From the NCBI GenBank assembly GCA_002749535.1, contig MZZL01000136.1, positions 142,339-206,338 of the forward strand: a DNA stretch of 64,000 nt, written 5' to 3'. Each line of letters opens with the position of its first letter. The stretch's first letter is position 1. The position numbers and the translations under genes are program-made. Below are positions 1-64,000 of this stretch, piece after piece. Below the pieces are notes generated by a model. It saw only the letters and a program-made list of their open reading frames with translations, was not told where the DNA came from and searched no databases. This DNA comes from Apophysomyces variabilis. Its lineage: Eukaryota > Mucoromycota > Mucoromycetes > Mucorales > Mucoraceae.

Positions 1-1
1 T

Positions 2-448
2 ACAGAAAGTGCTCGTGAGGCGAGAACGCAATCGCAGGAAGATCACCTCCGGAAAGTGAATGCTGATTTATCAGAACATGTTCACCGGTTAGAAACAGCA
101 TATCGATCACTGGAAACAGAGCATCAGGAAGTAACGCAGCAGGCCATTGAGACGAAAATGTCCATGGCGCGTATGAACGATGAAAATCAGCACTTGCGTC
201 GACAACTCGCTCAAATGCGGAGCGATTTTGATGACATGAAAGCCCAAATGACAGTCTCCTTTCAAGCAGAATTGGATAAACTCAATCAGAAGAACGCGCA
301 GCTTAGTGAACGCAATGGAGCGCTTGAGAATCAACTAGCCGATATAGAATCTGTGCTCATCAGTCTAAAGGTTAATTTCGCCGAACGAGAAGGAGAATAT
401 GAAGTAATGAAGCGGCAATTACATGATGCACAGAAAGCCAGTACATAA
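2..448 (+). CDS. C-terminal end of a coiled-coil protein (5' end outside window)
   Basis: The reading frame is open from base 2 to a TAA stop at 446-448, so this is the 3' end of a gene that begins upstream of the window. The 148 visible residues are almost entirely charged and polar with regular Leu/Met/Ala spacing (HVHRLETAYRSLETEHQEV, NAQLSERNGALENQLADIE), typical of a long parallel coiled coil of the kind found in tethering, cytoskeletal or nuclear-pore proteins. No enzymatic domain or family-specific motif is visible and the family cannot be named. An internal ATG near 59 is not a likely start because the frame continues upstream without a stop. Confidence 0.7.
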   Translation, partial: TESAREARTQSQEDHLRKVNADLSEHVHRLETAYRSLETEHQEVTQQAIETKMSMARMNDENQHLRRQLAQMRSDFDDMKAQMTVSFQAELDKLNQKNAQLSERNGALENQLADIESVLISLKVNFAEREGEYEVMKRQLHDAQKAST

Positions 449-1252
449 AATGCATGCGCGCTTCAGCTATACCCACCCTCTTCTTTTTTCTTACTTTCTA
501 TTCCCTTGTTTTTAACCTACATGCCCTGCAGAAAACGAGAAAAGGGCATGGAGACGTATATATGCACATAATAACTTTAGTCAATATGAAAACTTGTCTT
601 GCCTTTTTTTCCTTATTTGTAATTGCAAATATAAACGTTTGGATGTTTGAGAAGAAGGTGATTACTTTATCTTGTAATAGACTATGGATTGCATTGATCA
701 AGAGAACAGGGTTCCTTAGTATGAGATATAGATATGCAAAGGAGATAAAATTATTAGTATAAGAATGTCTATAGATGATCTCATACTGTGATAGCAGTTG
801 TGCAAGGAGTATAATGCAATGTTATTTTAGAAAACACTGCTATCTTTCTTTGCAACAAGCGTCAGTCATTGTGTTAGTAAATGAAATACAGACTGAACCA
901 GTTTTGGTATGCTTTTAACCTTTAAATCGGCTTGATAGCAAAACAAAAGAGCGCTTGTTTCATTATCATTTTGAAATAATTACTTAAAAATAATGACGAA
1001 CATTTATTCCAAACCTGTCCTACTATGAAAGAACCAAAAGAAGGCTCTGGTAACATGCCTGGGGAGTCACTGATTTAATTTTGACACTTTTAGAAAGGAT
1101 TCAGTGACTGCGAGCGCCGTATGGCACGAGCATGAACTTATAAGCAAAGTAGATACATTGTTGATTCGACTGAATATCAGAGTACTTATAAAAGCTGCAA
1201 TTTGGCAATATTCTGTTAAAAGAAAGATAAAAATAGAAAAAAGTGTAATATA
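449..1252. other. Intergenic, no supported gene
   Basis: About 800 bases of AT-rich sequence between the end of the coiled-coil gene and the end of the minus-strand transposon-type gene. Only short, low-quality reading frames are present. I see no convincing gene, tRNA or repeat here. Confidence 0.5.
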
Positions 1253-4200
1253 TTATGGTAGATTTCTATATTGTTTGCAGCGACTTCTTAAGGAAAACCC
1301 TTTGCAAGAAGGATCTTTGCATATGCTGCATGTACGTGTTGACTTTTTAGGAACGTGTGTAGGACGAGTAATTACATAACTAATGGCTGAGCTTGACAGG
1401 TTTGCTGTTTTTGGAGCAAGTCTTCTAGGAACTGGTAGATTAGGATTATGTATAACTGGACTCGCTGCAAGTTGGACTGCAGGTAAGGAGAGTGGGTGTG
1501 TGAATAAACTGTGTGCTGCAGAAACTGGAACGAGAGGTGAAGGAGTATGTGCTGGCAAAATAGTATGAGCGCGCCCAGGTGATTGTAGCTGTTGACGCAT
1601 AACTTCACATATGTCTCTGCTTAATTGAATACTGCTGGTTGCTGTTCTTCTTTCATTCCATATATTGAATTGCATCCTCAAGTGGTCAGGAGTCTTGTAG
1701 AATATATGTACACCATCAGCACTATCTCTGTTCCATGTTCGAGCAAGTTCTTTCCAATCCATATGATCTTGTGAGTTTTGGAAGTTGGCCATTAGGTTTC
1801 GGAAAAGACTGAATTCTTGTACAGTATGTACAGGAACTATTGCATAGATGGAATTTTGCTTCTTAGCAAGGTATGAGTATAGCTGTCCCTTTCGGTTGGC
1901 TGTCGATTTTCCAGAGATAATGAGATATGCACTGGTTTGCACTGAAAATCCCTCATCTAATTGCTGTACCGGATTGTCACTCTGATTATTGGCAAGAGTA
2001 ATATTTAGTTCTTCTGCTATATCACTCGGGAAGAAAGTTATGCCAAATGTTTCATGGGGCGCATTCAATCTAAATCCATCCTGATATATTCCTGCTTGCT
2101 GAACGTTGTAAACATCCAGTCCAAGGTCTGCCCTTAGATCTTGAATTGTCTTAATCAACCATGGCTCGTAGTGGCCTTTATGTACACGGCCGTATCTGTT
2201 GACAGTACCAACCTTAAAAAGGATTGATATCCACATGTCAATATGCCTGTATGTATTTCTAAATATATGATTTTCAACTTACATCTATATTGTGACGTAG
2301 ACGATAATCAGCAAGAACTGAGTCTGTCAAATGCGGCCCTGCACCAAAGGAAATAAACTTGCGGATAATATTTTGATGCACGCCTCCTTCTAAGGAATTA
2401 GTTCCACGGCTGCATCTATACAGTGGAAGATTGTTGTTATCCCGGCCAATGATAAAATAAAAGGAGAAGTTTGGCGGATCGGATACATGTCCAAGATGTA
2501 TAGCTTTCAATACGTTTTCAGCTTGTTTTTCTGCTTCATTGTCAAATAATGGAAGTCCCGTTTTTGCACACAGAAGAGGACCATACTCTCGGAACAAATT
2601 CTCCACCACTGGGTATAATTCGTCAGCTGGAGGTACAACACGCCTGACCCTGCGAAATACCCACGAGGGTTTAGTGGACAACATGTAGTCCCAGCTAAGG
2701 TTCTTGGAATTAAGATATGCTTCCACCAACTGACGATCCTCTTGGTTGACTACAAAGATAGCATCGCGCAGGCGACGAAAGAATTCTTTTGCCAAGCCAT
2801 GTCGTCTTGATATCTTAATCATATCCATCAGATGGAATACGTCTTTTAATATCCTAGGGTTTCCCCTGACAGATGGCTCGATTGATTCCTCCATTCTGTT
2901 ACCGTCAGTCTCTTCCATAGGACGGCGAAGAGACGGTAAGACATCTTCCAAAAACTGTCTATCGCCTTGTACATTATCCGTAAAAAAAATTTCTGGGGCT
3001 TCATGCCCATATGCACTGTATGATTGAATCATCTGCCGGAAAGATGCTTTGAGGTGCGACGGTGATTTGGTGGGGACGAGCATCTGCATCCGGATCTCTT
3101 CATATTCGTTGCATACAGTGTAAAGTGCAGTAAAGATAGGCGCACTTTCAATCTTTGCCATATGCTTAATGATCTTGAAGGAATGGTCGCCTTTCAGAAT
3201 TTTTCCACCAATTTGCATCATTTGTTTATCAATCAATGGCCGTATTTCATCCATGATTCTAGTGTACACTTGACGCAAATACGCTGATGATGGAACATAG
3301 CCGGCGTATCCTTGCATATCACTGAAACTGGAAAAATTGGCAGGTCGAGCATGGCACAAGAAATCACCAATTGTAGGTTGGCTTCTACGTAGCTTTAAAG
3401 CATTCAGATATTGCAGTTCAACTCTGTCATGGCGGAGCGTATGTAGCTCTTGTAGAGCATGGCGAAATCGTTCAATTCCCATGCCTTTCTGAATGCAAGT
3501 CCGTAGCAAATCCCCGACTCTTTTTGATACTGCGCATCGATGCGTAAGATACGCTGGGAACTCGGCAGCTAAATGACCGGAAAGTTGCTTCATAATACGT
3601 TCGTTATAGGAAGCTAACGTTATACGGCAAGTGGAACTGCTGCACTGATAGCGTACGCCCATAATATAGAAACAGCTGGTTGTCAACATAGGCAAATTAG
3701 TGTCAAAAGACCTTTCCTACACAATAACACATTTATACATACCTGTCTATATCCACCACACGACGTGCATAAGGATCACTATTATAAGACTTAACATATA
3801 ATTTACTATTGCATGTCGGGCAGTTTAACTCCTCGACTAGGTGATGAGGCAACCAGAGAAAGACTCGAGGATAATAGAGTACAGCAGGATCGATAATGTT
3901 ACTTTTCATAGCGAAAAACGGTTCTGGCGGATTAACCCAGAAAGTACCACGGTTATATTCCTCTGGACATGTTCTCTGGCTTATTCGGGCTTGCAATGAA
4001 ATGAAATATTGCTGTAGTATTCCACTAGGAGCTTCTGTATAGCTCTGGTCATCATCAACAATATTCTCATCATCATAAGTTGATGGCTCTTTGAATATGT
4101 TGTTTCTAGAGAAGCTATCTTCATCACCAAATTCTTCGATATTAGGGCTACTGTGCTGCATGTCAAGGTTATTGCCCATTGAAGAACCACGCTGGGTTTC

Positions 4201-4257
4201 AGATGCTATATCATGGACTTTATCCATATTCTCCATATCTGATCCCGATACCTCCAT
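1253..4257 (-). CDS. Transposon-type protein with DUF6729-like N-terminus and DDE/RNase H-like core
   Basis: Three exons join in frame: 4257-3743, 3675-2283 and 2212-1253 (introns of 67 and 70 nt with GTATGT and GTAAGT donors), giving about 955 residues. An upstream frame to 4520 (Arg/Lys-rich start MKRGRPSGQRNKPNHHAGRP) may be a further 5' exon; its junction is unclear. The N-terminal part has a zinc-ribbon-like CPTC...YQCSSSTC pair and ARRVVDIDR, resembling DUF6729 proteins found in multicopy fungal elements. The middle contains KGDHSFK, FFTDNVQGDR and, later, GTNSLEGGVH, which look like spaced acidic residues of an RNase H-fold transposase. The C-terminus ends in a small Cys cluster (CSICKDPSCKG). 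A truncated, partly degraded copy lies at 43690-44612, supporting mobility. Transposase activity is inferred; no terminal repeats were identified. This copy has no obvious frame break. Confidence 0.65.
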
Positions 4258-4957
4258 ACTCTATTTGATGAGTTAATTTTCCAACCGTGTAAGTTATTAA
4301 GGGGTAGAACCTCTGTATCAAAGTGATCGGATTGAAATTCAGTGGCATTGCTATTCCCAGAATGGATCGAAGCATTAGATGACTCCGCTGTCTCATAGAT
4401 TACAGGTGAATAGAAGTTTAGTATCCTTTGGCTACCCGATGCCTGCTGGCACCTTTTTGCAGGACGTCCGGCATGATGATTTGGCTTGTTTCTTTGTCCT
4501 GATGGTCTTCCTCTTTTCATTTTAAAAAGCTTTCCTTTTTACAATATAGGTTTACGGAGAAGCAACTGTGAAGCGTGGTACTTGTCTAACTAAGATATCA
4601 AGATATACCAGGGCCCTCTTTCTTTTTATTTGTCTAGTTCACACCCAGATTACAGAGCCGCAGGGATTATATGCGAAAATTATTGGGTAAGCGGGAGGCC
4701 AAAACGATTATATTGAATGATTACTAGCTCTCCAGAGGATTATATTAATTTCTCATTGGACCGGAGTGTCCCCAGACACTTCAAGCCCGCCCAAAAGAAT
4801 CATTTCGTACACCACATTCTCATAAAAGTGTGTACTTAAAAAGATTTACGCTGTAAATAATTTCGACATTTGCTGTGATTTCATACAGATTTCAGAAATC
4901 TTAGTTTGACATCTTTTTACGCTCGTTAGGATATCCTCGATTGGAAAAAAAGGTAAA

Positions 4958-5030
4958 GGGGCTATGGCCAAATGGATAAGGCGCCTGACTACGAATCAGG
5001 AGATTCCAGGTTCGACCCCTGGTAGCCTCG
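4958..5030 (+). tRNA. tRNA-Arg (anticodon ACG)
   Basis: A 73-base cloverleaf without intron. The acceptor arm pairs GGGGCTA (4958-4964) with TAGCCTC (5023-5029), with one G-U pair and discriminator G at 5030. The anticodon stem CCTGA/TCAGG encloses the loop CTACGAA, giving anticodon ACG (read as ICG, CGN arginine codons). The T arm CCAGG-TTCGACC-CCTGG is the B box. The D arm carries TGGCCAAATGGATAAGGC (A box). Confidence 0.95.
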
Positions 5031-5032
5031 AC

Positions 5033-5038
5033 TTTTTT
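5033..5038 (+). terminator. RNA polymerase III terminator
   Basis: A run of six T directly after the tRNA-Arg gene (two bases past its discriminator base), the standard Pol III stop signal. Confidence 0.85.
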
Positions 5039-6943
5039 GTAAACTTATATTTTTGTCGTAACACAAACTGTGTCGTTTTCGTAAAGTCGATTCACAGCTA
5101 CTGTTTTGGACGCGAGTTGCCAATCAAGCTGGAATATAGAAATCGTAAAGGAACAGAAGTAAAAAATAAAAGTGTGCGAGGGAATTCGATGATGTTTATT
5201 TTTCACCAACTATCCAAAGTATTTATACGTATGATATTTCTATAATTTTCTACGAGGCTGAAGATGCGAGAAGTATCTAGGAACTTCTTGGAAACCAACC
5301 GCAACTTCGAGAACTTCTTGGAAGGCTTTAGCAAAAAGAGTCTTTGCGTTCATGCGCCGATTCCGGCTCCGACAACTGTTCCACCAATCAAGCTCAAGAG
5401 GTTAAGATGGTAATCCTCGGCCCTCTTCCAAAAATGTCATGAACTACAAGAAGTACTCTCGGTTATCGACTTTGACGTAATGCTCTCAATTGGTTTCCTT
5501 TTGCATCCCATTGCCGACAAGGATTACATAATGTAGCTAGAATCAAAAGATATAAATATTAGACAGACAAGACAGAATAAACAGCATCCTTTTATCTATC
5601 GTTTATTTTATTCATTGGACCCGTCGATCATCCTTAAAGATCTTGTGCGGACTATTTCAGATCGGGATTGACAGGACATTTTTGCTGTGCACGGTGTCGT
5701 GCGCGGTATTTTCTTCCTGATCTAGGTTTTCTTCCTGGCAAAGGTCAAACCCACTGGGGATCAAGGGTAACAAAAGAGATAGAGAATAAACGGATAGTTA
5801 TCTTTATTGCTAAACAAATCTATGGATATTTATATTTTTTCTAAAACTAATTGTAACAATGCCGAGACGGACAAGCATTCAAAATAAGTAAAATAAACGG
5901 ACAAGAGATTATGTAATATTTCGCTGAGCATGGTCTTCCTGGAGATGTTGCTGTTTTGTGATGAAGACCGATGCGTTAGACGTTTGCCGTTTTTGGACCA
6001 AGGCCGATCTGACCAAAAGGTTTATGTCACTACAATTTTGCAGGCACGACAACAGTAAAAATTGTTGTTTCCGTATTTGCTGAGCTGGTTTATCGAATGG
6101 CCAAGAAAAGACGAGCTAGAGATGGTGGACGACAGAACCAAAAAGAAAATAAGTAGATAAGATTTATACTATTTTTGTTTATCTAATGAAACAATTGATA
6201 TTTTTTCTACCTGTAATTGCATAGTGTTCTGGTATGGTAATACAAAAGGAAAACTCGGTTAGGAAGGGCAAAACGTAAAATACAGTCGATGGTTATCGAA
6301 TGGCGCGAACGGATATGAAGGAATAACGAACATTCAAGTACAGCTGAAATGTATTGTAAGAGCCTGTAATAATAAGTTTTTAAAACTATAGAGCCGTATG
6401 CTACTACGTCGCAAGAGAGATGTTTCGATCCCAACAACTCAATGAAACCGTCTATGTCTCACTAAGGAAAAAGATACTATGTCCAACGTTGTTTATTATC
6501 GGGTAGATATTTGTCACTTACTGTCTTTATTTATCTTTTCGCCATCGTAGTCTAATCTGTACGATATATGCAGACTCTACATAGCATGTCAATCATTCTG
6601 GGTCAAATTAGGATACTTTCGGAGCAGTTGCAGCTATACGTGCTCAGGATAGGGTTTTATGGCCTTTTGCATGGATCACAACCCCCCAAAAAAAAAGGAA
6701 AATCCCATACGCGCGTACTTATGTTGATTACCTGTTTTCCCTCAGTGAAGGAAAAATAAATAAAGCTTTATAGGATTACGTTTGTTAAAAAGGGGGAAAA
6801 AAAAGAAAGAGTAAGAGCAGGCGAAATTAAACTAAAATTACATATTCTAGCAAAGTAACCCAAAAATCACAGAAGGAAAAAGAAAGAAAAAAGTATCAAA
6901 CTTTCTCTTTTTTCCCTTTTTGTTCTCATTTGTTATAATACGC
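5039..6943. other. Intergenic; possible retroelement remnant, no gene
   Basis: About 1.9 kb downstream of the tRNA without a supported gene. It contains a TATAAATA-like box followed by AGACAGACAAGACAGAATAA near 5550-5580, which looks like promoter and polyadenylation elements of an LTR, and a 13-base direct repeat gaacttcttggaa near 5280 and 5311. No LTR pair, primer-binding site or gag/pol coding sequence was found, so the retroelement reading is speculative. The last 250 bases before 6943 are A-rich and probably the 3' flank of the protease gene. Confidence 0.3.
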
Positions 6944-9900
6944 TTAGTTCTTCACCTGGATGAGACCGGATTCCCAGGTTTCCCAGTCCTTGGCCTTCTT
7001 GGGATTACCAAGAAGCTTGAGGGCCTGGAAACGGATCTTGTAGGTACCTTCCTTCACAGGCAACGAGTAGGGGGAGTCAGGCACAAAGGTGGGAACGTAG
7101 GTACCATCCCAGGTCTGGACGTTTTGGTATTCCTTCACAGCCAAGTTGTTGCGTTGCAAATATTGGACCGGGTTGAAAGCATAGCCAACGACTTTGCTGG
7201 TTTTGGCGTCAATGATCTCAGGTCGAAGTTCAGCAGTGGCAGTGACAAGACGGAAGACAAGGAAAGGCGTGGTTCGGACATTGCTACGATCAAACACGTA
7301 GGTGTCCTTAGCGGTATAGACCTTGGAACCCTTGTAGTCGGTCACGAAAGGCTTGTACTTGGGATCGAAGATGGGCAGATCGCGCTGCTTGCCGGCAACA
7401 CCAAAGTAGGGCACATGGATATCCTTGACACCGGCGCTCTTCTGCTGCACCTTGAACTCGACGAAACCACCGTACATCAAATGCTCCTTAGGGTTGACCT
7501 TGGGAGGAATCACAGTGACCTTGACGGTTTCGGTCTTACCAGGAGCTAGACGGAAGTGGGTCTTGGAGAAACGGAGACGGGCACCACCCTTCTTGGTGAA
7601 CTCGGCAGGTTCAAGAGGGGTATAGCCAGAAGTCTTGAGGTCATAAGGAACAACGGTAAGGGAGACTTTGTTCACGACTTCATAAGAAACAGTCTTGTGA
7701 CCGTGGTTCGTAATCTTAAGGGTATGAGTCTTGTATTGGTTGGAGGAAGTATCATTGAAGCTGATCTGGCCGGGAGTAATGTGGATCTGGTTCTTAATGG
7801 TATCATAGACTAAAAGGAATTAAAAGAATGTTGAGTGAACAAGCGAATGGACGCAACAAATTTCCTCTATTAATATAATCTAAGAAACTCACCTTGAATA
7901 AGACCAGCACCTTGACGAAGAGGGGAGTCCAAGTCTTTCTTGCCGTTTTCACGAGGAGTCACAAGAGCGTAGTTCTGGAATTGTTCAGTGATGTATTTGG
8001 GGCTCTGCTTCTTTCCGATTTCACGCATGTACAAGGCGACGGCACCAGAGACGTAAGGAGTAGCCATGGAGGTACCGGACATAAGACCCCAGCTGCCAAG
8101 GTAGCGAGGAAGGGTAGAGTAGACAAGACCACCCACACCACCCAAGTTGGGCTTGAGATCCAATTCATAGGTGGCACCGGTACTGGAGAAGCTGGAGGTG
8201 GTGGTGCCAGTAGAGAGTTTCAAGTTCTTGTCTTCCTTGTGGAAAGTGAAGGTGACCTTTTCACCCTTCTTGACAGCAGCCAACAGTTTCTCACCGACAT
8301 CATGAGCAATACCGGCCACAGGGAACTTGTCATCGAAAGAGGCAACGCCCATGGCATCACCGAAGGAGTTGTAGACCAAAAGACCGACAGCGCCCTTGTC
8401 AGCCACGTTCTTTGCCTTGATGTCGAAAGTACAAGAGCCTCGCTGCAGGAGAGCAATCTTGCCCTTGACATCATCAGGCACGGAATCAGCACTGCAGCCG
8501 TCCTTCTTGCTGCCAATGTTCTTGTCGCCAGCAACAAGTGGCACGCCGTTGGGAGGCAATGCAGAAGTAGCGGGAAGATAGGCTAAAATAAAATAATGAC
8601 ATAAAGTTAGTGGGATGATTCCATATTATGAATGATTTATTAAGGATCGGCAAAGGTAAATAAAAAAGGGACTTTACCTGAAGTTCCGGGGAAGACGCTG
8701 TTTTCAAACAATTTCGCGATAAAGTGGTAGTTGTCATACGATGCGACCGCCGTGGAATCCTTGGTGGTACTGGGCCTGCCTACAGTATAGACACCTTCGG
8801 AACCGGCATTACCAGCGGCGACGATTACTACAGAAATGAAAAAAAAAGACATGAGTATACGCAAAATGAATTCATTTTCTAAAGTTTCCTCTTTTTCCTT
8901 TACCTGGGACACCTTGTTCGACAATACGTTGGACAACATGGGTTTCACCTCCTTCAGACCAGGCACTTGTGTCACCCAAACTCATGGAAATAAGATCAAC
9001 ACCAGCATCATAAGCCATCAAAAGAGCCTTGATAATGATATCATTTCCGGTCGAACCGCTACAACCGAACACACGCCACATACCGAGCGTCGCTTCAGGG
9101 GCAACACCAGTATAGCCCTAGACATCGATATAAAAAGATTGAGTTAGCAAAAGAAAAAGACAATTGTTTCTTTTTTTAAATTTTTATATGAATGTAACAA
9201 GAACTTACCGTCTTGGGATCATAACCCGCAATAATACCGGACACATGCGTACCATGACCTGAACAATACGAAAATCGTTTAGAGGTAAAGAACAGAACAA
9301 GAGGCCATGTATCTTTGTTTCCTTACCGCTAGCATTGGATTTCGCACCACAGTTATCCAAAGGAGTAGGTCCAGGTCGAACGATAGGATGATCGTCATTG
9401 GAGTCATATTTGTCGCCAACCAAATCGTAACCATATCTGACTTTGTAACCTTTACCGAAACCACCGCCCAGAGCAGGATGCAAATAATCGACACCTTTTA
9501 ATTTAAAAAAAAAGATTAAAGATTAATATCTCATCTGAACGCGTGCTTTGTTCTTTTTTTGGTCTTACCCGAGTCAAGCACACCGACGACAATGCCTTTG
9601 CCCTTGTTCTTCAGTTCCTTATGGACACGGTCCACTTGCGTCATATGGTGGGGATCGGTCCAGGTGGCCACGTTACGCGAGGCATCGGTCTTCAAAGGCT
9701 GGACAGAAGGGCGAGGGATCGAGGTCACCGGGAAGACATGTTTGACATCATCGCGCTCCAAGATGGCCTTCAATGCCTTGGTATGGTCCGCGTCATCCAA
9801 ACCACTCAATTGGAAAGAAACACCATTGAACAATTCGTGGTTGAACTTCTCCGAAATATGGACTTTGGCTTTCTTGAAATCTTTCGAAAACGCATGGACT

Positions 9901-10073
9901 AGTTCGTCCTCATCGTAACGGGCATTGCCTTCAAATTCGACCATATAACGGCCAGGAACCACATTACGACCGGCCTTCAGGAACTTGGGATGATCCAAGG
10001 CCTCAGCCGAGCTAGAAAGCATGGCCATGGCCACCGCAAATAGCGGAAGAACAGTGAAAGAACGTCGTTTCAT
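6944..10073 (-). CDS. Secreted subtilisin-like serine protease (S8 family, PA domain)
   Basis: Seven exons join in frame: 10073-9569, 9494-9327, 9258-9209, 9117-8904, 8827-8678, 8582-7893 and 7809-6944 (880 residues; introns 68-95 nt, mostly phase 1). The ATG at 10071-10073 starts a signal peptide (MKRRSFTVLPLFAVAMAMLS, then SSAEA). An I9-type propeptide follows (about 40-125). The catalytic triad is intact: Asp167 in VVGVLDSG, His226 in GHGTHVSG (split by an intron) and Ser534 in SGTSMATPYVSG; VIVAAGNAG carries the oxyanion Asn. A protease-associated domain sits between His and Ser (DVKGKIALLQRGSCTFDIKA), and the C-terminal 290 residues look like Fn3-type beta domains of C5a-peptidase-like subtilases. 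It probably degrades extracellular or cell-wall protein. No break or missing catalytic residue is seen. Confidence 0.93.
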
Positions 10074-11130
10074 GTACAAAAGCCCGAAGAGAAATAAATT
10101 AAATTAAAGGATTGGTGAAGCGAAAGGAGAGGTAAGGGAAAGAAAGAAGACAGTTATCGTGTGTGGAAAATTGAGATCGTAGCGAAATAAAAACGCTTTG
10201 CTTTTATATTCATCCCATTTTGTTTTTGGTTTAGTCTACCTTATCATTGTTACTTCTAATCTTATGATGATGTCCAATGCGCTATGAGGTGTGACACGGT
10301 TCATAGGCAACAATTGCTATAGGGAACACATGGTCACCCACCTTTCTTGGAGCAGCATGTCACAAGTGTATTTGGAAAGATGTCCTGAATTAGGAAATCG
10401 TAGCGAACGACGATTGACAGCGTGGAATGAAAATTTAAAGTGGCGGTATCCTAGACTACTCCTTTTTTGTCAATTCTGCCTGGACAAGGAAGGTATGGCC
10501 TTGCTCTCTCATGGTGACAACCAAGCGATCGAAGTCTTTGCTTTCCTTCTATTGGCTGACCATGGATGACACCATCTAAGCAATAAAAGGGATAGGCTAC
10601 CCTCCTTTGACAAGATTTGACATATTTGTGTCCTCTCCACGTTGACAATCCCTGGCTCTCAACCCTTTGTCCCACCATTCTGCGCCTCTTAGATTACACA
10701 TTTTACGATAAAGCCATCAAAACAGAAGACATCCATCATGTTACACCGCATACACAGTAAAAAAGAAAAATTTCATAGGATGGAAATGAAAGTTGCAAAA
10801 AGAAAAAAAGGATAGCAAAGAAAAAGCTTAACAACAAAAGATAAGCACACAGACCAAATAGATCAAAGTCAATTGAGAGCCAAAGGAAAATCAAGGGTCC
10901 ACAATAAAGAAAAAGCATTTTGCTTTTCCATTTACTTGTTCTTTCATTTTTTGGTTCTTTGTACATGTATGTCGTGTGTACATAGGATGTATGGGCTGTA
11001 TGTATGTGCGTAGGTTGGTGTGAATTTTTGTACATAAATAAACTATAAATCGTAATCAATCTGTGTTTTTTTTTCTCGTTTCCTTCGTCCTAAATCTCTC
11101 TCTATCAATAAGGAAGGGAATTTTTTTGTG
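10074..11130. other. Intergenic, protease promoter and HSF-gene 3' flank
   Basis: About 1.06 kb. The half next to 10073 should hold the protease promoter (a TTTTATAT stretch lies near 10203). The other end is A/T-rich 3' flank of the HSF-type gene. Short frames at 10291-10678 on both strands have no recognisable family and no support from splicing signals. Confidence 0.4.
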
Positions 11131-12492
11131 TCATCTATGGGAAAGTGGATCTACCGGATGGACAAAGGCGAATTGAGCTGGAGAACTTTCAGCACCTGAG
11201 GAGGGACCTAGACTGTCTGTCAATTGAGAACCATTGGAGTGAGACCTCGTGTGGTGGGGAGTATGCGGAGAATTGAGAGAATAGAGGGATGCTGATTCAT
11301 CATCGGAAACGAGCGAACTCGCGCTCGGACTGGATACCAAGTGGTTGGTATACGGACCAAGGAGAGGCGATCGATGATGAAGGTCGCTACGTGACTGGGT
11401 GGAAACATGAAGCGAGGAGGGCCGTGACTGTGCGAACATGCCATTGAGTAAATCGTTATTGCCGTGATGGGAGGTGACAAAGATGGACGGCGGTGTTTCT
11501 GGTTTTGACATGCTACTGAATTGATCGATATTAAGCTCCGGTGGCAATTGACCTATAGGAAAACGATGTCAACGCTCAGATCAACTCTTCCAGGGGGTCT
11601 TCATCGGATCGGTCTTTTCTATGATCACATTACCTCCATTGTTCCTTGCAATGTACTGCATCATATTCTGCACCAACTGTTGTTGTTGTTGTTGTCTTTT
11701 TTTTGTATCTGCCAGTTCTTTGACAACTTGATGAAAGTTTTCGAAAAGACTACTGATCTGTTGCATCATCTCGGAGTGGGATGCTTGAAGCATGGTGATA
11801 TGTGCTTGCAAGTCGCCTGTCTCTCTTCGGGTGGTATCGGATTCCATCGCCTTGCGTTTGATATCATCCAGTAATTCAGGTCGATTTCGTAAGAACTTGG
11901 GGTGAGAAAACTCCCAAATTTGATTTTCAGCTAAAGTGCGATGCCCACGTGGGGACTTGTTCACCTTATGAAAACCGTACCTGTATTTTTCTTAATTAGA
12001 TCGATCGGGAAATGACAAATTCTCCCCTTTTTGGTGTCAAAAAAACTTACATGTTCAATTGCCGTACGAAACTCGAGAAATTGTTATGTTTGAAATGTTT
12101 AGGTAAGACATCTCGTGAGAACTCCATAATATTGCAAACGATAAAGGATGAACCGGTATAACTCCAGGCAATCAAATGTTGGTATTGATTATCAACAACC
12201 ATACTAAAAGCAAAGGGTCAGTCATTAGTTCCAGCTATTTTCAGGGGCTATTGGTAATTTACTTGTATAGTTTATGGACAAAGGTGTTTGTGTGAGATGG
12301 TTTTTGTGTAGGAGGAGGCTGAACTGACAGGTGTTGTGCATAAGCAGGCGGATAAGTGGCCGGAGCAGGTGGCGGAGAGGCAGCAGCAGCAGCGAAAGGA
12401 AGCGCTCGTACTTGCATAGGTGAGGTGTCCAACATATTATATTGACTCGAGGAGGTAGAGTTAGTAGAAGACGATCGTTTGTGATGGGTCAT
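11131..12492 (-). CDS. HSF-type transcription factor
   Basis: Four exons: 12492-12263, 12203-12051, 11980-11634 and 11552-11131. The start is the ATG at 12490-12492 (MTHHKRSSSTNSTSSS). After a Ser/Ala/Pro-rich leader, the HSF DNA-binding domain spans all of the first junctions: FVHKLYN, LIAWSYTGSSFIV, FSRDVLPKHFKHNNFSSFVR, QLNMYGFHKV and QIWEFSHPKFLRNRPELL, the diagnostic winged-helix signature. A coiled coil follows (residues roughly 170-230, TGDLQAHITMLQASHSEM), then a short polyglutamine tract and a Ser/His/Pro-rich tail. The last intron most likely uses the GTAATG donor at 11633 (81 nt); an alternative donor at 11585 would leave only 33 nt. HSF-domain proteins in fungi include Hsf1, Sfl1 and Skn7; there is no receiver domain, so not Skn7, but Hsf1 versus Sfl1 cannot be settled. 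Confidence 0.9.
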
Positions 12493-13042
12493 GTTGAGAA
12501 GGAAGAAAGAAAAAAAGAAGCGCTTTTAGTTTGTTGTATGGTTCGACTAAACGGCAAACGGGGGGATGAGACCATTTTGTCCGCTTATATATACCACGTC
12601 ACAAAAAAAAGAAACTTGGGAAAACGGCTTTGCTTCCCTTTTCAGTGGGGTCCCTTCTTTCTTCCTCCTCTCTTGCTTTCAAGCGATGACATAAAAGCTC
12701 CGCTTAACAGGAAGCAGTTGACGAATATTTAGCATTGAATATAATTTATTCAATTTTTTGCTTAGTCTATCTAAATGCATTTCATAACGTTGGACTTCAG
12801 AAATCTATATGCGCCCAATTTATTTCCTCACGTGGTTTCGTCATACCCAATGCTCGCTCTTGTGCGCCACGTTAAGCTGCAGTCGCCTGATGGAATCGGA
12901 AAATGGCCACTTGTTATTGCCAGCCAATCATTTCTCCAACGTGTTCATTTCAATCCATAGACGTTGCCTTGTGTAACGCCAAACCCAGATCTAAAACTCC
13001 AGCGGAATTCATGTTACCGTGGATACCCAGTTGCTTTGCTGC

Positions 13043-13075
<33 letters not shown>
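12493..13075. other. Intergenic ending in poly-T at the gap
   Basis: About 580 bases upstream of the HSF-type gene; holds its promoter (a TATATATA box is near 12586). It ends in about 29 T directly against the run of N. No gene is supported. Confidence 0.4.
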
Positions 13076-13476
13076 NNNNNNNNNNNNNNNNNNNNNNNNN
13101 NNNNNNNNNNNNNNNNNNNNNNNNNNNNNNNNNNNNNNNNNNNNNNNNNNNNNNNNNNNNNNNNNNNNNNNNNNNNNNNNNNNNNNNNNNNNNNNNNNNN
13201 NNNNNNNNNNNNNNNNNNNNNNNNNNNNNNNNNNNNNNNNNNNNNNNNNNNNNNNNNNNNNNNNNNNNNNNNNNNNNNNNNNNNNNNNNNNNNNNNNNNN
13301 NNNNNNNNNNNNNNNNNNNNNNNNNNNNNNNNNNNNNNNNNNNNNNNNNNNNNNNNNNNNNNNNNNNNNNNNNNNNNNNNNNNNNNNNNNNNNNNNNNNN
13401 NNNNNNNNNNNNNNNNNNNNNNNNNNNNNNNNNNNNNNNNNNNNNNNNNNNNNNNNNNNNNNNNNNNNNNNNNNNN
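13076..13476. other. Assembly gap (401 N)
   Basis: An unbroken run of N flanked on both sides by poly-T. Its true length and content are unknown, and reading frames that run through it are artefacts. Confidence 0.98.
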
Positions 13477-13535
13477 CTTTTTTTTTTTTTTTTTTTTTTC
13501 TTTTTCTGATCCATAAGACATTTTTATTTATTTAT

Positions 13536-14754
13536 TTATATCTTACTGTCACGGTGACTGACACTAACAACCACCTTTCCAAAGGAAGATCGATCACCGA
13601 TCGCTTGAAGTCCCTGAGGAAGACGAGATAAACTGTAAATTTCTTTATACAATGCCGGCTTCAATTGACCGGATGCAAATAAATCCAACAAGGCTTTCCA
13701 GACGCCAGACACCTTTTCTGGCTCGTTTTGTACAAAGCCACCCCAATAATATCCCATGGCCGAGATATTCTTTAATAAAAGGCGGTTTGTGGGGATTTTT
13801 TCGATCTGTCCTTTTGCAAATCCGATCACGATGATACGTCCGTTCCACGCGGTGCATTTTGTGCTTCCGATCATTAAAAAAAAAAAGAAAGCAAGACAAT
13901 ACAAGGTTAGCCCTTATATTCTACCTGTTTCTTTTCTCTCTCTACCTTTGTTCGACTAAGCCAACGGGATCATAGACAACATCCACACCACGTCCACCGG
14001 TTGCCTTTTTAACTTGGTCTGGCCAGTCTCTATCATTGTAATTGATGACTACATCTGCCCCTTGTTCTTTAGCAAAGGCAAGTTTTTCCGCCGACCCTGC
14101 CGTGGCAATGACTTTAGCACCCAAAGCCTTTGCAATCTGAACGGCCGCAATGCCGACACCTCCGGCTGCTGCATGAATCAGGCAATATTCGTCGGCCTTG
14201 AGTTGTGCTTTCACAGCAAGTGCACCATAGGACGTCGGATAAGTGATATAAAGTCCGGCGGCCTGTTCAAATGAAAAGTTGGCGGGCATAGGCAGCACGT
14301 TTTTATGTGGTACTGTAATAATTTCCGCAAACGAATAATTTGTACCAAAGACACGGTCTCCCGGTTTATAGTTGGGCACGGTTGACTTGAGAACCACTCC
14401 CGCAAATTCGGCTGTTAGGATATGTAAGGTTGTGTGTGTGAGAGAGTGGAACAAAAAGGACATGCAACAATCGGCTACTGACCTCCAGGAATAAAAGGAA
14501 ATGGCGGTTTCACTTGGTATCGGCCTTGAATCTGTATAACACCAGAAAATAATAATATTACACTTTTTTTTCAATCTTCGCCGTTAACGGGTATATAAAT
14601 AAGTTGTTACCATGAGGGTGTCAAAGTAATTAAGACCAATGGCCTTAATCTGCACCTGAAGTTCCCCTTCTTTGGGTTCTGGCACAGGGACATTGGTGGA
14701 CAAAGTAAGTTCTTCGGGACCTTTGAGCCACTGGTTTACGACGAATGCCTTCAT
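13536..14754 (-). CDS. Quinone oxidoreductase / medium-chain NADPH dehydrogenase
   Basis: Four exons: 14754-14611, 14531-14483, 14411-13946 and 13863-13536 (328 residues; introns 71-82 nt). The start MKAFVVNQWLKGPEELTL is typical of the zinc-independent medium-chain dehydrogenase/reductase (QOR) group. The GroES-like fold is followed by AEFAGVVL and PGDRVFG. The Rossmann cofactor site reads HAAAGGVGIAAVQIAKALGA with the AAAGGVG fingerprint of NADPH-dependent quinone reductases, then DVVYDPVG and GRIIVIGFAKG. There are no structural zinc cysteines. It should be a soluble reductase acting on quinones or alpha,beta-unsaturated carbonyls. The final stop lies only about 60 bases from the gap edge. 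Substrate is unknown. Confidence 0.93.
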
Positions 14755-15304
14755 GTTGGTTTGGGATGTTCAAGGAAAAGGCGGGTGGGAATATAGTTGG
14801 CGCGAATAGAAAGCATATAGCACAGACGGGGTAAATCTGCTTAGCTAAGGTTAAAATCAAAAAGCCCTCCTTCCCACTCACACAAACGGGCAAGCCTTTT
14901 TCCCGTTCTTGGTTAATTTATTACCCCATAAGTTCATTTTATCTTAGTCAAATAGCGCGTAAATATGCTCCGTTTAGTCAAGCTTAAAAGGCACAGGATA
15001 CAGATAGAGACAAAAATAGAGAGCCTATCCCCGCTATTCTCCCCTTCTGTTTTCTTCCGTTTTATCTTCTATGAGTCGCTTTATGCAGGACTACTTTGCT
15101 TTCGCCACTCAGTATCACTTTAATCGAAGAGAAGTGGGGTCAATAACATGCATTGATCGAGAAACTCGTCAAAGTATCGAACATGTTTGTTCAACAAAGG
15201 TACAAATAGAAAAGCTTATTTATCCGCAGCTGAAGCATATAAACCACAATCTGTTTCCTCATTCTGCCGTCTGTCATGCAAGTATACAATGTTGTTTGTC
15301 TATT
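14755..15304. other. Intergenic, promoter of the oxidoreductase
   Basis: About 550 bases between the oxidoreductase start and the TAN1-like stop (both genes on the minus strand). A plus-strand frame at 15071-15334 overlaps the TAN1-like 3' end and shows no family features. Nothing else is seen. Confidence 0.4.
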
Positions 15305-16423
15305 TTATTCCTTCTTGCTATTATCATCGAATAGCGCAGCCAAGTTATACTTTTTGCGCCCGTAATAGTTTTCTAATGCGCTCATGCCACACGCACTCTT
15401 GAAGACAGTAACAAAGATGACAAGCGTAGGATTCTTCAAATCAACCCTGTCATACCCATCTTAGCATACCAGTTGCCTGTTCGTAGAACATCAAAAGAAA
15501 TCACTTACTTATAGTTTGAAGGGATCAAAGGAGCTATGGTTTGGATAATGTCCTCCTTTTTAATCAGCATGTTGTTGCGAATTTCCGTTATGATTGCCAC
15601 TGAGGTACTTGTAGTAGTCTTATCTTTAAGATGAACTTCCGCAAGACGTTCGAAGCATTTGGCCATCCGCTCCGTCGTAGCTGGGCAAATGAAGTCCAAA
15701 GGAATCCATCGCTATTCGTTTTTGCTAAAATCAAATCTTCTTTTTCCTTCTTTTTCCACTCTGTGAAACTTACTGCACAATGATTCAGCTTATTTAGTTC
15801 ATCCATACGTTCTTCCTTCGATAGAATCGACAGATAATCTAAAATCATGATCATACCGTTAACGATGGATCCCAGATTAGTGTGTTGATAAACAGTTTTA
15901 CCAATCAGTTTGTTTAAAAATTCCGTAGGCTTCACATTGATCTTAAACCGGTAAAAGATCAAGCCACCACATGCAGCATCCACAGCCTGGAATCGTTTTT
16001 CCTTGCGGTTAGCCACTTTTTCTTGAGGAACTTCCTCTGTCTCTTCCACATCTAAATCGCCTTCGAATCTTTCCCATGTAAGCTCACATTGAGGAAACAG
16101 CTGCTGAACATAGCGTTCTAATCCCTGCTGTACTTGACCCTAAGGTGTGTCATTTTCCCGCAAAATCCAATTTCAGTAAACCAACCATGTCACATGGATC
16201 CTTTTACCAATGCTCTGGTCTCCGATTTAACCCCACATGACACCATAAGACCACTTTGACTATCAGCGCGTTTCAGCAGACTGGAATGCTTGCTTAACCA
16301 TCGCTGCTTAAATCGTCCTCGCATAATGGGTATAGTGTTGGAAGTGTCTTTCTTCTGCTTCTTCTTGATCGAGACATCAGCATCGGTCTGATCGTGCACG
16401 CGTTTTCCACTCTGGATATCCAT
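15305..16423 (-). CDS. TAN1: THUMP-domain tRNA acetylation cofactor, TAN1/THUMPD1-like
   Basis: Four exons: 16423-16208, 16139-15774, 15711-15509 and 15446-15305 (308 residues; introns 62-68 nt). Splicing is well supported: each junction preserves frame and family alignment. The start at 16421-16423 (MDIQSGKRVHDQ) gives a Lys-rich leader, then SGLMVSCGVKSETRAL, matching the TAN1 start of a THUMP region. Later motifs are KRFQAVDAACGGLIFYRF, RWIPLDFICPATTERM (the R-[IL]-P-x3-C-x-A motif of THUMPD1), AIITEIRNNMLIKKEDIIQT and VDLKNPTLVIFVTVFKSACG. In yeast Tan1 binds tRNA and assists Kre33 in N4-acetylcytidine formation at C12 of tRNA-Ser and tRNA-Leu. An in-frame extension upstream of the chosen ATG exists, so the N-terminus is the least certain part. 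Confidence 0.88.
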
Positions 16424-18189
16424 AACAACTTTTCGACTTAGACAATCAGCAAAAATGGTATTCACACATACAAAATTCTTTGTGCCGTCACGCCCGCTCT
16501 GCATGAAAAGTTGGTTCCTGAAATTTAAGCCCGACTGCCGATGCTTGCATGGAGTGCAATAAAAACTGTTATCCACTGCCAAGAATGATAGACGAAGAAG
16601 CTGTTTTTGTTGTATTTGGCTGAATTATTAAGTGGATCAGAGGTCCTTGTCGTGGACCCTGCAGATGGTAACAAATATTGTGCTATTCACGTCCACTATG
16701 GAAACTGTGGGTTTCTTCTGGTCTCCATCAGTTCCTATTGAGCTATTCCTGGTTCCTGATGTACTATTTCGTTTCTTAATGAAAAATAATACGTAAGGGA
16801 CCAATTTCCATTCTGATGATAGACTAATTCGAAAGACAAACATCATCTATCACAGAATGTGCCATCCCAGAACCTCTACGATCCATCGTACAGTTACCCT
16901 ACACATTATCCTCGAATCCTATGATTATCTTATGGTGATTGTAGGATAATCAAGAATAATCATAGTAACATGCTCCTCTGCAATTATTCTGTGATGATCT
17001 TTCTTGTAGCGTAATTGCTTCGCCTAGTAGTTTATCTAGATAATGATGTAGGTGTGAAAAAATGTCGCAAGCAACGAAGGTTGTATATCTTTTTGATTGT
17101 AACTATGAAGGCACTCACCGTATATTACTCGATGGCGTTGGTTACGCTGACTTGAACCATACTGAACGCTTAATGATCGAACCATCTGCGAGTTATGATA
17201 ATGGAGACATGCAACGTACAAATGAGGATACACTGAAGGTGATGTGAATGCAACGTCAACACTCTGAATGCCGAAGCTGCAAAGTACAAGCATGTTTCAT
17301 GTATGTCTTTTCAGAAACGAGAGTTGTTAGCTATTCAAAGTTATCGGTGATACCTCGTCAGCTTGACATCTACTGAAGCCCACAACGCAGACTGCTGCTG
17401 CCATGTCCAAGTACGGTCAACCAGAATACCACAATCGTGGAATGAGCGAGCTTATCTGGTTAAGGTGTTACGAGCTGTTAGCCACATGCTACGTAAGAGA
17501 TAGGACATGTTGATGTTTTTGGCAGCGAAGACTAATTCATTTATAGAAACAATTGCTTGGGCAAAAAGATGTCACTGAACAACTGGCGAACGAAAATTGC
17601 AGGTTGGTACCAGTGACAATCGAAGAAAGCCACCAGTAAGTGCACCCTTGACGCGTTTTGGCTCTTAACGAGATCTATAGTTTTGGATAACTTATTTCTT
17701 CCACTACGAAACTCTGATCTATGCTTCATATGTATGGTCAATAAGAGCTATTTGTTTTTTTGAATAAACTAACGCCGTCGCTAAATCAAACTATTTTCAT
17801 CGTCCTCACACTTATAAACGTCGAGGGAGGTTAGCATTATTTTATATTTAAGGAGGCAGCTTCAGCCTTCACATAATCGCGCTCGCTCTTCATCATTTTT
17901 AAAAATTGAGCTTCTTCTAGACCCATTCATGCTGCTCCCCGCCATTCCATTAGTCAGACTGCATAAACAAATGGAAAACAGTTCCATAACAAGCAGAACC
18001 ATGAAGAAGCAATGATAATGAAGCATTGTAGATGTTTCCATTCCAACCAACAAAGCAGCAGTGGTTAAAGACCTCTCCATTTGAATCCGAAAGAATGTGC
18101 TGGGCTTTTCCTATTTAAAATTGGTTGCTACAAGGCGGAAGGATAGAGTTTACCAGAGTTTATCGTATAAAATCTTTGTCTCTTGCTAC
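16424..18189. other. Gene-poor interval with one MITE
   Basis: About 1.8 kb between TAN1 and the AA10-like gene, containing the MITE listed at 16694. Short frames at 17062-17247 (plus) and 17862-18080 (minus, two hydrophobic stretches) lack family matches. On the minus strand near 17850-17930 a short frame ending in KMMKSERDYVKAEAASLNIK looks like a real protein C-terminus, but I could not connect it to upstream exons. Confidence 0.3.
16694..16822 (+). repeat. MITE-like element, family A, copy 1 (diverged)
   Basis: About 129 bases nearly identical over the left 75 positions to the element at 40493-40613, starting CACTATGGAAACTGTGGG and sharing TTCTGGTCTCCATCAGTTCC and a GTACTATTT core. The right terminus (ATTTCCATTCTGATGATAG) is decayed compared with the intact copy. 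No coding capacity. Confidence 0.75.
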
Positions 18190-18924
18190 ATGCAACCAAA
18201 CGGTGATTCTACCAAAAGATTATGGGGACACAGTAACAGCAAGATTAATTTCGCCTGGATCATTCTACTGGATGCCATCGTCTTTATGTTTGTTACTGTA
18301 GTGGAAGTGTCTGCGAGTGGTGCGACGAGTTATCCTATCGCCAGACAGTACCAATGCTTTCGGGACGGGGGTTATCTCTGGCCACCAGATGGTTCTGCTA
18401 TTCCGAATCGAGCATGTGAAGCCGCTTTTCGAGCGAACAACGGTAGTACTTATCCCTTTGAAAGGTGGGACGATATTGCAGCCACTGTTATCGATCCTTC
18501 GAACACAGGATCACTCGAAAGAACCGTGCCGGATGGCTTGCTTTGTGCCGGTGGTGACAAGCGCAAGCATGGCCTTGATCTTCCTGCCAATGCCGGCTGG
18601 CATACAACGCTCATCACGACAAAAGATGGATCCTTTACTCTAAGTTGGGAGATTACCGCATTGGATGTGCCATCTACGCTATCCGTTTTCGTTTCCAAAC
18701 CTTCCTATGATCGGTCAAAACCCTTACATTGGGAAGACCTGCAACAGATCCACTATGGTGTTACGTCCAATCCAATATCTTTGGGTGGCTATGGCTCTTA
18801 TGATGTCCGTATAGCGGTACCTAGCGGTTACCAGGGCGATGCTGTGATTTATTCGTATTTGCAACAAACTGATACGCCTTGGAAGGCATTCTTTAGTTGT
18901 TCCAATGTTCGTATTCTAAAATGA
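18190..18924 (+). CDS. AA10-like chitin-binding type-4 protein lacking both histidine-brace residues
   Basis: A single exon of 244 residues from the first in-frame ATG at 18190; a longer non-ATG frame extends upstream. A hydrophobic segment around residues 21-40 (FAWIILLDAIVFMFVTVVEV) acts as signal peptide or anchor. The mature region matches the Chitin_bind_3/AA10 fold: ARQYQCFRDGGYLWPP, ACEAAFRANNGSTYPFERWD, PDGLLCAGGDKRKHGLDLP, KPSYDRSKPLHWEDLQQIH and FFSCSNVRI, with paired cysteines. In lytic polysaccharide monooxygenases the mature chain starts with His and a second His follows in a T-A-x-H motif. Here the equivalents are SGATSYP (Ser or Gly in place of His) and TALDVPST (Asp in place of His), so copper binding is not expected. 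It is probably a cell-wall polysaccharide-binding protein, not an oxidase. Confidence 0.85.
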   Translation: MQPNGDSTKRLWGHSNSKINFAWIILLDAIVFMFVTVVEVSASGATSYPIARQYQCFRDGGYLWPPDGSAIPNRACEAAFRANNGSTYPFERWDDIAATVIDPSNTGSLERTVPDGLLCAGGDKRKHGLDLPANAGWHTTLITTKDGSFTLSWEITALDVPSTLSVFVSKPSYDRSKPLHWEDLQQIHYGVTSNPISLGGYGSYDVRIAVPSGYQGDAVIYSYLQQTDTPWKAFFSCSNVRILK

Positions 18925-21921
18925 TAAAAAGTAAAAAAAAAAAAATGAGACTGCAAGGGAATCTTTGTCTTTTGCTTTCCATCACAGTTAATTGATTGTT
19001 ATAGCAAAAAAATCCCATACAGGTGCTGGTTTATTCGGAAGAATGCCGGCTGTCATTGCGGTCGACCAAGAATGACGGAGACATTTCCCGTTTTTCACAG
19101 TGATATTGGGAAAAGCTTCTTAGGGATACAGCGTTTGGGATTGGTCTGCTTCCGATATTTGATCGAACAATGGATTTTCAACATAGCATTTTCGGAGAAA
19201 AGATTATTCCACACTTTATGTGGAGAATCCATTGGTCCCGGAGAAGATAAGCTCGAATCGGAGCAGTGGAGATATTTACTTCCTCATTATATAGCAACTT
19301 GCAGACGCGATTGGCATCAGTAGCCTCATGGAAAAGTAGCTTAAGTAAAAAGTGAACTACGCATTAACAAAGGATCGTCATTTCGTCATCTTTTGTGAGG
19401 TAATATCTACAGCCATCGAAAGGTTTCATTCACGTAGTTTTTCTTTGCAATGCCTGCGTCGCTCAGAGATGGCAGATCAACTGGCAGCACGACGTTTGCA
19501 CGGAATCAGAAGTCTTCATCAGTTGATTTGGGCGAGTGTTGTATCAAATACTAATATAAAATAGGGTTGTCATATTGTCCTACCGGTATTAAGATTGCTA
19601 GCTGTGATGCCTTCCATTGTTGCCAGAATAACGCCGTCTCCAATTTCCACACGTCTCACACGGCCCTTTCTTTTTACAAAAAAGGTGAATATCCGCTTAT
19701 TTGAACAACATCCTTTGCAACATGCATCCTTTGCCAGTGTTTAATGAGGCCAAAGAGCTAACAATTGATTACCAGAATGGAAACAAGGGTTCACATTTAT
19801 TTCACAACTGGTATAGTAAAATCGGAAGAATACAGTAATCCTGAGTGCAAGGTATAATACTGATTCGCTTGGATTACAAAGTATGGTAGCGATACCGTTG
19901 TAGGCGCGTTTATCTATCCTTACCGTTTAACAACGTAGCCAATGGTGATCAATGGATAGCAAAGAGACCTTATTTGGAAATAGTTATTGGCCACGATCTG
20001 ACAATCAAATGCAATTGCAGGCGCCACGTGTCAACTGTGAAGAAAATTGCAATTCTGTTCAATATCTATCTATTTACTGAAATAACAGAATCTTTCTTAA
20101 CAACGTTGGGCTCTTGACTTTTGTTCAGTGGTTGCAAAAGAAAGTAGAATCGATCCTTCTATTTCATTTTCTTTTTAAATGGGATTAGATTCTATAGAAT
20201 AAAGTATTTACCTAACTGACTTTGAGTGACCGCAATCGAAAAGAAAGAAGAGAAACAAAGTTATAGATACGATCGTCGGACATACAGATCTGTCTTTCTG
20301 CAGTTCTTGTGGGCAGACAAGGCAGTCAATGAATTTTACTGCAACCCTTAAATTTTGTTTATAGTACATAAAGCCATATCTGGGGGAAACGGTGAAGAAG
20401 GTAATAAGGTGTTACCCTTGGCAGATTCCTATGCGGTTCGCATAAATAAAAACCAAATATTTAAAGGGAAGTAGGTTTCACAAATCGAAAATTCTAATCG
20501 CACTGCATGTTTAAAAATATGAACAAAAAAGGGGATGATGCAAGATTACTTTGATGCTAAAGAAAAATCTTGTTTAAAGGCATAAGATGGACGTCTGGAT
20601 GAAGACTAGCAATGACACACTGTGGGACAATAAAGTCTCATAAGGCGCATGAGTGGTAGAAATCGCAAATAAGACGTACAGAGGTCACATACTTCGCGTA
20701 ATCAAAAGGCGCAAAAATCTCGGAAAAATCGCATCTTGTAGGACATGCGACTTTCATGCGACGTGTGCAGCTTTTCTATCCCATAGTGACAGATAGGAGC
20801 ATTAACATAGGGCGGTAAGAATATCAATAATACAGGGTCTTTTGTACCACAAAAACTCAGGGTCCCATCCAAAAGCATAAGGTATGTGTTTTCAAGTAGA
20901 TAAACGTATAGGTATTCTTGGTAGGTAAGCGGCAAAGAGTTTTGTTCCTGATTTGAATGCAAGACCTATTGAATAGGCACGTCGGAGTTGTACATTTCTA
21001 ATCTAGGTAACTGGTACGGAGTGAGACATGATCCACACGACATCATACTGAATCGTAGTACCATAAACGGGTTCCTGAACAATGATGAACTTGACAAGAC
21101 GAAAAATGGGGCATTGCACCGAGGGAAAGACTGGTAGATTAGGCTTGCACTTGTTTTCTTCTCTCTTTTTGCTTTACTCTAGAAAAGATTGTTGTATATA
21201 ACACATTGAATAACTTGTATCATGTCAACGATGCATGCGGCAGATAAGTATATTAACTTTGTACCTTCGTTTCCTTATCCATGTGTTACTATCAGACTGG
21301 ATCTGCGTACTGTAAAAGACCGGAAAGAGGTTCGAGATCTATCACCTGGTTAGTATCCTTTTTGCCGCTGATGCGTTCATTGTTGGATGATGGGATGTAA
21401 GCACATGTTTTGTCCTACATGATTGGTGACCAAATGGCTTCGGAAAGGTCCGTGCCGGTTACGAGACTTCATTATTATTTTTAAATAGCTGTTTATAGAA
21501 AGAATCAATCATTGAACGTTTGGAGAGTATAAGGTTTGAGCGATGAATGGTTACACACGTGCCTGACATATTTGGATAAGGCTCACTGAGTTCATTATGA
21601 CATAGCGCCATGTACGCAATGATATTTCTTATTCTGAACAAGAATCAACGATACGTAACAAGGCAAGAATCAAAAAGTTAACTTTTTTTTTCTTTCCTTA
21701 AAATGATGAGTTACACTGTCATTGTATGCAAGTATTAATTAGGGACTTCTCTAATATTGAAGCGCCTCTCCATAGGGCGTCTCTACCCCAGAATACTGGC
21801 TCAGTCACAGATCGACTGCCCGAATCTCCCGCCTTTTTCTCACCTTTTTCCGTACCTTATATTGGACCTTCCTCTCTTCTTCCCTTATGCAGTGCCTTAA
21901 CTTCTTCATTACTACTCATTC
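18925..21921. other. Gene-poor interval
   Basis: About 3 kb with only short frames, including 19072-19323 and 19352-19564 (plus) and 20702-20962 (minus). None shows a recognisable domain, signal peptide or consistent splice joins. The stretch next to 21921 carries a TTTTTTTTTC tract and probably holds the promoter of the following regulator. Confidence 0.35.
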
Positions 21922-23960
21922 ATGGAATCTCATTCATACATTTCTCCACCAACAACAGCACAGAATTCCGATTCTTACTCATTGCATTTCCCCTTGAAAC
22001 ATAGCATTCCTTATTCCACAACGTCCTTATCTTCCTTTCACACTTCACCGTCCGACACTTCACCAGCACCATGCACCCCAATACAGCAAAATGTGAATTA
22101 TAAATATCCATAAACCTTGCTCATCATATTCATCTTCACCTTTTCTTTTATGCTCTTTCTTATTGTAGCCATCTATCGCATTCATTGATAATTGCACTTC
22201 CTATAATAATATGATTGATACGTGAGTAAAGAAAATCTGTTTTTCACTATTAACTCATTGCTGAATTTAGACCTCAGTATTCCGATACGGATGAAGAGTA
22301 AAATTAGTTATTTTTAATAAACGTATAATGTTATTGACTACAAACCATCCTAGAGACCTGCAGATTCGTGTACTCGGCATACCTGAAACCGGTGCCAAGT
22401 CGCGTGTAGAGACCCAAGTGCGGTTGTGCATACAGCTGGTCACGAGTCAAGGCACGAAGGTGTGCCGATGGTCATACCTTTTACTCCCGGAGACGGTCCT
22501 TGTACAATCAAAATTGAGAAGAATGGAACAGAGAAAAATCGCAGGGGAAGCGGCTGGTATCATGGATGAGTCACGATTACTACATCTCGAAGCAGATGTT
22601 GTTTCAGAAAGTGATCCTCAAAGAGAAATTGTGATGTGCGCCGGTTGCGTCCGCCGAGAGGTAATGACCAGACGATCCCTTGACGAACCACTTTTTTTTT
22701 CTCAGTATTCGCGCTAACACCATGTGTTCCTTAGCGGAAACGTGCAGAACGAAAGAAAAAAAACTCTACGTCCAGCGATCACAACTTTGAGCGGGAAAGA
22801 CGTCGTATATTATTATTCAACTGTGGACCTTTGGTTCATTTCGGTACCGGTGACGCTATTCTTCCAACAAGGATTACCTGTTACTGCCGTCACCATAACG
22901 AATCTGTCGGCTTTCGGTGAGTGGAATCTTTATTTAGTTTCTCTTTCTATATACTTTTGTCAAATGCCTTTTTCCTCTTGTCTCTTTGATCTAACAGATT
23001 TCTAGTATACGTTTCCGGTTAAGGAATTCTAAAGGAGACATTATTGCCTCAGGCAAATCATATCCGATTATGATCACAGACGACCATAAAACGGCACGAC
23101 AACCTCTTAAACGAAGTTATACTGACGACGAAGAATACCACCTACTACAAACTGATTTCAGACAAGGACCACGCTATGACGTTACGCCATCATCGTTCAA
23201 CTCCGGTATTTCCATGGAAAATCCGGTAACAACACAACAACAGCATTCTATTCATTCCAGTCAGCATTTTACGTTCATGACACACAAACATCAAGACCAA
23301 TTTCAGCATTTATCACAACACAAAGGAGATAATCGCTATTTAGTTCACTCATCTTCTGGAGATATTCTTTCGTCCTACGCCGATTCAACTGGTTTTCTAC
23401 CTGAACATTCGTTTTATCAACCCAGTTATAGACCACCTGTTATTTGTCCTTCAATGAACCAACATTGTCCCTCCGTTCCCTCCATACCGTTTGTGTCACC
23501 ACGAATTGAGCGTTTAGTACCATCCCGAGGATCTATGGGTGGAGGTGCCGAGGTGACTATTCTTGGATCGGGGTTTTATGAAGGAATCACTTGTCTATTT
23601 GGTGATCGTGTAGCGACTACCATGTGCTGGAGCCCATGCACGTTAATATGCGCCGTTCCACCTACATCTCAACCTGGCCCTGTCGTTGTTTCTTTGAAGG
23701 GCCATTCGAGGATAGACATCGAAAATGAGCCTGCTACCGTGTTTGATTACATTGACGACAGTGACCAAAACCTCTATGAACTGGCCCTTCAACTGGTGGG
23801 AATGAAAATGACAGGAAATGTTCAGGATGCCAAACAAGTCGCTTTGCGCATAGTCCGAGATAGCCAAGAAAGACGGAAATGGACTTCTACTTCCACTCCT
23901 TCTTCTTCTACCTATGATCATGCTATGTTTTATTCCAATAGTAATAGTACATCCCAATAA
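21922..23960 (+). CDS. MGA2/SPT23-like transcription factor with IPT/TIG domain, short form
   Basis: Six exons join in frame: 21922-22092, 22169-22221, 22271-22297, 22354-22660, 22735-22916 and 23006-23960 (564 residues). The N-terminal Ser/Thr/Pro-rich piece leads into the SPT23/MGA2 DNA-binding region: LQIRVLGIPETGAKSRVETQ, CIQLVTSQGTKVCRWSYLLLP, CAGCVRRE, RRRILLFNCGPLVHFGTGDA, LPTRITCYCRHHNESVGF and PIMITDDHK. An IPT/TIG domain follows (RIERLVPSRGSMGGGAEVTI, GSGFYEGITCLFGD, CAVPPTSQPGPVVVSL), then ALQLVGMKMTGNVQDAKQVA. Yeast Mga2/Spt23 continue into ankyrin repeats and a C-terminal membrane anchor that hold them at the ER until proteasomal release to control OLE1. Here the frame stops shortly after the TIG region and no ankyrin-like sequence is found downstream. 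The 27-base third exon and first exon are the least certain. Confidence 0.85.
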
Positions 23961-26900
23961 GAAAACCACAATAACCTATTTCATGATACAAACAAAGAGA
24001 ACTAATGGACATACCTCCTTCATTTTGTGTACTATTTTCAAACATTACCTTGCCTTATTTTTTAAAAAAAGTCTCCGTAGCATATTATCTATGTGTGTCT
24101 TTTTCTGAATCGGGTGCGCGATAGCTATGGTCTACAGCAGAATCTGTTGGAGCAATTGATCTTGTTTTGTTCTCCTCAAACAGAAAAGCCATGGTGAGAC
24201 AACTAGAAACATATCTCGCGTGGTACGAATGGTTATTCTAGACCATAATAACTTGTTCGAGAGAAAGAAAAATAAACTTGTGCGTCGCTAATGTATTGGT
24301 ATGACGTTATTCGTAAGGATGGAAAATTGCCAACGACTGATTAATTCAAAGTAGGACTATTCCTCTTTTCTTTTTTCTCTATGAGGCTGAGTACTATCTT
24401 TCTTCTAAAGTTAGAATAGAAAGTAATAATCCCAGTTTGTTGGCGTGCAACATACTGAACGCTTGGCAAAAGTCTTTTCATGATCATGCCACAGAAGGAA
24501 ACCGATACATATATTTTGTTTGCTATCAGAAGAAATTTTTTTAAACATTAGCGCAGATAAACTAAACTATAAAAATCTTGTTTCCTTGATTATATTAACG
24601 AATATTTACAAAATGTGTCTTCAAGCTATTTCCATAGCCATAGCAATATTAAAGTTTTCGGTAGAAATCGGAAGGTGATCGGCCAGTGATCGGTCAAGAA
24701 ACATTGGACGACAGCACGAAGAGAAGCGATTGTGAATGGGAAAAAAATGGACCTGCTTCGAAGTCAGACGGGAGGTTACAGTCTAATTTTTTGTTTCCGA
24801 TCAAAGTTAATAGATTGCGGCAAGCGAACATGTGTTCCGCGGATGTTGCTGTAAGTGAGAGAGAGTACAAAGCGATTTTGAAACAAGAGAAAAAAAAATA
24901 AACAGCCGAAAAAGAAAAGACGTGTTGTCTTCCAATATTGGTTGAATTGGATCGAGACCTCGGGTAAGTAAATGAGAAAAGTAACAAGTCAGAAAGCATG
25001 GGGCCCCTATAGCTATTTTTTTAATTCAGACATTCCTTAGATGAAAAAACTGGACAAGCTGAATGGACTGATCAAGCTAAGATACGTAATACATCGGGGG
25101 AGGTAGATAGAGATATGAGTAAACTAAGAGATACAGACTGCAGACCCATAGAGCCACAGGAATGAGATAGAAAACAAAGACAGGTTTGGTCGGAGGAGGA
25201 AGTTGAACGATCGCAAGCCCAGATTTGGTTGGATCACACTGTCAAGATGACAGTGCAAATGTGCACGGAGCGCAAACTTTAATAAAACTGAGACGCTTCC
25301 CCCACGCATGGTGTCCATAGATGGTAATGCTACGAGATGTAGATAACCGATTAAACAAGAAAAAACAAAGCAAAAATTTATATGATGGCAACATTTGCTC
25401 TTTATTTTGTTGGTGGACAGGATATACAGAGTTGAAGGAGAGAACATAAAATAGTTGTTTATTCCATGGAGAAACAGCTTCTTTCTTTGATCGAAACTTT
25501 TGCCCCAACAAAAACAAAGTTAGCCATAGTACCTGCAGCAAAGTGACAAAATGGGTTATATCCACAAATTCCTCACTTGCTATTTTCTTTACTTCTTTGT
25601 TTTGGGACATTATACAGGTGTTTATTACCCTGCACCAACGAAAGGTACGTTACCACGGTATAGAAAATAGAATAAGAATAAAACAAAACTAATGGTATAA
25701 CTAACCTTCCTCGTAGCTTCAAGTAGAAGAGAAATAATTCTACTTTAGAGAATCGTTCCATTCTACGTAGAAAGAGACAGCTGTGATGGCAGGGCCATCA
25801 TACCTAGCTCCATTGTTAGGGATCCTGTCGTGTCAGACAGTGCTAAGAGTCTGATAGAGAAATTCATTATCCAGCAAAAAAGCCCTGGAATCAGAATTAT
25901 GCCCAGTCCAACTGATCTTTTAAGTGAAGTAAGATAGGATTTCTCAGACAAAAGATCCCACTGCTAAAGTATGCAAGAACAAAATAACTACTACCTACTA
26001 GGTCTACCGTTTGGTTCTATATGCTAGGCCATGAACATGTCATGGATAAAGATAACCGATAAAGCCTGCTATAAACACCACACGAGAGACGCAGTCAAAG
26101 AGAGAACATTGGCCGCTTGTCGTTATACTAGTCCCCTGGTTAGAACCTTTTGTGCCTAATTTACACTACAAACCCTGCAACATCATCTGCAACTATCCCA
26201 GAGGGGTACATATCGATTTCCCCTTTCTGAAGAAAGACATCAAAGAAATGAATTGATTATAAGCGGAATCTCAGAAAAGCAAGACCCTGTGCAAAAAAGG
26301 AGCTATGATCAGTACTAATCAAGAATTATTACCTGCAGTAAAAAAAAGGTGGAGACATCGTGCACGGAAACCTAAGGACCGCCTTATTACTTTTGCAGTA
26401 AAGGTTGCCATGAAGAAACGTTTCTATCACAGGTAGAATTGGCGTTAAATATCTTTCGCACGTCGCGATGGTAATCAGTTCGTAGATTTCTGGATATGCT
26501 TTGACAGCAAAGTGATTTGTAGCAATTCTCTTTTTGAAGGCAAATCCGGATCAAGTGCATGCAGGTATGGCAAATGAGCATACGGAGGTTGCTACCGGCA
26601 TGTAGTCCTGTGCCGATTGCTAGACTCTCGGTGTGGTTTTCTCCCATTTTCTTCTAAGTATGGTCCACCGATCGATTTGATATGTAAAATCTTCAACAAG
26701 AACATATCGATAGCAGCAAATATGCGTTGGCAGTATATCATTATCTTGTGCACAACTATCTGCTACAAAAATTGGAAAAATGCATCATTAACATAGTCAC
26801 TTGGATGCACATAACATCTACACCAGAAACTATGCGCTCTGCGATGCGTTTGTCTTCTATCACCCATTCTAGGAATTATTACGCACCGGACCACAGCATA

Positions 26901-27459
26901 AAATGCATGTATATAATGCTTTAAACACGTATGAAAATGGTGTTAAAAGAATATATTATAGACAAGGAAAATAAGCTCGTTGACGTGCCGTAATGAGACG
27001 GATGCAAAATTATGCAAAAGGCTGCATTGATGCCAATCATAAATACGAAGCGTAGGATCAGGCGATGTTATGCTTATTTGTTTGGTATGAGAGAAAAAGT
27101 TAGAGCCATCTCACAAAGGATAATTCTCAGGAGAATTGGTAAAGTTGAAGGTCTATTGACGTAAAGCGATGGATAGTGAACAGGGATCAAATGTTATCAA
27201 CAGCTTACTCGCATTTCGTCCGGCAATGAGAACGTATAAAAAAAGACTATAATCATTGAATTAAGTATGACAATCCTGTTGTTACAGGATAAGTCTATCT
27301 GTGTGACGAACTAAATCTGCAGGCAAGTAGAAAAAATTCCTTTGCCCAGGTAGTCACTAACGATATGCAGACAAATGTATGGTAAGATATGATATAAATA
27401 CTTGCTATATTTTAGTCAAACATCTTTAGCTTCCCACAAGAGAGAGCTCAAGTACTCAA
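23961..27459. other. Gene-poor interval
   Basis: About 3.5 kb with no supported gene. I checked it for ankyrin repeats or a transmembrane exon that would extend the preceding regulator and saw none. Short frames at 24686-24901, 25124-25610 and 26387-26647 have no recognisable features. A TATA-like GATATAAATAC lies near 27390, about 70 bases upstream of the knottin precursor. Confidence 0.4.
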
Positions 27460-27735
27460 ATGATGAAAACGAACATGGTCAACAAAGGTGTCTTCTGGGC
27501 ATTGCTCCTGATAAGCATGGTCAGCTGAATGGCTCTTCCTTCATTCGCTTCTCCTATTGGTACGACTGGTGATGGCCAACTTGATCTCAATCGTTACTCT
27601 CCGAAGCAAGACGTTAACGAGGAATCCGGGCTAGTCAAGAGACAGGCGGAGTGCGGTGGGAGTTGCTTTGTATTCCTGGGCTGTCCCGCTGGTTGCCCTT
27701 GCGATTCTGCCATTGGTGTTTGTCGTGCCGCATAA
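27460..27735 (+). CDS. Secreted cystine-knot (cyclotide-like spacing) peptide precursor, interrupted by a TGA
   Basis: A frame beginning at the double ATG 27460-27465 encodes a hydrophobic signal-like leader (NKGVFWALLLISMVS) that ends at TGA 27526-27528. The same frame restarts at ATG 27529-27531 and runs to a TAA at 27733-27735. The second part holds a propeptide, a dibasic Lys-Arg site (SGLVKR) and a roughly 30-residue C-terminal segment with six cysteines spaced C-x3-C-x5-C-x3-C-x-C-x6-C, close to the spacing of plant cyclotides and other inhibitor cystine knots. The segment begins with Gln after KR, as expected for Kex2 release and pyroglutamate formation. The TGA separates leader from cargo, so the locus is either inactive, spliced in a way I did not resolve, or read through. 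Function is unknown. Confidence 0.6.
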
Positions 27736-28948
27736 TGGAAAGGAGGGGTGTCGTCCAATTGAAAATAAGGAGTCTCTCTATCTCTCTGTAAGTACACTGT
27801 ATTTTCGAGTAATTTTTGCGCGCAAAAACATTTTGTCGGTATTACAAGCAGTTTAGTGGAAGCTGGTTCGAAGTACTCTTCAGTTAATATACAGAAGTCT
27901 TTATTTAGGAGAAAAGAATACGTCCAGCAATGGAGTAGAGGAACAGATTCGTTAGAGATATTGTCTGACGCTTTCCAAGAAGGCCAAAGGGTCCTGTTGT
28001 TCTCAGTAGCAATTTGGTATGTGTATGAAAACTTGATGTGTGGGTCAAGAGAGCTGAGCTGCAATAAGAGGGTACAAGATATTACGAAGGTCAGTTAAAT
28101 AGACATTGTGTAAAACTTCAGCAGTAACGAGAAGGGTCAAGTGTTTTCCAAAGTGCAGCGAGTAGTTGAATATATTGTCTAATTGACCTCCATCCGTTTT
28201 ATATACGATAAAAGTGCTCAATGATAAGATCCTTATATGAAGGACTATTGCTTTGTTCCTAGAGACATGCACCTTCACTGAACACTTAATTTATCTATGT
28301 TTCTCACATACTCTATTGCCAACAGAAGTAACCATTCCTATGCTAACTTTGTCATTCGCTCTGTATTTTTTCAACGTAAGATCAAGGTCCAGAAGCTATG
28401 TTATATGAGGCAGATACCTAGGCTTCAAACATTCATTCTGCTCTTTTTTTTTCCTATCTGAAATCGTTGTCCACAAGCGATACTGGCTTATTTACGTTTT
28501 TATGTCTCCAGATCGTTTTTCGCGTTTTAAACTATTTGTCTTACTTGGTGCATCTTTATTTCACAACACCATATCCATATCAGTCACTCACGTACACCTC
28601 TTGAATATCTTGCGTTAAAATGAGGGCTTCATTTTTAGCAATATATTATGTTACCGTAAACATACGCTAGAAATCGCCAAAAATCCATTTCTCCAGCCGC
28701 ACGCGGCTGTAACGGAAGGAGCGAAGCGAGTGCAGAAGGACTAGTGTTGGATTTAGTGTTTTTCCTATTTGTCTGCGTGTTTCTATTTTTTATTTGCGGA
28801 CTGGGATTCAAGTTTTTGCGGAATCCAAAAACTGCTTTTGCATGATTGGATGAAAATATTTTCGGTCAGACTCCCCTTCTTTGCGTACAGTCGTGTCCAT
28901 GTTCACTATTTACTGAGATAGTTTATTTCAAACCACAGCAAGACAAGT
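27736..28948. other. Intergenic
   Basis: About 1.2 kb. A minus-strand frame at 27594-28064 overlaps the knottin precursor antisense and has no recognisable domain. A GC-rich patch at about 28697-28742 (gccgcacgcggc followed by ggagcgaagcgag) stands out against the AT-rich background and lies about 200 bases beyond the transposase relic; it may be part of that element. Confidence 0.3.
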
Positions 28949-29290
28949 TTATTTAAAGAAGCGGTTCTCTATTATTGCATCTAACAAAAAGCTCTCAGAG
29001 TGTCTGATCCATCTTTGACAGTCTGAGCGCTTTACTTTTCGCGCTGCTTGAACAATACGCTCTTGAAGGTATCGTCCATTTGTAAGGGCTCCCTTCTTAC
29101 CCCAGCCTTCACTTTGGCCCAAAACTCTTCTATTGGGTTGAGAAAGGGAGAGTAGGGAGAAAGGTAGAGACATTTGTATCCTCTTTCTTCGACCAATTGC
29201 TTAACCTTGGCTGGTGTATGGATGGGCGCATTATCCATGATAAGATAATAACCGTTCATTCCGTGGCAATCCAATCTTTTGTGATTGCCT
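28949..29290 (-). pseudogene. Tc1/IS630-type DDE transposase fragment
   Basis: Only the C-terminal third of a DDE_3/Tc1-like transposase remains. It contains the second catalytic Asp region (YYLIMDNAPIH) and the third acidic region (LYLSPYSPFLNPIEEFWAKV). Downstream, the frame breaks near 29045-29050: the original frame ends in a stop, while the C-terminal residues (ERIVQAARKVKRSDCQRWIR) continue in another frame. The N-terminal DNA-binding domains and first Asp are absent. It is a relic that cannot encode a working transposase. Confidence 0.85.
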
Positions 29291-29589
29291 AGTAGACAAA
29301 GTTTAAGATAAAATAGAAGAAAAGAAGACCATAACTACATGCAGGGAAAATAAAAGTGGAACATAAAGGTAATACAATTGGGCAGAACCAGAACTGGGGT
29401 AGATTGCCCTTACAGCTTCTGATCCCATAACTGACAGACACGGATATGATAGCATCAATGACGTATGGAAAGGGGCGAAGAAGGTTTGTGTCCTCTGCAG
29501 ATGTTCCATTCTGTTCAAGATCTTCTATCAGACTGAGTCCATTTTTACTCTTGGGATAATTGATGTCTTATCTCTGAATTGTTGTCATC

Positions 29590-29824
29590 CATAAGACATC
29601 CATCGAATTTCTTATCCATGGCTGTGCTTTTTGGTTTCACTGACCCGAGCAATGTAAACGCGAAGGGACAACACCTTTTCTGCTCCTTGGCTCTGTTCTC
29701 CAAAAACATCCCCGGTATGAACTTCGCATTGATTATATGTACAGAATGACTGATGTCCGTTTTTTATATCATTTAGCCTGCATGACCTCTGTCCCGAACC
29801 ACATTGGTCCTTGCATGGACGCAA
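29590..29824 (-). repeat. Dispersed Cys-containing short sequence, copy 1
   Basis: A minus-strand frame of about 70 residues (29612-29824, non-ATG start) with Cys residues (PCKDQCGSGQRSCRL, FCTYNQCEVHTGDVFG). The DNA is clearly related, at roughly two thirds identity by eye, to 62187-62395, where the frame is broken. The pair shows a dispersed family, perhaps a decayed secreted-protein exon or part of an unrecognised repeat. No family could be named. Confidence 0.4.
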
Positions 29825-30277
29825 AATTTATTTAGAGTAGCGTAAAAAATTGTTCAATAAACAGTATATGTACCTATTCGACTACTTCCAAGTCTTGGTA
29901 TGTTTGCAAAAGGGCAATAAACGGTAATATTTGACCTACGAATAACAGCGCCAAAAGCGTGATATACGGCGTGTAAATTACAGTGCGAGGGTCACCTCGT
30001 GCACTACAAACAGGCTTTTCATTTAGAGAAGCTTACAAGGGATAATTCAATAACACTGCATGAAAACGAGAAGCTGCTGTAATTGACCCGGAGTTTTTCA
30101 ATACATGAGGTCTCCAACTTCTAGCAGGACTTATTCATTCTGCAAATAAAAAAGGTGCCCTTTGCTTTGGCACCAACTATTGACACCATGTATTTCAAAC
30201 AACGCAAAATTTTTTTTTGGCTAAACTCTTCGGTAGTGGTTGCCTTTTTTTCTTTTCCAGCACCTTAGACCCTGACC
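29825..30277. other. Promoter region of uL24m
   Basis: About 450 AT-rich bases upstream of the mitochondrial ribosomal protein gene; no gene is seen. A pyrimidine-rich stretch (tttttttctttttcc) lies just upstream of the ATG. Confidence 0.35.
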
Positions 30278-31149
30278 ATGAATCGTGTCAACACACGCAT
30301 TTTCCCAAAGATCCCATGGGTGCATCCAAAGGACAGAGTCAAGCGATGGAACATTGTCACCGGCGACAAAGTAATACATAGAAAACGAATAAAAGAGACA
30401 CTTTGCCAATCCAAGCCATGTTAATTCCCTTTTCCCCCCAAAAAAAGGTTGCCATTATTGCTGGTAGAGACAAGGATACCATTGGCGAGGTCAAACGAGT
30501 TAACAGACAAACGAACACTGTCATTGTGGAAGGAAAGAAATTGGCAAGTAGCTTTTTCTTTTCATTTGTGATTTTTTTGTTTCCGTGGACGCTCATGCTG
30601 ACATTGCCTCCATCTTAACAGGCCAAAAAGCATATCGAGAAACAACCTGCTGCTCCTGATGGTATTTTGCGAGTTGAACAACCTATTCACGTATCCAATG
30701 TCATGCTACTTCATCCGGAAACACAGTAAATGTCAACAAGAACAACTTCAGCAGAACTTTTTACCTCTAAAAACGGAACGTCTTTTTCTATGTTCTTCTC
30801 TTAGAATCCCAACTCGAGTGGAATATCGTAAAGTGGAGACCACTTTAGAGGATGGTCGTGTGGTTTCTCGGTTGAAACGATTTGCCAAGGGTACGGATGT
30901 TGAGATCCCTAAACCAAAGCAGAAGTACAATGATCAGAGTGGAGGTAAGAAAAAAAAGGATCCTAGGAAGAGTGATTTGCTACATGGAATCGCTTGGTTT
31001 ATTGATTGATTGATTATGCATTAGCTGAATTGTTCTCTACGACTGCTGAAGAAGCTTTGAAGGTGACCTATGTTCCGGATCTTAGTGTGCCACCCATTCC
31101 TCAAGATCTCGTGAAAGAACTACGAAACGTCTATAAAAAGCGCATATAG
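30278..31149 (+). CDS. Mitochondrial large-subunit ribosomal protein uL24m (KOW motif)
   Basis: Five exons: 30278-30370, 30448-30543, 30622-30725, 30805-30944 and 31025-31149 (185 residues). The start MNRVNTRIFPKIPWVHPKDR suits a mitochondrial L24 protein. The KOW motif spans the first junction (GDK + VAIIAGRDKDTIGEVKRVNR), then NTVIVEGKKLAKKH, which is the L24 signature, then HVSNVMLLHP and RVEYRKVETTLEDGRVVSR. The second intron (30544-30621) has a GC donor (GCAAGT) and AG acceptor: only this join keeps the LAKK motif in frame. The protein contacts rRNA early in large-subunit assembly. It is about 220 bases upstream of FRG1 on the same strand, but each gene should have its own promoter. Confidence 0.92.
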
Positions 31150-31368
31150 AAGACGAAACTAAAGAAAAAAAAAGAAAACTTTGTACAGTAAAACGAAAAA
31201 CAAACAAGTACTCGGATGAAAAAAGGATAGAAACCAGATCAATTGGAAGTAGATAAACATATGGATCTTTTTGACAAAGACAGGGTTGACCATGGCTGAA
31301 AGAAAAGTGACAGTCCAAAAATGGACGACTCTATTCTCCGCAGCTGTGTCCTTTTCTCTAACTTATTC

Positions 31369-32387
31369 ATGAGTGACAAAGCACCCAAGAAAGGAAAACT
31401 TGTCTTCAAAGGAGACAAAGATCGCAAGTAAAGAAATAGAAAGCCATTTATTTTTCTTCGGTCAATTCAACGTACCATTTCCTTTGCTATAGGAAAAAGA
31501 AAAGAAAGAGTAGCGATCGCGATGACGACGAAGGTTCAGGAAGCGGACCAACAGAACAAGGTCTGTCTGATTTTTAAGCGCATCAATCGAGAAAAGAGAA
31601 GAAGAGAAAAACACAGGTTCTGACAAGAGAGTTCCTCTTTCTATTTGCTTTTCTCCTCTAGGTTGGGTACGTGCGGATACACTCGATGATCTGGTTGGCC
31701 CTGTCTTTATTACGCATCCAAGTGATCCTCCCATTGGATTGACCGTGGATAATGAACATCGAATGTTGGCTTATCCTTTGGAAAGCACCAGTCTAACCGA
31801 ACCCAAGATTGTCAACCAAGTGTTTGTGGGCGCGCGTTTGGTCGGTCAGACAAATTCCTTCACATTCAAATCGTGTCATGGCAAATATTTGAGCAGTGAT
31901 AAAGTGGGCGTGGTATCTTGCGATCGTGAAGCCATCGGTGGAGCAGAAGAATGGCGACCCACCTTGACCGACGCAGGCTATGCTTTCCAAAACACGCATA
32001 ATAAATTCTTGATGGTGGACGAAATTGCAGGCGGTGGATTCAAACTTCGCGCCGACTCGGACGATGTAGGCTTTTGTGAGACATTCACAGTGTATTGTCA
32101 AGCCCGATTCAAACGAAAACAGAAAAAAGAAAAGAAAGAAAAGACAAACACAGGACAAATCGAACTGGACCATGTGTACGTTTCCCGTATGCTTTCTTTC
32201 CTTCCATTTCTAACCTTTCTATCCTTTTATTTTCCATAGCAAAAAGTATCAATCTTGGGGTGGTGGGCGCATCATGATGACAAAAGAAGATACGAGAACC
32301 CTGAAACGTGCAAAACAGGAAGGACGTTTTGCAGAAGCTATGCTAGATCGTAGAGAAAAAGTCAAATCGGATCGTTACTGTAAATAA
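31369..32387 (+). CDS. FRG1: FRG1-like protein (fascin-like beta-trefoil)
   Basis: Four exons: 31369-31427, 31493-31560, 31662-32175 and 32240-32387 (262 residues). The order of features matches FRG1 from end to end: KLVFKGDKDRKKKKRK basic N-terminus with nuclear signal, GWVRADTLDDLVGPVFI, then the beta-trefoil (FTFKSCHGKYLSSDKVGVV, CDREAIGGAEEWRPTL, NTHNKFLMVDEIAGG), a Lys-rich linker, and the conserved C-terminus (KKYQSWGGGRIMMTKEDTRT, EAMLDRREKVKSDRYCK). The last intron uses the GTACGT donor at 32176, which restores VKKYQSW. FRG1 proteins are nuclear/nucleolar, bind RNA and actin and associate with spliceosomes. It converges with ADA2, whose stop is about 240 bases away. Confidence 0.94.
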
Positions 32388-32629
32388 TTCTTGGATATCA
32401 ACACATTCTTTTGTTTTTTTATTCTTCTCTTTATAAGAAAGGAAAGATGGGATTATTTAGTTTGATTTATTCAGCATGGTTTAAAAAACAAGCACGTTTT
32501 CTTTTCTTTTTCTTCTTGGTTCTCTTTGAATAAGACGCATACCAAAGAAAAGAAAAGAGAAAAGAAAGGCCAAAAAAAACATGTATATATAGAGTTGAAC
32601 AACTTCGTGTTTCACATATTCTCTTCTAG

Positions 32630-34420
32630 CTAGTTCTCTGCTGAGACCGATGCTATGGATGGTTTTCTTTCTGTGGTTGATGATGAGGGGGATGCTGGGG
32701 TTGCTGCTGTGACTGTTGCTGCTGATGGAGGTGGAGGTGGAGTAGCTATGGCTGTTGTGGTCGTGGTTGCTGCTGCTGTGCTGTTTGCCGAGGCGGTCAT
32801 GATGGCGGGAGGTGCTGTTGCTGGTGGAGGGGGAGTGTGCGACGACGCTGGGGCAGGTGTGCCCGGTGTAGGAGCGGGAGTAGCGGCTGCGGAAGGATCC
32901 TTGAACGCTTTGATCCAACCACTTTCCACAAAGAAGTCGTATATCCGACTTGTTTTATTGACATCGATCTTGATCAGCTGTCGTGCCTGGCGACGTTTCA
33001 GATAACCTTGTTTCGCGTATTCTTTCAGGATGGTGTCCTTAATGACCAAATAGGGTCGTGGCATGATGCGAAGAGTAGAACAAAGCACCTGCTCTTCTTC
33101 TGTTAATAAATGGACACCATCTGCGTCGCTGATATTCAAAGGATTTGCTGGCTTTCGTCCACCAGAAGCCGCTGCTGTACTACTCGTTGTGGATAGACTT
33201 CCATTAGTCATGGATGACGGAGACGCATGGGCTTGTCTATTCTCTCGATAATAGCTCGCACCTGCGCCACTTCCAGTGGCCGTCAAGGCTGCCAGTTGTG
33301 CTCGATAGGTATTGCGCTGACTCATCGATGCACTTGTTCCGAGTCGGTCATTGGACAGAGAGGCAAGTGTCTTTAATTGCTGCAATCGCTGTTGTTTGTC
33401 ACGTTCGTACTGTTCGCCTTGGCGTAGCGAAGTCAGGCCCGCCTGACGCCACTCCTGTAGCGTTGCAATCCTATCTCGCAGTTGTTGTTCATGGACGAGA
33501 CCCTGAACCAATGTTTCATAATCTGAAGCCGTTTGTAACCGGCAGAAAACACGCGTCTTCTGATATATTTCTCGTTCATCTTTTTGCCGTTTACGTTCAA
33601 TGGCTTGTTGTCGCTTAAATTCAAGCCAGCCACGCTCAAATATCATCTTTTTACGTTCCATCCGCCGATCCAATCTGGAATTGTAGATGTCAAGAACCAT
33701 GACCTTAAGATCAATCTCTTCCTGGGTATCATCCTCATTGAATACCATGTCCTTAACCGTTTGTTCCGCATCGTTTTCATACTCTGTCTCGAATTCAAAC
33801 CGTCGAGGCATATACCCTTGGATCTCGTGAAAGGCTGGACCACTTGTCACTGGTTTGGTCGGCACTGACGACGCAGGCGGCTTCCTAGGCAGAAGCCCGC
33901 GGGATTTCTCTAGTCGTTGACGTTTCTGCTCACGGCATTCGCTCTCACTCGTCTCAAACTTTAGATTCATGCGTGGTAGTGGCCAGTCTGGACTGGAGAC
34001 GTACACATCGAGATAATGCTGCTCACACTCAGCTTTATCCTTCGTCCCAACATATTCTGCGATGGCCTGCCAATTCCCGAGACCATTCTTTTCAGCCGCC
34101 TCGATCAATAGTAGTTCTTCATCGGCATCCCAGTCTTCGCTAAAGATCGGGAAATTGTGCGGCTTCACTACACGATAATCATGCCAGGTTTTGTGCTTTA
34201 CTGGTTCGGCTCCATTGCAAAAACAGGTGACGCATAGGTCGAAATCAGGACAATCTTTATCAGCGCAACGAATGCGGACGGTGTTGGTCACATCATTACT
34301 GCAAGCATCGCAATGATACTTTGGCGGCTCCTTGTCGTCCACCTGAGCTGCACCTGTATCGCTGCTGGCACTCGTATTGAGACTACTTCCCGAAGGTTTT
34401 TGTCGATGTGTGATCGTCAT
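32630..34420 (-). CDS. ADA2: ADA2 transcriptional adaptor (SAGA/ADA complex)
   Basis: One uninterrupted exon of 596 residues from the ATG at 34418-34420; most neighbours have several introns. A ZZ zinc finger lies at about residues 34-80 (YHCDACSNDV, CADKDCPDFDLCVTCFCNG, HDYRVV). A SANT domain follows at about 92-140 (WDADEELLLIEAAEKNGLGN). A central conserved region has FEIQ/FETEYENDAEQTVKDM-type ADA2 sequence and DLKVMVLDIYNSRLDRR. The C-terminal SWIRM domain is at about 430-515 (LCSTLRIMPRPYLVIKD, RIYDFFVESGWIKAF). Beyond it is an unusual Ala/Thr/Pro/Ser-rich tail of about 80 residues. ADA2 stimulates Gcn5 histone acetyltransferase in SAGA and ADA. No missing zinc ligand was noticed. Confidence 0.96.
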   Translation of the reverse strand: MTITHRQKPSGSSLNTSASSDTGAAQVDDKEPPKYHCDACSNDVTNTVRIRCADKDCPDFDLCVTCFCNGAEPVKHKTWHDYRVVKPHNFPIFSEDWDADEELLLIEAAEKNGLGNWQAIAEYVGTKDKAECEQHYLDVYVSSPDWPLPRMNLKFETSESECREQKRQRLEKSRGLLPRKPPASSVPTKPVTSGPAFHEIQGYMPRRFEFETEYENDAEQTVKDMVFNEDDTQEEIDLKVMVLDIYNSRLDRRMERKKMIFERGWLEFKRQQAIERKRQKDEREIYQKTRVFCRLQTASDYETLVQGLVHEQQLRDRIATLQEWRQAGLTSLRQGEQYERDKQQRLQQLKTLASLSNDRLGTSASMSQRNTYRAQLAALTATGSGAGASYYRENRQAHASPSSMTNGSLSTTSSTAAASGGRKPANPLNISDADGVHLLTEEEQVLCSTLRIMPRPYLVIKDTILKEYAKQGYLKRRQARQLIKIDVNKTSRIYDFFVESGWIKAFKDPSAAATPAPTPGTPAPASSHTPPPPATAPPAIMTASANSTAAATTTTTAIATPPPPPSAATVTAATPASPSSSTTERKPSIASVSAEN

Positions 34421-34854
34421 GACGTAGGGCCTTTATATGTAAGAAAAATTGCTGAAAAGGTTCAGAAGCAGAAAAGGGAAAAGCTCAGAAAGTGCTCCTT
34501 GCACCGTGACTTGTTCGATTTTTTGGCTCATTACACATAAAGCATCTTTACTATGAAAGACAATGGTAGTAAATCCATATGTCCCTGCTATTGATATAGG
34601 ATATATCCACGAATTGGATGGCTTTATTTCCTGACACCTTTTAAGCTCTTATTTACAATAGGTGAACAGTAAAGTCAATGGTGGCAATGAGAAATTTGAT
34701 TCATTTGCTTCCGCAACTATTCTGTCAGCGGATTATATCATTTACTCTTTCGAAAACGCTTGCAATCAAAGAGAAGAAGCAACCTCAACATAACCCAGAT
34801 GACCTCAAAAGCCCCACACCCTGGTTTTTGCTTTCTTTTCCTTTTTATTGTTTG
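34421..34854. other. Intergenic, ADA2 promoter and LST8 3' flank
   Basis: About 430 bases between two minus-strand genes. The half near 34420 should contain the ADA2 promoter (tatataggatatatcc-like AT tracts near 34600). No additional gene is seen. Confidence 0.4.
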
Positions 34855-36389
34855 TTATGAATAGCCAACCGATAAGTCATTCAAAGCAACGCAAACCGCT
34901 GCTTTGTTATGTCCACTGTATTGACGGATCGTTTCACCTTGCGATAATTCCCATAATCGTGCAACATGATCTGACGAAGCTAATCCACGCAGCAGAATGA
35001 ACGATAAGTCTCCACCTTTCATCCTTCTTTATCCTTTACCTGTAACCAAATAAGCGGAGTCAGCTGAAAATGCGCAATCCCACACCCATCGTTGATGTCC
35101 CGTTAAGACCATCTCTAGTTTAAATTTCTCTGTGCTCCATATCTTGACCGTTTTATCTGCCGAGCAAGTAGCCAACAATCTTTTTTGTTGGAGGCATAAG
35201 TTTAGTACCGCTTAACCACACAAAGATAGCTTTACCTGGTATCGGGGCTTAATACACAACGAAGGATGTAATCATTGTGAGCTGACCATTTATACAATGG
35301 CTCTACATCTGCTAGAGCAGATGCACTACTACTCATCTTCCACACATAACAGTTGCCCTGAGAAAATCTTTCAGTCTCCCGTTTTCACGTGGGAACACCA
35401 TTCTTGTCTTATACCTTATTATTTGCGGCTATCAGAGTAGAACCATCCGATGCCACTGTTACGGACCGCATCGGAACGCCTTCTTCTGGAACCTGGAGAC
35501 GCACACATATATACGTATTTCCTCTTAATAGCCCGTTCAACTATCTGCAGGATTACTCCTTACCAGCTCATGCGTGCAAGCATGCGCTGTCAGATCCCAA
35601 ATCTTGACACTTCCGTTTTGATCACATGTGATCAGTTCGCCTTGGTTTGCATGCATGACAGCATCGTTAATGGGTGCACCGTTGTCGAAATTCCGAGTTA
35701 AAACAGGATTACGCCCAGCCCTATTATCATCATTCCCAACATATATGAATAAGCAGGGCACCGTTTCCACGTCTATTTGCACCTTGTATCCCAAATCTTT
35801 AAGTGTCCATCTTCACTTGCCGTAAACATCCATCGGCCCTCTCCATGGAATCCTGTGGCGGTGATATTGCCAGTATGATCGCCAAAGACAGCAAACTGAA
35901 AAAGAGAAGCCAAAGATGGTCAGATGGGTTAATGCAAATCAAGACTTTTCGTACAGGGTTCCCATTTGAACTATTGATATCGTAAAGTCGAACACTGTGG
36001 TTGCCTATCATATCGATTTGGGTGAGAAAAAGATAAAAAAATTAGCTCGAGTCGCGTAGTCTGCATAAGAGACTGTTCTTTTACCTGCTGCAGCGAGGAT
36101 CGTTTTATCAGGTGAGACGCATAACCGATTCACTTGCTGTTGAATTGCAAAAAAAAATAAAGAGTTGCATAAGTTCGTCGGAAAGACCGAGAGAAGAAAA
36201 GGTGATTGGAGGGGTCATTCAACATACGGAATCAGCGTGTTGTATCGTTCGAGCACAGATGCCACTCAAAGCTTCCCAGAAACGGATCGTGTTATCATAT
36301 CCTGCTGTGACTAATATGACAGAATGGCTATCATTCTGGAGAGATTGCATTTGTTCATAGTTCTGTTCCTCCTGCTGCCTGTCTGCCAT
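34855..36389 (-). CDS. LST8: LST8, WD40 subunit of TOR complexes
   Basis: Nine exons: 36389-36228, 36136-36085, 36004-35955, 35895-35783, 35720-35564, 35492-35415, 35357-35236, 35179-35040 and 34979-34855 (332 residues; eight introns of 56-91 nt, all GT-AG). Every junction keeps frame and the LST8 alignment. Seven WD repeats are visible: [113 protein letters not shown] and [23 protein letters not shown]8 binds the TOR kinase domain in TORC1 and TORC2. A Gln/Glu-rich stretch of about 20 residues precedes the first blade. It is the most intron-dense gene in the window. Confidence 0.95.
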
Positions 36390-37624
36390 TTAGAAAGAAA
36401 AATAAAAAGGGAAGAGAGAAAAGAGTGTGAAAGAAAGGAAATGAAAAGAAGACTCAGCTGCAATTCAACTCCGACATCCTCGACATTTAAGGAAACGTAT
36501 TGTGCGCTAGGGCACATGGTTAAAAGTGTCACTTTGAAAAGAAGGGATCCATAAAGCAGTCAAATATATTATGATTGCTTATTGATAATGAATTGATTAA
36601 TATCTCATTCTGTGCACCAACAAAGCTGCATTACGAGATATTGGAAAAAAATGATACCTAACGGCTGGCTTATTTTTACATAATGGTGAACCAACTTCAA
36701 CCGAGATAAAGTTGGTGATCTTACGACTTCTGCTGAACAAGCAAGCAAGCATAAATCCATGGCAAAATCTCTGCGAGATATAATGGAGCATGACATCGAC
36801 ATAGTTAGGGGTCATCATGTACTGGCTATGGTTGCAGCAGTTCTTCCGTGACCAGGTTGGAGGAGGTGCCTCTACCATTCAGTTGCTGGTCAACAAGTTG
36901 AACCCTGGTGGAGAGCATACCTCGAAGAATAGAGCCTGTAATTGAGGCCAAAGGAGAAGACACACAGTATAAATACCTTAAAAAATAAAAATGTGCATCT
37001 GTTCTTTGACGTCTATTTTATGTCTCGAAGTCATTTCACGCCTTATATTTCTGCTTTCTATGAATTGTTGAAGGTTGAATTTAGGATAGTGATTTATTTG
37101 TCTCACGTAAATATCAATTGTACCACTTCTCCTAAGGGGAACAATGCTGGCAGAGGAGCTTGCAATTAATCTTTGCCTTGCAGTTACAGCTATTCTTCTT
37201 TTCTGCTATGGCATTTCTTGCATTTTCCCACGCTCTTTTTAGTTCCTTTCATACTATGTTAATGGCAAAAAAGGACACTTTGCCAAAAAAAGTTCTGCCA
37301 TGACAATGTGCTTATTATCATCAAGCATTAGCCTTTTTGTATAACTCACTAAAGAAGTCTTGCTTTTCCACTTGCTATATAATTATTGAAGAAGGTTAGT
37401 AATTTGTAATATTTCCATCTAGTATTTCCGAGAGAAACGGATTACTGTTCTTTGAATTACATCACCAATGGAATTAACAGTTTGCATCAAGCTTCCAGTT
37501 GTTTGCATTGTGTCCTTAATATGTCAACCAGTACCCTCAACTCGTAGGGTGATACGCATACAAAGATATTAATGGTTCCTTGCATAGGATCCTGCCCACT
37601 TTTCTTCGTATTCTAGGGTGCTTT
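36390..37624. other. Intergenic
   Basis: About 1.2 kb upstream of LST8; a short A/G-rich stretch near 36400-36440 may be part of its promoter. Short frames on both strands lack recognisable features. Confidence 0.35.
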
Positions 37625-38560
37625 TTAAACTAGATACAAATATAGTTTAATAATGCATTTATAATTGTATTTTCTACAAAACTTACTTATGAAGTAGACA
37701 AGGATTTTCGCCTTTATCCTATCAGCAGTTGCCTTTTCTGCTGCTTTCTTCGTCTTGTTTTCATCTTCTACATCCTGCTCCTTTTGCACTTCGTTTGCGG
37801 TGGTTTTCTTTTTAGTTCTGCTACTCGCATAGGCACCTGCTGCTTTTCCCTCTAATCCACGGTATCTAGCCTTAGCCTTATCATACGCTGGCTTGTTGCG
37901 GTTATATACAAGCGTTTGAACTACTTTTTCCACCTCGGTGTAATCCTCGCTATTTTTCTCAAAACAACCGCCCATCTTTGATCTTAAGTGCTGCGACATA
38001 TACCGCCCACCGAGAATACGTACTGACTGCAGGAATATACTTTCGACAGCTCCAACTAAAGCCTTGTCGTTGTCAGTAAAAAATAATCCAACCTGACCTT
38101 GGGCCAGATAAGGGATCGCATGGTCGACAGAAGCCCATCACACGTTCGCGCTTTTCGTTAGCGACAAATGCAGATTCAATCAAGAAATTACGCAACTGAA
38201 TATTTTCTAAATTGCTAACACCGACAATATTGACTAGAGGCAGGTTGTTCATATTTGTGCCACATGTTGCGTCGATCACAACAACTTCAGGAAATGCACG
38301 GGCTTTCTGGATTGCTGCCTCACGTCTGAAGAAAAGTATATCCAGGTGATTATTATCATTAATTTTTGTCGCAATTTTTTAGTTTCTGGCTTGCAAAAAC
38401 TCCACGAGATCAACGAAATCGCTTTTCCGCTGGTCGCGCAGCAATTGCATAAGATTGTACAAATCCTTTCTTGTCACGACAAGTTGTCCAGTATCATCCC
38501 TCATTTCTTCATGAATTTTCCCGGATTGTTCCTATCGCTCCTCATGGATATCATGCATCA
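37625..38560 (-). pseudogene. Mutator-like (MULE) transposase remnant
   Basis: Pieces in different frames on the minus strand read in order like a MULE transposase: an upstream segment (GQLVVTRKDLYNLMQLLRDQ, about 38390-38500), the DDE entry VVIDATCGTNMNNLPLVNIV with the first catalytic Asp (38220-38285), FFTDNDKALVGAVESIFLQS with the second acidic motif (about 38030-38085), and a Lys/Glu-rich part that ends near 37680. Stops and frame changes separate the pieces, and the third acidic residue with the CCHC/SWIM zinc finger is missing. Terminal inverted repeats were not located. It is a decayed Mutator-superfamily element. Confidence 0.75.
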
Positions 38561-39110
38561 ATTGTCTTCATTGCTAGCTTACGGTGCTTATACAGTATAA
38601 GATCAGCATCAAGTGCATGATTGTTCTCGCTTGAAGCAGAAACGTGAACGATTGTCCATTTTTTGGTTCGTGCTTTCACAAAGGCGTGTATAAACCACCC
38701 ACAACCTGTTTTCTTTGTTGTGCTCTACCGCTGACGATCCCCGCTAGACAATCCATGTGTGTTTCGGTAATTGCCCCATGGACACACTGGATATACACAT
38801 TTCTGTTGTTACAGCGTTTCGTACCGGCAGCAAATCTTAAGTCTCTAGTATTGGCTTGAGCGATAACCAAAACTTATTTCTTCGAGTCATAAGTTGAGTT
38901 TAACAAATCAAGGATCGTTGTTTAGTAAGAAAAATAACGTAAAAACAGTGGAAATAGAATGGTATAATTGACGTTGTAATACCTACAAGTCACTTCGAAT
39001 ATATGATCTTATTGGTTTGTCATTAGTTTATGATATCTCCTACAGCTCCATGTTGACTACAATATGTCAATTGACAGCGTAGACAGACATACTCGTAAGA
39101 AATTCCACTA
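38561..39110. other. Intergenic
   Basis: About 550 bases between the MULE remnant and a MITE-like element. Short frames only; may include the decayed 5' end of the MULE. Confidence 0.3.
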
Positions 39111-39206
39111 CGGGACACTCCAGTATGGGACAATCCACCTGTTTATAGTAACCATCACCATCTTTATTTTAGAAAGTGATCAGGATTGGGGAATTGGAGT
39201 GTCCCG
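39111..39206. repeat. MITE-like element, family B
   Basis: Perfect 12-base terminal inverted repeats, CGGGACACTCCA at 39111-39122 and TGGAGTGTCCCG at 39195-39206, with further matching CAATCC/GGATTG inside, enclose a 96-base non-coding AT-rich interior. The left flank ends in TA. Size, AT content and inverted ends fit a miniature DNA transposon. Confidence 0.6.
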
Positions 39207-40492
39207 TTGGCGTGTCCGCAGTAATTCCCAACGGAAAGCACAGACATTGGTACCTTCTGCTTCCAGTCAAATTCGGAAACCACTATATAGTACATGTTGA
39301 GTCAGTACCCATTGCAACAGAATAATCCTTCTTCTTGCTTTTATCCAGTTGCATATTAAAACATAGACCAAATAATACCGCGTTCAAGCCTGCATCAATC
39401 TATCAATTCTTCCTGTTATCTTTTCTATCCAGCATTCATGTTTGGATCCAGTATTTGCTTAGCTACCGTGGCGGCAGCAACCAATACTCTAATGTTGAAT
39501 GCTGCACCTGGCATAGAGATCATCATGTCGTTTCCAGTTAGTACAATACCTGCTGCTGGTTTTCCTTGCAAAATTTACCGTCCAACACGGAAAACGTACT
39601 TACTGGCAAAGTTCAAATGCTTTTTTTTTAGTTCTTCAGTCCTATCGCTTCGGAAGCTGAGATTAGATCAGTACTCCTTGATACGAACAGCTTGCCCAAA
39701 ATTTGCGACATCTTACCTGAGAATTATTGATCAGAGATCTGAATTAGAGACGGTGGATCCAGGGAAAGTCCCAGCAAGGCTTCCAACTATGTCAATATAT
39801 TCACCAGTATAGTTCTTTATTATAGTAGCGCGTTTTGTGAATAAAGCAGGCATTTTATCTATCTATTTTATTTTCTTTTGATGATCACATCTGGCATTTC
39901 TCGCGTCAAGAAAATCATTTATCATCCACAATATTATCCAATAGCTTGCCTTAAAATTCTTTATTTAGCTCCCATAATCCACATTCAATTTCATCGTACA
40001 TACACTTGATAAACATACTAATAAAACCCCGTGTCTCTGATGATTTACCGCGCTAGCTATCGACGGCAAACGCCAACTTTGTTTGCATGTACGTTGATTG
40101 GCTGCGGTACTGCAACACATGTTCGTTGCACAAACAGCAGGAACCGCATCAGTTTGCTGCTGCTGCTGCTTCTGTTCTTCTTGTTATTTGTAGTAGTAGT
40201 AGTACTACGCTGTGATCCCCTGACTTGCTGTCGATCTTTAACGGAAGAAGAGGACTACTGCACAACAGACTCTATGTGCTATTGTTTACGCATCATGGTG
40301 CGATAAAGGTAGTACAAAGCATAAATGATGTTGCAGCTTAGCCTGTGAAGGTTTTGGTTTGTTTCCGTTTCTTTTTTCAATGCCGTGTGGGTGACTGACG
40401 ATACATAAAACTACAGCGTCATACCTGAACATGCCGGCGGGGTTACATCGATAACTGATCCATCGCTATCCTCAAGAGAAAGAAGAACATAG
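39207..40492. other. Intergenic
   Basis: About 1.3 kb of AT-rich DNA. Frames at 39438-39812 and 40031-40306 (the latter with a Leu/Val-rich stretch derived from CTG/GTA repeats) have no recognisable family. Confidence 0.3.
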
Positions 40493-40613
40493 CACTATGG
40501 GAAATGTGAGTTCCTTCTGGTCTCCATCAGTTCCTATTGAGCTATTTCTGGTTCCTTATGTACTATTTTCTATAAAGTAAAAAATAGTACATCAGGAGCC
40601 ATTTCCCATAGTG
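40493..40613 (+). mobile_element. MITE-like element, family A, copy 2 (intact ends)
   Basis: Terminal inverted repeats CACTATGGGAAATG (from 40493) and CATTTCCCATAGTG-type sequence (to 40613) bound a 121-base element. It is flanked by TAG on both sides (40490-40492 and 40614-40616), a candidate 3-base target duplication. The right half can fold back on the left-centre (GTACTATTTT and AAAATAGTAC around a short loop near 40570), giving a long hairpin. The left 75 bases are almost identical to 16694-16770. No coding capacity; it must have been moved by another element's transposase. Confidence 0.8.
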
Positions 40614-40649
40614 TAGGATGACTTCTTGGCGAAACGGATATGAGATAGA

Positions 40650-40687
40650 ACACACGTACACACACACACATATATATATGTGTATAT
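40650..40687. repeat. CA/TA simple repeat
   Basis: A (CA)n tract passing into (TA)n and TGTATA, a microsatellite just downstream of the family A MITE. Confidence 0.85.
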
Positions 40688-41402
40688 GATAACGCATTCA
40701 TTGTATGTAAGATAAAAATGCTATGTATGTGGAACGGATTTTTGAAACTCGGCGTCCCTGATAAGGTGCTCTCTGAACGGACAATCTGTGAGGGAAACCC
40801 CTAATTGACCGTTAGGCACGAGATGTTAGTGAACTCTGACACACATCTCTCTCAGATTGAATTACTCTGTACGTTAAGCTTCTATATTATACAACTGGAT
40901 CGCAATGTACCCTTACTGGGGATAGTCGCTGTATCCAGATGGTAACCACGGCCCTTGGATTTTACGCCGCTTCTTGGAGACAAGCATGGATCGATCATGT
41001 GTTTGATTATGGTATTCTCTATTTCCATCTCTTGATAGATGCATATGGGCGCGCGCATCACACATGGAGCATCTACAGCGCAGAAAGATGGTTATTGCAT
41101 GTTGATCATTAAGACTAAGAAACACAAGCAGAAATGCCCCTTCCATCACACTCGCTCTTTCTCACTCTGGGTTGACTTATTTTCAAGCAATTGATAATCG
41201 GCTTTTTCTTTTTTGCCACAAGTGCTCCTTTTATTATTTTATTTGCTCTTTGCATGAATTCTGAGAACCGAAAAACCGATCGCGCGTCTACGCAAACGGA
41301 AAGTCTATAAAGTGATGAGGGAAAACAGAACTTACGGTCTTATTCATTCCATCACAACCATCCTTTTCTCTTTGCAACAGCCTTATTGATCTTTCAATCA
41401 TC
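40688..41402. other. Intergenic with promoter of a small secreted peptide gene
   Basis: About 700 bases without a gene. A TATAAA box at about 41306-41311 lies about 95 bases upstream of the next ATG, and a pyrimidine-rich CTTTTCTCTTTGC stretch sits between them, as in highly expressed fungal genes. Confidence 0.4.
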
Positions 41403-41552
41403 ATGCGATTGACTCTTCTCGCGGCAGCTATCTGTGTCTACCTTGCTACCTTATCGCAAGCTTTTTCAGTGGGTTCCCATATTAAGAGAGGTGCTGGCGC
41501 TGATGTTGGCGTACACCGTCCTGTTAAGCATACTATCAGGCCTCCTCCCTAG
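41403..41552 (+). CDS. Small secreted peptide precursor A (shared leader, Lys-Arg site)
   Basis: An ATG at 41403 opens a 49-residue frame ending at TAG 41550-41552. It starts with a clear signal peptide (MRLTLLAAAICVYLATLSQA), then a short spacer and a dibasic Lys-Arg (SHIKR) followed by a Gly/Val/Pro-rich tail of about 20 residues. The leader matches that of precursor C (42953) at M-R-x-[TS]-L ... IC-x-x-LATL-x-QAF ... KR, whereas the parts after KR are unrelated. After the TAG the same frame continues with a Pro/Arg-rich stretch to about 41710, so the stop may be a recent truncation. A TATA box lies upstream. The product may be a Kex2-processed secreted peptide; its role is unknown. Confidence 0.55.
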   Translation: MRLTLLAAAICVYLATLSQAFSVGSHIKRGAGADVGVHRPVKHTIRPPP

Positions 41553-42334
41553 CCTACTGGCAAAGCTCCTCTACGTCCTCCACGTTGTCCGCCCCTCCCC
41601 CACCAAACCCATGTGATAGCATATCCGTTCGTGTTAAGACTGGGTAGAATCACACATTTGCACGCAATAAAAATAAAGGAAAAAATAAAGATCGTCAATT
41701 TCCAAAGGTAAGAGAAACGAATAGTAAGGGAATACATTTGGAACTGGGGAATCTTGCGATTCAACTTGCTACAAGTCCTATGTGTTCTGATAGCAATGTC
41801 CAGAACACTTTCAATGGGTCGTACGATTCAGTTGCAGTGACTGAGAATTGTCGTTCGACAACTGGAACATAAAGCAAGACAAATAGCAGAAGATCATCTG
41901 TGTTTTTCAATGGCTCGGATAACATCAACAAATTGCTGTGAATTATTCTATACAGTTTAAAAGAGTTGAAACAATAGTGTTTATGTATAGACAATGTAGC
42001 AAATAGCTATGCAGCGTCGGTCGGTTAGGTGGCTCATACAGAGTTATATGTTTCATTTAGCAATTATAGACTTGTTTTACATTTCTTGGTCTGCGTAAAT
42101 ACATTGTAAAAAGCAATGATTGGTTTTACAAGTGAGATACAACTTGCAGGTATCAAACTGAGATAGGTTTGAGTCTCTGCACATGCCTCGCTAAATGTAC
42201 TGTGATAGTTATTCAACCTTATTGGACGAAACTACCGGGAATAAATCCATAGGCACGCTGGTTTGCTGTTTTTACGTGACAAAACTGCTGAACGGCAAGT
42301 TTAGACATGAGTGCCGGTATTATGGCCTGTAACT
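41553..42334. other. Intergenic
   Basis: About 780 bases between peptide genes A and B. Apart from the Pro/Arg-rich readthrough extension of precursor A, no coding region is supported. Confidence 0.35.
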
Positions 42335-42601
42335 TTAATACCAGAAAGAAACCAAGCCCATGCACAGTGACAAACAGCAATGGCACCAAGGAGAGCTGGC
42401 AGCCGCGTCATCGATAAAGCCATTAATAAGCTTACCAAGTGCACCAATGTCATTAGCGTCGGCGAGATCAGCATTGACACTAACAGCAGCGTTGCTATGG
42501 ATTCCTATCTGACGCTTCTTCTGGCCGAAATCCATTGTAAAAGCTTGAGAGGACATATTAGGGCAGAGACATACAACGGTGACAGGAAGAGTTGATTGCA
42601 T
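42335..42601 (-). CDS. Small secreted peptide precursor B (shared leader, Lys-Lys-Arg site)
   Basis: An 88-residue frame from a true ATG at 42599-42601 to a stop at 42335. The N-terminus (MQSTLPVTVVCLCPNMSSQA) resembles the leaders of precursors A and C, followed by F-T-M-D-F-G-Q and Lys-Lys-Arg. The predicted mature part begins with Gln and is rich in Ala, Asn and Asp (NAAVSVNADLADANDIGALG), reminiscent of the Asn/Asp/Val-rich mature part of C. The extreme C-terminus is Cys/Trp-rich and may be intron or 3' flank read in frame. The leader is less hydrophobic than in A and C, so this copy may be decaying. Function unknown. Confidence 0.45.
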   Translation of the reverse strand: MQSTLPVTVVCLCPNMSSQAFTMDFGQKKRQIGIHSNAAVSVNADLADANDIGALGKLINGFIDDAAASSPWCHCCLSLCMGLVSFWY

Positions 42602-42952
42602 GATGAAATGAACAAGAACTGTTTCCGGACGTATTCATTGACTATAGAACCAATACACGCTCCAATTGGAACATGGAAATGCTTTCGGAATGGCCAGAAA
42701 AGATGCTGTTTCTTCCAACTTTGTCGTCAAAGCTCCCAATTCTGCCAGGTATCAGATTGGCTCATAACTGTATTCCAAACGATAACGCTGACGACAAATC
42801 GATCAGAAACAAAATTTTTCTGATAGTTTCAAGAAACTCTCCATGTTCCGACTATAATGCTTATAACAGCGATAATAAGCAAAAGGGCAGGAAAAGGTTT
42901 TCTTTTTTGCTTAGTTGCATCAGAATAAGCAGGTTCTTTTCATCTTTTGACG

Positions 42953-43195
42953 ATGCGAGTAAGCCTTTCTCACACCATTATCTGTCTTTGTCTAGCTACT
43001 TTGCCCCAAGCGTTTCCAATGCACCGGCATTTCAAGAGAAATGCTGCTGATATTAGTACCAATGTTAGTATCGGTGATATCGTTGCGCCTGTTAATGTCT
43101 TATTTGATAGCGATCTCGGTGATAATGGTGTGGCACAAGCTGACAATGGTCTAACTAGCCTACCTGCTGATAACAGCGCCGCTGGTGGACTTTGA
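42953..43195 (+). CDS. Small secreted peptide precursor C (shared leader, Lys-Arg site)
   Basis: An 80-residue frame from ATG 42953 to TGA at 43193-43195. The signal peptide MRVSLSHTIICLCLATLPQA is followed by a His-containing spacer and Lys-Arg (HRHFKR). The remaining 50 residues are acidic and rich in Asn, Asp, Val and Gly (ADISTNVSIGDIVAPVNVLF, DSDLGDNGVAQADNGL), with no cysteines. Leader similarity to precursor A (1.5 kb away, same strand) and B (350 bases away, opposite strand) marks a local gene family whose leader is conserved and whose cargo varies. No domain is recognised. Expected to pass through the secretory pathway and be cut by a kexin-type protease. Confidence 0.6.
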   Translation: MRVSLSHTIICLCLATLPQAFPMHRHFKRNAADISTNVSIGDIVAPVNVLFDSDLGDNGVAQADNGLTSLPADNSAAGGL

Positions 43196-43689
43196 ATTTC
43201 TCTGCGCAACGATTCTGTCCCATTCCAATGTACATCGAACTGTAATCGTTACTATGGATAGATCAAACGCCCATATACAAGACAAAAAGAAATAAAACTG
43301 TGCAGGCTTGAAAAGAAAAAAAAACAGGACCAGTGTGGCTTTAGTATTGCGTACATAAACCACACATTTACCTTGATTGAATGATTCCAAGCTGTGTGTA
43401 ATCTTTAAACACGTCTGGTAATTTCTATAGCATTTAGCAGAGGTCATTAGCTTTAAACACGCTATGTATTGTCTAAACCAAAGATATAACGCTGAGTCCA
43501 CAAAGAAAGGGAAGTTAATCCGTGTACTTTTTCAAGAGGATCGCATCAATACTTTGATTATTCGAAAGGGTGATATTTAATCAAGCTGCTATATCGCTTG
43601 GCAAGAAGTGATACTAAAACTTTTGCGGGACACGATGTATCTTAAACCATGCGGGTGTGATTTTACAATAACAATAGAAAAAGAAATTC
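43196..43689. other. Intergenic
   Basis: About 490 bases between precursor C and the truncated transposon copy. Nothing supported; part may be unrecognisably decayed element sequence. Confidence 0.3.
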
Positions 43690-44612
43690 GTTTCAAACTG
43701 CATGTATACAATGGGACATCGTTCTTATTCCTGCCGATGCTAAAATAGAAGGAGGAATTTGGTGGATTGGATACATATCCAAGACGTATTGCTTTTAAGA
43801 CATTTTGAGCTCGGTTTTGTGCTTCGTGGTCGAACAAAGAAAGTGCTGTTTATTGCGCACAAGAGGTCTCCATATTCCCTGAATAAGTTTTCTATCACTG
43901 GGTACAACGTCCCTGACCCTGCGAAATATCCACGAAGGTTTAGTGGTCAACAAGTAATCCCAGCTAAGGTTCTTTGGAAGTAAGATATGCTTCCACCAAC
44001 TGACGATCCTCTTGGTTGACTACAAAGATAGCATCGCGCAGGCAACGAAAGAATTCTTTTGCCAAGCCATGTCGTCTTGAAATCTTGATTATATCCATCA
44101 GATAGAATACGTCTTTTAATATCCTAGGGTTTCCCTGACGGATAGCTCGATTGCTTCCTCCATGCTGTTATCGTCAGTCTCTTCCATAGGACGGCGAAGA
44201 GACGGTAACACATCTTCCAAAAGCTGTCTGTCGCCTTGTACATTATCCATAAACAAAGTTTCTGGGGCTTCATGCCCATATGCATTGTATGATTGAGTCA
44301 TCTGCCGGAAAGATGCTTTGAGGTGCGACGGTGATTTGGTGGAGACGAGCATCTGCATCCGGATCTCTTCATATTCGTTGCATACAGTGTAAAGTGCAGT
44401 GAAGATAGGCGCACTTCTGATCTTTGCTATATGCTTAATGATCTTGAAGGAATGGTCGCCTTTCAGAATTTTTCCACCGATTTGCATCATCTGTTTATCG
44501 ATCAATGGTCATAATTCATCCATGATTCTAGTGTAGACCTGACGCAAATAGGCTGACGATGGAACAAAGCTGGCATATCTTTGTATATCACTGAGACTGG
44601 AAAAGTTGGCAG
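43690..44612 (-). pseudogene. Truncated copy of the 1.3-4.3 kb transposon-type gene
   Basis: The DNA is highly similar to 2400-3340 in the same orientation. The best part (43980-44600) encodes nearly the same residues, for example IGGKILKGDHSFKIIKH, SAPIFTALYTVCNEYEEIRM and KASFRQMTQSYNAYGHEAPE. Differences include point changes, a frameshift in the FRVS region near 44140 (one base lost in the CCC run) and a stop near 44510. Similarity ends abruptly at about 44612 and fades toward 43690, so the N-terminal zinc-ribbon part and the C-terminal exon are missing. It cannot make a full protein. Confidence 0.9.
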
Positions 44613-44996
44613 CTGTGCCATTGGGCAATTAAGCACTGATTGCCAGTTGATTGTTACGAGATGTTCAACGTTGGTACTCTAAGCTTCGCAGTGGTAGCAC
44701 TCTATTTCGTAAATAAAATGTTGATTCGCATCATGATTTGTTGCATCCTTGTACGTTATTGTTATGCATGGAAGAATCCTAGGTCTATTGCACGTTTCTA
44801 ATCGGTCAAACTGATGCGAATTAAAGTAAACCACGTCATTTTCTATAAAGTCATAACGGTGCCTGGCGTCGAATTATTTCTTGCGCGAATGGGAAGGCCG
44901 GGGTTTTGGGCAACCCTCGCGTGACGCTTTATTTTTTAAGCCCTTTTCTCTGTTTTCCCTTGTCTGTCTTGTGTACAGCATATATATACATACGCC
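44613..44996. other. Promoter region of bL19m
   Basis: About 380 bases. A TATATATA box at about 44982 lies very close to the ATG, and pyrimidine-rich sequence (cccttttctctgttttccc) precedes it. No gene. Confidence 0.4.
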
Positions 44997-45578
44997 ATGA
45001 ACGCCATTCGATCTCTTGCTGCACGATTCACACGCCCCGGCGCAGGTGAGTGCTTCTTGATTGATATTATCATAGCCTCCAAAATATAAAAGGGACTAAC
45101 ATATTCATGGCACACAGTGTCTTATTCCACAGCTACTGCCGCTGCTTCCCCTAAAGGCAAGGTCAATGTCATGGAATACGTGGTGAATCAATCGGTAGAA
45201 CAAGCCAACGTCGATGGACGTCGTGAGCTTTTCTCCCGCAAGAATCCTAATGGCGTGAAACCTGGATCGATTGTGCTGGTCGAAACCTTGAATGCTGCCA
45301 ATGAGACTTCGACTTCCTCTTTCATGGGTGTCTGTATTGCCATTCGACGCAAAGGAATCGACACTTCATTTACTCTCCGTAATATCGTTATGCGCGTGGG
45401 TGTTGAACAACGGTTCTCCCTTTACTCTCCTCTTGTCAAATCAGTCCGTATCTTGCAGAACCCAACCGAATGGAAAGTGAGGAGAGCCAAGCTGTTCTAT
45501 CTAAGACACAATCCTGGAAAAGCTTTCCAACCTCTCCAGAACCTTTGGCGTCAAGAACAAATCGCTGCAAAGAAATAA
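44997..45578 (+). CDS. Mitochondrial large-subunit ribosomal protein bL19m
   Basis: Two exons: 44997-45045 and 45118-45578 (169 residues; one 72-nt intron). The first exon encodes a basic, amphipathic mitochondrial presequence (MNAIRSLAARFTRPGA). The body has the L19 signature: KPGSIVLVETLNAANETSTS, FMGVCIAIRRKGIDTSFTLR, NIVMRVGVEQRFSLYSPLVK and RRAKLFYLRHNPGKAF (the family's R-R-A-K-L-Y-Y-L-R motif). It belongs to the inter-subunit face of the mitoribosome. It converges with the M28 protease gene; stops are about 340 bases apart. Confidence 0.94.
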
Positions 45579-45918
45579 GAGACAAAAAACATTGCACTTT
45601 ACCTAAATTACGCTAGAAAGACCCGCCGGACGTATTCAACGTATAGTACACATTTCGACAGGAACAATCAATTTTGCAGACGTTTCTAAAAACATCGGCA
45701 TACATATAAATACAATACACAGCGAAAACCAAAAAAAGATAAAAAAAAGTATCCATCCTTTTCTATTATTACTGTAAAACGATTGAAAACCGCACTTTGT
45801 TTCCCGTGTATTTTTTTTCTTTTCGCCTTTGTCGTACAATAAAACAAACTAGAAACACCCTAAGCAAACATTTGGCTGGGGGAACGACGCAAACTTTTGG
45901 ATTACTGTTATTGCTTTA

Positions 45919-48900
45919 CTAGTACAAGGTGAGATTCACTGGGCCGTAGTGGACAGTGGCTAATCCAACACCACCACGAATGGATACCAGTGCGGTTTCA
46001 GGGAGAGTATTCCGAAGGGTAGTAAAGGCTGGCAGTTCACCATGGGTCCATTCGTCATAGATACAGCTGAATGAGGGTTTCAAAGAAGAGAATGATCCTC
46101 TGTCATATTCGATATCCCAAAGCATCGGTTTACCAAAAGTCCTGCTGTAGAGCATCAATGCCTCGATATCACCGTCAATGGGTTCACCATTGACCCAAGC
46201 TCGCCGGATCTGATGACCGAGTCGTAACTGGCAAAGAACGCTATTCTGTACAATCGCAGTGATATTCGTACGACACTGACTTGCATGGCATGCTGTTTGA
46301 GTCCTGATGTCGACTTCTTTCTCAGGATGGCGGGCATAAACTGGCACAAGATTGGTAGCGTACGTACAACGCGTCTGGTCGCCAGCAGGCTCGCAATGAA
46401 TGGTATCAGCCTCATTGGATGGAAGCGATTGTTCTAACAAGTCTTGCAGACCGGTTTCGGTTACGAGAGATACATTCACTGTTGGTTCCGTTACGTTATA
46501 ATATTGATTGAAGAGGATACGGTTGGGTGAACCTGCATTGAAAACAGACAGGAAGATACACATGGTGAAGAAAAATCCCAAGAGGACACCTGTTGTAGAA
46601 GCAGCCTTGCGGTATTGGCCAGCTACTCGTATCCAAGGCAAAAAGTGCAAAATAAGGAAGACAATGGGAATAGCCATGTAATAGTATACTAACGAAACAG
46701 CAAGTTAGCCATCGAGTCGGTGGAGAAACGCATATTCATTTCCCCAACTTACTGGTAAGTTCAGGTACGCCATCCGCGCTGGTGTGGCGCAATCCATCCA
46801 TGGTCAGCAGACAAAGTTCAGTCATCAGCACAAAGGGTATCAAGGTCTGTACAACAAATACAACCGAAAGGCGCAGATGGTCGGTATCCGGTAGCAACAC
46901 GTACAGGAATGCCGCGACCGTACTGCTCACCAAAAAGTAAACAGCATAATAAAGACCAGCCTCTTCATTGGATGCGTAATAGGTAGAAACAGCAACGAGG
47001 ATCCACCAGGCAATCACAAGACCATGATATTGAGCGTCAAAGCGTGCAATAGAATCCCAGGTAGATTTCCTTGCCACTAGTTTATCACCCAATATTTGGG
47101 ATAATAGCAGACCAAAGAAGGCGGCTACCACAAGGAAAATACCAGCTTCGTACGCATTACCATAGCTGAACTATTTTTTGTACGCTTAGAAACTTCCCCT
47201 TCACACCAATATAGATCGATTCTCTTACCGAAGGATGAATCCATGTCATAATCACAGCAGCTAATCCGGTTGTGACAAGAATGCAGAGAAATGCCAAGAT
47301 CACGGCGATAAATCCTTGGAACGCTTTTAGAGATCGCTCGCCAAGCAATCGAATCTTTTCTTTGCAGTGTAATCCATTGGCTGATCTTGTCAACGTCCAA
47401 GCAATAGCTAGTATAGGTACAGTGACCAGGGCAACAATGTTGATAATTTGGAACGTAGTAAAGCTACAGACAACAAGGATTCGACCAAGAATATCGTAAT
47501 ACACTGTATTCTGTTGTCCCGTCGGGATCGCATCCATTCGATCCAGTCCTTGTACAGTAGCAAGCGCCATTTGACCCATATGTTGGAGTGCCTAGAAAAC
47601 ATGATTGTGTCTATCAGTAGGAACTGCTTCGGTCCGCGGTTTTCTCCTTCTCTCTTACACTGGGTGTCGTATGCACCAAATCATCACGTTGGGTATGATA
47701 GAAGGCGCGAGGAGTGTAGAAAGCGAGATCCATACCAGGCACACCGTCCTTGACAAAGAGGGTATAATCGGTATCACTATGTCATAAACGAACATATACA
47801 CAAAGATTACATAAACATTATAGATTTTCCCACATTACCCCGTAGGAACCAGAAAAAGAACACATACCTTCTAATGACTCTGGATTTAAGAAGACTATCA
47901 CCAAGAACAGAGGCATGGACCAAATGGGCATTGGAACCAAGGGTTTGAATAATGCCAAGATTATCACTTCGGAAAAGCAACGCACGGCCACCCGCTCCCG
48001 TTCCCTCTACAAACAAAACAAAAAACAAACGCGTCCTAGCATGTCAACAAACACAGTAAAACGAATAAAGCAACGGGGAACTTGCCTAAGTTAATAAATA
48101 GTTTCACTGTACGCCACCACGGATGATTCATGTACAATTGAGCACCAATCAAACCGCCTTCTTCAAAATTGTTGAACAAGAACATCACCGTATGCTTTGG
48201 CGGATGATCAATCAAATAACGGACAAGTTCCAAGGCAACAGCAACTCCCATACCGTTGTCCGTCACACCAGGGCTAGTTCCCACGCTATCTGAAAAGGAA
48301 ACGCAAAGGGGTTAAGGAACGCATCCCATACAACTTTTCTTATGACGAGAAGAGTTCTTACCGTAGTGTGCATTAATCAATAGTGCCTCATCCGTTTTGT
48401 TTGTTTGACCTATAATTCTCAATATGACATTACGCGATTCCACCATCCAGTGTTCATCTGAGTACAATAGAAAAAAAAAAGAGAAAGTTTGTTGCTCATA
48501 GTGAGGACATAGACACAAGCGAAGTTGATCAATTAAAATAAACTTACTAGAGGCAAATCGGTCCCGTTTCGCAACCAAACGAGTCGGATCATCGATCACA
48601 ATGTCAATGCTTAGATTCTTTTTCGCACCTTGAGCCTGAAAATCTTTCGCTAGCTCTATTAGCCAGGATTGTATGGCGGCATTTTCCCGTGTAGTGGCGG
48701 GATGAGGTGCTTGAAACTTGTAGAGGTACTCGTTGTAACTATGGATACCGGCAAAACCGTTGGAGGCTCTGGCCTGTGCATCGGATAAAGGACGCGGCAG
48801 CTTGTTACGGACGGAATAAACAGAACATACAAGAATGACGAGAAAGCCAACCAACAAACTATAGATTGGCCACGATCGTTTGTTGTGCGATTGGGCAGAC

Positions 48901-48971
48901 AGGGTGTTGCGCGATGGCGATGTTGACAGAAGCGGGGTCCGTTCGGACAATGACCCGTTGGTGTTTTCCAT
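45919..48971 (-). CDS. Vacuolar-type membrane metalloprotease, M28 family (Pff1/ERMP1-like)
   Basis: Eight exons: 48971-48548, 48457-48362, 48289-48086, 48006-47868, 47776-47659, 47591-47229, 47170-46753 and 46688-45919 (843 residues). The start MENTNGSLSERTPLLSTSPS contains an acidic dileucine-type ERTPLL vacuolar sorting signal. A transmembrane helix follows (IYSLLVGFLVILVCSVYSV). The lumenal M28 domain has zinc-site motifs INAHYDSVGTSPGVTDNG, FLFNNFEEGGLIGA, FINLEGTGAGGRALLF and SDTDYTLF. The C-terminal half has about eight membrane helices and a lumenal tail. Intron 3 (48007-48085) has a GC donor (GCAAGT); the GC-AG join is the only one that restores FINLEGTGAGG. The likely role is peptide hydrolysis in the vacuole lumen. 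All zinc ligands appear present. Confidence 0.93.
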
Positions 48972-51447
48972 GGTAGGGCTGCTTTGTCGGTTGTGGATAT
49001 TGCTCGCTTTCTTCTGGGATAGAGAGAAATAAGAGGGAGAAAGAGGGAGAGAGAGAAGTGAGTAAAGGTGCGAAAAAGTCATTAGGCGCGTTTTGCGTCA
49101 ATCTTACAATGGTTCACATGAGCAGGACATTTTAGGCAACGCCCATTGTTTCACAAGAACACAGACCAAGCTATGTAAGAGCATAAGTGATAATTCGGTA
49201 TCATGCGTGAGCCCATACAAAGGGAAATAGAACAAGGCATCCTGTGCACAATTTCAGGTTATCATCGTTTTTCCTTTTTGCTTGTTTTTCACCAAGGTAT
49301 AACCTAATCCGTCTTTACCCAACCTATGGCTTTTCTAACCAAATTGTGAAGGCCCACATTGAGTTGACTGAGATGATTTAAGAGGTCTTTAAATACTTTG
49401 AGAAAACTAATTGATGGACCCTGTATTGCTCATGCTTACAGCATGCTTGCATTGGTTTCAATTGGCTTTTACCATATCCAACATTCTCAGACTACCCACG
49501 ACAGGTCCTGACAGATACCATGATGCATCATCATGCACTAATCAGAAAAGAGTTGTATATTCACTCTTCGCGCGCAAAAGTCCATACATCAACAGTTGGT
49601 CCTGAAAGCTAGGATTCTCGCGTTTTTGGTGCATTCGTAATGGACTACGCTACTCCTGACAAACATGCAGATTACGCGTTTCTTCCTTGCAACTCCTTAC
49701 TTACAACTTTGTTCTTTGCAAGTATTTGTTTTAGGAACGGTAGGCTGAGAACAATATTATTACGCCTCGCTAGACAACTGCTTTCACTCCTAGTCTTGCC
49801 GAACTTGATAAACTACTATTGATTAGCAATAAAGATCGTATATTAAATACAAAAAAAATATTTGAAGCCAAAATCCACCACCAATGCTAAGGTTGTTCTC
49901 ATATTTATCATTCGACGGAAGTTAATGGAGACCATACCATTGTAGAGGGCCGAACGCCAAAAATTTTAATAAATTATCCTTTTTGGTAGTGTTTTCCTTT
50001 CTGAATTTTTAACCGAACAAAAGACATGAGAGCAACTCAAATTGTATGGCATTTCCTCACGATACAAACCTACTGCGTTTTGCTGAACTAAACGGTATGA
50101 CCCATACAGCTATTGCGATACTTTCCTATATGGCTTACAAATGTTTTCTTCTTTCTCTGTGTCGCATGCATCGGTTTTGGTTTGCGTGGGTGGCTCGAAG
50201 GTATTCGTAACATGTCTTTTACTTACCTCCAGGAAGAAGTTGTTTCTTATTGAAGCAAAGTTCAATATACGATTCTCTGCAGTGAACCACATTCACAAAA
50301 TGCAATGGCGCCTCTTTCAAAGACTTTCACAAAATGGCGAGTAGAAAAGCTCCCCATGTAACCTGTTCTATCTCAATTCTTTGAGCTACAAAGCGAGGAG
50401 CTTCTTTCCAATATAGAAATACGGTGACCGCTTTGCGACCATTCCTCGAGTTGTGATGTTCGCTAGGCCAAAACACTTATTGCTATGGTAAGTATTGGTC
50501 AATTAAGTGTGCTGCCGTTGCATACTGTCTGTTTACCAAAGACTGCGGGGCTGCACAACTTTGCTGTCAATGTTGCTGGCGTTGGCACATTCCATGCCGT
50601 AGAATTTATGCACCCAGATGTTGACATCGGCAGTGGAGTTTTTCATATGGCAAATGTTTAGTGTTAGTGTTCATATTGCACAATTCACGTAGAACAAATG
50701 CAACACTTGCTATTTCTTGCTGGGGTTTATGGTCGTTGTGTTTCAGGATACCACCATAGCAAAGTTACTGTTTTGTGGATGGCGTTGATGCCTGGCCACC
50801 ATGTCGTGGATTTCATGGGATAGATGTAGGTTTAGAGTTTGCATGAACGGTCGCCGTATTCCCAAGCAGCTGTAGAACAAATATAATGTTTATTATCAAC
50901 GTCGATGTTACACATGTTTATAACGTGATACTCACATAGAGCAAGATGGAGTTTCTAAAGCTAGAGTTGGCGTCCATGCCGTTCATGTTTCAGAGTTAAT
51001 AATGTCTGATTGAACTTTATTCTTGACTTGACTGGTGAATGCTATTACCTCTGTACATAGTTCAAGTAAAGATTCTGATAGTGATATGAATATATATCTC
51101 ATTTGCCACTGGGAAAATTAAACAATAATAAAGAAGAAAAATAAAAAAACAACTCTTACTACTTCATCTTCAGTGTAAAAGTTAATTGAGCGTCAAATTC
51201 TAAAAGTTTTCTGCACAGACTCATTGACACCCAACAGTATCACTTCAGTCTCACACCCAGAACCAGAGATGGAATAGCAAATGAATCCATGTGACGAAGT
51301 AGGATGGGAGCTAAAATGAGTTCATTTTCGTTCCGATTCCGGTAATGCCGAACAGAAGACAAGACCAACTCACAAAAAGCTTAGTTGGCTGAATATATAA
51401 GTAGGATTGACCACAAAATTTTTGACAGCGTCAATTCTCCTCACAAT
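48972..51447. other. Gene-poor interval
   Basis: About 2.5 kb. The part next to 48971 is the protease promoter (a GGGAGAAAGAGGGAGAGAGAG purine tract lies near 49034-49054). At about 50560-50650 and 50960-51000 short stretches encode fragments such as VAGVGTFHAVEF and KARVGVHAVHV that resemble the mature part of peptide precursor A (ADVGVHRPV); no intact leader is found. A TATATAA box at about 51393 precedes the next gene. Confidence 0.35.
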
Positions 51448-51852
51448 ATGTATCTCAAGGCTGCTATTATTCCGTTGACTTTGTCTCTTGCCCTCCAAGC
51501 AGAAGCTTCTGTTATCCGTGGATATGATTTTGGGACGGCATTGGAAGCAAGAGACCCAATCTACTACCGCAATGACTACATCAATGTCATAAGCAACAGC
51601 TTACCGAAACAATATAGTCACTACGGTCATGGTGGCTCACTCTATGGGTTGGAATCCTGCGACGATATGTTCCGCCGCGCTGATAAACTGTGCGAGAAAA
51701 AAGACCCCACCGGGGATAAAGTGTGCAAGGAATATGGTCACAAATGTGGTAAACCGTTGACGTATGGATGCGGGCAGATCTCAGGTGGGAGAAGAGGATG
51801 CCGCGGTAAGCTTCCTCATCAGGTGCATTCAGCATCATATCAAGGCCTTTGA
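51448..51852 (+). CDS. Small secreted cysteine-rich protein
   Basis: A frame from ATG 51448 (an in-frame non-ATG extension exists upstream) to a TGA at 51850-51852, 134 residues. The signal peptide is MYLKAAIIPLTLSLALQA, cut near EAS. A Tyr/Asn-rich spacer follows (DPIYYRNDYINVISNSL), then six cysteines in about 55 residues (SCDDMFRRADKLC, DKVCKEYGHKCGKP, YGCGQISGG, RGCRG). A TATATAA box is about 55 bases upstream. A GTAAGC donor at 51806 with an acceptor near 51912 would replace the last 15 residues by a short V-N-T-F-F end, so the 3' end is uncertain. It has the profile of a fungal secreted effector or defence-type protein; no family is recognised. Confidence 0.6.
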   Translation: MYLKAAIIPLTLSLALQAEASVIRGYDFGTALEARDPIYYRNDYINVISNSLPKQYSHYGHGGSLYGLESCDDMFRRADKLCEKKDPTGDKVCKEYGHKCGKPLTYGCGQISGGRRGCRGKLPHQVHSASYQGL

Positions 51853-53787
51853 TCCGAGACCTTACCAAGCCTGTCTTTCTTTCGTTTTTTCCCCCTCTGA
51901 ATTAAACTATAGTCAACACGTTTTTTTAGTTCTTTTACGAATAAAATGTGGATACAAATGGGAATAAGAATTGCAAATGATCGACAGGCTATTTACACAG
52001 CGTAAATAACTATGCCAATTACCCGTTGCCATAGTGACAACTCCGGTCCCTGATACCTTAGCTTTGCTGTCATGGGGTGCAAAATAGCGTTGGTTTTTTA
52101 TTTAACAGACAAACAGGCTATTTCCTTCGATGCAATAAGTTTTCGTATGACAGCCATCGATTCTTACCCAACAAGTGCATGTTAGATTAACTAAACTTAT
52201 ATTTATTAACTTGCTTCACCTCTGTTATACCAGAAAGTGCTAATCAATAGCTCAAATCATACTGACTCGTCTTCGAGGTTTTGCCTGTTTGATCAAACTC
52301 ATCAAAAGGCTGTGTTGAACCACCAATCCGATAAGAGGATATCGTGATCCCTTATTTTTCTTACTTTAATTTTTCACTTGGACACGTAAACGATCGGTTC
52401 TCATTTCCTACAGCAGACTTTACGGTATCATCAGCCGGAGTCACCGAATTTGTGACAAGAGTCACAGCCCGCCTGCTGAATTTTTGGCTCTGTCACCAAG
52501 CTGAGTCGCAGCTTTTGATACTTTTCTCAAGCTATTTCAATTTTTGCATTGGCAGACGCTCAGATAGCTCAGAAATATCGCAATCTCTGTCACTCGCTAG
52601 CCGAAGCACTAATCTTTTTTTTTCCCTAGACGGATATCGAAAAATACATGCTAACCTTACATTATATACACACTTTATCTGTAGAAGTGCATGTTACAGA
52701 TAGATCTTTATGACCTTGTGTGCGGATTGGCCTGTATAGGCGACGAGTAAGATAGCGATCTTTTGTACTTCATTTGTTTGTACATTTACTCTCCACGCAC
52801 AGACGTTGTATATAAAAACAGATCCTAAAATCTCAGGATCCTCGCGTTTCTGATATCCTCAAAACGGTTCCTACCATTCCTTACACGCATCTTTCTACAG
52901 CGCTTCCTCGCCCACACCCACTATACTTATGCATTCGCTCTTCGCAAGTAGATAGCGAAGTTGGCCATAGGCCATGCTATTACATCATCTACGGTCCACC
53001 TTTAACTAAAACTAAACAGGAACAAAAGAACTACAAATGACAACAGAGAACTTTGTTTATTTGCTGTAACGATACTGTCAATCTTCTTTTATTTCTCTTA
53101 AAACATTGGTAGCTAAAATATAAAGGTATATATAATGAAAGCAATAGACTACACACATAGAAAATAAAAAGAAAAAGCTCGTTCTACACATCAAAGATAA
53201 ATTACACAAAGAATTTCAATGTCTCACTTCTGTTTCTTTCTTGCAGGAACCTTTTATTGGTTCGTTTCTTTATTCACTGAGTGTATATATTAAAGTGAAT
53301 ATAGATAAACCATAGAAGTTTCGTTTAAGGGCACTTTTCGTAGTGCTAAGAAATCGGATATGTACTTATTGTATAAACTACAGTATTATGGAGATTTACG
53401 ATAACCCCTTTTGATGTTTGCATAAGTGAAAACATCAATTACGCCATCGAATATAATGATTGTTTTATCAGTGATCATCTTCAGTATTTGACACGCCGAC
53501 TGCAGAATGATTCATTGTCTTGAACTATACTGTACTGTTACACAATCCAAGGAGAAGTATTCACAATGAAATGATTTGTTTAAATACGTCATATTTCAGC
53601 AGTTGATTCTTATTCTTAACACTTCACTGTCTACGCAGTCTCAAGTACTTATTTACTTATCCTTTTTATTGTACTATTTTTTTTTTGTTATATGGTAAAG
53701 TAAAAGACAGAAAACAAGCACTGCACACTAACGTTAAAAATATGGTAGCTGCCAAATTTGAACTTTGTAGGAAACCCAGGTCTTAAT
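51853..53787. other. Gene-poor interval upstream of the Fanzor gene
   Basis: About 1.9 kb, strongly AT-rich, with only weak short frames (such as 52344-52703). It may contain the left end of the Fanzor element, but I could not find terminal repeats by eye. A TATA-like TGTATATAAAA lies at about 52806. A poly-T tract and TTATATGG at about 53680-53695 lie 100 bases before the predicted ATG. Confidence 0.35.
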
Positions 53788-56700
53788 ATGGGCGATGCCA
53801 TCAGCCGTAGCCCCACTAAAAACTATGAGCAGTGCATGCAAACAGTGATTGCTGGGGCTAGAGGGCGACCAATATCAAAAGAGAACCGAAGCAAGGCGCT
53901 ACAATGGTTGCAAGCAAGGGGTATACAAACCGTGTCTAAGCTTTTCAACACCTCTCCATTAGAGGCTGCCTTGTCTGTAGCTGTAGTGCGATGCTTAGGC
54001 GACAAGCAGCATGCTGTATCCCTACGATTATCTGATAACCAAACCATTCCCGCAAATGGCCTTCTACGTCTGATTGCTATTGCCAAAATGTACAACATTC
54101 GGGTGTACCTGTTCTCCACGCAGAGCAAACCTAAAGTGATTGGAAACAATCAGTCAGTCTATAACATGTCGCTTCTTCATGAAGTGGACTCTCATACGGG
54201 AACCAGTCGTTGGGTTCCTTTATATATCGCAAGGTTTACCTCTCCGAAGCTACCGGGTCCTGAAACCACAATCGAAAAATCACCTTTTATATCACCTGCT
54301 GCGACCATGAAAAATGTCGTGGGAGAGCGAAGGAAGAAAAAACAACGTGCACCACTTGGTGTGACAGAAGAAGTTATTAAGGATGAGTTACGAAAAGAAA
54401 TGTAAGCATGATCATTGTTTTTACTTGAACATCATCTAAATACATAATATCACAGCAATAAGAGGATACATTTGGAATTTTCCAGAATTACAAGAAACAA
54501 AAATCCAACTCGAGCTGCTTTAGAAAAATTCAAAGAGAAATTCATGAACCGAAACAAGACGCCTAAAGGTTTGATAACTAGCAGCGGAAGCTCGGATCAT
54601 CTTTTCAAAACCTTGAAAGAGAAATACGGTACAAAGGCTTCTCCATCTGCTCTTGAACAACATTTCAAAGGCCCGGATAAACCTGTGTTGCTCTGGAACG
54701 ATATGGCAAGATTTTTTTATCGCAATCAGTTGAAAAAGATCACTGATCACGAAATACAAGCTGCATCAGTCAAGGATTCCAAGAGAAAAGCAAGTGATAT
54801 ACACGGTGATGATAGTGAAGGTGATAACAGAAGTGGTGACGAGCCAAGTGAAGACGAGGAGCAAAGCGATGACGAAGACGATAACCATCAAGAGTACGTT
54901 CGTGTGGCTACCACAACTTTGCGAAAACTTGTTCGCCCAGATATCGATCTTGATACTGTAAGATCCCGCTTGGTGATGACACAGGAATCAAATTCGAGAG
55001 TGATAAGCAATATGGAAACTGTTTTATCTCATTTTACGGATATGGTTTGTCGTTTGACATGTTTACTACCGGGAAGTTAAACATCTCCTCGTTAGGTACT
55101 TCGCGGCGACGTGTACCAATTCATTGGATATGACAATTACAGTACTCAAATCAACCTAGCAGACGTTTTCCCTGCTGATTACGACTTTGGCGATCATAAA
55201 GCTAAACACAGTATAGTCTCTCTGCCTTTTATTAATGCAGACGCCGCTGTCGATTCAAACATATTCACTTTTGCTCAGTTCCAAAACATGTTCTACAGCA
55301 CAGTTGGCGGTATATACACAGAGCAGATGTACGTTTTACATTTTATAGTAATCTTGCTAATTCTTTTTTCGGCTGCAGACCTAAACCATGGTTTAGCATA
55401 AATGGTGTGCTATCCTCCCTGGTCGATCCCAACGATGATGCTGTAGCGTCACAGTTTCAAGCCGATTCTTTAAGGGCGTTGTATACTGCGGCGAACAATC
55501 TCTACAGTGGTTCCTTATATCCAAGATCTCTTGCCAATGTCATCCGTCTGTTGCTCCGTGTAAATTTAGCGCCACGTCGCATGTCCAAATACATGCAGCT
55601 TGTGAAGGAAAAAGCCGAAGAAAAGAAGGATCGCCAAGAACAGCGACAAGATTTAAGGTCTAATGTACAAAGACGGCGCAATCGATCGTACTGGACCAAG
55701 GAACTGAAGAAAGCATACATGAATGGTCGTCCCGATAATGTGGTCGAAACTATTCAACGCAAGATTGCTGATAATTTACCTCGAAAAGATCGAACAGAGG
55801 ACCAGAAGAAATCGAATGAAGAGGAAATTAAAAGTCAAAAAGCTGACGATGAGTACGAAGCTTTTAGGCTTGATCAAGCAGAGGATGACCTGGTCAATGA
55901 TTCTGAAGATGACGAAGATACGGCAGCTACTACTAGTAGCCAAGCTCCAATAACCAGTAAGGAAACCAGTGCTCGTACTATTCGTACACTAGTTGCAATT
56001 GTTCGTATGCTGGTCGAATCCCCCCTGATCAAACGTACTATAAGTGCAAAAGACGTCGCAGACGCTGTCCATACGGGTACTATATTGACCATAACCGAGC
56101 AACAAGTGGCTGCCAAAGTTGCCAACTTCCTGAAACCATACACACCACGCAGAAATGAACCTGATGAACCTCCAGCAAAGCATATACTTACCGTATTGCC
56201 TATTGCGGCATTATCGAACGTAGTCAGTACTATCTTGGGCATGCAAGATCGTGTCAACAAGCTGACGATCGAAACAAGTAACAAATGGGCTTTGCCAGTG
56301 AAAGCAGACGGCATTTACAAAATCATGATTGATGCATTTGATATACCTACAAACAGACAAGGGGAATTCATCACTAGTGGGCTTCAAGCGAGGACTGAAA
56401 AAGAAACCGTCTTTAAAGCATTTTTCCAGATGGACAAAATACATCGCATGATGAATCGGCGTCATTTATTTTTCCGTTGGAGACTTGTCTTTGTGAACGA
56501 GTGGACTGTACGAGTCGTAGGGACTATCAACCGAAACACACCACATCAAGTAAGTGAATAATACGAGTCGAAGGCATTGTTAATTGATACAAACTTTAGG
56601 TATCTGCACTTCAAGAACGTCGAAATAATCAAAGATTCGTGGAACCCGAGATAGAACTCACGCTCAGCAAAGCTCAGTTGCAGGAGAGAATTGATCGCAC

Positions 56701-57976
56701 ACAAGCAAGCATACTCGGTTTGGAGCAACAATTGAAGCCAATACAAAAGGAAATAGGTGCCTTGGAAAAAGAGCGGATGAATCACAGCACATCAGCTCAT
56801 GGACGTACAAATAGCACGGCATACCGAAAACTGAAACAAACCCGGCAACAAATCCGATCTAAACAAAATACTGCCATTGTCCTACAAGAAAAGCTCAAGC
56901 AAGCTCGACGGGATCGTTACGTCCTTAACAAAGCGATGAGAGAAGTAAGCAGAAAAGGGAAGGGCAAAGAGAAAAGAAGCGCTTCAACAAGTCGCTCCCG
57001 AAAGCGAAAGCGCAAAAAGCAAAAGCGCAGTAGCCAAGCAACGTCATCTGCCAAAGCAAAGATCACCGAAGGGTATATGCCACAGGTAAGTACACTTTAA
57101 TCTGAAGAGATCATGAAAGATTGATAACGATTTTAGATGCTGTCTCTCCTGAAGCCACTTTTTGAGAAGAATTCGATCCCTGTTTGCGGCGTTGATCCCG
57201 GTATCCGGACCACCGGTGTGTCAACAAGTACGACATCTGCATGGATGATACAACGGATACGGGACTTTACCAGTAACACAACGACAGAGCTACGGCACGA
57301 TATTTATAATACCTGGAGTCTCCGAGCATCAGCTGTCAACCATCACTCGCGCTCGAGCAGACATCGTTTGCGCAGAGAACGAGCCAAGAATGCTGAGAAA
57401 GAGGGAACCGAAGCTGAGAACAGGAGAATTGAACGTGAAAAGCGTACTAGAGAGGTGTTTACCCAGAAAGCATACCACAAGTATGCTGACATCGAACGTA
57501 TGCACTTCCCCCCAGACATGATTTTTCAAAAAGCTGTTCATTTTTACGGCCATTGGCAGCCCACCAATTCTCGCATTCGAGGACATGCTCGCAGGGGACT
57601 CAAACGGTTACGTGGAGTACAACGACGAAAAGGCTTGGTAGTTATTGTGAACGAGTACAACACTAGTAAGACATGCCACTGGTGTCTCAAGCCTCTACAG
57701 TTACAGAAATACCGAGGGAAGGACGGCAAGGTCAGGAAGTGTAATGGAGCTGTCTGCTGCGTCAACCCCAACTGTGTTACCGTCGTCAACGGCTGTAGCA
57801 CGATGAACCGGGATGGCAATGCGTCGAAGAACATTGCACTCAAAGGCGTATCCATGATTGTCTCAAGTGATGGAAGTCCAATCCCGGTGTTCAACTCTCA
57901 ATACTCAAGCAATTACAAGCTTGCACAACAATTTGCTAGTCAACCAACTCCGGTTCGACTTCTGCATGGCCCGTGA
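53788..57976 (+). CDS. Fanzor (eukaryotic TnpB-like RNA-guided nuclease), six exons
   Basis: Exons 53788-54401, 54456-55044, 55096-55328, 55379-56549, 56600-57085 and 57137-57976 join in frame to about 1310 residues; introns are 50-54 nt with GT-AG ends. The last exon carries the TnpB/Fanzor core: RuvC-I Asp in CGVDPGIRTTGV (about residue 1051), a basic arginine-rich helix, VVIVNEYNTSKTCHWC with the relocated RuvC-II Glu of Fanzors (about 1204) joined to the first zinc-finger CxxC, further Cys in KVRKCNGAVCCVNPNC, and RuvC-III Asp in NRDGNASKNIALKG (about 1257). Exon 5 has a coiled coil and a strong nuclear signal (SRKRKRKKQKR). Exons 1-4 (about 870 residues) have no domain I can name; they contain acidic tracts and the guide-binding lobes are presumably there. 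All catalytic residues appear intact. The start ATG is the first in frame; an upstream exon is possible. Confidence 0.88.
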
Positions 57977-58884
57977 AAGGCAATTACCTAGTAAGTACAA
58001 GCACTGCTCTATATCGGTGACTGATTTTTTGCAGATACTCCGTCGGTATTTGAGAAATTATTTGAAAAGGTCAAAGTTGATTCCAATATAAGTCTCCTTG
58101 ATCAGTCCACAAAGCTTGTCTTCGGATAGAGCCAGTTTTCTACGATATTGTTTATATGGATTCGAGGTCTCGCAAAGGACATGTCCTCGGTCCATCCATC
58201 ACTTCTTTTTTACATTCAAAGGAAAATTCTATTTTTTCACAGGACTCGAAATATCGCTCTTTGTTACAAGAGCTGATAGCCTACTAATCACGGTCCAAAG
58301 GAAAAGGGATTAAGCTTTTCCAGATGTGACACATAGCAATCAAAGATCTTGTAGGACCATAGGCTAGCTATGGATCAGAATTGATTAGAATCAAATTCAT
58401 TTAATGCTTTGATAAACATTCGGAGCATGGTAAAAAGTGAGCGTCTATCCTTTTCTCGAGTTCCCGACACTGAAAGTAAGCTATTATCGTTCAAGAAAGG
58501 ACAGTTATGAAGAAAAGCCCAGCTTTATATATAAAATTCATTAATGCTGTTCTCGTAGAGTATCGATCTGCTGGATGAAAGGAAACAGTCGCTGTTGAAC
58601 AAAGGGCATGATAAATATGAACAATCAAAAGCAAAAAGTAAGAATAGTCAGAAGGAAAGAAAGCTCGCCCGCTTTTTCTTCCTTCCTGCGTATCGATGAG
58701 ATAAAAATGGGGAAGATCTGTTTAAATGAGAAATTAAAAATAAACGAAGGGATAAAGTGGTTAGGATAAGAGAGAAAGAGAGAGGGACAGAGGGGGAGGG
58801 GAAGATGTGTGAGACAACAAAAATGATGAGAATGGTATGCAAGGAGGGAGCTGAGGTGAATAAGAGTGAATGAAAAGAGCAACA
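57977..58884. other. 3' flank of the Fanzor gene; candidate guide-RNA region
   Basis: About 900 bases without a supported protein gene. In TnpB and Fanzor loci the guide RNA commonly overlaps the 3' end of the gene and extends to the element's right end, so roughly 57900-58350 is the first place to look. I could not define a structure or right terminus by eye. The far end (58620-58880) is purine-rich 3' flank of the F-box gene. Confidence 0.3.
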
Positions 58885-59677
58885 TCATAAGGCCGTCGTT
58901 GGTTGTACAGGCAAAGTGGAGGAAATGGGCATCTGAAGAAGAGCATGCCTATTTGACTTTTTCTTTTCATTCTTGTTTGTGCTATCGATCGCTGTTGTTT
59001 TGGGTGGAATGACCACGTTTTCTGATGCGAAAAGACGAGGATCCAGCAATTCCATTCGACATTCGATGGTAAGTGGTACTAATTGACGTCGTTGACTGGA
59101 TGGATCGTCAAAGCATGTGTATCTTAACTGCCACCCCCTTGCATTCATTAGCTCCTGATGAAGATCGACAGGGAAAGAGGGTCGATAGGCCAAGCTATAT
59201 CGCTTTTTTTCTGTCGGGATTTGTAACAAGCAGCCGTCAATTTGAGGTGGAGGAAGATGTAGTTTAAAACCAAGTTGTAGAGCAGGAGGAATAGGAGCAT
59301 CGATACTATTAGTGGTTGTCGTCATGGTTGTTGTTCTGCCTTTGAACGAAAAGACCAGCTTTCCGCTCTTGTTCTCGTTTAAGAATTCAAAATCCAATGG
59401 TTTATGGGACACCGCTCCAGATTGATGAATCCATAAGCGGACCTTGATCTGTCGAGCATGGGCCACCAGATTTGGCCATGTCAACACGCGATACAACGAT
59501 GCGACTCGGTATAATTCAAACAAGGCAACTGTATCCAGGTAGACTATAATGTGTCGAAGCACTTCTACAGGTAAATCTGACAAATTGCGGCAACTATAAA
59601 AATCGTTTATATTAATTCATTCAGCCCCGCCTCAGATCAAATAAGGTACGCTCCACTCTTTTTTTGTTGTACCTCAT
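58885..59677 (-). CDS. F-box domain protein
   Basis: The main exon is 59593-58885. A tiny first exon, ATGAG at 59673-59677, joined across a 79-nt intron (GTACAA donor, TTTATAG acceptor) gives a start MSCRNLSDLPVEVLRHIIVY and 237 residues; this start is plausible but unproven. Residues 6-50 form an F-box (LPVEVLRHIIVYLDTVALFE, LYRVLTWPNLVAHARQIKVR). The remainder has a hydrophilic linker (TTTMTTTTNS), a stretch with LPPPQIDGCLLQIPTEKKRY and a Lys/Asn-rich C-terminus. F-box proteins present substrates to SCF ubiquitin ligases. No leucine-rich or WD repeats are seen, so the substrate-binding part is not classifiable. Confidence 0.75.
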
Positions 59678-60027
59678 TTTGTAATAGCCACTTTAAAATG
59701 AAGAAAGACAAAGAAAAACAAAAGAGAAGTACTTTAAGAAAACAAAAAATTATAAAAAATGCGATAATGGAAGATTACGGGAAGTTTTATGGATTGACAC
59801 GATGGATCAACCATTAGAGGTAAGTTTATCGGAAAGTAAGGGTACGTTATCGATGAGAAGTGGAGGATCTGTCCCCGATCCCTATTGGCCCAATGAATGC
59901 TCGCCCTTTATTTAACACCAATGCAGAATGACCACAGTCCAGAATTTTTTTGGGTTGGTAGAAAACACAAAGTTCTGTTTAATCCAATGACATCATAGGA
60001 AACAAAAAGGGGATATGGTAATCTCTA
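59678..60027. other. Intergenic, F-box gene promoter
   Basis: About 350 bases between two minus-strand genes; nothing else is seen. Confidence 0.4.
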
Positions 60028-61578
60028 TCAACGCCGATGATATTGTTGATTGCTTTGATATTCATTATGGAAATACTCTTTTTCATGATCCTGCACAAAT
60101 CTAGTATTTCCCAACGGGTATGATTTTTTGTGTGTTTGTTTTCTGCGTTATCAAAACCTATAAACAGGAAGATTTCAAATCATTTACCTTATAAAATCCG
60201 CAAAAGATTCTTTCAACATGGCCAAGGTCTCAGGATCCACATTAGATTGACTGATCAAAGAGGGTAGTTCGACTTAGGAGGAGGCAAGCAGGTTAAGCAA
60301 TGTTATCAAGGAAATTAAGAAAAAACTACTTACCGAACAAACGTAGAAGATGTTCGGCACCGTAGAGATCAGTTGCTTCCTTATTAGGATACATTGCAAG
60401 GATCTCATCGTACTGTTTACGTTCCGATCGATAAAGGAGCAAAGTACCCAGCGATTTGTTAAAATAAAGTTTAATGCCTTGGACGACCTGTTCCAGTCTT
60501 TCGTCATCACTAAAATCGGGCCATAAGGGGTCAGCTGGCTCCTTGTTTTTCTTCATGCCAATTCCACTCACTGATTTTTTGATTGCAGATAATGCCCTAG
60601 TATATCGGAGACAGTGATTTCACATGGAAGTCGTACCACCTAAAGAAGGGGGAGGAGGGGGACACACAGACAAATGCGTAAGAAGAAGGAAGAGTGTGGG
60701 GTATAGATCCAATAGAATCAAGAGGTATTGGGGGAAACAAGAGGGCACCACTTTCACTTATACGCCATCTCCCTCGCCAAACCTTTTCCTCTCTTTCTCT
60801 ATCTTTTCTCTCTCTTACCTGCTTATTTTTAGTGATATTCTCCCAATCGTCCACCAAGAGTCCTTTTAATGTTTCCGGAACGGGAATCCTGAATTCTGGT
60901 CGTTTCACCTCTTCTTCCTAAAAGAGAAAGAAGTGTGTTTTCTTTGTGTTCAGCCATGGTTTTCACTTTCTGTGACATGGCGTGGACATGTTCACTCTTT
61001 TTCTCTCTTTCTTTCTTACCATGCGCGTCTTCTCAGCACTGGAATCCCGTGTTCTTTTTCTTCCTCGTGACTCTGATTCAGAAGGATAAGACGTGGATGT
61101 TCGTGATGGTTTTCGTCTGGAATGCATTTCTTTGAGTTGTTGTCGTTTTTGCAGATTCGTGTCTGTATATTTGAGCACGCGATCCTCAGGAACCCATTCA
61201 TCCCAACTAAAAAGGAGAGACAAAATAAAAAAAATTACACACTCATATTTTTCCAAAACTAACATTCTTTCCACCTCCCCTTCTTTTTCTCCCCCCTTTT
61301 TGCTCGTTTGTCCTCTTCTTCTTACGTTTGTTTCCAGCCTTTATAATGCACCAAATAAAAAGGCCCTTCTTCTTCTTCATCGGACTCATCCCTTCTTTCA
61401 CGTTTCATAATCTTATCTGGTTTTGAGTTCCATCGATGGATTACGAGACTTCTTTGTTTTTTTCACAGATGTTGTGCATCAACTACGCATTTACCTTGGC
61501 CTCGTACAAAAGAGGTCCGTGATAACACAAGACTCGTTCATCTTTGTCAAAGTTGAATTTGGTTTCGTCTTTGCCCAT
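60028..61578 (-). CDS. EAF3: EAF3/MRG15 chromatin protein (chromo barrel + MRG domain)
   Basis: Eight exons: 61578-61495, 61411-61326, 61206-61020, 60917-60819, 60639-60572, 60509-60334, 60272-60188 and 60100-60028 (285 residues; introns 61-179 nt). The start is MGKDETKFNFDKDERVLCYH. The chromo barrel reads ERVLCYHGPLLYEAK, GPFYLVHYKGWKQTWDEWVP and EDRVLKYTDTNLQKR. A basic Ser/Arg-rich linker follows, then the MRG domain: FRIPVPETLKGLLVDDWENI, VVRLPCEITVSDILGHYL, VVQGIKLYFNKSLGTLLLYR, YGAEHLLRLF, ELPSLI, and a C-terminus ending FVQDHEKEYFHNEYQ. EAF3 binds methylated H3K36 and serves NuA4 acetyltransferase and the Rpd3S deacetylase. Each junction preserves family alignment. A G-rich block lies inside the unusually long 179-nt intron 4. 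Confidence 0.94.
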
Positions 61579-63489
61579 GGCTTTTTAATGGTTGAATCCG
61601 TTTGCTTAATCTTTCCAGATCTCTGAAAGAAAACCTAAGGCCAGATTTTTTTTTTTTTGGGAAACTCGACTGGTTTGAGAGGCCGATTTTCGGTACACCC
61701 AGTTTTTCACACAAACACACGAGAGAAAATATGACTGTTAGGGATGACATTTGCACTCTACAGTGAAGATAACGACCCAATCCATCCTTGTCTATGGACG
61801 TATGAATAGGCGTTTGACCTAAAACAAAAGAAAGGCGTCAACTATTGGATAAGGCAAAAGCATGTCTAGCACTATCCGTCAATCAATAAGGAGTCACGGT
61901 TTCATCATAAGCGAGCAGATGTTTGCTCTTCGCTTGGACAAGAAAAGAAAGCATCAAATGCTATTTCGACTCAATTGGATAATAGCATATGCGTCATGTT
62001 TAAGATACATGTGACTGTAACGTTGTCCCTGTTTCGCTTCAATTCGGAAATGGTGTCTTGCATCCATACACCATCTATGTACATAAATTGAAATGTAGTT
62101 TTGTATCTCATCTGTATCCTACACCAATACAAATTGGTTAATATGCGAAACCTTATTCTATCCTTTAATCAGTGCGGTGCTCTCGTAGATTAGATATCCA
62201 TTGATTCCTATCAATGACTGTGAACTCTTGGATTTTAGTGATCCAAACTATTTACATGGAAGTGACAATGCCTTTTTAACTTTTGCGCTCTGTGCTCCAA
62301 AAAACGTTCCTGTTATGCACTTTGACTGATTAGATACCTATACACTGGATGACTGAAGTTCTTTCGTGCATCTTTAGCCTACAAAACATCTGATCCAACC
62401 GTCTTAATTATGTCAGCAAGCTGCCAACACTCCACTTGGTAAGTGAAAAAGAAAGGTTGTGAGTTTATGCGCAGTGTCATTTGTTCTTTGTCCATTCAGG
62501 TCCTCACCAGGTGTTGCAGCGCTTTTCATTCTTCTGTAATGCGTGATAAGTAGAAAGCGAATCTACCTAGGGATAGCATTACTTTTCTGTGCTAAGGTGA
62601 AAGGTGTCAGAATATCCTTTCATTTATTATCTCCCCGAACACATCCAACAACAAACCTGGTCTCAGATAAAGACACGGCCAGACATGTTGATATCTTAAA
62701 AATGTCTGAAATATTTTCCATGAGACCGCGCAAGGTAATTGTGCAGCCAAAGTAAACCTTAGCAGAATCTACTTAAAATACAGTAATTTCAATCTGCAAG
62801 CTCTGACGAGGCATTGAAGTTAGCGAAGGGACACTGTACCATGCCAAGATCTTTGCTATTTCTAGAGATAACCGCGAAGCATGTTTGCTTGATCTCTCTT
62901 AATTCCACGGGTATCAGCACCAATAATAAATATATCTATGACCTGCTGAAGTATCACAATCCATACTCAGTAATATCCAGCAGACTAACATATACATTTC
63001 TAGGAACTATCGTTGTATAGATACTATCGTCATTGATCTGATCCCATCGGACGATGAGATACTTCTTTTACATTTGCAAGTGGATAATGGAAAATTATTG
63101 AATCTATGCAATTCTTCGTATCAGTAAAGGGTATGGACCGAAATATAGTATTGCTTGCAGGATAACTAGAAACCCAGCATGTTTCAAACTTGGTAATAGT
63201 ATTTCTTTATCACTGAATAGGCAAGCACACAAAACAAGAAAAAGTGAATTTAAGGATAGTAAGAACAGTCTATATTTTAGAATCCAAAACAACAAGAGAG
63301 TTTTATATAGAATTCTATGTGCTATAAAAGGAGGCTTAAATATTGCATATAGATTGAGGAAGAATTCAATCTATTAGCAAGCTGGATACAGAGAGGATAA
63401 TTAAAAGAAATGTCGGCTCTGTATGGACCAGTTACAAAGCAGTTATCTTCAAACTTCCGCGCTTGATGTTTCTACTGACTTTCGGCCTC
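61579..63489. other. Gene-poor interval
   Basis: About 1.9 kb between EAF3 and the repeat protein, AT-rich. Frames at 62543-62755 and 62814-63020 have no recognisable features. It contains the second copy of the dispersed Cys-related sequence (62187-62395). Confidence 0.35.
62187..62395 (-). repeat. Dispersed Cys-related short sequence, copy 2 (decayed)
   Basis: Related along its length to 29590-29800 (for example ctctgtgctccaaaaaacgt against ctctgttctccaaaaacatc, and tttagcct shared at the same spacing). Frame is interrupted by stops, so this copy is non-coding now. Confidence 0.45.
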
Positions 63490-63999
63490 CTAGTCCTCTT
63501 CATCGATGTCTTTGAAGGGATTCTTTCCATCGAAGTCGATAGGGGTATTAACATTAGTAGTTTCCTCGTCCTCTTCGTCGATGTCTTTGAAGGGATTTTT
63601 TCCATCCAAGTCGATGTCACGTCTGGTAAGAGCAGTTCCATCATCTTCTTTGTCGATATCCTTGAAAGGATTCTTTCCATCTAAATCAATCGGATTGTCG
63701 ACAGAAGCAGCTTTTTCGTCCTCTTTGTCAACGCCCTTGAAAGGATTCTTTCCATCTAAATCAATGGGAGTATTGGCAGCGGCAGCTTCCTTTGACTCGG
63801 TAGGAGGAAGAATATCACAGATGTTGTTCTTAGGGTCGTCTACACATTGATTAGTGAAGAGGTTGCAGCACTTCTTGCCAGGACAGTCATCATTGGTCTT
63901 GCACTTGTTTGTCTTGTACTTGGTATCCTTAAGAGCATCCTGAAGGAAGGGGTTTGACTCATAGCTGGGAGGCAAGTAATCGCAAATGGCGTAATAACT
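63490..63999 (-). CDS. Cysteine-rich protein with C-terminal tandem repeats (5' end outside window)
   Basis: The frame is open from the window edge to a TAG at 63490-63492 (169 residues visible), so the N-terminus and any signal peptide lie beyond 64000. A knottin/WAP-like module has TNKCKTNDDCPGKKCC, NLFTNQCVDD and NNICDILPP; the visible N-terminal residues (AICDYLPPSYESNPFLQDAL) look like the end of another such module, so modules are probably tandem. After it come four repeats of about 20-26 residues with the core D-[LF]-D-G-K-N-P-F-K-[DG]-[IV]-D-[KE]-E-D, the second and third separated by T-R-R. The repeats are strongly acidic. It is likely extracellular and may bind a cell-wall or metal ligand; the function is unknown. 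Confidence 0.65.
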   Translation of the reverse strand, partial: SYYAICDYLPPSYESNPFLQDALKDTKYKTNKCKTNDDCPGKKCCNLFTNQCVDDPKNNICDILPPTESKEAAAANTPIDLDGKNPFKGVDKEDEKAASVDNPIDLDGKNPFKDIDKEDDGTALTRRDIDLDGKNPFKDIDEEDEETTNVNTPIDFDGKNPFKDIDEED

Positions 64000-64000
64000 T

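Follow-up and report, generated by a model that had tools for sequence, protein, structure and literature searches.

The window, by which is meant the whole 64,000-nucleotide stretch of Apophysomyces variabilis DNA analysed here, holds a repeated mobile element with a six-exon gene, the features of which are collected in Table 1. On balance the evidence favours the reading that the gene encodes a giant Fanzor1, which is predicted to cut DNA under the guidance of RNA, and that the element has likely been moved in trans by a tyrosine recombinase of the Crypton type.

Table 1. Features of the Fanzor1 element, in window positions.
Feature	Position	Strand	Basis or remark
Whole repeated mobile element, 5,629 bp	52421..58049	+	abrupt similarity limits among copies at different places
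Left terminus TACGGTAT	52421..52428	+	first CGGTAT direct repeat at 52423-52428; 25 left ends profiled
Exon 1	53788..54401	+	first ~177 residues without counterpart in families A and B
Exon 2	54486..55044	+	no synonymous excess, yet partly covered by the A/B alignment
Exon 3	55096..55328	+	six-exon model, synonymous excess, A/B alignment
Exon 4	55379..56549	+	six-exon model, synonymous excess, A/B alignment
Exon 5	56600..57085	+	basic, probably coiled; end spliced to exon 6 in P0007
Exon 6	57137..57976	+	RuvC-I, RuvC-II, zinc finger, RuvC-III, stop codon
RuvC-I aspartate D1041 (DPG) codon	57194..57196	+	located in translation
Alternative RuvC-II glutamate E1194 codon	57653..57655	+	located in translation
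C4 zinc finger C1201, C1204, C1229, C1234	57674..57775	+	located in translation
RuvC-III aspartate D1247 (NRD) codon	57812..57814	+	located in translation
Candidate omega-RNA scaffold (73 nt past the stop codon, up to the right end)	57977..58049	+	position as in SpuFz1
Right terminus, second CGGTAT direct repeat	58044..58049	+	24 right ends profiled

Identity and length of the protein

The initial annotation had taken the last exon of this gene for that of a Fanzor nuclease, an assignment borne out by a match to SpuFz1, by the TNB domain, by the molecular fingerprint of Fanzors and by the positions of the motifs. The Pfam TNB family is matched by the whole protein (E 4.6e-06, 27.1 bits vs a cut-off of 26.3), exon 6 alone falling under the same cut-off at 24.4 bits, and among solved proteins SpuFz1 alone (E 0.0043) matches exon 6 within the limit of E 1; none of the outcomes named as contrary to the assignment was encountered. 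With a nine-row profile SpuFz1 is the best match (E 0.00042), followed by four weaker ones at 0.12-0.92, and a query with all 1,300 residues matches it at E 0.061. These SpuFz1 scores are modest. The NCBIfam TnpB model, the cut-off of which is 100 bits, gives 15 bits only.

The molecular fingerprint of Fanzors, as described in PMC10711439, consists of DPG at RuvC-I and an alternative glutamate six residues ahead of the first CxxC; both are found in exon 6, six residues separating E1194 from C1201, the first cysteine of the CxxC, so that the RuvC-II glutamate stands just before the zinc finger, as had been proposed. The Fanzor1 motif given in PMC3627910, i.e. D-X(125,275)-[TS][TS]XX-C4 finger-X(5,50)-RD, is likewise present, in that a pattern of this form, with added finger spacers, covers the exon 6 motifs from D20, and the glycine conserved in Fanzor1 about 36 residues before the glutamate (G500 and E536 in SPu-1) has its counterpart in G1159, with E1194, in the SpuFz1 alignment. 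The D-E and E-D distances are 153 and 53 residues, compared with 158 and 65 in SpuFz1 (computed from D383, E541 and D606; PMC11423790). The earlier statements that the catalytic residues are intact (D1041, E1194 and D1247 are present, and are kept in 10/10 copies), that the motifs and a multi-cysteine zinc finger lie where they had been placed and that the exon has the translation quoted for it all proved correct.

Six database proteins match exon 6, three of them from Apophysomyces ossiformis (75, 91 and 89% identity over 88, 59 and 62% of the exon, respectively), with three further proteins at 59, 61 and 92% identity over 100, 95 and 61% of it; P0003 and P0005, the two at ~60% identity, retain both the catalytic triad and all four cysteines. 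Queries with the full 1,300 aa, scored over the whole length or over the last 279 residues, returned zero relatives at E up to 0.001. Candidate relatives in viral contigs were rejected, none of 14 pattern matches being confirmed. Structure prediction for exon 6, from an alignment of just 7 sequences, gave a mean pLDDT of 32.7 and a pTM of 0.20, values too low for a fold to be read from the model. Because of the TNB match, the SpuFz1 match and the retention of triad and cysteines in all ten copies, the likeness to Fanzors is not ascribed to chance, and the protein is, as judged from its sequence, almost certainly a Fanzor1.

The six exons join in matching phases, with a single terminal stop, to give a modelled protein of 1,300 aa, and the introns (84, 51, 50, 50 and 51 bases for introns 1-5) all have the form GT...AG; the description of a six-exon gene with open junctions, exon 6 being the last, therefore stands. 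The model begins with the first ATG of the open frame, at 53788, and the true start, or exons, may lie further upstream. An apparent giant upstream frame, with exon 1 seemingly inside a 4,091-aa open frame at C29, was rejected, the adjoining sequence being a run of N. Provided that the model holds, the protein has about double the length of an ordinary Fanzor1, most Fz1 proteins having 600-700 aa according to PMC11423790; no Fanzor of such size was found in the literature searched. As many as 1,040 residues stand ahead of RuvC-I, and in this part, which precedes the TNB domain, a Pfam scan of the 1,300-aa protein matched no family.

The same genome has two further repeated families, A and B, the open frames of which are colinear with residues 178-1277 of the protein. 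Residues 178-627, 632-1005 and 1116-1277 align to successive frames, with about 20% identity in the weakest parts; because of this alignment the length of 1,300 aa is not regarded as an accident of the model. It is very improbable that two genes have been joined in the model, exons 1-5 encoding an unrelated protein and exon 6 alone being a short TnpB-like frame: an ATG does open exon 6 straight after the acceptor, and no Pfam family is matched ahead of exon 6, but the colinearity with successive frames of both families and the use of the same exon 5/6 junction by the A. ossiformis database protein P0007, which itself stops short of the RuvC-II glutamate, argue for one gene.

Families A (L074-L077) and B (L078-L081) are themselves Fanzor-like, with at least 12 and at least 10 equal-scoring genome matches, respectively; the four copies compared in each are 99.6-100% identical over 4.3-4.6 kb. 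Both have the alternative glutamate (NEHRSSQLC and DEHRSSQTC) and NRD, but DYG instead of DPG at RuvC-I. Elsewhere in the window a diverged tandem repeat of period 75 occupies 63494-63769, and a pair of open frames lying side by side on the minus strand at 1253-3716 (480 and 341 aa) resembles, by eye, another mobile-element protein.

Copies, termini and insertion sites

The genome searched (38.7 Mb in 126 contigs, the window lying on contig C27) contains at least 107 matches to the exon 6 protein, fragments and other families included. Ten copies were compared (c1-c10, c1 being the window copy), seven of which (c1, c3, c4, c5, c7, c9 and c10) have both ends. In c1, c3, c4 and c5, which stand at four places, no exon is interrupted and no splice site lost, and identity to c1 is 99.6-99.9%. 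Copies c7, c9 and c10 are broken, a run of N depressing the identity figure for c9. Of the remaining three, c2 stops at the end of its contig, and c6 and c8 genuinely lack their 5' part. Even the broken copies retain the full triad and all four zinc cysteines. Four complete and near-identical copies make recent mobility of the element highly probable.

A break-point hot spot near 56830-56880 was considered and rejected, the breaks at C64 and in c9 being runs of N; the stop at C4, which lies elsewhere, is also a run of N. The truncated copy c6 lies outside the window, ~42 kb away on the same contig (C27:241834-242670), and its right end reads GATACTGTGAAGGTAC instead of the usual bases; a similar GATACTGTGAAG stands before the break in c8.

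Pairwise dN/dS of the window copy against c7, c9 and c10 is 0.35, 0.32 and 0.46, c3, c4 and c5 being too similar for an estimate; these values, and the pooled counts, omit codons in stretches of more than 20% local mismatch, a filter that in the dN/dS analysis affected c9 only (1222/1298 codons kept). The values suggest that the Fanzor gene has been under purifying selection in the past. The pooled changes in the same three copies comprise 160 synonymous, 221 replacement and 2 stop changes, synonymous changes being more frequent than under neutrality in exons 1, 3, 4, 5 and 6; the lack of such an excess in exon 2 counts against the model.

Among the 25 left ends profiled, bases 6-8 are TAT in every case and bases 3-5 mostly CGG, base 1 being T in 17, A in 5 and C in 3; the profile omits L035, which has the same flank as L032, and L048, which has lost its end. 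All 24 right ends profiled, from which c6 with its different last bases is omitted, terminate in TAT, and the preceding C, G and G are found in 16, 22 and 19 of them, having decayed in older copies. From these profiles CGGTAT is assigned, in the window copy as in the young copies, to both ends. Beyond these 25 left and 24 right ends the flanks are random. A 9-bp subterminal inverted repeat, noted by eye at 52439-52447 and 58014-58022 (AGTCACCGA and TCGGTGACT), is loose in older copies.

In none of 14 two-ended copies do the flanks share 4 bp or more within 3 bp of the junctions, as a target-site duplication (TSD) would, re-paired flanks being no different; TSDs of 2-8 bp were rejected as well, since none were in excess of re-paired flanks. 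A joined-flank search found near-empty sites, which are diverged paralogues, not alleles. The flanks are exactly 8 bp apart at C25 compared with c7 (TATGCTAT) and at C76 compared with c5 (TACGAATT); at C72 the site compared with the window copy has 9 bp (TAGGCAATT), with a one-base gap needed and a right flank matching at 12/18. These paralogous sites thus carry an 8-9-bp TA..AT-like motif where the element sits. Their (first) 8-mers match TACGGTAT at 6, 5 and 5 positions, a total reached by three random 8-mers in 5.5e-05 of trials, the sites having been chosen by alignment. At a fourth candidate, C43, the right flank matches a repeat in which GCGTAT precedes the junction; the left flank does not match this repeat. 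In the literature searched, no element with the same set of ends and near-empty sites bearing a Fanzor1 was found.

Mobilisation of the element

The left end of the window element is common to other loci in the genome, with 29 near-complete left ends. GCR1_C has 21 genome matches, 4 of which (at C77, C120, C43 and C10, loci that are related and not independent) sit ~0.9-1.2 kb inside loci with this left end, on the opposite strand; by our own estimate, to be read with the relatedness of the four loci in mind, ~0.03 GCR1_C matches would be expected by chance within 2 kb of the 29 left ends. The stretch past GCR1_C at C77 matches NDC10_II on the same strand (E 5.1e-06, 26.2 bits vs a cut-off of 26.3), with the one stop in its frame read as X; of the corresponding stretches retrieved at C77, C120 and C58, the scan covered that of C77. 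At C10 the order, over 8.4 kb, is left end (28084), GCR1_C (29236), the next stretch (29852), exon 1 (31865), exon 6 (35573) and right end (36482), as pieced together from coordinates in a copy that is itself broken; a nested insertion is the less likely reading of this order.

CryptonF proteins carry GCR1_C beside a tyrosine recombinase, and Cbf2/Ndc10 is related to them (PMC3212892). In fungal Cryptons the direct repeats at the termini are short, mostly of 6 bp, and neither terminal inverted repeats (TIRs) nor TSDs are present (PMC3212892, PMC3627910). The window element resembles CryptonF in its short terminal direct repeats, CGGTAT lying within the 4-6-bp range, in the absence of a TSD (0/14 copies) and in the presence of GCR1_C and an NDC10_II-like stretch at loci sharing its left end (PMC3212892). 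It differs in that its cargo is a Fanzor and in that no tyrosine recombinase with GCR1_C was found in the window copy. Profile searches of the genome for GCR1_C and Phage_integrase gave nothing on contig C27, the 18 Phage_integrase matches lying elsewhere, and the three minus-strand frames of 52421-53787 matched no Pfam family; in the DUF3504 search 0 controls matched. The searches having shown no recombinase in the window copy, the element is classed not as a Crypton but as likely mobilised by one, and mobilisation of the Crypton type appears, on the evidence of termini and related loci, rather probable. The serine recombinase PF00239 had no match in the genome (10/14 controls matched), which sets the element apart from IS607 and Fanzor2 elements.

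It is unlikely, though worth weighing, that another transposase, e.g. of the Helitron2 or DDE type, moves the Fanzor1 element in trans and that the Crypton-like ends are coincidental. The want of a recombinase gene in the window copy and the 28 genome matches to Helitron_like_N are consistent with such an enzyme, as are the descriptions in PMC3627910 of Helitron2 elements without TSDs and of Fanzor1 elements without a transposase of their own. However, the Fanzor Helitron2s of Chlamydomonas insert after TTTT (PMC3627910), and no T-run or TTTT preference was found in the left flanks of 25 copies; DDE enzymes would be expected to leave a TSD, and none is found; and the left end is common to loci that encode GCR1_C.

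Candidate guide RNA and proposed working

The omega-RNA of SpuFz1 comprises 75 nt of scaffold, lying after the stop codon and before the right end, and 14-15 nt of flank (PMC10432273). By analogy, the candidate guide of the window element would be the first ~15 flank bases, from 58050. Shuffled sequences fold as well as the 73-nt 3' region (z 0.79, 1.05 and 0.11), and a 22-row alignment of it gives a weak fold of -5.3 kcal/mol. Identity over the last 100 bases and over exon 6, respectively, is 95 and 93% for C33, 92 and 93% for C43, 90 and 91% for C81, 91 and 90% for C94, 87 and 87% for C71, 84 and 89% for C83 and 80 and 84% for C95:3056682, i.e. these copies reveal no extra conservation of the 3' region over exon 6. 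An Rfam search of 52300-58300 returned one sub-threshold, chance-like match.

The absence of an omega-RNA signal in the folding of the 3' region, together with a protein of twice the usual size whose early part has no named domain, is what might be expected if the protein were a Fanzor derivative that does not cut, or a DNA-binding regulator of transposition, in an element still moving in trans. Such a role is considered unlikely, given that the triad and zinc cysteines are retained in all ten copies checked, and in P0003 and P0005, and that dN/dS is below 0.5. That the protein is an active RNA-guided nuclease today is moderately probable.

It is possible, albeit tentatively so, that the two activities form a composite system: the ~1,300-aa Fanzor1 element would be carried into TA....AT sites by the tyrosine recombinase of a Crypton, and the flank-guided Fanzor would cut the site left behind, whereupon the element is recopied, the system having been recently active in a present-day mould genome. 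In the favoured reading the likely working is as follows. A tyrosine recombinase supplied by related elements would excise and insert the element via the short CGGTAT repeat. The last part of the transcript, which follows the stop codon and reaches the right end, would act as the omega-RNA scaffold, with the first flanking bases as guide; Fanzor and guide would then cut the vacated or unoccupied site, where the target motif would serve as the adjacent motif, and repair after cutting would recopy the element, so preventing its loss.

The closest comparisons are with Fanzor1 elements of other fungi. SpuFz1, encoded by SPu-1 of Spizellomyces punctatus (8gkh; PMC10432273, PMC3627910), shares the order and spacing of the RuvC triad, the alternative glutamate and the C4 finger, and its right end lies ~75 nt past the stop codon, compared with 73 nt here. 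SPu-1 measures ~2.1 kb and has a single 633-aa frame, its TIRs being of 33 bp and its putative TSDs TA. By contrast, the window element has 5.6 kb, six exons, 1,300 aa as modelled, no TSD and a 6-bp direct repeat. Parasitella parasitica is a Mucorales fungus. Its PpFz1 (PMC11423790) is, like the window protein, a Fanzor1, with an omega-RNA of 75 nt that is as short as the candidate of the window element, but owes its extra size to a ~100-aa RuvC insertion, whereas the extra length of the window protein lies ahead of RuvC-I.

The MCi-2 Fanzor1 family of Mucor circinelloides is similar in belonging to the Mucorales, in being described as without TIRs, in its large (6-kb) Fanzor-bearing part and in that a subfamily, MCi-2A, is linked with a partial Crypton transposase (PMC3627910); it differs in having TSDs of 11-12 bp, where the window element has short direct repeats and no TSD. 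Because of these TSDs its authors left the class of MCi-2 open (PMC3627910). Large Fanzor genes in Mucorales are, given the 6-kb part of MCi-2 reported there, not wholly new, and the association of Fanzors with Cryptons is known in outline, as PMC10711439 lists Cryptons among Fanzor1-associated transposases and PMC3627910 leaves the Mucor case open. No paper on Fanzors in Apophysomyces was found in the open-licence literature searched.

Fanzor1 proteins are known from many types of transposon; here the ends, the near-empty sites and the relatives with marks of a recombinase can all be read within one genome, and the system lends itself to direct tests, as four of its copies are complete and near-identical. 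Should the composite reading be true, RNA-guided retention would be coupled to transposition by a tyrosine recombinase, and the Fanzor would have a large domain set ahead of RuvC.
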